Shown piece after piece: positions 1 to 42,712 of a DNA stretch of 42,712 nt (position 1 is its first letter; every line of letters begins with the position of its first letter). Under the pieces are notes generated by a model. It was not told the origin of the DNA. It made no database searches and worked only from the letters and a program-made list of their open reading frames with translations. The position numbers were made by a program, and so were the translations under genes. Source of the stretch: Deltaproteobacteria bacterium (GTDB lineage Bacteria; Desulfobacterota; DSM-4660; Desulfatiglandales; Desulfatiglandaceae); contig JAIPDI010000047.1 of the NCBI GenBank assembly GCA_021737785.1, forward strand, positions 1-42,712. Reading direction: 5' to 3'.

Positions 1-276
1 TATTTGACGTATGATGCAAAATGGTTTATGAATCGGCTGGAGCAAGAGTATCTGCATCTGGTCAGAGGCTATGTCTTCAGCTCCTCTGGACCATGGGGAA
101 AAGTTGGTGCCTTATCCAGCGCTCGGAAAATTTCCGGGATTTGCACCAATACCTTTTCGGTTGCGGCGATGCCGCGGCAAGAAAGCGCTTCGTGTCTTCG
201 GATGAAACTGTTTTTGGCTATGGATAATCTGGTCTGTATATTCTGCGGCGGCAGAGCGACCATCGTGGGCCGGTGA

Positions 277-405
277 GTGAACGCCAGGGTGATTTGCATG
301 GACTGCAATAGGGCCACCGGATGTGACGCGTATCAGGATCAGATCGATCAATGGAAGGAGAGCTGCTGCGACCTGGAGTTCAAACCGATCACCAAAGGAG
401 GATAG
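277..405 (+). CDS. Small cysteine-rich protein upstream of Fe-alcohol dehydrogenase
   Basis: This is a 42-residue reading frame starting at GTG 277 (an internal ATG lies at 298). It ends three bases before the dehydrogenase ATG at 408, and the ribosome-binding site of that gene (GGAGG at 397-402) lies inside its last codons. It holds five cysteines, including a CxxC pair (residues 7 and 10), Cys16 and an adjacent pair at 30-31, with an acidic/amide-rich middle. That pattern suggests a small metal-binding peptide, but I recognise no family. An in-frame stop sits immediately before the GTG, so it cannot be the tail of a longer protein in this frame. Close linkage suggests co-transcription with the dehydrogenase. 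It may be spurious. Confidence 0.4.
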   Translation: MNARVICMDCNRATGCDAYQDQIDQWKESCCDLEFKPITKGG

Positions 406-407
406 CA

Positions 408-1688
408 ATGGAATACGATTATGCATTTGAAATGGCCACATCCAATCTTCGCTTCGGCCTGGGCGCCAGCCGGGAGGTGGGCATGGACCTGGACGAACTG
501 GGCGTCAAGCGGGCCATGGTCCTTACCGACCCCAGGCTCAGAAACACGTCCGCGGTGGACAAGGTTCTGACATCCCTGAAAGACCAGCACATTGGATTTT
601 CGGTATTTGACCAGGTGAGCGTCGAGCCCACCGACACCTCCATGAAGCAGGCCATCGAGGCTGCACGATCCGAGGCCCCGGATGCGTTCGTGGCTGTGGG
701 CGGCGGCTCCACCATCGATACGGCCAAGGTGGCCAATCTCTATATGAGTTATCCGCCCCAGGATTTTCTTGACTATGTCAACCCGCCCATCGGCAAGGGA
801 CTCCCCGTACCGGGACCGGTCAAGCCCCTCTTTGCCATCCCCACCACAGCCGGGACAGGGAGTGAGACCACCGGCGTGGCCATTTTCGATCTGGAGGAGA
901 TGCACGCCAAGACCGGGATCGCCCATCGCCGGCTCAAACCCACGCTGGGCATTATCGATCCTGAAAACACGGCCACCCTCCCCCCCCTGGTGGCCGCCTG
1001 CACCGGACTGGATGTCCTCACCCATGCGGTGGAGTCTTATACGGCCCTTCCCTTTAACAAGCGGCCGCGGCCCGAGCATCCGATCCTGCGGCCCGCCTAT
1101 CAGGGATCCAATCCGGTCAGCGATCTCTGGGCCATTCAGGCCATGAGAATGGTGGCCACATATCTGGTCCGGGAGGTTGAACATCCGGAAGACGTGGAGG
1201 CCCGGAGCATGATGGCCCTTGCCGCCTCCTTTGCCGGCGTGGGATTCGGCAACGCCGGTGTCACCCTCCCCCACGGGATGTCCTACCCGGTTTCAGGCAT
1301 GGTTAAAAAATATATCGCCGAGGGCTATCCCCAGGATCACCCTCTGGTCCCCCACGGCATGGCCGTGGTCCTGAACGCCCCGGCCGCCTTCCGCTTCACC
1401 GGCCCGGCCTGTCCCGAAAGGCATCTCCAGGCGGCCGAGGCCCTGGGCGCGGACATATCGGGGGCCCGATTGGAGGATGCCGGCATTGTGGTGGCCGATC
1501 AGATCATCGAATTCATGAAACGACTCCACATACCCAACGGCCTCGCCGCCATCGGTTACACCGTGGACGATATTCCCGCACTGGTGGAGGGAACCCTCCC
1601 TCAGCACCGGGTGATCAAGTTGGCGCCCCTGCCCGTCGGCGCTGAAGACCTGGAAAAGATCTTCAAGGACGCCATGCGCTATTGGTAG
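408..1688 (+). CDS. Iron-containing alcohol dehydrogenase, hydroxyacid-oxoacid transhydrogenase (ADHFE1) type
   Basis: This 426-residue group III (iron-dependent) alcohol dehydrogenase closely resembles the hydroxyacid-oxoacid transhydrogenase branch, which interconverts 4-hydroxybutyrate/2-oxoglutarate and succinate semialdehyde/2-hydroxyglutarate. Support comes from the N-terminal YDYAFEMATSN stretch, the cofactor motif GGGSTIDTAK (residues 98-107), PTTAGTGSETTGVAIF (145-160), the RPAYQGSNPVSD block typical of this branch (about 228-239) and the C-terminal GTLPQHR. The expected metal ligands are present: Asp202 and His206 in DVLTHAVES, His289 in LPHGMSYP and His316 in VPHGMAV. I chose ATG 408 because GGAGG sits six bases upstream; a longer in-frame start at 351 lacks such a site and adds 19 residues absent from the family. 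The physiological substrate is inferred from the family only. Confidence 0.9.
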   Translation: MEYDYAFEMATSNLRFGLGASREVGMDLDELGVKRAMVLTDPRLRNTSAVDKVLTSLKDQHIGFSVFDQVSVEPTDTSMKQAIEAARSEAPDAFVAVGGGSTIDTAKVANLYMSYPPQDFLDYVNPPIGKGLPVPGPVKPLFAIPTTAGTGSETTGVAIFDLEEMHAKTGIAHRRLKPTLGIIDPENTATLPPLVAACTGLDVLTHAVESYTALPFNKRPRPEHPILRPAYQGSNPVSDLWAIQAMRMVATYLVREVEHPEDVEARSMMALAASFAGVGFGNAGVTLPHGMSYPVSGMVKKYIAEGYPQDHPLVPHGMAVVLNAPAAFRFTGPACPERHLQAAEALGADISGARLEDAGIVVADQIIEFMKRLHIPNGLAAIGYTVDDIPALVEGTLPQHRVIKLAPLPVGAEDLEKIFKDAMRYW

Positions 1689-1799
1689 CGGGCGAGAGTT
1701 CCCGGGTAGAGGGTAAGAACGAGGGTAAGTTGAGTTTCCAGCTCTTGAGTTTTCCCCTTTCTTCGATGGGCCTGCCTGCCGCGCAGCAACCAGAGCCGA

Positions 1800-1836
1800 T
1801 AAAAAAAACCAGGCCGTTTGGCCTGGTTTTTTTATC
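1800..1836. terminator. Bidirectional intrinsic terminator between convergent genes
   Basis: A perfect 7-bp stem (CCAGGCC 1809-1815 / GGCCTGG 1820-1826) with a 4-base loop is flanked by eight A on the left and seven T on the right. It can therefore terminate the dehydrogenase transcript on the plus strand and the convergent hisF transcript on the minus strand. Confidence 0.9.
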
Positions 1837-1838
1837 GG

Positions 1839-2603
1839 TTATAAGTTGACCGGCAATCCTTTGTCCCTCAGGTACGCTTTTACCTCCCCGATGGTAAAGG
1901 TGCGAAAGTGAAACACAGAGGCGGCCAGAAGGATCTGCGCACCCCCCGAGACCACCGCCTCATAAAAGTGCGCCAAGGTCCCGGCCCCCCCTGAGGCGAC
2001 CACCGGCAAATCCACGGCATCGGAAACCGCCTTTGTAAATTCCAGATCATAGCCGGCCTGGGTGCCGTCACCGTCCATGCTGGTGGGGAGGATCACGCCG
2101 GCCCCCAGTTCCTGACATCGCCTTGCCCATTCAATGGCGTCTTGCCCCACGGGGAGGGTTCCCCCGGAGACCACCAGTTCAAATCCGGAAGGCATGCCGT
2201 TGTTTCTCCTGGCGTCCACCGCCACCGTAATCCGTTCCTTGCCGAACTTATCCGCCGCCTCGGCAATCAGCTCAGGACGCCTCACCGCAGCACTGTTCAT
2301 GGATACCTTGGCGGCCCCGGCCAGTAGCACGTCCTCGATGTCGCCCAGACTCCCGATCCCGCCGCCTACGGTCAACGGGATCTGTATGACGGACGAAACG
2401 TTCTTGACCCACTCCAGCCGCGTTTTCCGGTTCTCGAGGGTCGCAGCAATATCCAGCATGGCCAGTTCATCCGCCCCCTCCTGCTGATAGAATTGCGCAT
2501 TCTCCACCGGATCTCCCGCGTCCTTCAGGTCCACAAAATGAATCCCCTTCACCACCCGTCCCTCTTTCATATCCAGACAGGGCATGATCTTTATCGTCTC
2601 CAT
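1839..2603 (-). CDS. hisF: Imidazole glycerol phosphate synthase cyclase subunit (HisF-type)
   Basis: This is a 254-residue TIM barrel of the normal HisF length. HisF takes ammonia released by HisH and converts PRFAR to imidazole glycerol phosphate and AICAR in histidine synthesis. The N-terminal strand MPCLDMKEGRVVKG carries the catalytic Asp of the CLD motif. The second catalytic Asp lies in VAVDARR, and the two phosphate-binding loops are visible as TVGGGIGS and VASGGAGT. LPTSMDGDGTQAGYDLE matches the usual TSMDRDGT..GYD stretch with small changes, and DIAAT replaces the usual DITA. No other his gene is present in the window, so it is a stand-alone copy; a specialised HisF paralogue remains possible. 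Its 3' end meets the shared terminator. Confidence 0.85.
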   Translation of the reverse strand: METIKIMPCLDMKEGRVVKGIHFVDLKDAGDPVENAQFYQQEGADELAMLDIAATLENRKTRLEWVKNVSSVIQIPLTVGGGIGSLGDIEDVLLAGAAKVSMNSAAVRRPELIAEAADKFGKERITVAVDARRNNGMPSGFELVVSGGTLPVGQDAIEWARRCQELGAGVILPTSMDGDGTQAGYDLEFTKAVSDAVDLPVVASGGAGTLAHFYEAVVSGGAQILLAASVFHFRTFTIGEVKAYLRDKGLPVNL

Positions 2604-2954
2604 TCAACCGCTCCTCCTTGTCAATGTTTTTGAAGCCCCATTGATTACACCAAATCCACATCCTTTTCAACCCAAACCCTTGCCGGACAGAAATTTGCGT
2701 TTTCATGCCCTCCGCACAAACCATCCTTGCCTAATATTATCCAATAACTCATTTTTTAATCATTTTGACCAGAATTATTTTGCCAGTTTACTTTGTGCGT
2801 TTTCTATGCTAACTTTACCGAACACAGCAGAAGTGCTTCGAATTCAATATTCCGGATCTCAACACAAACCCCGGCTGAACGGCCACGGCGCATCTTTGGT
2901 TGGCTCCAATTTTTCTCAACAGGTTGAAAAGCAAGGGCAAAAGGAGATCGGGTG
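2604..2954. other. Intergenic region, A+T-rich promoter-like stretch
   Basis: These 350 bases between the divergent hisF and the next plus-strand gene hold no convincing reading frame. Bases 2735-2830 are clearly richer in A+T than the flanks and probably carry the promoters of both genes, but I cannot assign specific boxes. AAGGAG at 2941-2946 is the ribosome-binding site of the gene at 2955. Confidence 0.4.
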
Positions 2955-3530
2955 ATGACAGAAGAAGAATTGAAGGAAAGCGGAGAAGGCGAGGCCCTGG
3001 AAGAGGTCTGGAATGACCATCCGGTATTGAACGAAGAGGTCGACAACATCCTGCCTGAATTGAATCAATGGGATGATATGATAAGAGATCTTCTCCCGAA
3101 AGCGGATTCACATCCCAAGGAGAAACCGGTTCGTCAGGATCCGGTAGTGGACCTTGAGGCCGTAAGACCCAAACCAAAACCGCCGGTCGTCGAGATAAGG
3201 CCCCCTGATACGGAAAAAGCACGAGCCGCTATGGTTTCTGACAAGCAGTTGCTCATGCTGATACAAAAGTACAAAGAAGCGGACAAGATCTGCGAAGCGG
3301 CGCAGATGTCCCTCCAGACGCTCCAGCAGAAAGTCGCCCATCTCAGCTATCGAATCAAAAGATATATCGATGTGGAAGGACTCTACCGGGATACCGGACC
3401 CGTTAAAATGGTCCGGGAGGGGATCCTCATCCCCAAAGGCCACCTGATCGATACCGGTTTCAATGAGGGGGATCTGTTCACTGTCAATTTCAAGGACCAT
3501 TCGATCATCCTCGCCCGTTATCCGAAGTAG
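2955..3530 (+). CDS. Hypothetical protein, acidic N-terminus, coiled coil and AbrB-like C-terminal hairpin
   Basis: I recognise no named family for this 191-residue protein. The first 45 residues are very acidic and are followed by a Pro/Lys-rich linker (KPKPPVVEIRPP). A predicted coiled coil spans about residues 90-140 (QLLMLIQKYKEADKICEAAQ and on). The last 40 residues (VREGILIPKGHLIDTGFNEG, then DLFTVNF and IILARYPK) have the shape of a SpoVT/AbrB swapped-hairpin domain: a short strand, IPKG, a turn, then GD.F.V and a final strand. That similarity is pattern-based inference. ATG 2955 is preferred over the overlapping GTG 2952 because of AAGGAG eight bases upstream. Confidence 0.75.
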   Translation: MTEEELKESGEGEALEEVWNDHPVLNEEVDNILPELNQWDDMIRDLLPKADSHPKEKPVRQDPVVDLEAVRPKPKPPVVEIRPPDTEKARAAMVSDKQLLMLIQKYKEADKICEAAQMSLQTLQQKVAHLSYRIKRYIDVEGLYRDTGPVKMVREGILIPKGHLIDTGFNEGDLFTVNFKDHSIILARYPK

Positions 3531-3718
3531 CCGAGGCCCCTATGTTGCTGGTTGCTGGCTGCTCGTTACGGGATGTCGGCTCCTCAAGCTTTCAGCGTAT
3601 CGAAGCCTGCTGTTTCATTGGATGCTGATGCCGGACATTGGGTCTCTTCAGAAGTTTCTGTACAATCCGACCAGCGCTGAAAAGACGGTAGGGAAATTAT
3701 AAGGAGGGAAACACAATG

Positions 3719-4174
3719 CCCAAAATTGGAAGGCCTGCCATCTCCGTTTGTGCCCTGAAAAATGGCTTAAAACGGATCATTGTACTTGCCGGTTTGGCCC
3801 TCGGCCTGTCTGCCTGCGCCGCCATCCAGAACCAGAATGCCATGGACATGGAACGCCTCCTCGCCGCCTCAGGGTTCCAGATGCGTCTCGCCGACACGCC
3901 TGACAAGCTCGATCACTTGAAGACCCTGACCCAGCGAAGGCTCGTCCCCCACCAGCACGAGGGTAAGATCTATTATGTCTACGCAGACGCCGCAGCCTGT
4001 CAATGCATCTATGTGGGGAATGAAGGGGCCTATCAGCGCTATCAGAAGCTCGCCCTGCAAAAGGAGATGGCTGATGAACAGCGCATGGCAGCGGAAATGA
4101 ACGCGAATGCCTCCATGAACTGGGGTCTGTGGGGTCCATGGGGCCCATGGGGGCCGGCCGGCCCGTGGGAATAG
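3719..4174 (+). CDS. Putative lipoprotein with C-terminal WGP repeats
   Basis: This roughly 150-residue protein begins with a basic N-terminus and a hydrophobic stretch (IIVLAGLALGLSAC) ending in a lipobox LSAC, so it is predicted to be exported and lipid-anchored. The mature part has a GKIYYVYADAAACQCIYVGN segment with a closely spaced Cys pair, an amphipathic helix (QRYQKLALQKEMADEQRMAAE) and an unusual tail of WGPWGPWGPAGPWE. ATG 3716 (MPKIGR) has AAGGAGGG at 3701-3708 in good position; the precise start could be either 3716 or a few codons later. Short periplasmic lipoproteins ending in Trp/Gly/Pro tracts occur in this bacterial group, but no function is known to me. Confidence 0.75.
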   Translation, partial: PKIGRPAISVCALKNGLKRIIVLAGLALGLSACAAIQNQNAMDMERLLAASGFQMRLADTPDKLDHLKTLTQRRLVPHQHEGKIYYVYADAAACQCIYVGNEGAYQRYQKLALQKEMADEQRMAAEMNANASMNWGLWGPWGPWGPAGPWE

Positions 4175-4255
4175 ACCCCTTTGCCTCAAACTTCTACGCA
4201 AGAAGCGAAGATGCTCTGTTGGAGCTGCCCTGAACCGGACCGCCATGGCGCCCCC

Positions 4256-5494
4256 TTAGAGGGCCGGCCCTCCAAGGGATCTACTCCTGCGCCTGATTTT
4301 TTCATTGGCGCTTTTGATGGTTGCGCTCAGTTTATCGATATCCACCGGTTTTTGAAGATATGCGAAGGCCCCCAGGCCCATGCAGGTTTCCTTGTCTGCC
4401 TCTGAGCCATGGCCCGTGAGGATGATCACCTCAATCTCGGGGTTCGTCTGCTTCACCCTTCTCAAGACCTCAATACCGTCGATCCCGGGCATCCTGAGGT
4501 CCAGGATGATCACCTCCGGCTCGTCCGTCTTGATTAATTCCAGGGCCGATTCCCCGTCATAGGCCACGGCCGAACCCATCTCCCGCATCACCAGGCGATC
4601 GGACAAGGTCTCTACGAACTCACGTTCATCATCCACGAGGAGGACCTTTGACGGTATCTCAAAATCATGTTTCCGGTATATATCCGCCTGATAGTACCCT
4701 TTCCCCACCTGGGTGGTCACCGCCTTCACCCCAGGGACCTGATCCGCGATCTTGATGAGTTCTTCTTCGAGCCGGCTTAACATGAGAACGTGCTTATTGA
4801 TCGTCAGGGTGATGTCCCCATCTTTCGCTTCCACGCCCACATTGTGTCCTTCATTGGCCAGGCTCACCTCCACATTGGCGGCCAGGAGAAAATCCTCCAT
4901 CGCCTTTCTTGATTGCGGGGTGTTTTTCATTACCTCTTTCTTCATGACCTCCCGGACACGGCCGACCATAGCATCCACATCCATCTTGTCCGTGGGCAGG
5001 AGCATGTCATAGAGCGCGGCATTCCAAGGGTCATTCTCCTCCAGCAGGGCATGGACCCAGGCGGCGGCGTCTTCGTCGTGTTTCCGGATAAGCCTCGTTG
5101 CATCATGTTCGCTCAGGCCGCGATCCTGAAGGGCCCTGTCTATCCTGAAGGGGATACCCGCAATAAGGCAGATTCGAAGCACATGACCCAGCTTTTGGGG
5201 GATCAGATGAGAGATGAATCCAACGATCACCAGGTCTTTATCCGAGAGCTTCTGCGCCAGGGCTAGCTTGAGATAGGCGATTGATCGCTCCCTCTCGTGA
5301 GTGAACTTATTGAATACCGAGGTCTTCCCCGAAAACGCCCTTCCTATTTTTTGTTGGGACAGGCCTGAAAGTCGGCTCGCTTCGAGAACAATATCCGTGT
5401 CCCTGACCAGATCATAACCTGTTTCGGAAACCAGTGCGGCGACCACAGGTTCTTCGCCGCAAAAGATGCCGCTGAATATGCTGATTGCTGTCAT
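4256..5494 (-). CDS. Cytidylate kinase-like / BON-like / response-regulator receiver fusion
   Basis: A 412-residue fusion. Residues 1-165 resemble the cytidylate kinase-like family (Cytidylate_kin2): LVIVGFISHLIPQKLGHVLRI followed by an FRIDRAL helix, then DEDAAAWVHALLEENDPWNAALYDMLLPTDK. However, the N-terminal SIFSGIFCGEEP has lost the Gly/Ser-rich P-loop, so catalysis is doubtful. Residues 195-265 have a BON-like pattern (NVEVSLANEGHNVGVEAKDG with LIKIADQVPGVKAVTTQV). Residues 282-400 are a receiver domain with Asp288/289, phosphoacceptor Asp332 (LDLRMPG), Thr360 and Lys382. There is no DNA-binding output. It is last in the minus-strand TetR-SulP operon, 200 bases beyond the transporter, so it may sense or control anion transport; that link is inferred from position. 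Confidence 0.8.
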   Translation of the reverse strand: MTAISIFSGIFCGEEPVVAALVSETGYDLVRDTDIVLEASRLSGLSQQKIGRAFSGKTSVFNKFTHERERSIAYLKLALAQKLSDKDLVIVGFISHLIPQKLGHVLRICLIAGIPFRIDRALQDRGLSEHDATRLIRKHDEDAAAWVHALLEENDPWNAALYDMLLPTDKMDVDAMVGRVREVMKKEVMKNTPQSRKAMEDFLLAANVEVSLANEGHNVGVEAKDGDITLTINKHVLMLSRLEEELIKIADQVPGVKAVTTQVGKGYYQADIYRKHDFEIPSKVLLVDDEREFVETLSDRLVMREMGSAVAYDGESALELIKTDEPEVIILDLRMPGIDGIEVLRRVKQTNPEIEVIILTGHGSEADKETCMGLGAFAYLQKPVDIDKLSATIKSANEKIRRRSRSLGGPAL

Positions 5495-5693
5495 TTCAAA
5501 CCCCTTTTCTTTTCATGGTATATAGAAGCGTTGTCATCATACCCCATTGTGCCCCCAACAGCCAGTCTCCCCGTTGCCCGATGTGGAACTCACCTCGTCT
5601 CGATTCAGAAGGTATGCTCCGAACCAGACAGGTTAGTTCCCTTAAGGCGGAAAGGTCGAGGATCCGGCGTTGCCTTAACTCCTTCGATCCGTC

Positions 5694-7829
5694 TTATGCA
5701 GGGCGGCATACCGGAAGAAGGGGACAGAGATCTTCCTCGCCCGGTGGATGCGTCTCCTTATGAACGGCCTCAATAGCCTTTTCCATGGTCGGGTACAGAT
5801 GGTCCTTCCCTATTTTTGCGGTAAAATAGGTGCGGTCCATGACACTCATGACCGACTCATTCACGCCGCTCATGGAGATATCCAGCCCCGCACTTCTGAC
5901 CCTGTCCACCAGTAAGGACAATGTCTCTTCCCCTGATGCATCCATATCGTTGATGCCGTTCGCCACGATGATAATATGTTTCAAGTCCTTTTTGTTGCGC
6001 ATAAATTCCGTAATTTTATCCTCAAGATAGCTGGCATTGGCAAAGAACAGGGGCCCGTCGAACCGGACCATGGAGATGTACGGACATTCCTTCAGCCCAT
6101 GTGTGGTCACGCAGCGAAGCGCCTCATCCTCGTGCCGCGACAGGGAGGCGACCTTGGGCCGCATGTTCTTGTAGAGGAACACCAGTATGGAGAGCACCAC
6201 ACCGATCTCGATCCCCTTGTCCAGATGGGGCGCAAACGCGAGGGTGGCCACAAAGGTAATAATGGAAATGGCGCCGTCATACCACTGGGCCTTCCAGGCG
6301 TGTACAAACCCGGATACATTGATGAGGCCGATGACCGCCATCATGATCACCGCAGCCAGGACCGACTGCGGGAGGTAGTAGAGGAGGGGCGTGAAAAAGA
6401 GGAGGACGATGACCACGGTAATGCTCGTAAATACGCTGGAAAGTCCTGAAACAGCGCCGGCCTGAAGATTGACCGCGGATCTCGAAAAAGAGCCGGATGT
6501 GGGATAACTCTTGCCGATGGCGCCGCAGATATTGGCCAGCCCCTGGCCGATGAGTTCCTGATTCGGGTCCAACCGCTGACCTGTCTTGGCGGCCATGGCC
6601 TTGGCAATGGAGATGGCTTCCATGAACCCTAAGAGGGATATGATGGCCGCATACGGGAAGAGATGCAGGAGGATACCGGAATTGACCTTTGGGATGCTGA
6701 AAGACGGCAATCCGCTGGGAATCTCGCCGACCACCGCGCCGCCGCCCATAAGGATCAACTGATCCTCATCCAGCGGCGTGTTCCCTACCTTGAGGCGCCA
6801 GACACGGCCATCATGCTCGGCCCCGGCCGGGAGACGGCCCTCCGGATAAAATTTCAGAGACCCGCCCGGTTCCTGAACGCCCCTCAATATCAGACGTCTG
6901 ATCTGCTCACGGTAGACATGGGCATCTTCCTTGAGGCGTTCCATATGAAACGTAAGGGTGGTTACAGCGTGTTCGGCGTCCAGGACCTGCTGAATATCAT
7001 GGGCCTTCTTGGATGCTTCAATGGCTTTATTCGCCGCTGCCCGTTCCTCCGCAAGTTCAGGCAGTTTCAAGGTCACCCTGTTGAACTCGCCGATCAACTC
7101 CCTTACCTCGGGGGATACGATGCGATCAATGGGAACGGAGATATTGTGCTGATATCCGGTGGCCCAGGAAATCACGGTCGTGACGGCCACTGCGACCAGC
7201 ACATTGGGAATCTTGGGTGAAATCCATTTCAGCCCGTACATGATGGCGAATGCAAAAGCCCCCATCAAAAACGTCGGCCAATGGGTGTACTGAAAGGCGG
7301 CCTCGATAACCCGCATAATGGTCTCATAATGGTGTTCAGCCTTGTCCACATAGACGCCGAACATCTTGGAAAGCTGGGAGGAGGCGATGATGATGGCTGC
7401 CGCATTGGTAAAGCCGTTTACCACCGGATGCGATAGAAAATTGACCACGAGACCCAGCCTCAAGAGACCCAGAGTGAACTGGAATACGCCCACCATGAGG
7501 GCAAGCACAATGGCGTAGGCGATATAGCCCTCGCTGCCTGCAGTGGCCAGCGGTTCAAGGGAAGCAGCGGTCATCAGGGAAACGACCGCCACAGGACCGG
7601 TGGCCAGCTGTCGGCTGGAGCCGAACAGGGATGCGATCATGGGAGGGAGGAATGCGGCATAGAGCCCGAAATAGGCAGGAAGACCGGCCAATTGTGCATA
7701 GGCCATGGACTGGGGAATGAGAACCAGCGCCACCGTGAGACCGGAGATGGCGTCGATTCTGAAACTGCTCATGTTGTAATCCTTGAACCATGAAATAAAC
7801 GGGAAAATTTTAGTCAGCATTCTCATCAC
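5694..7829 (-). CDS. SulP family anion transporter with large soluble insertion and STAS domain
   Basis: This 711-residue inner-membrane protein belongs to the SulP (SLC26) family of sulfate/bicarbonate-type anion transporters. The signature appears early (ALVLIPQSMAYAQLAGLPAY, residues 34-53), followed by TGPVAVVSLMTAAS and many hydrophobic segments, with SYPTSGSFSRSAVN around residues 441-454. The C-terminal STAS domain runs from about 572 to 695 (NGINDMDASGEETL). It is longer than usual because of about 130 polar, charged residues at 236-366 between two membrane segments, partly helical (AEERAAANKAIEASKKAHD) and partly strand-rich. The substrate cannot be told from the sequence. Its start overlaps the end of the TetR gene by 11-20 bases (several in-frame ATGs: 7829, 7826, 7820), which indicates translational coupling. 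Confidence 0.92.
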   Translation of the reverse strand: MMRMLTKIFPFISWFKDYNMSSFRIDAISGLTVALVLIPQSMAYAQLAGLPAYFGLYAAFLPPMIASLFGSSRQLATGPVAVVSLMTAASLEPLATAGSEGYIAYAIVLALMVGVFQFTLGLLRLGLVVNFLSHPVVNGFTNAAAIIIASSQLSKMFGVYVDKAEHHYETIMRVIEAAFQYTHWPTFLMGAFAFAIMYGLKWISPKIPNVLVAVAVTTVISWATGYQHNISVPIDRIVSPEVRELIGEFNRVTLKLPELAEERAAANKAIEASKKAHDIQQVLDAEHAVTTLTFHMERLKEDAHVYREQIRRLILRGVQEPGGSLKFYPEGRLPAGAEHDGRVWRLKVGNTPLDEDQLILMGGGAVVGEIPSGLPSFSIPKVNSGILLHLFPYAAIISLLGFMEAISIAKAMAAKTGQRLDPNQELIGQGLANICGAIGKSYPTSGSFSRSAVNLQAGAVSGLSSVFTSITVVIVLLFFTPLLYYLPQSVLAAVIMMAVIGLINVSGFVHAWKAQWYDGAISIITFVATLAFAPHLDKGIEIGVVLSILVFLYKNMRPKVASLSRHEDEALRCVTTHGLKECPYISMVRFDGPLFFANASYLEDKITEFMRNKKDLKHIIIVANGINDMDASGEETLSLLVDRVRSAGLDISMSGVNESVMSVMDRTYFTAKIGKDHLYPTMEKAIEAVHKETHPPGEEDLCPLLPVCRPA

Positions 7830-8424
7830 CTGTTGTTGAAATTCCTTGATTTCCCACCATTCTTCGGCAGACTGCGATCAACTCCTGGTAAAGCGAGCCT
7901 GCATCGTAGAGTTCATAGGTGCTGAACCTTGCCAGACCATCCACCATGGAAAAGATGATCAATGCGGCCTTCCTGGGAGGCATGACTGCCATGGATCCAT
8001 CTTCCATTCCCTTGCAAATGGCCGTTTCAAAAATGTTTACAAAGCCGTTGTACACGGCCTCCAGATGCCCTTTGCAGGCGGCGTTGTCCCTCGCAAGTTC
8101 ATAGGCATCATGCCGATGCAAGAGGAGGAAACGCTCTTCCATGGTCTCTGCCAGGGACAGATAACAGGAAATGCATCCTTCCAGCATTTCCATCCCGTTT
8201 TGAAAGTTCATCTTGCCCAGATAACGGTCAAACTCCGTGATGACATCTTTCCGGAACTGCTCAAGAACCGCCAGGAAGAGGTCTTCCTTGTTCTTGAAAT
8301 GGTAAAAAATCGTCCCCTCCGCCGCCCCCGTGATCCGGGAGATTTCCGACATGCGGGTATTCTCGAATCCTCTCTTGGAAAAGAGGAGGGTGGCGGCACG
8401 AATAATGGCATCTTTTTTAGACAT
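7810..8424 (-). CDS. TetR/AcrR family transcriptional regulator
   Basis: This 204-residue regulator has a classic TetR N-terminal helix-turn-helix: IIRAATLLFSKRGFENTRM, then ISRITGAAEGTIFYHFKNKEDLF (residues 7-50). The C-terminal ligand-binding half is divergent and includes a Cys-containing helix (CISCYLSLAET). It is the first gene of the minus-strand operon with the SulP transporter and the receiver fusion. A 7-2-7 inverted repeat 27 bases upstream of its start is a likely operator, so it probably represses itself and the transporter. The ligand is unknown. Confidence 0.92.
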   Translation of the reverse strand: MSKKDAIIRAATLLFSKRGFENTRMSEISRITGAAEGTIFYHFKNKEDLFLAVLEQFRKDVITEFDRYLGKMNFQNGMEMLEGCISCYLSLAETMEERFLLLHRHDAYELARDNAACKGHLEAVYNGFVNIFETAICKGMEDGSMAVMPPRKAALIIFSMVDGLARFSTYELYDAGSLYQELIAVCRRMVGNQGISTTGDENAD

Positions 8425-8451
8425 AAGATATCAACTGATCAAAAATAAACC

Positions 8452-8467
8452 GACTGAGCACTCAGTC
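8452..8467. promoter_or_regulatory. TetR-type operator (inverted repeat)
   Basis: GACTGAG-CA-CTCAGTC is a perfect 7-bp inverted repeat with a 2-bp spacer, placed 28-43 bases upstream of the TetR start codon. Its form (ACTGAG..CTCAGT) is like many TetR/AcrR operators. It also lies in the divergent region shared with the hybrid kinase gene at 8811, but about 345 bases from that start. Confidence 0.75.
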
Positions 8468-8810
8468 TAAAGGTCTTTAATGAATTCCGGCTTCTGCGTC
8501 AAGAAAAAAACATGCCTTGAAGGAAAAAATTTCTGTATGCTTTAGAACAGTGCCGCCCCCGAACGTGAACTAAGGTCGCACAATCTCCGTCCTCCCATCT
8601 CTCTTTGGCTTGAATGAGGCAGGATTCTTGCATGGTCAATCCAATGATGATATCGACAACTAAGGTTTTGACACTGCCGGTCCGATATGATAGCAGTCAT
8701 AGCCCCAGTCTACTCCTCATTAATTCATATAGCGGAACATGCCGTTTGACATCCTTCGGCAACCTTCAAGGATTTGCCACCTGTAGTGACACCAACCAAC
8801 AGGGAATGAG
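8468..8810. other. Intergenic region between divergent TetR and hybrid kinase genes
   Basis: About 340 bases with no supported reading frame. It should hold the promoter of the kinase gene; A+T-rich tracts occur at 8490-8545 and 8690-8725, but I could not fix -35/-10 boxes. AGGGA at 8801-8805 is a weak ribosome-binding site for ATG 8811. Confidence 0.35.
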
Positions 8811-11372
8811 ATGATTTCAGAATATAATGAAGACCATATTGAAAAAATTATAAACGCCCTTTCGCAGGCGGCAAAAGGGGAGTATTCGGCCAGGATCGAC
8901 TTTGCATCAGAGGACAGCACGCTCGGGTCCGTGGCAAAGGCTGTAAATACATTGCTTGAAAAGACCGACGAAAAACTCTCCTCAATATCCCGATTGGTCG
9001 AGGATCTCTCAGCGAACGCCAGGCGTTACCAGGTGATTGCCGAAAGAATGATCGATGTGGCGTGGATGACAGACATGGATCTGCGGACCGTCTATGTCAG
9101 CCCGTCCATCCATACGGTGCTTGGATTCAGCCAGGAAGAACGGATGGTTCAAACCATCGATGAACAACTGACCCCTGATTCATTATCCATCGGGTTGGAT
9201 GCCCTGGCAAGGGAGCTTGCCCTTGAAAAGGAGGGGGCGGATCCGCAGAGGAGTGCGACCCTGGTACTTGAATATTATCATAAGGACGGCTCGACCCGTT
9301 TTATGGAGACAGTGATGGGCGGGATTCGAGATGAGCAGGGCCTTTTGACCGGAATATGTGGTGTATCCCGGGACATTACCGACCGCAAGAGGGTCGAAGA
9401 GAAGCTCAGAAAAAGCGAAGAACGATACCGAATGATCGTCGAAAACATGAATGAGATCATCTGGATCATCGGCCTGGACCTGCAGTTTACCTATGTCAGT
9501 CCGTCGAGTACGTGGGTGACGGGCTATACACCCGAAGAAGCGAGCAACACCCCCCTGGATCAATTGCTCACCCCCGAATCTTTTGCCATGGCAACCCGGA
9601 GGCTAGCGGATGAGCTGGCGCTGGAGGAAAGCGCCGCGGCTCCCGTCCCCCACAGGGCGATCACCCTGGAGATCGAGGCCATTCATAAAGAAGGAAGACC
9701 CCTCTGGCTTGAGATCACGGGCACGTTTAACCGCGACACGGATGGGAAAATCACGGAAATTCTGGTCGTCGGCAGAAACATCTCGGAACGCAAAAGGGTG
9801 GAGACAGAACTCCAGGAGAGTGAAAAACGCTATCGGATGATCGTGGAAAACATGCATGAAATTATTTGGGTGATGGATCTGAATCTTAAATACAAATATC
9901 GCAGTCCCTCCAATATTCGAATAACCGGTTACAGCCCTGAAGAGATCACCAGCATTCCGGCAAAGGATCAGATTGTTCCCGAATCCTACGCCCTGGTGCA
10001 AACAGTACTGGCGGAGGAGCTGGAAAAGGAGTTTGGGCAGGAACCTGTCGACCCCCACCGATCGAGAACGATTGAAGTGGAGGTCTATCACAAAGACGGC
10101 GGAACGGTCTGGATTGAGGTAACAGGCCTGTTTATTCGCGATGACAGCGGGAAACCCGTTGAAATCCTGCTCAGTGCCAGAGAGATTACGGAGCGCAAGA
10201 GGGCGGAGGAAGAAAAGGCCAAACTCGAAAGTCAACTGATTCAAGTACAGAAGATGGAGACCGTAGGCCGCCTGGCCGGAGGCGTTGCTCACGATTTCAA
10301 CAATATGCTCGGCGTTATTCTGGGGTATGCGGACCTGGCCAAGCGGAGCCTGGCCAAAGCGCATCCCGTCTTGAGGAATCTCGTTCAAATTGAGAAAGCC
10401 GCTACCCGCTCCCGGGACATCACAGCGCAACTGCTGGCTTTCTCCCGCAAACAGATCATCAATCCCCGTGTCATCGATCTTAATGAGCTGGTGGCCCATA
10501 CTCAAAAATTGCTGATCCGTCTCATCGGTGAGCATATTGAATTGAGTGTTCTTCCCGGGGAAGATCTCTGGACAATCAAATTCGATCCTTCCCAGATTGA
10601 ACAAATTCTCATCAATCTGGCGGTGAATTCGCGCGATGCAATGCCCGGCGGCGGCAAACTGGTGATCGAAACCAAAAACATCATCCTGGAGGACTCCTAT
10701 TGCAAAACGCACATCGGCTGCACACCCGGCCCCCATGTCCGATTATCCGTCAGCGACAACGGAGAGGGGATGGATAAAGAAATGCTGCAGCATATCTTTG
10801 AACCCTTTTTCACGACCAAAGAGGTGGGTCAAGGCACCGGTCTGGGGCTGGCCACGGTTTACGGTATTATCAAACAAAATAATTGCTCTATTAATGTCTA
10901 CAGCGAACCGGGATATGGAACCACCTTTAACATCTATGTGCCGCGTGCCTCAGGGGAAAGAGAAGTCCGGGAGGTGTCCGAAGAAGACCCGACGGTTACC
11001 AATGCAGGAAAAATTCTCCTGGTGGAGGACGATCCCATGCTTCTCGACATCACTCAGGAAATGCTTGAATCTATCGGATATACCGTGATCGTTGCCGGAG
11101 CCCCCCGTGAGGCCATATCGCTTTTCGAGCAGCACGATACATCTATTGATCTCGTCATTACCGATGTGATAATGCCGTTCATGAGCGGAAAAGAATTAAT
11201 AGATAAACTTAAAGAAATACGTCCGGACATTAAGGTGCTCTTCATGTCCGGGTATACGGCTGACGCCATCGCCCATCATGGTGTGTTGGAGAAAGACATG
11301 CATTTTTTGCAGAAACCCTTCAGGGTACGAGATCTGGCTCGCAAAGTGGGTGAAATTATGGCGGCGGATTAG
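8811..11372 (+). CDS. Hybrid sensor histidine kinase with three PAS domains and a receiver
   Basis: An 853-residue soluble hybrid kinase without membrane segments. Residues 8-60 look HAMP-like. Three tandem PAS/PAC repeats follow (about 71-190, 202-328 and 336-462); each opens with a version of YRMIVENM and closes with a version of ITERKR, so they arose by duplication. A coiled linker leads to the dimerisation domain with phosphoacceptor His494 (AGGVAHDFNNML). The ATPase domain shows N-box NLAVNSRDAM (about 602-611), DNGEGM (649-654), FEPFFTTK and TGLGLATVYGI. The C-terminal receiver (734-852) has Asp740/741, phosphoacceptor Asp785 (VITDVIMP) and Lys835. It is a single-gene unit with no output partner adjacent, so its target is unknown. 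Confidence 0.93.
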   Translation: MISEYNEDHIEKIINALSQAAKGEYSARIDFASEDSTLGSVAKAVNTLLEKTDEKLSSISRLVEDLSANARRYQVIAERMIDVAWMTDMDLRTVYVSPSIHTVLGFSQEERMVQTIDEQLTPDSLSIGLDALARELALEKEGADPQRSATLVLEYYHKDGSTRFMETVMGGIRDEQGLLTGICGVSRDITDRKRVEEKLRKSEERYRMIVENMNEIIWIIGLDLQFTYVSPSSTWVTGYTPEEASNTPLDQLLTPESFAMATRRLADELALEESAAAPVPHRAITLEIEAIHKEGRPLWLEITGTFNRDTDGKITEILVVGRNISERKRVETELQESEKRYRMIVENMHEIIWVMDLNLKYKYRSPSNIRITGYSPEEITSIPAKDQIVPESYALVQTVLAEELEKEFGQEPVDPHRSRTIEVEVYHKDGGTVWIEVTGLFIRDDSGKPVEILLSAREITERKRAEEEKAKLESQLIQVQKMETVGRLAGGVAHDFNNMLGVILGYADLAKRSLAKAHPVLRNLVQIEKAATRSRDITAQLLAFSRKQIINPRVIDLNELVAHTQKLLIRLIGEHIELSVLPGEDLWTIKFDPSQIEQILINLAVNSRDAMPGGGKLVIETKNIILEDSYCKTHIGCTPGPHVRLSVSDNGEGMDKEMLQHIFEPFFTTKEVGQGTGLGLATVYGIIKQNNCSINVYSEPGYGTTFNIYVPRASGEREVREVSEEDPTVTNAGKILLVEDDPMLLDITQEMLESIGYTVIVAGAPREAISLFEQHDTSIDLVITDVIMPFMSGKELIDKLKEIRPDIKVLFMSGYTADAIAHHGVLEKDMHFLQKPFRVRDLARKVGEIMAAD

Positions 11373-11490
11373 ACCGGCCCCTTTCCCCGGCCCGTGCTTA
11401 CTGATATACGAATTTCCTTTTTGAGGACAGGAGGATGAGGAACCGATCGGGAGATACCTTGAAAATAATCCGCTCTAAACAACAGTAATC

Positions 11491-13320
11491 TCAAGCGTCC
11501 GCGGGACGCCCATCTGCCACCACTGACAGTTCCTTGACGTAGGACTCCATCTGCCCGGCCTGCTCGCTCAGTTCATGGGCCGCGGCCGCCGATTCCTCCG
11601 CGCTCGCGGCGTTCTTCTGCACCACCCCGTCCATCTCCGAGATGGCCGAATGGATCTGGTCCACTCCCTGGGCCTGCTCCCCTGAAGCGCCCGCAACGTC
11701 CTTGATCAGGACTTCCGCCTGTTCAACACTCCCGGTCAGTTCCCGAAAGGCCTCCATCGCACTCTCGAGCAACGTGTCGCCCGTTTGAACCTTCTTCACC
11801 GTCTCTTCGATGCTCGATGAAGAATCGCGGGCCGCCTCCGCCGCCTGGGTGGCCAGATTGCGCACCTGCTCGGCCACCACTGCAAAGCCCGCGCCCGCCT
11901 CACCTGCGCGGGCCGCTTCCACCGCCGCATTCAGGGCCAGAAGATTCGTCTGGAACGAGATGTCGTCAATGGTCCGAATGATGCGCGAGACCTTCTCACT
12001 CGCCTGACGGATGTCCGTCATGGACCGGCTCAACTCCCCCATGGAATGATTCGCCCTCTGTCCTGCACGCGTCGTCGCGTTCATTAGATCCACCGTCGAC
12101 TGGGAATTGGTTGCGTTCTCCTTCGCCAATGTTGCAATCTCCGTCAGCGAGGCCGAGGTCTCCTCCAACCCCGCAGCCTGTTCCGCCCCCCCCTGGGCCA
12201 GCGACTGACTCGCAGAGGCCACATGGGTCGACGCATCCAGCACCTGCATCGAACTCACATTCAGGGCCTCGATCACCCTGTTCAGAGGCTTCGTTATTGA
12301 GCGCACCACGAACACCAGCGGACCGACAATCCCCAGCAGCAGGAGTGCGCACAACCCCACGACACCGGCTCGAATCATCTTCAGCATCCGGAAAGGCCCC
12401 CGTGCATCGTAGACATAGGCCATCGCACCGACCTGTTCCCCGCTGTAGCTTTTGATGGGAACCGCCGTAAGGATATAGTCTCCCATCACCTGTTCGGCCT
12501 TTCCGTTGACCTGGCTCTCCTCCAGCAGGCTCGCGCGTATCAACGGGTCGGTCACTTCCCTGCGGGTCGAATTCACAAATACAAACGCATCCCCCAAGAT
12601 CGGATGGGTCTTCTGATCCTTTAACCCGGTGGCGATGGTGAGGTGCTCCTTGTTCATGTAGACGGCCAGATACTCACGGTCATCCGACACGCTGTCTTTC
12701 ACCACCGGGTCGAAATCCGAAAGGGCCTCCACCGACCCCACATATGACCCGTCAACGGAATGGATCGGCGCAATGCCGCGAATCGCGAAACCGCCCCGGC
12801 CGACCTCAATCCCCTTGATCGGATCATGTTTTCCCTTGCTGATGGCCAGGATCGCTTCCCGGAATCCGCTCAAATCGTCGCTCCGATCCTGCTTCTTCTT
12901 CCACAGCCGCAGCAGACTCCGCGCCGGCGGCACGTGAAAATGCAGGCGCAGGTCATTTCCATTAAACACATCCCGGTAGCCGGTTTCGATGGAATTGAAA
13001 TAGCCCCGCAGCTGCTGTCGGGCTCTCTCCAGGGACGGGTCCGACGCCTCGCCGATGTTCCCCTGGTAGGCAGTGGCATAGGCCTCCAGAACCGGATCCG
13101 TCCGGCTGAAGAGGGCGGCCTGTCCCAGCGCCGCCCCGGCGACGCGATCCAGAGCGACATCGATCTCGGCCAACTTGGCCTTGATGAGATCGTTCAGGCT
13201 CATCCGAATCGTCCTCTCGATCAACATGTTGCCGGACAGGAACAACACGATCGAAAAGAGGACCGTGACCAGCACCACCGGCGCCAGGATTCGCGTACCG
13301 AGCTTTCTTTTGTTCAACAT
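11491..13320 (-). CDS. Methyl-accepting chemotaxis protein, periplasmic Cache-type sensor
   Basis: This roughly 609-residue transmembrane chemoreceptor has one N-terminal membrane segment ([20 protein letters not shown]). It is followed by about 290 residues of periplasmic sensor with double-Cache character ([51 protein letters not shown]). A second membrane segment ([20 protein letters not shown]), a HAMP-like linker and the signalling domain come next, with the conserved hairpin [20 protein letters not shown] through [16 protein letters not shown] 13320 is preferred because GAGGGG lies six bases upstream; in-frame starts at 13326 (ATG) and 13353 (GTG) also exist. No C-terminal CheR-binding pentapeptide is visible. 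The ligand is unknown. Confidence 0.92.
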
Positions 13321-14088
13321 CTTCATCCCCTCATCTTCTCCCTTGTCTTCCACGGGTTATTTTCCATGACCCGATGGTTCCCCAAGGCTCATGCTTTTAG
13401 TACCTTATTTCCAATAACCCTGTAACAAAAAACAAGAAAACCTGTTTGTATCTCAGTACGCCTTATTTTATGGACTCACACGGAGCCACCAAAGAACACA
13501 GAGAAAAGGGCATGTTCCCGTTTCTTTAGAAAAAAATCCTTTGTGTGCTTTGTGTCTCTGTGTGAGTCCCGCCTTTTATTGTGCCATATGACACACATCG
13601 AATTTCTTGTACAAGATGTGGCAGATGGCACAAAAGAGATCGCGACATATGGCATCTTTTCATTGCCATATGGCGACATCTAGGCGGGATTGGTTGCGGG
13701 TATCCGCTTTAGTTGTTCGTTTCATTGCAAGGAGATCATGCCTTTTTGGACCACTTTATCAGCAAAATGCATGCCACAAGGGCAGCCCCATTCCGGTTCT
13801 GCGTCTCTGAACAGGGGCAGGAGGCTCCCCGGCAGGGGAGAAAGGGGTTTTTCCTCACGCCGGCCGGCGGGGGAATCAGCCAAATCGTCAATCAATTGAC
13901 ATGACTATCTTTTGCCTGCTTCAGGCGCCCGCATCAAGGTGCGAAACTCGGACCCCTGCGCATCTTCAAAGCGGTATTGATGAACCATCCGGCTAATGAA
14001 ATCGTGTTGATAGATAAGGTGCAATTCATTCCTTTTCCATGTATAAGATACAGGGATTACGATTAGGGGGCCATAAGGAGGAAAGGAT
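13321..14088. other. Intergenic region with palindromic elements
   Basis: About 770 bases without a supported gene. It contains a long imperfect inverted repeat (13472-13568), a cluster of CATATG-centred palindromes (13580-13680) and, at 13750-13880, G/C-rich sequence with a CCGGCCGG stretch. AAGGAGG at 14075-14081 is the ribosome-binding site of the next gene. Confidence 0.5.
13472..13568. repeat. Imperfect inverted repeat of the CACACGGAG...CTCTGTGTG type
   Basis: The left arm starts GGACTCACACGGAG and the right arm ends CTCTGTGTGAGTCC; the arms pair over about 30 bases with mismatches around a short centre. Sequences of this form recur between genes in many proteobacterial genomes, so I take it to be a dispersed repeat (REP-like). 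Copy number cannot be judged from one window. Confidence 0.55.
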
Positions 14089-15369
14089 ATGGGCGTCATG
14101 CCTGCCAGGAAGTTGCAGCTTCCAAAGATGCGGATGGTTCGGCAGCGGTTTCGGGTCCGGCCGGCGGTAGATGTGTTAGGTGAGATAGAGCGGGAGTGGG
14201 GTCTGCTCGCAGACCGGCTCGCTCTGCCGGTTGGGGGCAGGGTGGCCGTGGGTGTGGGAAGCCGGGGGATCGCCAATCTCCCGGTGGTGGTGCGAGATGT
14301 GGTTTCGAGGCTCAAGGCGGCCGGGTGCAGGCCTTTTGTGACCCCGGCCATGGGTTCCCACGGCGGGGCAACGGCTGAAGGCCAGAAGGAAGTGCTGAGG
14401 CTGAGGGGCATAACGGAGGAGGGGGTGGGCGCCCCTGTGGAGGCCACCATGGACGTGGTTCCCATGGGCGAGGCCGACGGTATTCCGCTGTTCGTGGACC
14501 GGCTGGCCCAGGAGGCCGCAGGCATTGTCCTCATCAACCGGATCAAGCCCCACACCAATTTCATCGGCCCTACGGAAAGCGGTCTTGTTAAGATGATGGC
14601 CATCGGCATGGGGAACCAGAAGGGGGCGGAACATTACCATCGGCTCTCCCTTGTCCGGGACCAGTTCACCATCATCAGCGGGGCTGGAAAGAAATTGCTG
14701 AAGCGCTGCCGGGTCCTTTTCGGGGTAGGTCTGTTGGAGAATCAGGACCATGATACCTGCCTGCTGAAAATGGCGCCGGCCCCGCAAATCGAGGCCATGG
14801 AGACAAAACTGCTGAAACAGGCGAGAGAAAGCCTCCCCCTCCTCCCCCTGGACGAAGTCGATCTGTTGATCATTGATGAAATGGGAAAGGATATCAGCGG
14901 CGAGGGGATTGACCCCAATGTGGTGGGGCGGGATGTCTGCGCCTACGGGGCCCCAAGACCCCTTCCAAGGGTCACCCGCATCCTTGTCCGGGACCTCACG
15001 GAAGGGACGGAAGGAAGCGCACTCGGCATTGGCCAGGCTGATTTCACCACCCGAAGGCTGGTGGCCAAGATGGACGTTGCGGCCACGGCCATCAACTGCC
15101 TGACTGCCTGCTGCCCAGAAGCAGGCAAAATTCCGCTCACCTATGAAAACGACCGGGATGCGATCGCGGCCGCCCTCATGACCTTGAGGCCTTATTCCCT
15201 GGATGATCTTCGCATGGTCCATATCCGGAACACCCTGGAACTGACCAGACTGCTCGTATCCCAAGGCTGCCTTTCCGAACTGGAGGGAAGAGAAGGTATT
15301 CTAATCGCAGACGATCCCATAGACCTCTCCTTCGATGCCTCGGGCAACCTGATCTCCCTGATGGCCTAA
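14089..15369 (+). CDS. LarA-like (DUF2088) nickel-pincer racemase family protein
   Basis: This 426-residue protein carries the N-terminal domain of the LarA lactate-racemase family: VAVGVGSRGIANLPVVVRD (52-70) and VTPAMGSHGGATAEGQ (84-99). The residues known in LarA to hold and use the nickel-pincer cofactor have plausible counterparts in His91 (GSHGG), His155 (RIKPHTNF), Lys178 and His182 or His184 (GNQKGAEHYH). Members racemise or epimerise 2-hydroxyacids. It starts with AAGGAGG seven bases before ATG 14089 and lies directly upstream of a FAD hydroxyacid oxidase and its Fe-S partner. The three would let both enantiomers of a hydroxyacid feed one dehydrogenase; this role is inferred. The cofactor genes larB, larC and larE are not in the window. 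The exact substrate is unknown. Confidence 0.82.
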   Translation: MGVMPARKLQLPKMRMVRQRFRVRPAVDVLGEIEREWGLLADRLALPVGGRVAVGVGSRGIANLPVVVRDVVSRLKAAGCRPFVTPAMGSHGGATAEGQKEVLRLRGITEEGVGAPVEATMDVVPMGEADGIPLFVDRLAQEAAGIVLINRIKPHTNFIGPTESGLVKMMAIGMGNQKGAEHYHRLSLVRDQFTIISGAGKKLLKRCRVLFGVGLLENQDHDTCLLKMAPAPQIEAMETKLLKQARESLPLLPLDEVDLLIIDEMGKDISGEGIDPNVVGRDVCAYGAPRPLPRVTRILVRDLTEGTEGSALGIGQADFTTRRLVAKMDVAATAINCLTACCPEAGKIPLTYENDRDAIAAALMTLRPYSLDDLRMVHIRNTLELTRLLVSQGCLSELEGREGILIADDPIDLSFDASGNLISLMA

Positions 15370-15498
15370 GTTGAAAAGCGGGGGTTCGGAGTGCCAGTCA
15401 ACGAGACCATCGTCTGGATCTTTTAGTGGATATGATGATTATGGGATTCGAAGAACAGGGAAAACAGATCGAAAAGAATCTGAAAGGAAAACCAACCG

Positions 15499-16864
15499 AT
15501 GGATGAAAAGATAAAAGACGCCATCAAGGCCATCGTGGGCAAAGAGAACTTTACGGACAGCCTCATCGACCGGATTGCCTTTGCCAAGGATGCCTCTGAG
15601 TTCAAACACCGGCCGGATGCCGCTGTCTGGCCCTTGACGAGGGAGCACGTGGCGGCCATTCTTGGTCTGGCCAATGAGGAGCGAATCCCGGTAATCGCCC
15701 GGGGGGCCGGCACCTCGCTCTCTAAGGGGGGGCCTGATCATGGATATGGGCCGGATGGACAAGATCCTCGAGATCAACATCGAGGACCGCCTCGTGGTGG
15801 TCCAGCCCGGCGTGGTCTATGCGGATCTGGACAGGAAGCTGGCTCCCCACGGGTTCTTCTTCCCCCCGGACCCGGCCAGCGGCAGCGTGTGTACCCTGGG
15901 CGGCAACGTGGCCACCAACGCAGGCGGGATCAAGGGGGCCAAGTACGGGACCACCAAGGACTATGTCCTGGCCCTGGAGGTGGCCCTGGCAGACGGAAGT
16001 TTCATGCGCACCGGGTCCCGATGCATGAAGACCTCTTCGGGCTACGACATGACCAAGCTCTTTGTGGGTTCTGAGGGGACCCTGGGGGTCATTACCGAGA
16101 TCACCCTCAAAATAAATCCCAAACCGCCCATGCTCTCCACGGCCATGGCCATGTTCGACGATCTGGAGGATGCGGGCAGGGCCATCAGCCAGATCATGCA
16201 CTCGGGCATCCTCCCCTGCGCCCTGGAGATCGTGGACCAGCAGACCCTCAAGGCCATCAACCAGAACACCACCCTCAATCTGCCTGAGGTGGAGGCCATC
16301 CTGGTGGCCGAGACAGACGGCTACACCCGGGAAGAGACGGAATATCAGATCAACAGGGTGGTGGAGATCTTTGAACGCAATCGGGCGTTTATGGTGAGGC
16401 GGGCCGACAACCGGGAGGAGGCCGAGGCCCTCTGGACCGCGCGCAAGACCGCCTACGGGGTCATGGCCCGGATCAACAACAACCTCTTTGTGGAAGACCT
16501 GGCCGTACCCATGTCCAAGGTGCCCGAGATGCTTCGGGCCATATCGGATCTCGCCAAGAAGCACCATCTCATCATCCCCACGGTGGGTCATGCGGGCGAT
16601 GGGAACCTCCACCCGGTCATCAGTTTCGACGGGACCCAGCAGGAAGAGATACATCGCGTGGAAGCGGCGTCCGGCGAACTCTTTGAAAAGGTCATCCAGT
16701 TGGGCGGCACGCTCACCGGCGAGCATGGGATCGGGCTGGCCAAGGCCCGGTTCATGGGGATGGAGCACGACGCCCGGAGCATGGAATATATGAGGGGCAT
16801 CAAACGCCTTTTCGACCCCAACAACATCCTCAACCCCGGCAAGATGGCCCTGGAGGCGGTATAG
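15499..16864 (+). pseudogene. FAD-linked 2-hydroxyacid oxidase (GlcD/D-lactate dehydrogenase type), frameshifted
   Basis: Two overlapping frames together make one FAD-binding oxidase of the GlcD/Dld family. Frame 1 (from 15499) encodes MDEKIKDAIKAIVGKENFTD up to ARGAGTSLS; frame 2 (open from before 15740 to 16864) continues with GGLIMDMGRMDKILEI, then the FAD-domain signature DPASGSVCTLGGNVATNAGG, GYDMTKLFVGSEGTLGVITE and the C-terminal VGHAGDGNLHP and TGEHGIGLAKA. The break falls in a run of seven G at 15726-15732. Besides one extra base, about six codons of the usual TSLSGGxxPxxGG flavin loop are missing, so a real deletion (net 17 bases) or an assembly error is likely. ATG 15740 with AAGGGGGGG upstream could restart translation but would lose the N-terminal flavin region. 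The stop overlaps the next gene's start closely. Confidence 0.85.
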
Positions 16865-16865
16865 T

Positions 16866-17969
16866 ATGGATACGATATACGAATTTGAAGAGAAGTTTCG
16901 GGACCAGGTGCTGAGGTGCTCCAGTTGCGGGTTTTGCAGGGCCGTCTGCCCGGTCTTCGGGCTAACGAAACGGCCCGCCTTCAATGCCAGGGGCAAGATG
17001 CTGGTGCTCAAAGAGGTCATGGACGGCAACATCCCCCTGAGCGACGAATTGATCGAGACCCTGTTTCAGTGCACCACCTGTGCAAGCTGCGCCAAGAACT
17101 GCCCATCGGGGGTCAACGTGCCCGAGATCATCAAGAGCGTCCGAAAGGATATGGTCAAAATGGGCTCCTGCCATCCGGCCTTTGTGGGGATGAACAAGGT
17201 GCTCCGGAACAGCCCCAATATCTACGGGGAAGAAGAGCCCCCGGATTTTGGACGGGAGCGCAACCGGAAGGCGCCCTGTGTGTTCTTTGTGGGATGCGTG
17301 GGGTCCTACCGGGAAGAGGAGGCGACGGAAGAGATCCTCGCCCTTTTGGATCACCTGCAGGTGGACTATACCCTCATTGATGAGGCCTGCTGCTCAGGCG
17401 TCCTGGAAGATCTGGGCCATGCCATTCAGGAGGGTCACGTGAAAACCAACATGGACCGCATTCTCGCCACGGGCTGCAAAACCGTCATCACGGGCTGTCC
17501 CTACTGCTTCCGGACCTTCAACGATAAGCCCCAGTACGCGGAACTGAAGGAGGAGGGGATTGAAGTGGTCCACATCTCCCAATTTCTCAGCCAGTATGAC
17601 CCAGGGGTCACCACCGGCAAGAAGGTCACCTACCACGACCCCTGCGACCTGGGAAGACATGCGGGCATCTACGACGCGCCGCGAAAGACCATTCAGAGAA
17701 TAGCGCCCAACTTTGTGGAACTCCCCAACAACCGGGTGAACGCCCTCTGCTGCGGGGCCGGAGGGGGGATACGGGGGGCCTACCCGGCCAATTCCATTGC
17801 CATGGCCCGGCGAAGGCTGGAGGAGGTGGATGCGGTGGGGGCCGAGATCCTCCTCACCGAATGCAACTCCTGCGTCCACAATCTCAGCAATGCCAAACTC
17901 AGGAGTCAAAAATTCAAGGTCTACACCACCCCCCAGTTCATCCACCGGCTCCTGCTGGGCAAGGAATGA
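16866..17969 (+). CDS. Fe-S oxidoreductase subunit with two CCG domains (GlcF/LutA/HdrD-like)
   Basis: This 367-residue partner of the preceding flavoprotein carries two 4Fe-4S ferredoxin motifs near the N-terminus (Cys18/21/24/28 in CSSCGFCRAVCP and Cys69/72/75/79 in CTTCASCAKNCP). Two cysteine-rich CCG domains follow, with DEACCSGVLEDLGHA and later LCCGAGGGIRGAYPAN. Proteins of this layout pass electrons from hydroxyacid oxidation to quinone or other carriers. It begins one base after the stop of the upstream frame, so translation is coupled. No membrane segment or signal is evident; it is probably attached to the cytoplasmic face through partners. Because it looks intact, the break in the neighbouring gene may be recent or technical. 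Confidence 0.92.
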   Translation: MDTIYEFEEKFRDQVLRCSSCGFCRAVCPVFGLTKRPAFNARGKMLVLKEVMDGNIPLSDELIETLFQCTTCASCAKNCPSGVNVPEIIKSVRKDMVKMGSCHPAFVGMNKVLRNSPNIYGEEEPPDFGRERNRKAPCVFFVGCVGSYREEEATEEILALLDHLQVDYTLIDEACCSGVLEDLGHAIQEGHVKTNMDRILATGCKTVITGCPYCFRTFNDKPQYAELKEEGIEVVHISQFLSQYDPGVTTGKKVTYHDPCDLGRHAGIYDAPRKTIQRIAPNFVELPNNRVNALCCGAGGGIRGAYPANSIAMARRRLEEVDAVGAEILLTECNSCVHNLSNAKLRSQKFKVYTTPQFIHRLLLGKE

Positions 17970-18047
17970 ATAAACCGGGTGAATGTCGGCCTTGATCATC
18001 GTTCCGGCCGGAAGCCGGTCCGGGGCACTTGACAAATCACCTGACAC

Positions 18048-20528
18048 TTATGATCCCGGATCCCACCACTCCAGCCTTTCCACATGCCGCTTGTAGAGGC
18101 CTGATCGAACCCTGCGGGCAGGCTCCGCTTTCCTTTCAGCCGGGAGGTCGATTTCCTGGGAGGATGGAGAGAGGAGGAAGTCCAGAAGCCGGGCGCTCCT
18201 TTTTGCGGCGCGGGCCTGTGCAGGGGCAGTCAACCGGTCGGGGATCATCGTCTCCAGGAACAGCTCAGCCCTCCCATCTCTTGCAGACACGGCGAACTCT
18301 ACAAAACGGGATTTAAAGGAACTCTCCACCCTTTTTACGGCAGATACAATGAACTCGGTGAAGCTCTCCATACCGTCGGATGTGTTCAGGGCCTGGCCCT
18401 GGCTATCCATCATCCGTCGATAGGCCCGGAATAATTGGGCGATCTTTTCCCGCTCCTGTTCGATGCCGGCCGTATCGAAGCGAATCCGGTACCCCTCCGC
18501 CTGAATCCCTGACCCGATGGAAAGATCCCCATCCGCCTCTTCTTGGCTCCCAGCAACACCGTCCCTGGCCCTCTCTTGAACGGCCAGGGAGATCTCATCT
18601 ACGGCAGCCGCCTCCCCTTCGGCCAGGGCAACGATCTCTTCGGGCGTTCGCCGGAAATCCGCGTCCATCTGCTGAAAGGGGATCACCCGGTTCACCTCTT
18701 CGAACGAGGTGATCCCCTTCACGATTTTGTAGAAGGCATCCTCCCGCATGGTAACCAGATCTGCTTCTCTTCGGGCGATCCGGCGGATTTCTCCGGAAGT
18801 CTTGCGGCCCAAAATGGCATCCCGAACCGCATCGTTCACGCACAGGAGTTCATGAACCCCGGTGCGGCCCCGGTATCCGGTATTGCCACAATGGGGGCAT
18901 CCCACCGCCCTGTAGAAGCAGTATGCATCCGCCTTTTCGACCCGCACGCCAAGGGCCTCCAGCTGGAACGAATCGGGCGAATAGGCCTCCTTGCACTTGG
19001 GGCAGAGAACCCGGAGGAGCCGCTGGGCCAGCACTGAGATCACGGTGGAGGAGATGAGAAAGGTGTCTATGCCCATGTCCATGAGCCGCAGCAGCGCGCC
19101 GGTCGTATCCTCCGTATGAAAGGTGGTGAGTACCTTGTGCCCGGTGAGGGCCGCCTGGATCACCCCTTCCGCAGCCGTGGGGTCACGGATTTCGCCCACC
19201 ATGATCACGTCCGGGTCCTGGCGCATCATGGATTTGATGAAATCCACATAGGTATGTCCCAACTTGGGGTTGAGCTGCCCCTGGACAACGCCGTCAATCA
19301 CATATTCGACCGGGTCTTCCACCGTGATGATGGAGGTCTGGCCATCGTTTAAATGATTGATGGACGCATACAGGGTAGTGGTCTTCCCACTCCCCGTCGG
19401 CCCGGTCACCAGAACCACCCCGGTGGGATACTCCAGCAACTGCATATACTTGATCTTGTTCTGGGGGGTGATCCCCAATCGGTCGATGTCAATCAGCTCG
19501 CTCTTGCGATACAGAATACGGATAACAATGTTTTCGCCGAAGGCCGACGCATAGACCGATACCCGGAGGTCCACCTCCTTGTCCATAATCTGGGCCCGGA
19601 TTCGACCATCCTGATGCTTCCTTTTCTCGGCGATGTCCAGCTGACACAGAACCTTGATCCGGGAACTGAGTCCGAGCGCCAGGGATGGGGGCAAATCCGT
19701 CTTGCGCCGGAGAATCCCGTCTACGCGGTAGCGGACCCGGATGCTCTCTTCCTTGGGCTCGATGTGAATATCGCTGGCCCCTTCAAGGATGGCATTGGTG
19801 ATGATGTAATCCACCACCCCTACAACGGTGTCCCCCTCCTCCAGGGAGAGGTCCCGATCCCCGATGATGAGGTCCTTTTTCCTTGCCTCCGGATGTTTCT
19901 CCCCCAGGGTAGCCCTTCGAAAATGCTGCTTGATGGCCTTCCGAATATCCGTGGAAGAAGCGATGGCAGGGCGGATGGTACAGCGAAAAAATCGGCTCAT
20001 GTCCCGCACCAGGTGCTTGTCCAGGGGATTGCTCATGATTACCGTGAGAATGTCCCCCTCCTGAAACGCAGGAATGATCTCATTCCTGTTAAGGAACTGC
20101 TCGCTGATCCCCTTGAGCAGTTTCTTGTCAATAAGGTGGAAGTCCGGGACCATATTGAGGATGCCCAATTGGAGGGAGAGGGAATCCACCAGGACCGACT
20201 CCTTGAGAAATCCCTTCTTGACCAGAATTTCCCCCAGCTTTCCGCCGATCTTTTTCTGTTGACCCAGGGCTTCTGTCAATTGATCTTGGGTAATTACCCC
20301 CTGGTTGATAAGGAGTTCCCCTAAGGGGATGCGCTTCTGATGTTTGTTGAGGAGCCGGTTGAGATGATTCCGGGTGATGAATTTTTGTTCCACCAGGATC
20401 TCGCCGATGGGACGATAGAGCTTCTGTGCCCCCTGGAAAGTGAGGGCCCGCTCCAACTGCGCCGCGGTGATGGCCCCTTCCAGGACCAGGAGATCACCGA
20501 TTCGGATGGGGGTTTCAGACGGGCTCAT
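18048..20528 (-). CDS. GspE/PilB-type secretion or pilus assembly ATPase with long C-terminal extension
   Basis: An 826-residue hexameric traffic ATPase of the type II secretion / type IV pilus class. The N-terminus holds four repeats of a short GxLLxxxGxIT..xLxxAL pattern (about residues 10-30, 41-61, 69-89, 98-118), as in MshEN domains that bind cyclic-di-GMP or partner proteins. The ATPase core shows Walker A GPTGSGKTT (376-384), Asp box ITVEDPVEY, Walker B PDVIMVGEIRD, His box TTFHTEDT and the zinc-binding tetracysteine (Cys509, 512, 544, 547). Residues 625-826 form a C-terminal extension not seen in normal GspE/PilB. It overlaps the upstream gene by four bases (ATGA, 20525-20528), so both are translationally coupled. 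No other pilus gene is present here. Confidence 0.9.
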   Translation of the reverse strand: MSPSETPIRIGDLLVLEGAITAAQLERALTFQGAQKLYRPIGEILVEQKFITRNHLNRLLNKHQKRIPLGELLINQGVITQDQLTEALGQQKKIGGKLGEILVKKGFLKESVLVDSLSLQLGILNMVPDFHLIDKKLLKGISEQFLNRNEIIPAFQEGDILTVIMSNPLDKHLVRDMSRFFRCTIRPAIASSTDIRKAIKQHFRRATLGEKHPEARKKDLIIGDRDLSLEEGDTVVGVVDYIITNAILEGASDIHIEPKEESIRVRYRVDGILRRKTDLPPSLALGLSSRIKVLCQLDIAEKRKHQDGRIRAQIMDKEVDLRVSVYASAFGENIVIRILYRKSELIDIDRLGITPQNKIKYMQLLEYPTGVVLVTGPTGSGKTTTLYASINHLNDGQTSIITVEDPVEYVIDGVVQGQLNPKLGHTYVDFIKSMMRQDPDVIMVGEIRDPTAAEGVIQAALTGHKVLTTFHTEDTTGALLRLMDMGIDTFLISSTVISVLAQRLLRVLCPKCKEAYSPDSFQLEALGVRVEKADAYCFYRAVGCPHCGNTGYRGRTGVHELLCVNDAVRDAILGRKTSGEIRRIARREADLVTMREDAFYKIVKGITSFEEVNRVIPFQQMDADFRRTPEEIVALAEGEAAAVDEISLAVQERARDGVAGSQEEADGDLSIGSGIQAEGYRIRFDTAGIEQEREKIAQLFRAYRRMMDSQGQALNTSDGMESFTEFIVSAVKRVESSFKSRFVEFAVSARDGRAELFLETMIPDRLTAPAQARAAKRSARLLDFLLSPSSQEIDLPAERKAEPARRVRSGLYKRHVERLEWWDPGS

Positions 20529-22000
20529 CCGATCTCTCCTGCAGGATTTCGCTCGCTCAAGGAGGGATCCCCGTTAAGTGCGGGGGATTTTCCCGGCATG
20601 CCCTCATTGAGGAACGCCTCCGGGGTCGGGTGCCGGTCCGGATCGAATTCACTGACCCCCATGGAAATGACCAGCGGTCCAAGGCCCGGGCAGACTTCCG
20701 CCACATCCTCAACGATCTTGGCCTTGACCCTGGCAGCCGGGATAGCGGCATTTTCCCGGGAGGTGTAGGTCAGGAGAAAGACAAAATCGGCCTGGCTGAG
20801 GCGGGCGATGATATCGGACTTTCTCATGGATTGAAGGATGGCGCCATGGATGCTTTCCAGAAGTCCCGGCCGGTCTTCGGGGCTCAGCCCGGCAATCAGG
20901 TCCCCAAAATTGGATATAAAGAGGGTGAACAGGGTGACGGGAAAGTGATTTCTTCGCGCATTGGCCAGTTCTCTGCCCAGGACCTCCTTGAAAAACATCA
21001 TGGAGTAGCCCCTGGTGGTCTCATCGATAACAGACAGTTCCTGGGTCGTGATCGAAAGAATCTTTTTTTCCATCACGCTGTGCGCTGTTTCCAATGCAAG
21101 ATGAAGCACATCCTGTTCTTCCCTTGGCAGGGTCTCCGGGTTCAGATTTTCAAAGGCCAGGACCGAACGCACCGGTCCCCGGGTCCGGGTGTGCAAAAAG
21201 ACATCTCCGGAATTGGATCCAAGAGCCTCCCCCGGGGCAGGATCGATAAACACCGTGGTGACATTGTCCGGTTTGAGAAAACACCCGTGCCGGTCTCGCA
21301 GATGGTCTCTAATGAGGGATTGGATCCTTTCAGGCAGACTCGATCCATGGTCCCCCCCCGGGCGCATGTACAGTTCGGTATGCTTTTCAAACATCAGCAG
21401 TGCTGCGCCATAGGAAAAGGGAAACAGGGAGTGGATGATGGCCAACAAGGAAGCAATCAGCTCCTTGGAAGAGCCGGACCGATCCTCTATTCGATTTATC
21501 TCGTTCAGGACGCTCGACATGAGCAGGTCATGCTCCAGAAGGTGGGTCGCCAGGCTGATGATGTCCCGGTCTTCCAATCCCGAGACGAGGCTTACCCGAG
21601 GGAGGAGCCTGCGACGGGGGGTTCCCCGGTGCAACGCCCCCTCAATGGCGGTCTCCAGTTCACTCTCCTCCGCAGGCAGGCGCAGGTATCCATCAGCCTG
21701 ACAGACCCTGCTCCAGTAACGGTCCAGGGGAGTTGCGGAGGTCCCCAGGTGGAGAATGGGGATGTCACGGGTCAGGGCGTCATGCTTGAGTACGCGGGAG
21801 CATTGGTAGCCGTTCATGCAGGGAAGATCTGCGTCCAGAATGATCAGGTCCGGTCCTTTGGAGAAACAGATACGGATTGCCTCCAGGCCGTCGCTGCAGG
21901 GAAAAAGGATGGCGTTCCGTTTTTCCAGAATCCTCTTCACCGATCCATCCGAGGTCTCCGGATTCTCCCCCAACACCACCTTGATTCTTTGATCATTCAT
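20525..22000 (-). CDS. Degenerate receiver - GAF-like - GGDEF-like regulatory protein
   Basis: A 491-residue protein in three parts. Residues 1-125 follow a receiver fold with candidate phosphoacceptor Asp56 (LIILDADLPCMNG), but the usual acidic pair is reduced (GENPE) and the conserved KP dipeptide reads LP (GYLRLPAEE), so phosphorylation may be lost. Residues about 150-320 resemble a GAF-type sensor. Residues 325-460 follow the GGDEF fold, including RELANARRNHFPVTLFTLFI, but the signature that should read GGDEF is SQADF (ARLSQADFVFLL), so diguanylate cyclase activity is not expected. The gene overlaps the downstream traffic ATPase by four bases, suggesting that it controls that ATPase. Function is inferred. 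Confidence 0.82.
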   Translation of the reverse strand: MNDQRIKVVLGENPETSDGSVKRILEKRNAILFPCSDGLEAIRICFSKGPDLIILDADLPCMNGYQCSRVLKHDALTRDIPILHLGTSATPLDRYWSRVCQADGYLRLPAEESELETAIEGALHRGTPRRRLLPRVSLVSGLEDRDIISLATHLLEHDLLMSSVLNEINRIEDRSGSSKELIASLLAIIHSLFPFSYGAALLMFEKHTELYMRPGGDHGSSLPERIQSLIRDHLRDRHGCFLKPDNVTTVFIDPAPGEALGSNSGDVFLHTRTRGPVRSVLAFENLNPETLPREEQDVLHLALETAHSVMEKKILSITTQELSVIDETTRGYSMMFFKEVLGRELANARRNHFPVTLFTLFISNFGDLIAGLSPEDRPGLLESIHGAILQSMRKSDIIARLSQADFVFLLTYTSRENAAIPAARVKAKIVEDVAEVCPGLGPLVISMGVSEFDPDRHPTPEAFLNEGMPGKSPALNGDPSLSERNPAGEIG

Positions 22001-22544
22001 TTCTTTCCTTCAACTGTCCCCGGCGGGCATGTCCTTTTCAATGATTTCACGGCCGCTGAAGAGAGGTACGATGTTCCCTGCCCATCCGGTGGAAGAGGGA
22101 GTTCGGTCTCCAGCGATACGAAATGACCCCATGTTGTTTATCGGGTGCTTTCGCACAATTCCTTAATTTTTTGTGACACTTTAGCCTTGTGATAAACCAT
22201 GTGCTATGTATCGGGTTCGGCAGGAGGCCTTTCGTCATCCCTTTTAGAAGGCCAAGAGTGCTGATTCTTTTTATTCGTTTTCTCTTTAACAGGAAAATGT
22301 CTGATTTTCAAGTAAGATGGTATGCGTTTCAGGTTATTCGGGTTTTCCACTTCAGATCCATGAATCCCGGTCCCAAGCCGGCCGGGCGGGAGATGGTGAA
22401 TTTTCTTTGACCCGCAACTCCCATCTCTTCTATACTCCCCCATGAAAAAACCACGTCTGCGCTCATGCAAGGGCAGACAACCACATCGGATGTAACATCC
22501 CGTGCTGAACCCGGTTGAGGAGACAGACGCGGAAGGGAGGGATC
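22001..22544. other. Intergenic region upstream of Cache protein
   Basis: A 540-base gap between divergent genes. Bases 22130-22330 are A+T-rich and hold no credible frame. A sigma-70-like promoter at 22407-22436 points rightward. No repeat or RNA structure was recognised. Confidence 0.45.
22407..22436 (+). promoter_or_regulatory. Sigma-70-type promoter for Cache protein gene
   Basis: TTGACC at 22407-22412 and TATACT at 22431-22436 are separated by 18 bases, close to consensus, and lie about 110 bases upstream of the ATG at 22545 on the same strand. Confidence 0.6.
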
Positions 22545-23795
22545 ATGTATCGATGGGTGGTGTGCGTCATGGTGTTGTGTCTGGGATTCGGGATCCAGTG
22601 CCGGTCGGCTGTCTCTTCTGAAATGGATCGTTTCCCGCTGAAACATCCTCCGGCTGAGACCCCGCTCATCCTGAAGACCGCGGCCGGGGCGGTCCGGGCC
22701 CAACTCCAGGCCCTGGATCAGGATTTGGCCGAGGCGGCCCGAAGGCTTTCTACAATGAACCTGAAGGGTGATGCGGCACGGGACGTCATCAGACGACTCC
22801 AGGCCCGGAGCGCCGATATCGTGATCGACGCCTGTACCGTCAGCCCTCAGGGCATAATGCTCCTCGTGGAACCCGCGCCTTTCCGCTCTTTTGAGGGGAC
22901 GGATATCAGCGGCCAGGAACAGGTTCGAAAGCTTCTCAGCACAAGAAAACCGGTGATGAGTCATATATTTCGCACAGTGGAGGGGGTGGCGGCGGTGGAT
23001 ATGGAGCATCCGGTTTTCGGATCGGATGGAAAATTCCTCGGTTCGGTGAGCGCCATCTTCCAGCCGTGGGTCCTGATCGGGAAGTCTGTGCAGGATCTCC
23101 TGGCAGGCATTCCGGTGGAAATCTGGGCCATGCAGCCCGACGGGAGGATCCTCTATGATGCCGACCGCCATGAGGTGGGCCGGATGCTCTTCTCCCATCC
23201 GGACTATGAATCCTTTCCACAACTCCTGCAGCTGGGGAGGCGGATCGCAGCCCAACCAAAGGGACGGGGATCCTATTCCTATTTCCAGGCCGGAACCCGC
23301 CACGAGGTCCGCAAAGACACCTGGTGGGTCAGCGTCACGCGCCACGGCATGGCCTGGCGTTTGGTGAGCGTCCACCCGTCAGATACCGCCGGCATAGCGT
23401 CATCTGCCGGCGCCGCGACCTTTTCCCGGGATACGCTTCGTGCCCTCGCCCGCGAACCCGCACTGATCCAGGCCCTTGCCCGAGGAAATCAGGAAAGCGC
23501 CTTGCTATGGTTTCAACAGGCGGCGACAACCCGCACGGGCGTCTACAACCTCTCCTTTATAGATGCAAATGCCGTCAGCCGCTTTGGGTATCCCAGGGAT
23601 AACAGCCTCTCGGATGTTGACCTCCGTGAACAGGCGGATGCCGTGTCCGCGGCGATCGTCAAGGCCATTGAGAATGAAACTGAACTTGTGTATTCAGGTC
23701 CCCTGATCGAAGGGGGTCAGGCCCGTTTTTTTCTGACGCCGGTCCTGGACAGCCGGAAATATCTGGGCGCTCTCCTCTGGATTCAGAAGGAGTAG
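22545..23795 (+). CDS. Exported double-Cache (PDC-like) sensor domain protein
   Basis: A 416-residue protein with an N-terminal signal sequence (MYRWVVCVMVLCLGFGIQC), then a long helix (residues about 35-75) and two PAS-like Cache modules. The first contains GIMLLVEPAPFRSFEG and FGSDGKFLGSVSAIF; the second (from about residue 260) contains TARTGVY-like and FIDANAVSRFGYPRD stretches. This is the periplasmic part of a chemoreceptor or sensor kinase without any signalling domain, so it may be a free ligand-binding protein or lipoprotein: Cys19 could be a lipid-attachment site, although the lipobox is poor. ATG 22545 has GGGAGGG just upstream; an earlier ATG at 22515 lacks one. Ligand and partner are unknown. 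Confidence 0.75.
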   Translation: MYRWVVCVMVLCLGFGIQCRSAVSSEMDRFPLKHPPAETPLILKTAAGAVRAQLQALDQDLAEAARRLSTMNLKGDAARDVIRRLQARSADIVIDACTVSPQGIMLLVEPAPFRSFEGTDISGQEQVRKLLSTRKPVMSHIFRTVEGVAAVDMEHPVFGSDGKFLGSVSAIFQPWVLIGKSVQDLLAGIPVEIWAMQPDGRILYDADRHEVGRMLFSHPDYESFPQLLQLGRRIAAQPKGRGSYSYFQAGTRHEVRKDTWWVSVTRHGMAWRLVSVHPSDTAGIASSAGAATFSRDTLRALAREPALIQALARGNQESALLWFQQAATTRTGVYNLSFIDANAVSRFGYPRDNSLSDVDLREQADAVSAAIVKAIENETELVYSGPLIEGGQARFFLTPVLDSRKYLGALLWIQKE

Positions 23796-23878
23796 CGGTC
23801 TTATCCTGGATTGGAACAGGACGCGGATCGTCCCCCAGATGCATTCAGGTTATGTTAATGAGGCGAATCCGGCGTGTC

Positions 23879-24394
23879 TCATTTCTCGATGCCGACCCTT
23901 GCCTCAACGCCCTGCCGGTAGTAATGTTTTACTTCCACCATCTCCGTTACCAAGTCGGCCGCCGCTATGACCCGGGGATCGGCCTCCCTGCCGGTCAACA
24001 CGAGTTCCACATGGTCGGGCTTTGCCTCTATGAAGTCCAGCAACTCTTCCACGGAAAAGAGCTGGTAATAGGTGGCGATATTGGCCTCGTCCAGGATGAT
24101 GATATCGTACCGGCCGCTTAACATGATCTCCCGGATCTCTTTCAACCCTTCCCGTGCCGCTCGCATATCCGCGTCATCGGGTTTTCTGTTGAGAAAATCT
24201 CCCCGTCCGTACTGCCTCAGCGTGACGGCATCCCCCAATTTCTCCACGGCCTTGATTTCGCTGTACTTCGAGTGTTTCACAAACTGACCGATGAAGACCC
24301 TGAGTCCCGCCCCTACCGCGCGCAGGACCAGCCCGAAGGCCGCCGTGGTCTTTCCCTTGCCGTTGCCTGTATAGACTTGAACGTATCCTTTCAT
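23879..24394 (-). CDS. cobO: Cob(I)yrinic acid a,c-diamide adenosyltransferase (CobO/BtuR type)
   Basis: A 171-residue corrinoid adenosyltransferase of the CobA/CobO/BtuR family, of normal length. It transfers the adenosyl group of ATP to Co(I) corrinoids to make coenzyme B12. The N-terminal P-loop YTGNGKGKTTAAFGLVLRA (residues 8-26) is the family hallmark, followed by VFIGQFVKHSKYSE, DIIILDEANIA (Walker B, about 97-107) and VLTGREADPRVIAAADLVTE near the C-terminus. It is the last gene of a minus-strand unit with the TonB receptor and a small orphan, downstream of a cobalamin riboswitch, so it likely adenosylates imported corrinoid. Confidence 0.95.
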   Translation of the reverse strand: MKGYVQVYTGNGKGKTTAAFGLVLRAVGAGLRVFIGQFVKHSKYSEIKAVEKLGDAVTLRQYGRGDFLNRKPDDADMRAAREGLKEIREIMLSGRYDIIILDEANIATYYQLFSVEELLDFIEAKPDHVELVLTGREADPRVIAAADLVTEMVEVKHYYRQGVEARVGIEK

Positions 24395-24465
24395 TCACTC
24401 CCTCATCGTGCAACCCGCGGGAAAACCGCGTTCAAAAGGGTTAAGATCCGAACGCCCTTCCCCCT

Positions 24466-24666
24466 TTAATTCAGGGAGGTGAACTTCTCCAGGTTTTTCA
24501 AGACATGGGAACGCCTTCCTGTGCTTCCGCTTTCCCTGCTGAGGGCCAGCCCCGCCGCGTTCTTCCTGAGCCACCAATGATACTGCCTTTGAAGGCCTGG
24601 GTCATGAAAAAGAACGATCTCTCCCAAGTATCTCAATTCTTCTATGATGCGCCAATAAAACTGCAT
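24466..24666 (-). CDS. Small orphan protein between TonB receptor and cobO
   Basis: A 66-residue protein starting MQFYWRIIEELRYLGEIVLF and ending in a basic, Ser/Lys-rich tail (SRESGSTGRRSHVLKNLEKF). I know no family. The first half is an amphipathic aromatic helix; HDPGLQRQYHWWLRKNAAG in the middle is Trp/Arg-rich. ATG 24666 has GGGGGG nine bases upstream; a start at 24711 would overlap the receptor's end. Its position between two B12 genes in one transcript suggests a role in corrinoid uptake or use, which is inference only. Confidence 0.6.
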   Translation of the reverse strand: MQFYWRIIEELRYLGEIVLFHDPGLQRQYHWWLRKNAAGLALSRESGSTGRRSHVLKNLEKFTSLN

Positions 24667-24694
24667 GATGTTTCCCCCCGGATTTGAATTCTGA

Positions 24695-26731
24695 TCAAAA
24701 CTCGTACACAACCTGAAAAAACACGGACCGCCCGGCCCCTGGAAAGGCCGCCGTACTGGTTTGTCCGCTCATCTGGTCGGTAAAGGATCCGAAATAGGTA
24801 TCATATGAGGTGTTGAACAGGTTGTTTCCCTGTAAAGACAGAAGCCAGTGGTCATAAATGCGCTGCTCAAGTCTCAGGTCCATGGTAACATAGGAATCAA
24901 GGACATTGGAAGGATCGGTCCGGGTCTCGTCCGAACCATAATATACCCGGTCCCCCACGTACCGGACGATCGCCGTGGCGGTCAGCCCGAAAGGCGCCCA
25001 ATAGGTGAGATCCCCACGGAACAGGTCCTTCGGGGTGTAGGTGGCGCGACGGGTCACATATGGGTTTTCCTCTTCAGCGTCCGTATAGGTATAATCCAGT
25101 GCAAGGGTCAGGTCGTAGAAGGGACCCATCCTTACGCCCACTTCCCACCCCTGGGCCTTGGCCTTATCCAGGTTCTGCGGTTTCCAGACCCAATTGCTGT
25201 CGGGCCCCCAGAGGATCTTGTCTTTGAGGTCCCAGTTGAAATAGGTCAGGGACAGAAATACCTTGTTCTCAAAGAGCGCCTGTTCAATCCCCGCATCCAG
25301 ATGCCAGCCTATTTCGGGCTTAAGATCGGGATTCCCGCTGGTATAAGGATCCGCCGGCCAGTAAAGATCGTTGGGCGTGGGCGCCAGAAAGTGCTTCCCG
25401 TAATTGAATTTGAGGGCCGTGTTCTGGAGCGGGTTCACGATCAGGCCGAAACGGGGAAGGTCTTCTGTTCCAAAGACCGAGTGATCCTCATGCCGTATGC
25501 TTGCCAACCCCTTGACATATTGACTGGGCCGGTATTGCCCTTCCATATAGGTCCCTGTCGTGTGCAGGGTGGCGTCGGTATTTGCCGTGGAGCCCGGCGT
25601 ATCGGCGCCGAAAGCATCCAGGCCGGTGTTCTTGTTCTCCCAGTCATAGTGCTTGTATTCCACCCCCATAAGGAGATTGGCGCCTGAAAAGGGCCTCAGG
25701 TTCACATCACCCTCAAGCCCCAAGACCTTGTTGGTCACCCAGGTCCTGGCGCCTCCCGCCGTGCCCCAGGAGATATACCGGGTATAGTCATAGGATCCCA
25801 TATAGGTGTAATCTCCCCGGAACTTGAGATCCACCCAGTCCGCCGGGCGGCTGTGGATATTGAGTACCGCATGGGCATCGTTGTCCCTCCCCCTGTCCAA
25901 CAGGCTTGCAGACTCGCTGTTGTACAGCTCCGTCCCGTTAAGAAAAAAACTCGATGTCCCGGCGGGCGGCTGAACGCCCGGCCGGCCGAAATCCCGATAT
26001 ATATAGTCGCCGTAGAGACTGACATCCAGGAGGTCCCCTTTGTCCAATACCAGATTGATGGATGCATCGTTGTGGCTTATTTCGCTGTTGGAACGAAATC
26101 CATCGGTCTTATACCGGTTGGCCGTCACGTAGTATCCGAAATCGCCCAGCGCAAACATCCCCTGCTCCGCGGCAATCCCATAGCTGCCCTGGGAACCGTA
26201 GCCGGCGCTGGCCTTGAGGTCTGTTTCTTCCCGCTTGGGTCGTTTGGTGATGATGTTAATGGTCCCGGCCATGGCGCCTGAGCCATACAGAACCGATCCC
26301 GAACCCTTGACCACCTCGATCCGTTCAATGCTGTTCAGCGGGATCTTGCTTACATCCGCAGGGCCGAGAGAAGGGGAATTGACGGTGACGCCGTTGACGC
26401 GGACCTGCGTAGCGTTGCCCGCCATGCCCCTTATGTGAATTTGTCCGGCAGCTCCCCCATAATCTCCATAGGTCCGCCAGTCAATGCCCGGCTCGTTGGC
26501 CAGGAGTTCGCCAAGGGTCTTTGCCGGAGACTCCTCGATCTGCAATTCGTCTATGATGATCACCGCGTTCGGAACATCTTTCCGCTTCTCCGGGGTCTTT
26601 GTGGCTGAAACCACAACTTCTTCAAGCGTTTCCATCGGTACATCGCTTTTTTGACCGTTCTCGGCCATGCAGAATGCAGGGAACACCGTCAAGGTCATCA
26701 GACTTGAAATCACTAAAAACGCTCTTTTCAT
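24695..26731 (-). CDS. btuB: TonB-dependent outer-membrane receptor, probable corrinoid (BtuB-like) transporter
   Basis: A 678-residue outer-membrane receptor. It has a signal peptide (MKRAFLVISSLMTLTVFPAF, cleavage probably near Ala23), a TonB-box region (ETLEEVVVSATKTPEK), and a plug domain (VIIIDELQIEESPAKTLGEL, QIHIRGMAGNATQVRVNGV, IERIEVVKGSGSVLYGSGAM, INIITKRP). The long beta-barrel ends in the typical aromatic residue (FFQVVYEF). ATG 26731 is chosen because GGAGG lies eight bases upstream; the reading frame stays open further up through the leader but that part is riboswitch and terminator. The upstream cobalamin riboswitch is strong evidence that the substrate is B12 or another corrinoid; the protein sequence alone would not decide this. 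Confidence 0.93.
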   Translation of the reverse strand: MKRAFLVISSLMTLTVFPAFCMAENGQKSDVPMETLEEVVVSATKTPEKRKDVPNAVIIIDELQIEESPAKTLGELLANEPGIDWRTYGDYGGAAGQIHIRGMAGNATQVRVNGVTVNSPSLGPADVSKIPLNSIERIEVVKGSGSVLYGSGAMAGTINIITKRPKREETDLKASAGYGSQGSYGIAAEQGMFALGDFGYYVTANRYKTDGFRSNSEISHNDASINLVLDKGDLLDVSLYGDYIYRDFGRPGVQPPAGTSSFFLNGTELYNSESASLLDRGRDNDAHAVLNIHSRPADWVDLKFRGDYTYMGSYDYTRYISWGTAGGARTWVTNKVLGLEGDVNLRPFSGANLLMGVEYKHYDWENKNTGLDAFGADTPGSTANTDATLHTTGTYMEGQYRPSQYVKGLASIRHEDHSVFGTEDLPRFGLIVNPLQNTALKFNYGKHFLAPTPNDLYWPADPYTSGNPDLKPEIGWHLDAGIEQALFENKVFLSLTYFNWDLKDKILWGPDSNWVWKPQNLDKAKAQGWEVGVRMGPFYDLTLALDYTYTDAEEENPYVTRRATYTPKDLFRGDLTYWAPFGLTATAIVRYVGDRVYYGSDETRTDPSNVLDSYVTMDLRLEQRIYDHWLLSLQGNNLFNTSYDTYFGSFTDQMSGQTSTAAFPGAGRSVFFQVVYEF

Positions 26732-26789
26732 GTCAAATCCTCCTTTTTCCTCCCATACGGTTGGGTGTTTCACGCCAACGGCCCGGTGC

Positions 26790-26829
26790 AAAAAAAAATC
26801 CCCGGACCGAAATTGATCGATCCGGGGAT
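26790..26829 (-). terminator. Riboswitch-controlled intrinsic terminator
   Basis: On the minus strand, ATCCCCGGA (26829-26821) pairs with TCCGGGGAT (26806-26798) around a 14-base loop and is followed by nine T (26798-26790). It lies between the cobalamin aptamer and the TonB receptor start, the expected place for attenuation in response to B12. Confidence 0.88.
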
Positions 26830-26894
26830 GTCCCTGTTTTATCCGCAAGATCCAGCCGTCACCCACAGTCCGCGAAGGTTACAGCTCCCGCTAC

Positions 26895-27100
26895 AATCCA
26901 GGCAGGTCTTCTGACTCCCCTCCCCTTACAGCGGCCTTCCCATCAGTCACTCACCTGGCACCTGAGTTCTGACAGTGGCACAATATGCTGAAAGGGTTCC
27001 CTCCTCTTCAGGTCCAAAGAAAGAGGGAGAGGGTCACAGCGGCGGGCCCGTCCCGTTTTTTACGGCGTTCCCTATTAAGCTCTAAACGAGCACCTAGACT
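26895..27100 (-). promoter_or_regulatory. Cobalamin (B12) riboswitch
   Basis: Read on the minus strand, the region from about 27100 to 26895 shows the aptamer blocks in order: AGGTGC, TTAATAGGGAA, a GGGACGGGCCCGCCGCTGTG core, GCCACTG, AAGGCCGCTGTAAGG, and the diagnostic GAGTCAGAAGACCTGCC (about 26917-26901). An intrinsic terminator follows, so bound adenosylcobalamin should shut off the receptor, the small orphan and cobO. Outer boundaries are approximate. Confidence 0.93.
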
Positions 27101-27171
27101 TGCACATGAGAATAGAGAAATAGATAAACGGATGTCAAGAAAAATTCTGCGGGCGTCCTCCTTATCTTGAT

Positions 27172-28321
27172 TCAAAAGATTTCACCGTCCCACAGCATTT
27201 CCATAAACTCTCTTGCGGGAACAATTTCTATATCATCGTCAGTCATTCTCGGTCTATCCTCGCAACAAACGATGAGCCTTCGCTTAATGGCGGGGTGATC
27301 AAGCTTCAGGCTTCGGAGGCCTTTGAGGTGATCCGCCGAGACTTTTCGGACGGCCTTTGATTCCACGGCGAACTCCATGTCGTTGATGATAAAATCGACT
27401 TCCGTACCGCCCGCAAGTCGCCAATAATAAAATTCTGCAAATGCCTCGTTATATGCATTATAGGCGCTCAGTTCATGGAAGCACCAGTTTTCAAATGCTT
27501 TGCCGAACAATTCTGACCCCTGTTCGATGTGCCCCCGCTTGGCCAGAAAATTGACAACCCCCACATCGGAAAAATAGAATTTCGATGATGCAGCCACTCG
27601 TCTCTTGGGACGTTTTCGATAACTGGGCAGCCATTTGCCCAACAGGGTATCTTCCAGGATCTCAAAATATCCTTTGATGGTCTGGCTGGAAACGCCGCAG
27701 TCGCGGGCAATGGTGGAAAAGTTGACCGTCTCCGTGTCGGAAAGTGCCGCCATATTCAGAAAACTCGAAAACACAGGCAGATTCCGCACCAGTCCCTCGG
27801 CTGCGACTTCCTCTTTCAGATAATCGGCAACATAGGCATTCAGTAATCGATCCGGCCGGTCGGCAAGATATATGGGGGGGAGGTATCCGTTATTCAGAAG
27901 CCTGTTCAGATCAAAGTCAGGGCCCAGTTCTGCAGCGCTGAAGCCGAACAACTCATATTGGATGGCCCTGCCGCCCAGGAGATTGGCGTGGCCGCGTCTG
28001 ACCTTTCTGGCGCTTGATCCGCAAAGGGCAAAATGCATATGGCGGTTTTCGTGCAGCCAGTGGACCTCATCAAGAAGGGGCGGCAGTTTCTGGACTTCGT
28101 CGATCACGACAAACGGCATGGTTCCCACACGGGGCGTTTCCTGGCGGAGGAATTCAGGATGGTTGAGATAGCGGCGAAACACTTCAGCCTTTAGCAGGTC
28201 GATCCACACCGCGTCAGGATAGACGGCCTTCAGGAGCGTTGATTTGCCTGTCTGGCGCGGCCCCCACAAAAAAAAATGTCTCCTTGCCTGGAGGCGGCAG
28301 GTTCAGTTTTCTCTGGATCAT
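27172..28321 (-). pseudogene. AAA ATPase with DUF4143 domain, single-base frameshift near the N-terminus
   Basis: This gene encodes a P-loop ATPase with a C-terminal DUF4143 domain, a common mobile family of unclear role. The main frame carries WGPRQTGKSTLL (Walker A), FVVIDEVQKLP (Walker B), ALCGSSARKVRRG (sensor) and the C-terminal ETVNFSTIARDCGVSSQTIK, FYFSDVGVVNFLA and GGTEVDFIINDMEFAVESKA. The true start is probably ATG 28321 (MIQRKLNLPPPGKE), which is in a different frame; the two frames meet in a run of nine T on the minus strand (28268-28276). With eight T the protein reads continuously as KETFFLWGPRQTGKS. It is therefore a frameshift, a sequencing slip or a slippage-controlled site. 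Without it, translation could only start at TTG 28269, with no N-terminus. Confidence 0.85.
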
Positions 28322-28454
28322 TTGCGGTACCTCGAAAACCAGGTGTTACTTGAAAATATCATGAAAATTTCAATTGTCAATGTATTTTTGAAATTGAAAC
28401 CTTTTCGATTCATCCTCATCACCCTCCTTGGCGGGATCACGCGCTGCGACTGCG

Positions 28455-28598
28455 GCGGCAGACCAGGGCGATCATCTCCTCCCCATCGAGATCAAGCCGG
28501 GCAAGACGGTTTCCGAGAATTTCTTTAAGGGGCTCAGGTTCTGGTCCCGGATCTCGAGGGCCGAGGCCAAGGAGAGGGTACTGGCGTATGGGGGATGA
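28455..28598 (+). pseudogene. C-terminal fragment of a second DUF4143 ATPase
   Basis: In one plus-strand frame the stretch reads ADQGDHLLPIEIKPGKTVSE, then NFFKGLRFWSRISRAEA and a final LAYGG before the stop at 28596-28598. This matches the end of DUF4143 ATPases, where a PD-(D/E)XK-like ..LLPIEIK.GKT.S..FFKGL..W.. segment is followed by ..LVYGG. No start, P-loop or upstream part is present within reach, so it is a truncated remnant on the strand opposite the full-length copy. Confidence 0.7.
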
Positions 28599-28655
28599 TA
28601 TGAATCAGGGACTCGGAATAATGCGTGACTTTTTTGTGCATGGCCACACTTCCTG

Positions 28656-28684
28656 TTGACACCTGATACGTTCCTGGTTACACT
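28656..28684 (+). promoter_or_regulatory. Promoter of higBA module 1 (predicts leaderless mRNA)
   Basis: TTGACA (28656-28661), a 17-base spacer and TACACT (28679-28684). The toxin ATG at 28693 begins only eight bases after the -10 box, so the transcript should start at or within a base or two of the ATG; no ribosome-binding site fits in the gap. Confidence 0.7.
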
Positions 28685-28692
28685 GAAGTCGC

Positions 28693-28971
28693 ATGATTCA
28701 GAAATTCAAACATCGAGGGCTCAAACGATTATTCGAATCCGGCATCACCAGTGGTGTTGATCCTCAACAGGTAGCGCGAATCAGGAAGATTCTCGCGCTC
28801 CTTGAAACGGCTGAGACGCTTGAAGATATGGATTTGCCAGGCCTGGGTCTCCACCCGCTCAAGGGAAATGGTAAAGGCGCTTGGGCGGTCAAGGTCAGTG
28901 GGAACCGGCGAATTACATTCAAGATTCAAAGCGGTGATGCATTTGATGTAAATTATGAAGATTATCATTAG
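28693..28971 (+). CDS. higB: HigB-type toxin of type II toxin-antitoxin system (RelE superfamily)
   Basis: A 92-residue ribosome-dependent mRNA endonuclease toxin of the HigB/RelE family. The sequence follows the family from the opening [17 protein letters not shown] through [20 protein letters not shown] to the C-terminal [11 protein letters not shown]. The arginines in GNRRITF and the C-terminal DYH end match typical HigB. It precedes its antitoxin, the order usual for higBA, with an 8-base gap holding AGGAGG for the antitoxin. Its own start has no ribosome-binding site and lies just after the promoter. Confidence 0.93.
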
Positions 28972-28979
28972 GAGGAAAA

Positions 28980-29267
28980 ATGGCTATGCATAATCCGCCT
29001 CACCCTGGCGAAATTATTAGAGACTTTTGCGTTGAGCCACTACGTATCAATGTCACCGAAGCGGCAAGGGCGCTTGGCGTTACAAGAAAGACATTTTCGG
29101 CACTGTTAAATGGGAGAGCGGGAATTAGCCCTGAAATGGCATTGAGATTGTCAAGGGTCTTTGGCCGGTCACCTGAAGGTTGGCTCAAGCTTCAGCTCCA
29201 ATACGATCTCTGGAAAACAGAGCAGTCCATTGATATTGGCAATTTAAAGCGTATTGCAACCGCTTGA
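28980..29267 (+). CDS. higA: HigA-type antitoxin (XRE helix-turn-helix)
   Basis: A 95-residue antitoxin with the HigA opening [20 protein letters not shown] and a helix-turn-helix ([33 protein letters not shown], residues about 23-55), then [20 protein letters not shown]. It neutralises HigB and represses its own operon in characterised systems. AGGAGG at 28971-28976 precedes ATG 28980; a second in-frame ATG is two codons later. Confidence 0.94.
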
Positions 29268-29332
29268 GTCCATTTTTCCGGCCCTATCCGTTTGATGTAT
29301 GACCCCGTATAATCACTTGTACTGAGACAGAA

Positions 29333-29638
29333 ATGATCAGATACAAACAGATCCAGAAGACAATAGAGGAACCCGATGCGGTGATCTGCGACGTCTGCAA
29401 GCGCGAGTATGCAGCCGACGACCTCGAAACCCAGGAATTCCATCATGTTAAATTCATCGGCGGCTACGCGTCGGTTTTCGGCGACGGAACCCAGGCGGAA
29501 TGTGACATCTGCCAGCACTGCCTGAAGAAACTCATCGGAGAGCATTGTCGGCAAACGGACGCAGCCAATCATCTGCATTCCAGAGGAACTAATGGGGAAA
29601 GGCTGAGCAGAGTGGGTTCATATGTATGCCGTGATTGA
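29333..29638 (+). CDS. Hypothetical small zinc-ribbon-like protein
   Basis: A 101-residue protein with two cysteine pairs that could bind zinc: VICDVCKREY (Cys19, Cys22) and ECDICQHCLKKLIGEHC (four Cys). Between them lies ETQEFHHVKFIGGYASVFGD, with two adjacent His. I have no reliable family name. The well-formed part ends at about residue 73 (EHCR); the last 28 residues look like run-on sequence, so the natural stop may have been lost. It follows HigBA by 65 bases and overlaps the next frame by 17 bases. No ribosome-binding site is obvious. Confidence 0.6.
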   Translation: MIRYKQIQKTIEEPDAVICDVCKREYAADDLETQEFHHVKFIGGYASVFGDGTQAECDICQHCLKKLIGEHCRQTDAANHLHSRGTNGERLSRVGSYVCRD

Positions 29639-30179
29639 GAAAAATCGGTTGAAGATATCCGTTGCCGAGTTCTACACCATGGATTGGTATAGGAATGACC
29701 AGTTTCTTTCACGGAGTGAAAAACATGAGATTGATTACGGCTATCTTGAAATCGACATTCATAAAAATGGCAAGAAATACCTGACAGGGTTTGTCATCGA
29801 TCCTCGGGAATTCATTGTGGATTATATCTCGCATCAATACAAGAAGGATTTTCAAGCCCCCAAAAGCATACGCTCCGTATCTCTGGATGCCGGCAGGCAT
29901 ATTCAAATGTTCACGGTGGACTTCCTGAAAGCGCACTCTTTTGTCATTGATGGGATGGAGAAGGATCTCATTTTCCCGCAATTCTGCAGACATAAAGGGG
30001 ACCTCAAAATCCAGGGTTTTGATGTGCTGGATCTGTTTTCTATGATCCGGTATCTTTCGGACCGATTCAACTATAAGGAGACAACGTTCATCCGGCAGGG
30101 GGACATGGCCTACGATCTCAAAACACGTCGAAAAAGAAAGATCATGCTTGGGCAGAAGAGGAAAAAGAAGGTATCCTAA
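29622..30179 (+). CDS. Hypothetical protein
   Basis: I do not recognise a family for this 185-residue protein. It is predicted soluble, mixed alpha/beta (KNRLKISVAEFYTMDWYRND, GYLEIDIHKNGKKYLTGFVI, QMFTVDFLKAHSFVIDGM) and ends in a very basic tail (KTRRKRKIMLGQKRKKKVS) that could bind nucleic acid. The start overlaps the end of the preceding zinc-ribbon-like gene by 17 bases, suggesting coupling, although no clear ribosome-binding site is visible. Confidence 0.6.
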   Translation: MYAVIEKNRLKISVAEFYTMDWYRNDQFLSRSEKHEIDYGYLEIDIHKNGKKYLTGFVIDPREFIVDYISHQYKKDFQAPKSIRSVSLDAGRHIQMFTVDFLKAHSFVIDGMEKDLIFPQFCRHKGDLKIQGFDVLDLFSMIRYLSDRFNYKETTFIRQGDMAYDLKTRRKRKIMLGQKRKKKVS

Positions 30180-30222
30180 TCCTCGGACAGGATAAAATAG
30201 GCGTGGCGGCCTGCTGGCGCGG

Positions 30223-30432
30223 GTGTGGAATCACAATATCTCATTTCGGAAGGTGGCGCCTGGCAAAGTGAATTACACAGACGAAATAGAGAAGCGGGCC
30301 GGTTGGCTCACGCCGGCCATCTGGTTGTTCGCTCACCTCTTTTACCGTCACAGGCAGCGGCGCTGGAAGGTGCTGATCGAGGAAATCAGCTGTGCCACTA
30401 ATGTCGGCAGAGGCCTGAACATGCCAAAATAA
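30223..30432 (+). pseudogene. C-terminal fragment, possibly of an SRPBCC (START-like) protein
   Basis: The stretch VNYTDEIEKRAGWLTPAIWL followed by FAHLFYRHRQRRWKVLIEE resembles the end of SRPBCC/START-fold proteins, which commonly finish with a hydrophobic helix and a ..FYRHRQRRW.. segment. Only about 70 residues are open and no ATG or ribosome-binding site is present, so I treat it as a remnant. The family assignment is from memory and moderately uncertain. Confidence 0.4.
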
Positions 30433-31004
30433 GTCAGGCAATTGAGATAAGGGCTGTCCTAAACCTACAATTAGACGCATCAATCCTTACAATCAGCCGA
30501 AATGAAATCCAATGATTTATATCCGAGATACCTTCCCCCGAAGGTAATTGAGGTCCTTGACCCGTGTGATTCTGAAAGGATACACGGTAAAAACAGGTTC
30601 GATGAGAATGCGGCCCGGGTCCACACCGGATACCCCTAAATCCCTTCGCTATTTCAACTGATTTTCCTTGACTTTCTACAGGTTAGCAGTATGATTTTCC
30701 ATAATTACCGAATTCCCGGCATCCTTACATCTTGAACCTTCGGCTTTTGGGTTTGACCTTTGACCTTTGAGCTTTCAGCTTATGTGCTATCCCCTTAAAT
30801 ATCCCATACGCAACTCCTGACGGGTGCCTTTCCGGCCAATTGGGAGCGCAATCTTCATCATGAATCCGCGGGATCAGCCCCCCGCCTCAATTGTTGGTTA
30901 CCATTCTGTTCACCAACTACCCGGAGAAAACTCTCCAAAACGCGATAGACTTGACAAAGTTGATCAGCTTGACAAAAAAAACAAATCGTGATATTTAGTC
31001 AAGC
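30433..31004. other. Non-coding stretch before the AbiE-like operon
   Basis: Some 570 bases with many stops in all frames. A short direct repetition (TTTGACCTTTGACCTTTGAGC) occurs at about 30752-30772. Near the right end, two copies of CTTGACAAA (starting 30951 and 30968) flank TTGATCAG; the second forms the -35 box of the AbiE-like operon, so the repeat may be a regulator site. Confidence 0.4.
30969..30997 (+). promoter_or_regulatory. Promoter of AbiE-like operon (predicts leaderless mRNA)
   Basis: TTGACA (30969-30974), a 17-base spacer, then TATTTA (30992-30997). The ATG of the first gene is at 31005, seven bases after the -10 box, with no ribosome-binding site between. An upstream direct repeat of CTTGACAAA may bind the antitoxin. 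Confidence 0.65.
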
Positions 31005-32060
31005 ATGCAAAATGTTATTGAAATACTGACTCTCACTGAACTTCCTCGCATGCTGGCTCGACTTCTGGAGTTGCCACAGGAACAGGTCAGCATCCCGGTG
31101 AGCGAAAAGAGGCCTGGTCCTGACGTTCTGGTAAGGGCCGGTGACTATATGTTTCTTGCGGCATCCAAGGGTTCGAGTGCGCGAGCGCCCCTGCTGTTGG
31201 CTGTGAACAGGCTTAAAGAAAAGAGAGGTGAAAAGGAAAAAGATGCGATTCCTCTCTTGGTTGTCCCATATATGGGTGAAACGGGGCGGCGTTTTTGTGA
31301 GGAACAAGGGATAGCATGGATTGATCTCTCGGGAAATGCTCATATCAAGGCTCCGGGTTTGTTCATCGATGTTCAAGGAAAGCCGAATCGATTCAAGAGC
31401 GCCGGCCGACCTTCGAGTATTTTCGCCCCCAAGAGTTCTCGGATTGTGCGTCACCTGTTGAGCAAGTCGAATAGGCGCTTCACTCAAAGGGAGTTGGCTC
31501 TAACTACCGGTCTGGACGAAGGATATACGAGTCGGATTGTTCGAAGGCTCGAAGAAAACGGTTTGGTAGAGAGGGATGAAGACGGCCGGTTGAGACCCAG
31601 AGATCCGGACCAGTTGCTTGATGCATGGCACGAAGTTTATGCTTTTAGCAAACATCACATCATCAAGGGACACGTGGCCGCCCGCTCTGGCGAGGAACTT
31701 CTCTATCGAATAGCCGACGTGCTGGGAAAGCAAGGCACAGACTATGCGGCCACCGGCTTGGGCGCTGCCTGGCTTTACACCCACTTCGCCAACTTCAGAC
31801 TTGTTACCTTCTATCTTTCCCATCCTCCGGTAAATGAATTCGCCAGCGCGCTCGGTTTCCGTGAGGACCATCAAGGCGCCAACACCTGGCTGGTCGTTCC
31901 TAACGACAAAGGGGTTTTTCATGGTTCAGAGGCCCGGGACGGTATTGTGTGCGTACATCCGGTACAGATTTATGTCGATCTGAAGGCCCAACCTGAAAGA
32001 TCTGCTGAAGCGGCAATGAGACTGCGTCAAGAATATTTGAACTGGAAACAGGATGCCTGA
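31005..32060 (+). CDS. AbiEi-like antitoxin/transcriptional regulator of type IV toxin-antitoxin pair
   Basis: A 351-residue protein resembling antitoxins of the AbiEi type. Residues about 40-125 form an alpha/beta domain with DVLVRAGDYMFLAASKGSSA, IPLLVVPYMGETGRRFCEEQ and GIAWIDLSGNAHIKAPGLFI. A winged helix follows at about 145-205 (SRIVRHLLSKSNRRFTQREL, LTTGLDEGYTSRIVRRLEEN). The C-terminal part (DYAATGLGAAWLYTHFANFR, GVFHGSEARDGIVCVHPVQI) is typical of these regulators. It overlaps the nucleotidyltransferase gene by eight bases. In AbiE systems the antitoxin represses the operon and opposes a nucleotidyltransferase toxin that aborts phage infection; applying this here is inference. Confidence 0.8.
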   Translation: MQNVIEILTLTELPRMLARLLELPQEQVSIPVSEKRPGPDVLVRAGDYMFLAASKGSSARAPLLLAVNRLKEKRGEKEKDAIPLLVVPYMGETGRRFCEEQGIAWIDLSGNAHIKAPGLFIDVQGKPNRFKSAGRPSSIFAPKSSRIVRHLLSKSNRRFTQRELALTTGLDEGYTSRIVRRLEENGLVERDEDGRLRPRDPDQLLDAWHEVYAFSKHHIIKGHVAARSGEELLYRIADVLGKQGTDYAATGLGAAWLYTHFANFRLVTFYLSHPPVNEFASALGFREDHQGANTWLVVPNDKGVFHGSEARDGIVCVHPVQIYVDLKAQPERSAEAAMRLRQEYLNWKQDA

Positions 32061-32907
32061 AAAACCTTCATTCGCTTTTGACTATTCCAAGGAACAGGCG
32101 GAGCTTGTGCGAGGAACCTGTCTTTACGTCGCGACAAAACTCGGAGATCTCCTGGATGAACTCGTCGTTGTTGGGGGCCTTGTCCCCTCACTCCTAATCC
32201 CAGTGGAATCCCTTCAGAAAGGCGAAAACAGCCACGTAGGGACCATGGATCTCGACCTAGGGCTTTCTTTGGGAATGCTGAACGCGGATCGGTATGAGGA
32301 ACTTACCGGAAGACTCCGTCGGGCAGGCTTTGAACCGGATGTGAATGAAGCTGGGAACCCGACCTTTCAACGGTGGAAGATCGGTGCGTCAGGTCGCTTA
32401 AAGGCGACGATCGATTTTCTTATCCCCCCGAGTCATGAACAAGAAGAAGGAGGTAAGATTCGACATCTCGAGAAGGACTTCGCAGCGGTGATAACCCCGG
32501 GCCTTCACCTCGCATTCCAGGACAGACAGGAGATTTTACTGGAGGGCAGTACGATCCTGAGGGAAAAGGCAAGCCGTGATATATGGGTGTGTGGACCCGG
32601 AGCCTTTATCGTGCTCAAGGTCCTTGCCTTCGGTACCAGGGGGGAAAACAAGGATGCATATGACCTCTATTACGTCCTTCGCAACTATGGCTCTGAGATC
32701 CAAGACGTCGTAAGCCACATCAAGCCGATCCTGTGTGACCAGAAGGTTCGCGAGGCGCTTCAGTTGCTCCGCCGCGACTTCTCTGACCCCGGCGGAGTGG
32801 GACCTCGCCGGGTAGCCCAATTCCTCCATACCGGGCACAACGTTGAATTGCAGGCGGATGTTGCAGGTTTTGTGCGCGAACTTCTGCGCCAATGCAAGCT
32901 CCCCTGA
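32053..32907 (+). CDS. AbiEii/AbiGii-like nucleotidyltransferase toxin
   Basis: A 284-residue nucleotidyltransferase-fold protein. The active-site region reads ELVVVGGLVPSLLIP followed by GTMDLDLGLSLG, giving the GG and DxD elements, and TIDFLIPP supplies the third acidic strand. The later KVLAFGTRGENKDAYDLYYV segment matches the K..A...R..KD..DL signature of AbiEii/AbiGii toxins. It is translationally coupled to the upstream regulator (8-base overlap). Together they form a probable type IV toxin-antitoxin or abortive-infection module. Confidence 0.85.
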   Translation: MPEKPSFAFDYSKEQAELVRGTCLYVATKLGDLLDELVVVGGLVPSLLIPVESLQKGENSHVGTMDLDLGLSLGMLNADRYEELTGRLRRAGFEPDVNEAGNPTFQRWKIGASGRLKATIDFLIPPSHEQEEGGKIRHLEKDFAAVITPGLHLAFQDRQEILLEGSTILREKASRDIWVCGPGAFIVLKVLAFGTRGENKDAYDLYYVLRNYGSEIQDVVSHIKPILCDQKVREALQLLRRDFSDPGGVGPRRVAQFLHTGHNVELQADVAGFVRELLRQCKLP

Positions 32908-33276
32908 TAACCGTGGAAACCAAAGTGGGGTCATGATGAATACCTGCCTGACAGGGCCTTTTGGGCCTGTTGGGAAGGAAATCTTCATCGGAAATCTGCA
33001 ACCGTATCGATCCGTTATCGGCCTTCGAAAATGGATAACGGCCAGCTTCAGGGGTTTCACCTTTTGGACGAGAATGGCAGCGAGGGGAGGTGCCTGGTTC
33101 GGAAGAAGCGATACTCACGTGATATTATCCGGTTTTCCGGTTAACCTTCGGCTCGTGAGGTTATGCGGCTAGATTTTTAAGGATTAGCAGAAAACGAACA
33201 CTTTTCTTTTGCTTTTTTTGAGATATGCAGAAACTTCACAATCACTTGCTGGGGGGCAGTACCAACCATTTCTTAA
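32908..33276. other. Non-coding gap at the left edge of the cassette region
   Basis: About 370 bases without a supported gene. It contains a small inverted repeat (CGTTATC near 33016-33022 with GATAACG near 33033-33039) and GTTATGC at 33160-33166, a sequence with the form of an integron core site, but no full attC could be built around it. Confidence 0.35.
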
Positions 33277-34611
33277 ATGCTCCATGGCTACAAGAAGGAG
33301 GAGTCGTTGCGACCAGGCTTTAGTATTCCTATCGACATCCAATCGATGCACTTAAGTAAGGGGGCAAAAGAGCAGGTTTCTGCTGCCGATCCTGAACAAG
33401 TTGGTTCGTGCGTATGGTTCGTGACGCCAATCTCCCCCAAAAGCTTTGAGCCCAGCACCTGTCAAGTAGCAACACGCCTAGGTGATGCAAGAATCCGCTT
33501 CCTTATCGTGAAAAACGAACAGGAAGATCTGATCTTTCAGGCTTCAAAGAATTTTGTATTTGTCACGGACGAGAATGGAAAACCATTCGTACCCACACGT
33601 TACCTAACAGACAACCGCGGGCTTTACCCCTGCGTGGCTGTAGAAGCCTGCTTCCCAAAGCGCTTGGACGGAGACACTATACGGGCGCCAGATACTCCAT
33701 TTACCGAAGAGGATCGGGAACGCATGGAACTCCTCGGCATTGATCCGATGCCCGAGAAGCTCGCCGCACTTTCTGCGACAAATCGTGCTATCAAAGAGCT
33801 CGGATTGAACGACGGGAAGGCGATCTCAGCTGAGGAGGTCACGGCACTAATCACTACTCATGGCCTCAAGGCAACCCAGCGGCTTCTTACCCAAACCACC
33901 AGCCTAGTTACAACCAGAAGCGCCTACAAGGATGCAGCAGAGGAGTATTACTTAGGCAATGTGCGCGAAAGTGTATCCGTAGCTCTGGCATCCCTAAAGG
34001 CCCTACACCCTTCGGCACCATCTAGCGAAGTTGAACTGCATTCCCTAGTATTGTCGGCCGTCGATAAGGTTCTGGTTCATCATATAGAAACAAGGCGATT
34101 GATTGAGCCCTTTTGGGATGGTTCGCGCAAGATTAAATTGAACAACCAGGAAATCGAAATCCCAAAAAAACCAAAAAATGAAACGGAAATTCAGCCGATC
34201 CTGCATGTGTTTTTACAGATGGCACTTGAACCATTTGGCGTACATGTTATTCGGGAGAGCGACGAAGGGTCTGGGGCACTGGATTTTCGTTTCTCCACAA
34301 CGAACGCGAATTCTGAACTTATTTCCGTTGCTGCTGAATTTAAACTCGCGCACCATAAAGAAGTGAAGGTCGGGATTACTCGCCAACTGCCGCGTTACAT
34401 GGATTCGATACCATGCTCACACGGCGCTTTTATCCTTATGTGGTTTAAGGACGAGGGTGGCAAATATTTCAGGGAGCCTAAGTCACATCATCTGGAAGAG
34501 GCACGAGAGTTTGTCAGCAATTTGGCCACCCGGCCTGACAATGCGGCCCACGTGATCGCTGCTCGAGTTATAGATTGTTCAGTGAGGCCCTCCGCATCAG
34601 GACTAAGATGA
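33277..34611 (+). CDS. Cassette-borne hypothetical protein with PD-(D/E)XK nuclease-like C-terminus
   Basis: A 434- to 444-residue protein with no named family known to me. The N-terminal third is beta-rich (VGSCVWFVTPISPKSFEPST, RIRFLIVKNEQEDLIFQASK). A helical middle has repeated short helices. The C-terminal part resembles a restriction-endonuclease fold: ETEIQPILHVFLQMALEPFG, then SGALDFRFS and VAAEFKLAHHKEV give Asp and ExK in the spacing expected for PD-(D/E)XK, followed by ITRQLPRYMDS and GAFILMWFKDEGG. ATG 33277 has no ribosome-binding site; TTG 33307, preceded by AAGGAGG, may be the true start. An attC site begins 26 bases after its stop, so it is the body of an integron gene cassette. 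A defence-related nuclease is plausible. Confidence 0.72.
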   Translation: MLHGYKKEESLRPGFSIPIDIQSMHLSKGAKEQVSAADPEQVGSCVWFVTPISPKSFEPSTCQVATRLGDARIRFLIVKNEQEDLIFQASKNFVFVTDENGKPFVPTRYLTDNRGLYPCVAVEACFPKRLDGDTIRAPDTPFTEEDRERMELLGIDPMPEKLAALSATNRAIKELGLNDGKAISAEEVTALITTHGLKATQRLLTQTTSLVTTRSAYKDAAEEYYLGNVRESVSVALASLKALHPSAPSSEVELHSLVLSAVDKVLVHHIETRRLIEPFWDGSRKIKLNNQEIEIPKKPKNETEIQPILHVFLQMALEPFGVHVIRESDEGSGALDFRFSTTNANSELISVAAEFKLAHHKEVKVGITRQLPRYMDSIPCSHGAFILMWFKDEGGKYFREPKSHHLEEAREFVSNLATRPDNAAHVIAARVIDCSVRPSASGLR

Positions 34612-34636
34612 GTATCTCGCGCCGACTGCTGCAGAC

Positions 34637-34747
34637 GCCCCAACGATGGCCTGAACCGGACGCGAAACCACGCAGGACACATTGTTCGGTGCTTTCCGAA
34701 GCTTCACTGGCCGCGTGGTTTCACGCCGGTTAGGCCCGGTGTTATAC
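34637..34747 (+). repeat. Integron attC recombination site (attC-1)
   Basis: An imperfect palindrome with the full attC plan: left core GCCCCAAC (34637-34644), L'' GCCTGAACCGG (34649-34659), inner arm GAAACCACGC (34664-34673), a small internal hairpin TTCGG/CCGAA (34685-34700), inner arm GCGTGGTTTC (34713-34722), L' CCGGTTAGGC (34726-34735) and right core GTTATAC (34741-34747). L'' has one extra G relative to L', the hallmark unpaired base that gives attC its strand polarity. It sits right after the stop of one plus-strand gene and just before the next. Confidence 0.82.
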
Positions 34748-34760
34748 ATTGAGGAAACTG

Positions 34761-35423
34761 ATGAACTTAACGCAAAGAAATCGATTTCTTAAAATTAACA
34801 ATGAGCTGATAGAAGAAGGTAAATCAGTTGTTGCCTCTAAATTTAATACAAATGTTATTGGTGCTCCGACGTTTGTCGATCTGCAAAAATTGCATAGGTG
34901 GTGGGGTAAAGTAAAATCATTTGGTCACCAGTTAGGCCTTGCTGCAAAACCTTGGCAAGAGGTGTTTTCTGCTAATCCAGAAAGAAATACATTGGTTTTT
35001 GCTCTTACTGTTATCGGGACATTGGAAGCAATAGCTCATGAGTTTGAAAATGACCATCTTGAAACTTTCTCTGGTATAATTAGGGCCGAAACACTGGCAG
35101 ATTTGATTGAGCAAGGAGAGCACTTGTTGGAAAGTGGTTATCATCTTGCAGCGGGCGTAATAGGGCGCGCAGTTTTGGAAGAACATTTGCGTAGCACATG
35201 TGCAAATTTAAATTGTACCCCTACAAAGAAACGACCTACCATTAACGATTTCAATATGGCCCTTTATGGCCTTCAACATTATACCAAGGTTAAGATGAAA
35301 CAAATTGATGTTCTTGCTACCATTGGAAATAATGCAGCACATAATAGTCCGGATTTAGATCCATCAGATGTGAAAAAGCTATTAGCCGATTTGCCCGAAT
35401 TAATTGAATCAACCCGTGTATAA
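34761..35423 (+). CDS. Cassette-borne DUF4145-like hypothetical protein
   Basis: A 220- to 224-residue protein (first ATG 34749; a second in-frame ATG at 34761). The C-terminal half, ESGYHLAAGVIGRAVLEEHL then ATIGNNAAHNSPDLDPSDVK, resembles the DUF4145/HEPN-like group, with the conserved helix ending in LE..L and a GN.AAH motif. The N-terminal half is helical without a recognised domain. The coding sequence is clearly richer in A+T than the genes left of 33 kb, in keeping with a captured cassette. Its TAA stop lies inside the left core of the following attC. Cellular role unknown; related proteins are frequent in integrons and defence islands. Confidence 0.75.
   Translation: MNLTQRNRFLKINNELIEEGKSVVASKFNTNVIGAPTFVDLQKLHRWWGKVKSFGHQLGLAAKPWQEVFSANPERNTLVFALTVIGTLEAIAHEFENDHLETFSGIIRAETLADLIEQGEHLLESGYHLAAGVIGRAVLEEHLRSTCANLNCTPTKKRPTINDFNMALYGLQHYTKVKMKQIDVLATIGNNAAHNSPDLDPSDVKKLLADLPELIESTRV
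35418..35423 (+). repeat. Left core of attC-2 (interrupted by group II intron)
   Basis: GTATAA here, joined to the C at 36494, makes the core GTATAAC. It is the exact complement of GTTATAC at 34741-34747, the 5' boundary of the same cassette. That is what is expected for R'' and R' of one circular cassette. Confidence 0.72.
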
Positions 35424-35524
35424 TCGGGTAGCCGGGGGTTTTTCTCCCCCAGCCCCACACCACCCCTCATGCGGGTCCGCAAGGGGCGGTTCACAGAGAT
35501 AATCCCGCAAAGCGGGAGTAATGA

Positions 35525-35847
35525 ATTGGTATCGTTCAAAAGGTTTGGCATGGCCTAAAAAAGCTGTTTGTGTGAAGACAGCAAATTCGTATTCAAATCA
35601 GCTTGGAAATGGCCCATGAATTCCCTTAGCGGTGCCTTTGGTCACAAGAGAAGATAGACTTCTCAAGACCTATAATATTTAGGAAATACAGTAAGTTACA
35701 TTTCGTAGAACAGCTTTTGAAATCTTCATCCCTATAAGAATGTTTAACTGCAAGACCGGCGCGTATCCAGCCTGTCGTTCCGTGCATATGAGAACTCGGG
35801 CTTTCTGTCAAAAAATACAAATGCCAAACCTTTTGAACGATACCAAT
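35525..35847. repeat. 27-bp perfect inverted repeat inside the intron
   Basis: Bases 35525-35551 and 35821-35847 are perfect reverse complements over 27 bp (cores ATTGGTATCG.. and ..CGATACCAAT), 269 bp apart. The right copy lies in the leftover start of the intron reading frame; the left copy lies next to domain V. Copy B of the intron lacks the left insert. Confidence 0.85.
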
Positions 35848-36042
35848 GAATTTTGGATCGGGCGATTCCATGACGTGCCTCATGGCCACTCCTCCATTCG
35901 GATTCTTTGTGTCATGAGAACTCATAGAAGCTCCTTTCCTGCTCTGTGTTCGGCCCTTCGCCATGTCCCCCGGGCATTGGGCTACTATGGCCTCGGCTGA
36001 CTTCTGCCCCATCATTTTACAGGTTACCCGGTAAGGCGCCAT
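35626..36042 (-). pseudogene. Remnant of the intron-encoded reading frame
   Basis: A 138-codon minus-strand frame inside the intron. The segment MMGQKSAEAIVAQCPGDMAK, followed by SRKGASMSSHDTKNPNGGVA, has the look of leader sequence just ahead of, or at the start of, intron-encoded reverse transcriptases of this class. No reverse-transcriptase, maturase or endonuclease motif follows, so the bulk of the protein is missing. It is probably not translated into anything useful. Confidence 0.4.
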
Positions 36043-36493
36043 GAGGGCTCACGATGGGAGGCTATCGATTATTCGTTATTCCTGAGCACCGTCAGGACTC
36101 ATCATCGGCGACAGCCACCGATGATACCAGGACCTTGGTTCCCCGGTTGGGTCCGAGCCGGGAGCTACCATGTGAGAGGCTCACAGCAAGTGAGACAGAT
36201 CTCCCCGGATAAGAACGTGAACTTTCGCTACACAGCCGAGGCATTTACCCTATCTCCTGAATCCGGGGCTTCGTTATGTTGTGCTAACTTACCCTCAGAC
36301 TGGGCCTTGTATGTCCCGCTTATCAGCGGGATTCGTCGGCTCATAGTCTTGCACTCGGGCTTCCTCCGGACGGTCCCTCGCGGTTCCGCCCTTGCCGTCG
36401 GCTAATACTTTTGCTAATATGTTCAAAATCTTAACAGGATTCACGTATAGGGGACTTTCACCCCATAAGTTCACGCCCATGCCGGGCGTACAC

Positions 36494-36546
36494 CAAAGGG
36501 TCAACACGGACTCGCTGAAGCTCGCCGGTTACCCTCAACGTTAGGC
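36494..36546 (+). repeat. Right part of attC-2
   Basis: The sequence runs CAAAG, L'' GGTCAACACGG (about 36498-36508), a short loop, L' CCGGTTACC, spacer CTCAAC and right core GTTAGGC (36540-36546). L'' and L' pair (GGT-AAC-CGG) with two extra bases left unpaired in L''. Joined to GTATAA at 35418-35423 it gives a 59-base attC. Confidence 0.8.
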
Positions 36547-36586
36547 ATAATAAAATATCAATGACAGAATTGGGAGTACGATTATC

Positions 36587-37270
36587 ATGATTGAATCTCT
36601 TGGCCCATTAGTTTCACTGTTTAAACTTTTCACACAAGGTGTTGCCGAATCTTGGAAGGCGATTAAATCCAGTAGAGATAAGGCGATACAAAGAAAATTC
36701 ATTGAAATACAGCTTTCTCTAGAGGACACCATTGAGAATGCGGAACGGCTTTTTGTTATAATTGAGAGGTCGCGTGATAAAGATGAAAAGGACAACGGGT
36801 ATTTACTTGAAGAATTTAAGAGTGGTCTCTATGCGCAGATTCAACGACTTAACATTTTTATAGATCAAATCACAGATCGCACTTCGGGAGAAATTCTGAA
36901 GCTTTTCGCTCCGGATCTTAGAAGAAAGATTTCTCTTCTCATACAGTCAAAAATGAGTGCGATGTTTATAGTCTTACGAGGTATGTACGACATCGAAGAA
37001 AAAGCAACAATTACAAAAGAGGGCATTACTGCAACGATTCAAACAGCATTGCTAAATTGGAATCACGTGAAATTCGTTGCTGGAGGCGAATCATATCTCC
37101 GCGAACTGGGACAGCATAGCAAAAATACCAGCCTCGTGTTGTCCGACCATCTGCAGGAGCAGAAAAAAGTAATTGAAGATTTGATCGAGTGCTCAAATGA
37201 TTTCTCTAAATTTCTCAAGGAGCACGTCAGGTTGCCAGACGCTGTTAGCGTACTAAGAAAGGGAAATTAA
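36587..37270 (+). CDS. Cassette-borne coiled-coil hypothetical protein
   Basis: A 227-residue, mostly helical protein of unknown family. It opens with a hydrophobic segment (MIESLGPLVSLFKLFTQGVA) and continues in long charged helices (QLSLEDTIENAERLFVIIER; YAQIQRLNIFIDQITDRTSG; EQKKVIEDLIECSNDFSKFL). The coding sequence is A+T-rich. It starts 41 bases after the attC-2 right core, so it is the first gene of the next cassette. No catalytic motif is visible; membrane association through the N-terminus is possible. Confidence 0.72.
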   Translation: MIESLGPLVSLFKLFTQGVAESWKAIKSSRDKAIQRKFIEIQLSLEDTIENAERLFVIIERSRDKDEKDNGYLLEEFKSGLYAQIQRLNIFIDQITDRTSGEILKLFAPDLRRKISLLIQSKMSAMFIVLRGMYDIEEKATITKEGITATIQTALLNWNHVKFVAGGESYLRELGQHSKNTSLVLSDHLQEQKKVIEDLIECSNDFSKFLKEHVRLPDAVSVLRKGN

Positions 37271-37290
37271 TACGTACTTTTTGTTTAACC

Positions 37291-37881
37291 ATGGATGACA
37301 TGATGGGAGTGCGGAAAAAGTATCGGATTCAGGCAAGCACGACGACCAATACGTACGTCTACTGCCGGGTCGCCGCTCGTGACGCGTTGAAGAAGGCGCA
37401 GGAGCAGCAGCAGGGGTGGTTCTACTTCGCGATGATGGCGGGAGTATTCGCTGCGTTCACCGTCGAAGGATACTTGAACCATCTTGGACAGAAGCGAGTA
37501 CGCGACTGGAGCGAACTCGAGAGAAAGCTCGGCCCTCGAGAGAAGTTGCTGTTGCTCCGCGACAAGCTCCATCTGTCGGTGGATATGGCTAGGCGCCCTT
37601 TTCAGACGCTGCGCGACATGTTGCGTCTGCGCGGCGCTTTAGCGCATGGGAAGACTCGTACGGTGCCAAGCGACCGTGTGGTCGGCGATCCAGACGACGA
37701 AACGGCTCGATACCCTCAGCCGGACTGGAAGAAGTTGTGCAGCCTTGGCTCAGTTGAGCGTATGGTCGAAGACGCGGAGAAGATGGTCCGACATCTGTGT
37801 GCCGAGTCGGGATCGAAGCGTAATCCCTTCGCGAGCCTGGGCGAAGGAAGCAGCGGAGTTGAGGAAATTAAGGCTGAGTAG
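37291..37881 (+). CDS. Cassette-borne HEPN-like hypothetical protein
   Basis: A 196-residue helical protein. The order of helices (YVYCRVAARDALKKAQEQQQ; FYFAMMAGVFAAFTVEGYLN; DWSELERKLGPREKLLLLRD) and the segment MLRLRGALAHGKTR, with an R-x4-H motif, resemble HEPN-fold proteins, many of which are RNases of toxin-antitoxin or defence systems. The assignment rests on pattern only. Base composition is G+C-rich, unlike the A+T-rich gene 20 bases upstream, so the two may have different origins although no attC lies between them. Its stop is followed within 18 bases by a left attC core invaded by intron copy B. Confidence 0.7.
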   Translation: MDDMMGVRKKYRIQASTTTNTYVYCRVAARDALKKAQEQQQGWFYFAMMAGVFAAFTVEGYLNHLGQKRVRDWSELERKLGPREKLLLLRDKLHLSVDMARRPFQTLRDMLRLRGALAHGKTRTVPSDRVVGDPDDETARYPQPDWKKLCSLGSVERMVEDAEKMVRHLCAESGSKRNPFASLGEGSSGVEEIKAE

Positions 37882-37893
37882 GAGACGGGCGTC

Positions 37894-37899
37894 GCATAA
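37894..37899 (+). repeat. Left core of attC-3, truncated by intron copy B
   Basis: GCATAA directly abuts the intron end (TCGGGTAG) just as GTATAA does in attC-2. With a following C it would be GCATAAC, a good R'' core. The right half of this attC is not found; it was apparently lost with the 5' end of the intron. Confidence 0.55.
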
Positions 37900-38400
37900 T
37901 CGGGTAGCCGGGGGTTTCTCTCCCCCAGCCCCCACACCATCCCTCATGCGGGTCCGCAAGGGGCGGTTCACAGAGATAATCCCGCAAAGCGGGAGTAATG
38001 AATCAGCCAGAGGCTGATAAATGTTCATCCCAGTTGAATGGGGTTCCCTTCGGAAAATTCAACGGGGTGAACCCACAGCTCTTTGACAGATAGAAGCCCT
38101 TGATCCAGGAGTCACGCCTTTGGCGTGATCATACCGGTCTGGGTGGCAAGAGTCTGGGCGAGATGCCAGGGACCTTGTCGGCTGATGGCAATGCGTACTG
38201 TGACAGCTTAGCCGGCAAGGCACCATGAGGGCTCACCAGGGGAGACTGTCGATTATTCGTGGTTCCCAAAAGGACTCATCACCGACGACAGAGACCGAGG
38301 ATGCCTGAACTTTGTTTCTACGGTTAGGTCAGGACCCTGAGTTACCTGGTGAGAGACCCACAGCAAATGATATAGATCTATCCCCCATAAGGACGTGAAT
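37900..38400 (-). mobile_element. Group II intron copy B, truncated at its 5' end
   Basis: The 3' part matches copy A closely: domain V and VI (37900-38003) and further domain I-like sequence at about 38215-38400 (GGTGAGCCCTCATGG..., AATAATCGA..., GATGAGTCCT on the minus strand). Similarity stops near 38397, so about 100 bases or more of domain I, including the GTGTACGCCC 5' end, are gone. Middle parts differ strongly from copy A, showing a separate insertion, not a tandem duplication. No open frame is present. Truncation from the 5' end is typical of incomplete reverse transcription during retrohoming. Confidence 0.75.
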
Positions 38401-38453
38401 CAACACAATCTCGTTTAAGAGCGGGGCTCATAGTTTCGAGCAAAGGACAAAAT

Positions 38454-38774
38454 ATGAAGCACTTAATATTGTTTCTTATCGTCTTATTGGCAGCGGCAGC
38501 GTGCACGCCCTTTTCCGGTCCTGAGACATTGGGCGAATTCAAGAATAATATTCATTGTCTTGAATATAAACAGGGTATGCCCTGGAATGAGATCAAGAAC
38601 TCTTTGGGCACTCCAGAGGTTACACCAATACCTCAGATAGACTCAGGCCTGAGCCAAAATGCTAGAATATACAAAGGCAAAACAGTTATCTTTTATACAA
38701 AGCCACAAAAAATCGAAAAGAATGGCAAGATGCGATTCGAGGAGGTAGTCTACAAAATTGAGGTGTGTAAATAG
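38454..38774 (+). CDS. Small putative lipoprotein
   Basis: A 106-residue protein with a lipoprotein signal (MKHLILFLIVLLAAAAC, lipobox AAAC with Cys17), predicted to be lipid-anchored. The mature part has CLEYKQGMPWNEIKNSLGTP, a G-M-x-W/x-x-E-x-x-x-x-L-G-x-P pattern similar to SmpA/BamE-like lipoproteins, and a final strand FEEVVYKIEVCK. AAAGGA nine bases upstream supports ATG 38454. It is 20 bases ahead of the phosphoesterase gene. A link between them is unknown. Confidence 0.75.
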   Translation: MKHLILFLIVLLAAAACTPFSGPETLGEFKNNIHCLEYKQGMPWNEIKNSLGTPEVTPIPQIDSGLSQNARIYKGKTVIFYTKPQKIEKNGKMRFEEVVYKIEVCK

Positions 38775-38794
38775 AGGTAAGAAAGGAACTTAAC

Positions 38795-39724
38795 ATGTTC
38801 GGCATAGATGACCTCATTAGAAAGGCTGAGGGAAGATTTCAGGTCTATAAGGATTACAGGCTTGTGGCAGAAAATGACTTCACAAGCAAGCCCACAATCT
38901 GCATACCTGATATGCATCTCCTTGAAAAGGGACCGAATGATGATTTTAGAGATAACAATCCTCATTATGAAGAAAGATTCATAAGTTTTCTTGATTTCTT
39001 GATAAATCTCAAAAAAGAGGTGGAAATCGATATCGTTCAGCTCGGTGACATGTTTGATCTGTGGCAGGCGAAGGGCAATACCAACTTGATTGTAGAGGCT
39101 TATCCAACCATCACTGGGTTAATTCAAGAATTGAGGTGCACTTGTGTGGTCGGCAACCATGATATTGATTTGGTTGAATGGTACAAAAATGAGAAAGAAT
39201 CGTTCGGAAGAATCTGGAGGTTCTATTCAACAGTTAGTAATAAAAAAACAGTAATTTACGAACATGGTTTTCAGGCAGATTTTGCCAACAACCAAAAAAG
39301 CTGGACTGGTGTAATTGGCCGAGAGATCACAAAAGTTGTCAGCATGATGGAATACATCTATCCTGATATCGATGTCATCTTGGGTTCGGCCTGGGATTCG
39401 ATTCTTAGGATTTTCAAAAAGTACAATGTGTTCACTCCTGTAAAAGATCCTTATGGGTTCCAGGCGGACCAATTCCTTAAGTATTATCTGAGCCTCATGA
39501 AGAAGTATAACTCAGGAAAGACCCTTGATGCCGAAACACCGGACGAAATTGACCTAAGATTGGCTGTGTTTGGCCATACTCATTTGGCGAAACTTGTGCG
39601 GGTGCCGGATGCAGGAAGAGTCTACTATCTGATGGACTGCGGGTCCTGGGTAAATGGCGGCCACGAGGTAGGTTTGATAGCTGCCAATGAAATAGCGGTA
39701 TGCAGATGGACAGGAGCTGAATGA
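38795..39724 (+). CDS. Calcineurin-like metallophosphoesterase
   Basis: A 309-residue phosphoesterase with the dimetal motifs of the calcineurin-like superfamily: CIPDMHL (DxH) near residue 39, QLGDMFDLW (GDxxD) near 88, VVGNHDID (GNHD) near 118, HGFQAD and FGHTHLAK (GHxH) near 260. The closest functional group known to me is the UDP-2,3-diacylglucosamine hydrolase/YfcE-like set, but the substrate cannot be inferred. The genes here are A+T-rich relative to the left half of the window. It follows the small lipoprotein by 20 bases. Confidence 0.88.
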   Translation: MFGIDDLIRKAEGRFQVYKDYRLVAENDFTSKPTICIPDMHLLEKGPNDDFRDNNPHYEERFISFLDFLINLKKEVEIDIVQLGDMFDLWQAKGNTNLIVEAYPTITGLIQELRCTCVVGNHDIDLVEWYKNEKESFGRIWRFYSTVSNKKTVIYEHGFQADFANNQKSWTGVIGREITKVVSMMEYIYPDIDVILGSAWDSILRIFKKYNVFTPVKDPYGFQADQFLKYYLSLMKKYNSGKTLDAETPDEIDLRLAVFGHTHLAKLVRVPDAGRVYYLMDCGSWVNGGHEVGLIAANEIAVCRWTGAE

Positions 39725-40224
39725 ATAGGCTTCTGATCTCTCAACCGTTTGAAGGAACGTTCATTTAAAATTCAGTTCTTATGCCTTGGGGTTTCGCCAA
39801 GACAAGCTATTGAAATGAATCAATGAAGTGAAGATATTGCGGGGTGAACATGCGTCCATACCGTTCAACCCCGATATTGCCAATGCCTTCTTCCGTGCAG
39901 GAGAAATTGAGTCGTGGGGATGCCCGCTGCCCTGAACCCCGATTGCACTATGAGCCGAACGAATTTCTGTTGGAATTCCCATTTGCGGAGGACTACCTGC
40001 GTGGGTTGAATCTGGATCAGAGCAATGAAGGGGATATGAAAGTTTCGGCAGAAACTTCGGTAGAAACGCCGGAAATGTCGGCAAGAACGTCGGTAGAAAT
40101 GACCGAAACGTCGGTAAAAACGTCGCACGCTTTCCTCAAATATGACGGCTGGCTACGAGCCTCACCCAGCAGGTTTCCAACGGCGGGGCTTTTGGGATAC
40201 CGGTCTGAGTAGCTGGCATTTGGA
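39725..40224. other. Intergenic region holding a gene fragment
   Basis: Apart from the COG2865-like fragment at 39849-40212 this 500-base gap shows nothing recognisable; bases 39725-39840 have stops in all frames. Confidence 0.4.
39849..40212 (+). pseudogene. C-terminal remnant of an AlbA_2/COG2865-type ATP-binding regulator
   Basis: Two frames together recall the end of proteins with an AlbA_2 DNA-binding domain and GHKL ATPase-like C-terminus. In one frame 39849-39922 reads HASIPFNPDIANAFFRAGEI then ESWG; in another, from about 39935, reads CPEPRLHYEPNEFLLEFPFA then EDYLRGLN, followed by low-complexity SVETPEMSARTSVEMTETSV. The join lacks the expected ..RGIARLKQACREAG.. stretch, so there is an internal deletion plus frameshift. 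The Ser/Val/Thr repeat is like the degenerate linkers before a C-terminal winged helix in this family. Not a functional gene. Confidence 0.55.
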
Positions 40225-40253
40225 TTGACAGCTATAATGGGTACCGTTATAAT
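40225..40253 (+). promoter_or_regulatory. Consensus promoter of higBA module 2 (predicts leaderless mRNA)
   Basis: TTGACA (40225-40230), exactly 17 bases, TATAAT (40248-40253): a perfect sigma-70 consensus. The toxin ATG at 40261 starts seven bases after the -10 box, so the mRNA should begin at the ATG. Confidence 0.85.
40234..40250. promoter_or_regulatory. Inverted repeat in the higBA-2 promoter spacer (likely HigA operator)
   Basis: ATAATGG-GTA-CCGTTAT pairs at six of seven positions across a 3-base centre and overlaps the -10 box. Antitoxin binding here would block RNA polymerase, the expected autorepression. Confidence 0.6.
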
Positions 40254-40260
40254 ATAATCC

Positions 40261-40554
40261 ATGATAAAATCGTTTCACGGCCAAGGTACCGAAGACATAT
40301 TTGATGGCAGAAACTCGGGGCCGGCGAGGAGTTGTTGCCCGCGCTTTTTGTGGACGATTGCCCAACGTAAGCTGGATCAAATAAATCGTGTCCGAGAAAT
40401 CGGAGAGCTTTCCATCCCACCGGGTAATCGTCTGGAACGTCTTCGCGGTGACAGAGAAGATCAATACAGCATCCGGATAAACCAGCAGTTCCGGATCTGT
40501 TTCAAATGGGAGGATGGAGATGCCTACGAAGTCGAAATCGTCGATTATCACTGA
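40261..40554 (+). CDS. higB: HigB-type toxin, module 2
   Basis: A 97-residue RelE-superfamily toxin: MIKSFHGQGTEDIFDGRNSG at the start, LDQINRVREIGELSIPPGNR in the middle and QYSIRINQQFRICFKWEDGD plus YEVEIVDYH at the end, all characteristic of HigB. The catalytic arginine/histidine region near the C-terminus is intact. The protein is not closely similar to the first HigB in this window (28.7 kb), so the modules are independent acquisitions. It overlaps its antitoxin by 35 bases and has no ribosome-binding site. Confidence 0.94.
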   Translation: MIKSFHGQGTEDIFDGRNSGPARSCCPRFLWTIAQRKLDQINRVREIGELSIPPGNRLERLRGDREDQYSIRINQQFRICFKWEDGDAYEVEIVDYH

Positions 40555-40876
40555 TCATGATGTGAACCGGCGCTTGCCAAAGGAGCGTCCGCCGACACAC
40601 CCCGGCGAGATGTTGCTGGAAGAGTTCGTGAAGCCCTTGGGAATATCTCAGAGTCGGTTAGCTATTCACCTCGGCGTGTCATATCCGCGACTGAACGAAA
40701 TCGTACGCGGCCGCCGTTCCGTGACGCCGGATACCGCATTGCGCCTGGCTAAAGTACTGGGCATGCCGGCTGATTTTTGGCTTGGTCTTCAGCAGGATTG
40801 GGATCTTTGGCATGCCATGAACGGGCCGGGAGCAGAAGAAATCTCACGCCTTGAACCGATTCCCCGTTCAGCTTAA
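40520..40876 (+). CDS. higA: HigA-type antitoxin, module 2
   Basis: A 118-residue XRE-family antitoxin. PPTHPGEMLLEEFVKPLGIS followed by SRLAIHLGVSYPRLNEIVRG (helix-turn-helix) and ADFWLGLQQDWDLWHAM is the standard HigA layout. ATG 40520 has GGGAGG upstream within the toxin gene; ATG 40514 is two codons earlier. The N-terminal 30 residues before the conserved block are longer than in most HigA proteins. Confidence 0.93.
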   Translation: MPTKSKSSIITDHDVNRRLPKERPPTHPGEMLLEEFVKPLGISQSRLAIHLGVSYPRLNEIVRGRRSVTPDTALRLAKVLGMPADFWLGLQQDWDLWHAMNGPGAEEISRLEPIPRSA

Positions 40877-40908
40877 CCTACAGACTTTGAGTTGATCTCT
40901 TCAGTGGC

Positions 40909-41220
40909 ACAAAAAGGGAACATGGAAGATCATATTGCCAGTATCAAAAGGATAATGCATTCCATATCGTGCCCATATCACGTGGTGGGGCTGACAGCGA
41001 AGAGAACCTCATTTGCACTTCCATGCTAAGGAATTCTGCAAAGGCAAACTGGACTCTCGAGGAGTTGGGCTGGCAACTTCATCCTCCCGGGCGTTTTGAA
41101 GAGTGGGATGGTCTGACAGGCCTGTTTATCCGTTTTGTCAAACGGAAACCAGATATGTTATCCACGCGTTATCTGAGGTCCTGGCATAAGGCCGCTATTT
41201 TGGTCCTCAATGCGCCGTAA
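40909..41220 (+). pseudogene. HNH endonuclease remnant
   Basis: One plus-strand frame reads REHGRSYCQYQKDNAFHIVP and continues ISRGGADSEENLICTSMLRN, SAKANWTLEELGWQLHPPG. This matches the HNH core in which ..C.YCG....DHVxPxSRGG..S..N....C..CN..K.. is expected: the DH pair, the second Cys of the first knuckle and the N-terminal region are altered or missing, and no start codon or ribosome-binding site precedes it. A frame starting at GTG 40969 would give only 83 residues. I call it a decayed HNH gene. Confidence 0.55.
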
Positions 41221-41427
41221 CCATAACCGATGTCTTGGACCCCAGGTAGGTTTGGGGGTTGAATGGACAGGCCTCACCACATCTTTTTCAGGGGGTCAAA
41301 ATCAATCGGACGAGGATGGGTTTTAAGGTTATCAAAGGCAATTATGGCAAAAACGAACCCAAAATGGATGAAGGTTGACGTGGCTGTTGAATTCTGGAGA
41401 AATAAGCTGGACTGGAGATGACGATTG
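41221..41427. other. Short non-coding gap
   Basis: About 200 bases. A 25-codon plus-strand frame at 41345-41422 (MAKTNPKWMKVDVAVEFWRN...) is the only open stretch; I cannot tell whether it is a remnant or chance. Confidence 0.3.
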
Positions 41428-41649
41428 ATGACACGAAAGAAAAAGGGCGAAAACAAGCGGCCGATTGAGTCGTATGAGCATACGGACAAGCAGCGGGCCA
41501 ACAATCCGCCGGTAGGGTTGGTGACGCCGGAGACGGACCCGGATGCGGGCGCGAAAATGGGGTATGCGTACGATCCGCATCTGGACCCACAACCCGTAGG
41601 GGCAGGGAAGGCCGAAGAACCGAATAGAGGACACTTATGCCGCGATTGA
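41428..41649 (+). pseudogene. N-terminal fragment of a type III-like DNA methyltransferase (Mod)
   Basis: The 73-residue frame begins MTRKKKGENKRPIESYEHTD and continues with KQRANNPPVGLVTPETDPDA, then YAYDPHLDPQPVGAGKAE. This is the conserved opening of a group of Mod/site-specific DNA methyltransferases (..RPIE.Y.H.DKQR.NNPPVGLVTPETDP....YAYDPHLDPQLVWAGKAE..). The sequence leaves the family at GKAEE and stops shortly after, so all catalytic motifs are absent. Confidence 0.7.
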
Positions 41650-41909
41650 CGGAGCAGGAACAGCAGGAGATTATCCGGTTTATTGAGGCGGATAAGCCGT
41701 TGCCGGAGAAGTATCGGTTTCTGCTATTTGAGGAAAAGTGGGTGGTGGGGCTGGACTGGAGCGGAAAGACCGGGGAGGCCTGCGATATCGTTCTCCCCTT
41801 TTAGACCATTGAGCAGGTAGACGAGCCGAGGGTTGAAAAGCCGACGGAAACGGCCGTGCAGATGGGGCTTTTTGCTGAACGGCTTGATATTCTTGGATTT
41901 GAGCTATAG
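41637..41909 (+). pseudogene. N-terminal fragment of a second Mod-type methyltransferase, with in-frame amber stop
   Basis: From ATG 41637 the frame reads MPRLTEQEQQEIIRFIEADK then PLPEKYRFLLFEEKWVVGLD, the start of another site-specific methyltransferase group; it is cut by TAG at 41802-41804. The same frame continues TIEQVDEPRVEKPTETAVQM. Relatives read ..LPFQ.IEQVDEPR.., so the stop replaces a Gln codon (CAG to TAG). After 41909 the family similarity ends and a nucleotidyltransferase gene begins at once. Not functional. Confidence 0.7.
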
Positions 41910-42278
41910 ATGGATTGCAGTCAAGATGCTGATTATTTTCGGGCAGGATACCATGACCATTGTGGAGGTTTCGCTATAAACGGGAAATCCCTCTCGGCGG
42001 ATGATGTGATCCGTGAACTCCAACGTATCAAAGATCAGTTGCGGACCAAATACGGTGTAACGAGGATCGGCGTTTTCGGATCGTTTGCCCGGGGGGAAAG
42101 AGGCATTGACAGCGACGTGGATATCGTTGTCGAGATGGAGCCGAACCTGTTCCTGAGGGCCGTGCTCAAGGCGGAATTGACGGCGCGTTTTGGCAAGCCT
42201 GTGGATGTCATCCGATACCGCCGAGGAATGAACGAGCGCCTCAAGAGACGCATCGATCAGGAGGCCTGCTATGCGTGA
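41910..42278 (+). CDS. Minimal nucleotidyltransferase (MNT/MntA-type)
   Basis: A 122-residue protein whose last 95 residues are a minimal nucleotidyltransferase: ADDVIRELQRIKDQLRTKYG, then RIGVFGSFARGERGIDSDVD with the GSxxRG and DxD active-site motifs, and KPVDVIRYRRGMNERLKRRI. In MntA-HepT systems such a protein is the antitoxin that AMPylates the HEPN toxin. The first 25 residues (from ATG 41910) are not typical and the real start may be downstream near 41985. Its downstream partner is truncated. Confidence 0.8.
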   Translation: MDCSQDADYFRAGYHDHCGGFAINGKSLSADDVIRELQRIKDQLRTKYGVTRIGVFGSFARGERGIDSDVDIVVEMEPNLFLRAVLKAELTARFGKPVDVIRYRRGMNERLKRRIDQEACYA

Positions 42279-42318
42279 TTATTGTTCCGGGGAGATACCC
42301 GATGCCCCTGCATCCTGA
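42271..42318 (+). pseudogene. Truncated HepT (HEPN toxin) start
   Basis: An ATG overlapping the end of the nucleotidyltransferase by eight bases (ATGCGTGA) starts MRDYCSGEIPDAPAS and stops. HepT toxins in this position usually begin MRDY..; after that the sequence leaves the family at once, so the toxin has been deleted. Confidence 0.45.
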
Positions 42319-42330
42319 TTTCCCACCTCG

Positions 42331-42590
42331 CCCAATGCGATTCTCGATCCGGAGTTGAGATGGTTTCCCGCGGACGAGGCCCTGCGGGAGACCACCATGG
42401 ACAAGCTCATGCCGCCCTTGCCGTCCTGAATTCGCAAAGATGGCGCGCGCGGCTGAGACAGTGGTGCGAGGATATCAACCGGGTTCAGTCCGATTTTGTT
42501 TGCGATTTTGTCTACGTGGATGAAGAGGGCTTCCGGAAGTATCAGCCCAAGACCTTCGAGCAATTGATGAGCGGGTTTAGACCCTTAGTT
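42331..42590 (+). pseudogene. Type III restriction subunit (Res) remnant with large internal deletion
   Basis: From 42331 one frame reads PNAILDPELRWFPADEALRE and TTMDKLMPPL before a stop near 42430, as in the N-terminal half of type III Res/DEAD-box helicases. From about 42436 another frame reads WRARLRQWCEDINRVQSDFV, YVDEEGFRKYQPKTFEQLMS, the C-terminal end of the same proteins. The centre, including the helicase and nuclease motifs, is missing. Confidence 0.6.
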
Positions 42591-42712
42591 TGTAACTTCT
42601 CTGCAACATGCGGAGATCTTTTTGTAATCTAACCTTGCTGACATATTAAGGTTTTCTGGTAGTAGTCGTTATATGCGATGATGATGGACGATAGAATAGC
42701 ATGGCCTTTTTG

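Follow-up and report, generated by a model that had tools for sequence, protein, structure and literature searches.

Dissimilatory sulfate reduction begins with the import of sulfate, and what is known of how this step is controlled comes mainly from models based on genomes. The closest described system is the sulP cluster of Desulfobacteraceae, in which two-component genes accompany a TetR repressor with a 16-bp palindrome (Sci Adv 2025, PMC11887813); the model in that paper combines a sensor kinase with response regulators of ‘WalR type’ and draws arrows to promoters, which the regulators are taken to bind. A 2018 study described longer SulP proteins with an insertion, and its main text makes no mention of the fusion described here (PMC5840216). 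SLC26 proteins have 14 helices and a cytosolic STAS domain, and in AtSULTR4;1 the residues Q112, Y116, E347, S392 and R393 are sulfate-site and proton-coupling residues (PMC8298490).

The window, by which we mean the whole 42,712-nucleotide stretch analysed, on contig 47 of a genome of 5.33 Mb in 96 contigs, resembles the Desulfobacteraceae cluster in having a SulP permease and a TetR repressor with a 16-bp palindrome. That cluster also has two-component genes and a Cache-domain histidine kinase; the window carries a kinase-like/BON/receiver fusion with no adjoining kinase chain. Because no Cache-domain histidine kinase adjoins the operon, the window is a reduced version of the published cluster rather than a full member. 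The window SulP is also similar to group Ci of SulP clade C (PMC5840216), a likeness drawn from length (about 710 amino acids), insertion and motif rather than from a tree: the first proline of its PXYGLY motif is replaced by alanine, as is common in that group. The group Ci insertion is described as about 90 amino acids with an extra transmembrane (TM) helix, whereas residues 228–363 of the window SulP are modelled as a soluble hairpin followed by strands. With AtSULTR4;1 and SLC26 (PMC8298490; PDB 7lhv) it shares the sulfate-site and proton-coupling residues and a C-terminal STAS domain; those proteins, unlike the window SulP, have neither an insertion nor a linked receiver.

A sequence-only reading of this DNA was aware of no described system with this composition. 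Such systems are described, as the cluster with TetR and palindrome appears in PMC11887813 and the insertion in PMC5840216; the cluster itself is thus already known. What appears to be new is the joining of kinase-like, BON and receiver parts, the loss of the P-loop in this architecture, and the lack of DNA-binding domains in typical receivers of the cluster: the main text of PMC11887813 does not name the fusion, and no paper on a kinase-like/receiver fusion was found in the open-access literature. With no DNA-binding domain in the receivers typical of the cluster, the promoter binding that the published model assumes would lack a visible carrier. The domain content instead predicts control by protein contact, a testable departure from that model for a cluster that is widespread in the phylum; the novelty lies in this output architecture and in the conflict with the published model.

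The operon and its presumed operator

The host is very likely a sulfate reducer, because its genome encodes DsrA (match of 572.9 bits). A scan of GTDB genomes with the N-terminal part of the fusion gave 288 relatives; the counts below that refer to the best 80 of these describe close relatives, and the named ones among them are mostly Desulfobacterales. Open reading frames and profile matches place TetR, SulP and the fusion where the sequence-only reading had put them, all on the minus strand (Table 1), with 20 bases common to the TetR and SulP frames.

Table 1 Features of the TetR–SulP–fusion operon, in window coordinates
Feature	Position	Strand	Evidence
Cytidylate_kin2/BON-like/receiver fusion, 412 aa	4256..5494	-	Profiles and structure model
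P-loop-less cytidylate-kinase-like domain, residues 4–169	4988..5485	-	PF13189, E 8e-18, 65.7 bits vs cut-off 28
BON-like domain, residues 193–263	4706..4918	-	Helix-strand-strand-helix-strand model
Receiver domain, residues 284–393	4316..4645	-	PF00072, E 1e-28
SulP/SLC26 permease, 711 aa, likely H+/sulfate symporter	5694..7829	-	PF00916, E 6e-106; TIGR00815 above cut-off
SulP insertion, residues 228–363, TM7–TM8 linker	6741..7148	-	AlphaFold2 model
SulP C-terminal STAS, residues 584–685	5775..6080	-	PF01740, E 7e-15
TetR-family repressor, 204 aa	7810..8424	-	PF00440, E 4e-15
16-bp palindrome GACTGAGCACTCAGTC, presumed TetR operator	8452..8467	.	14-bp core once in genome; conserved in relatives
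-35-like TTGACG ahead of operator, putative promoter element	8497..8502	-	Read from sequence

That the three genes form one TetR-controlled unit is supported by their conserved linkage and by the palindrome. Of the 67 named loci that leave room for it (best 80 of 288), 58 have a TetR orthologue ahead of SulP. The 14-bp core of the palindrome, ACTGAGNNCTCAGT, occurs a single time in the 5.33-Mb genome. Among 59 related TetR genes, 44 have the core with at most one mismatch, where shuffled sequence would give about 0.5; a TTGAC-type element is similarly placed ahead of most related TetR genes. The repressor, with its PF00440 domain and palindromic presumed operator, would repress its own operon.

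Divergent from TetR, at window positions 8811–11372, lies a receiver-bearing hybrid histidine kinase with three PAS domains, which is outside the families that recur at the same place in relatives. Downstream of the fusion, on the opposite strand, positions 3716–4174 encode a small predicted lipoprotein with a Trp/Gly/Pro-rich tail, in the spot where relatives have a kinase chain.

The fusion protein and the permease

Full-length orthologues of the fusion in relatives are 46–76% identical to it, and the structure model of the whole protein has a mean pLDDT of 85.8. The description of its first domain as P-loop-less holds: the fusion reads SGIFCGEE where stand-alone sister proteins have GSYSKGKE, and none of the aligned fusion orthologues has Gly-Lys at this position. 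Lacking the P-loop Gly-Lys of an active cytidylate kinase, the kinase-like body probably cannot catalyse. The stand-alone proteins, found in the same bacteria, have the same two N-terminal domains at about 25–30% identity; unlike the fusion, none carries a receiver, and one subgroup keeps a GxxxxGK-like loop (GSYSKGKE or similar) that the fusion does not. Tandem pairs of stand-alone Cytidylate_kin2/BON-like genes followed by a receiver occur at L062 (9242–11473) and also at L044, L053, L071 and L072, arrays in which the parts of the fusion are separate adjoining genes.

The assignment of a BON-like domain is weakly supported. The order of elements in the model of residues 193–263 agrees with it, and pLDDT in this region is mostly over 80, but PF04972 stays below its cut-off in all members, with 8 of 19 at E ≤ 1 and a best value of 0.0077. 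A fold search with the whole fusion returned only receivers, the result list being filled by the receiver domain. In that domain D288/D289, D332, T360 and K382, the residues of a response regulator, are invariant in 19 orthologues. Since all receiver phosphorylation residues are kept, the fusion appears to be a phosphorylatable receiver on a kinase-like body, and the claim that it has no output domain is borne out; no DNA-binding domain is present.

It is quite improbable that the fusion has no effector role and serves just to buffer the flow along the chain, as a phosphate sink or relay intermediate. The presence of several output-less receivers and a HisKA-only protein within one operon in relatives speaks for such a sink, but conservation of the kinase-like/BON part extends over many families of the phylum, and in the 19 orthologues this part has its own invariant residues, including C12, S59, F64, R70, W146 and W157, for which a mere sink would have no use. 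A search of viral contigs for the kinase-like part found no relative.

The permease scores 354.9 bits with PF00916 and 443.1 bits with TIGR00815, both above cut-off, and a fold search with it returned SLC26/STAS chains; its STAS domain matches that of prestin with Z 15.9 and an rmsd of 2.2 over 132 aligned residues. Hydropathy and model helices fit 7+7 TM helices, but model confidence is low in the membrane part, and the topology used here is taken from alignment with SLC26 structures. Residues Q40, Y44, E404, S449 and R450 are invariant in 15 orthologues and align, in this order, to the five AtSULTR4;1 residues named above, which makes an H+-coupled sulfate transporter the likely function.

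The soluble insertion of about 130 residues is real: the PF00916 match is split in two around residues 228–363, which AlphaFold2 models as a strand, a helical hairpin (240–311) and four strands, with block-mean pLDDT of about 71–90. It is the least conserved part of SulP, with 7% of positions invariant against 54% in the TM regions. In the SLC26 topology, the linker after the first seven helices lies on the side opposite the cytosolic STAS domain. By analogy the insertion is probably outside the cytoplasm, and because the TM7–TM8 linker is extracytoplasmic and the fusion has no membrane segment, it would be beyond the reach of the fusion. The suggestion that the fusion binds the insertion is thus unlikely and, given this topology and the low conservation of the insertion, was rejected; a contact with the STAS domain, suggested alongside it, is possible. 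The extra TM helix proposed for group Ci was also discarded here: the sole hydrophobic stretch at the end of the insertion, residues 357–375, overlaps the conserved VVGxIPxGLP linker, which also aligns in other SLC26 proteins.

The signalling cluster in relatives

The three-gene unit of the sequence-only reading exists but is a reduced piece, since most relatives add a kinase chain. In most of the 80 named loci (the best 80 of 288 relatives) the order is TetR, SulP, fusion, histidine kinase, REC1, HisKA-only protein, REC2, and a histidine kinase lies downstream of the fusion in 65 of 71 such loci with room. The kinases carry dCache, HisKA and HATPase_c domains. The HisKA-only protein gave no ATPase hit and is labelled phosphotransferase-like from its domain content. 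Median lengths are 123 (REC1), 221 (HisKA-only) and 142 (REC2) amino acids, and phosphorylation residues are conserved. At L041 the receiver is the only domain above cut-off in both REC1 and REC2; some mechanically called REC1 and REC2 frames exceed the size of a receiver, reaching 243 and 669 amino acids, respectively. In an all-against-all comparison of the best 80 of 288, no other gene family occurs in more than 11 loci. At L144, L145 and L159 the kinase, receiver and HisKA-only genes adjoin the SulP–fusion pair on the opposite strand.

That the receivers control transcription, as drawn in PMC11887813, with a kinase that senses sulfate, an activated response regulator on the promoters, the fusion as a relay or anti-factor and TetR as a second layer, seems to us improbable. 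It would agree with what that model draws (sensor kinase, response regulators of ‘WalR type’, arrows at promoters), and with a conserved TetR palindrome whose core is unique in the genome. Typical REC1 and REC2, however, are receiver-only at their median lengths, the fusion has no DNA-binding domain, and in the all-against-all comparison TetR is the one DNA-binding regulator that recurs in the cluster.

The window fusion is adjoined by none of kinase, REC1, HisKA-only protein and REC2. Outside this operon, the host genome has its best kinase match in a DASS cluster on contig 31; it is 43–44% identical and is no orthologue. Loss of the chain in the window lineage is more likely than its original absence, because one congener (G002) keeps all four genes; in another (G001), unrelated genes follow the fusion. 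There is a slim chance that the window operon is decaying or rewired, with the fusion surviving by chance as an orphan once the chain was lost, as the absence of these four genes in the host and one congener would allow, together with a SulP–fusion gap of 199 bases against about 15–30 in many relatives. Yet the three reading frames are open and about 70–82% identical to their nearest relatives, with every key residue intact.

Transporter linkage and a possible mechanism

The sequence-only reading had proposed searching for co-occurrence of Cytidylate_kin2–receiver fusions with SulP genes, and among close relatives this is found: of 78 named loci where the sequence reaches far enough, 75 have SulP immediately upstream of the fusion (the exceptions are L114, L143 and L149). 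More distant relatives differ. Among 395 genomes drawn from the phylum, 49 have strong matches with a fusion-length reading frame, and from these 20 more divergent loci were taken. SulP is directly upstream in 11 of the 20, and one is cut by a contig end. In four (L194, L196, L197 and L198) the fusion adjoins a DASS transporter, without SulP. Another, L187, has the order TetR, fusion, histidine kinase, REC1, HisKA-only protein, REC2, TSUP, with CBS and DASS genes further on and again without SulP. At L195 the fusion lies inside a two-component cluster with a distant DASS-like gene, and near the fusions of L186 and L199 no transporter was recognisable. In a quick tree, in which several forks are open and L195 sits on a long branch, the four DASS loci and L199 form one supported group, and one change between SulP and DASS is needed.

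The idea that the fusion acts by binding SulP thus keeps the support of tight linkage in close relatives, but contact with SulP cannot be its only role, because some distant fusions adjoin DASS (four loci) or TSUP (one locus) without SulP. This suggests that the common factor of the fusion loci is sulfate uptake, the presumed role of the linked DASS and TSUP proteins from their families, rather than one transporter fold. Distances among the operon genes correlate for all pairs; as no pair is singled out and only joint inheritance is visible, the correlation was set aside as evidence of contact.

We propose that the phosphorylated fusion controls sulfate uptake by protein contact, the likeliest reading, to which we give an even chance. 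The operon would serve sulfate uptake in a sulfate reducer and carry a signalling output of its own. In relatives, the dCache kinase would sense an outside ligand, probably sulfate, and phosphate would flow from the kinase to REC1, to the HisKA-only protein and on to REC2 and the fusion. Phosphorylation may then alter what the dead-kinase/BON-like body binds and so tune sulfate uptake. The fusion may touch the SulP/STAS face on the cytoplasmic side, or a component common to sulfate uptake, and its contact would not be SulP alone, because the transporter family switches among fusion loci. As the local kinase chain is missing in the window, its receiver would be served by another kinase, perhaps the paralogue in the DASS cluster of contig 31, or be silent.

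Alternatively, the kinase-like/BON body could sense a ligand or nucleotide that reports the energy or APS state of the cell, with the receiver as the partner under regulation, and so resemble the CBS protein in DASS clusters. We regard this as unlikely. The PF13189 fold is related by sequence profile to nucleotide kinases (PDB 3hdt and 3fdi) and CBS proteins are present in sister DASS clusters, but the P-loop residues are lost in the fusion. Several distant DASS loci, moreover, have both the fusion and a CBS protein, and the fusion as a replacement for CBS was rejected on this ground. Returning to control by protein contact, a stronger form, which we put forward tentatively and hold to be rather doubtful, is that the fusion represents a new output class of response regulators: a dead nucleotide kinase that, once phosphorylated, would gate sulfate import directly, following up to three unrelated transporter families (SulP, DASS and TSUP) and giving fast post-translational control of the first respiratory step.

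The host genome also holds a paralogous dCache kinase/DASS cluster on contig 31 (L087, 10512–17675, about 28.5–35.7 kb of contig C31), with a dCache kinase, a receiver, a HisKA-only protein, several receivers, a CBS protein and a DASS transporter; one of its receivers is 58% identical to that of the fusion and has no kinase-like part. Another transporter cluster in this style, the third in the genome, is on contig C1 (L088, 8498–13069); it has a kinase, three proteins that are receivers only, a TSUP-type transporter and, after these, a distant DASS-like gene.
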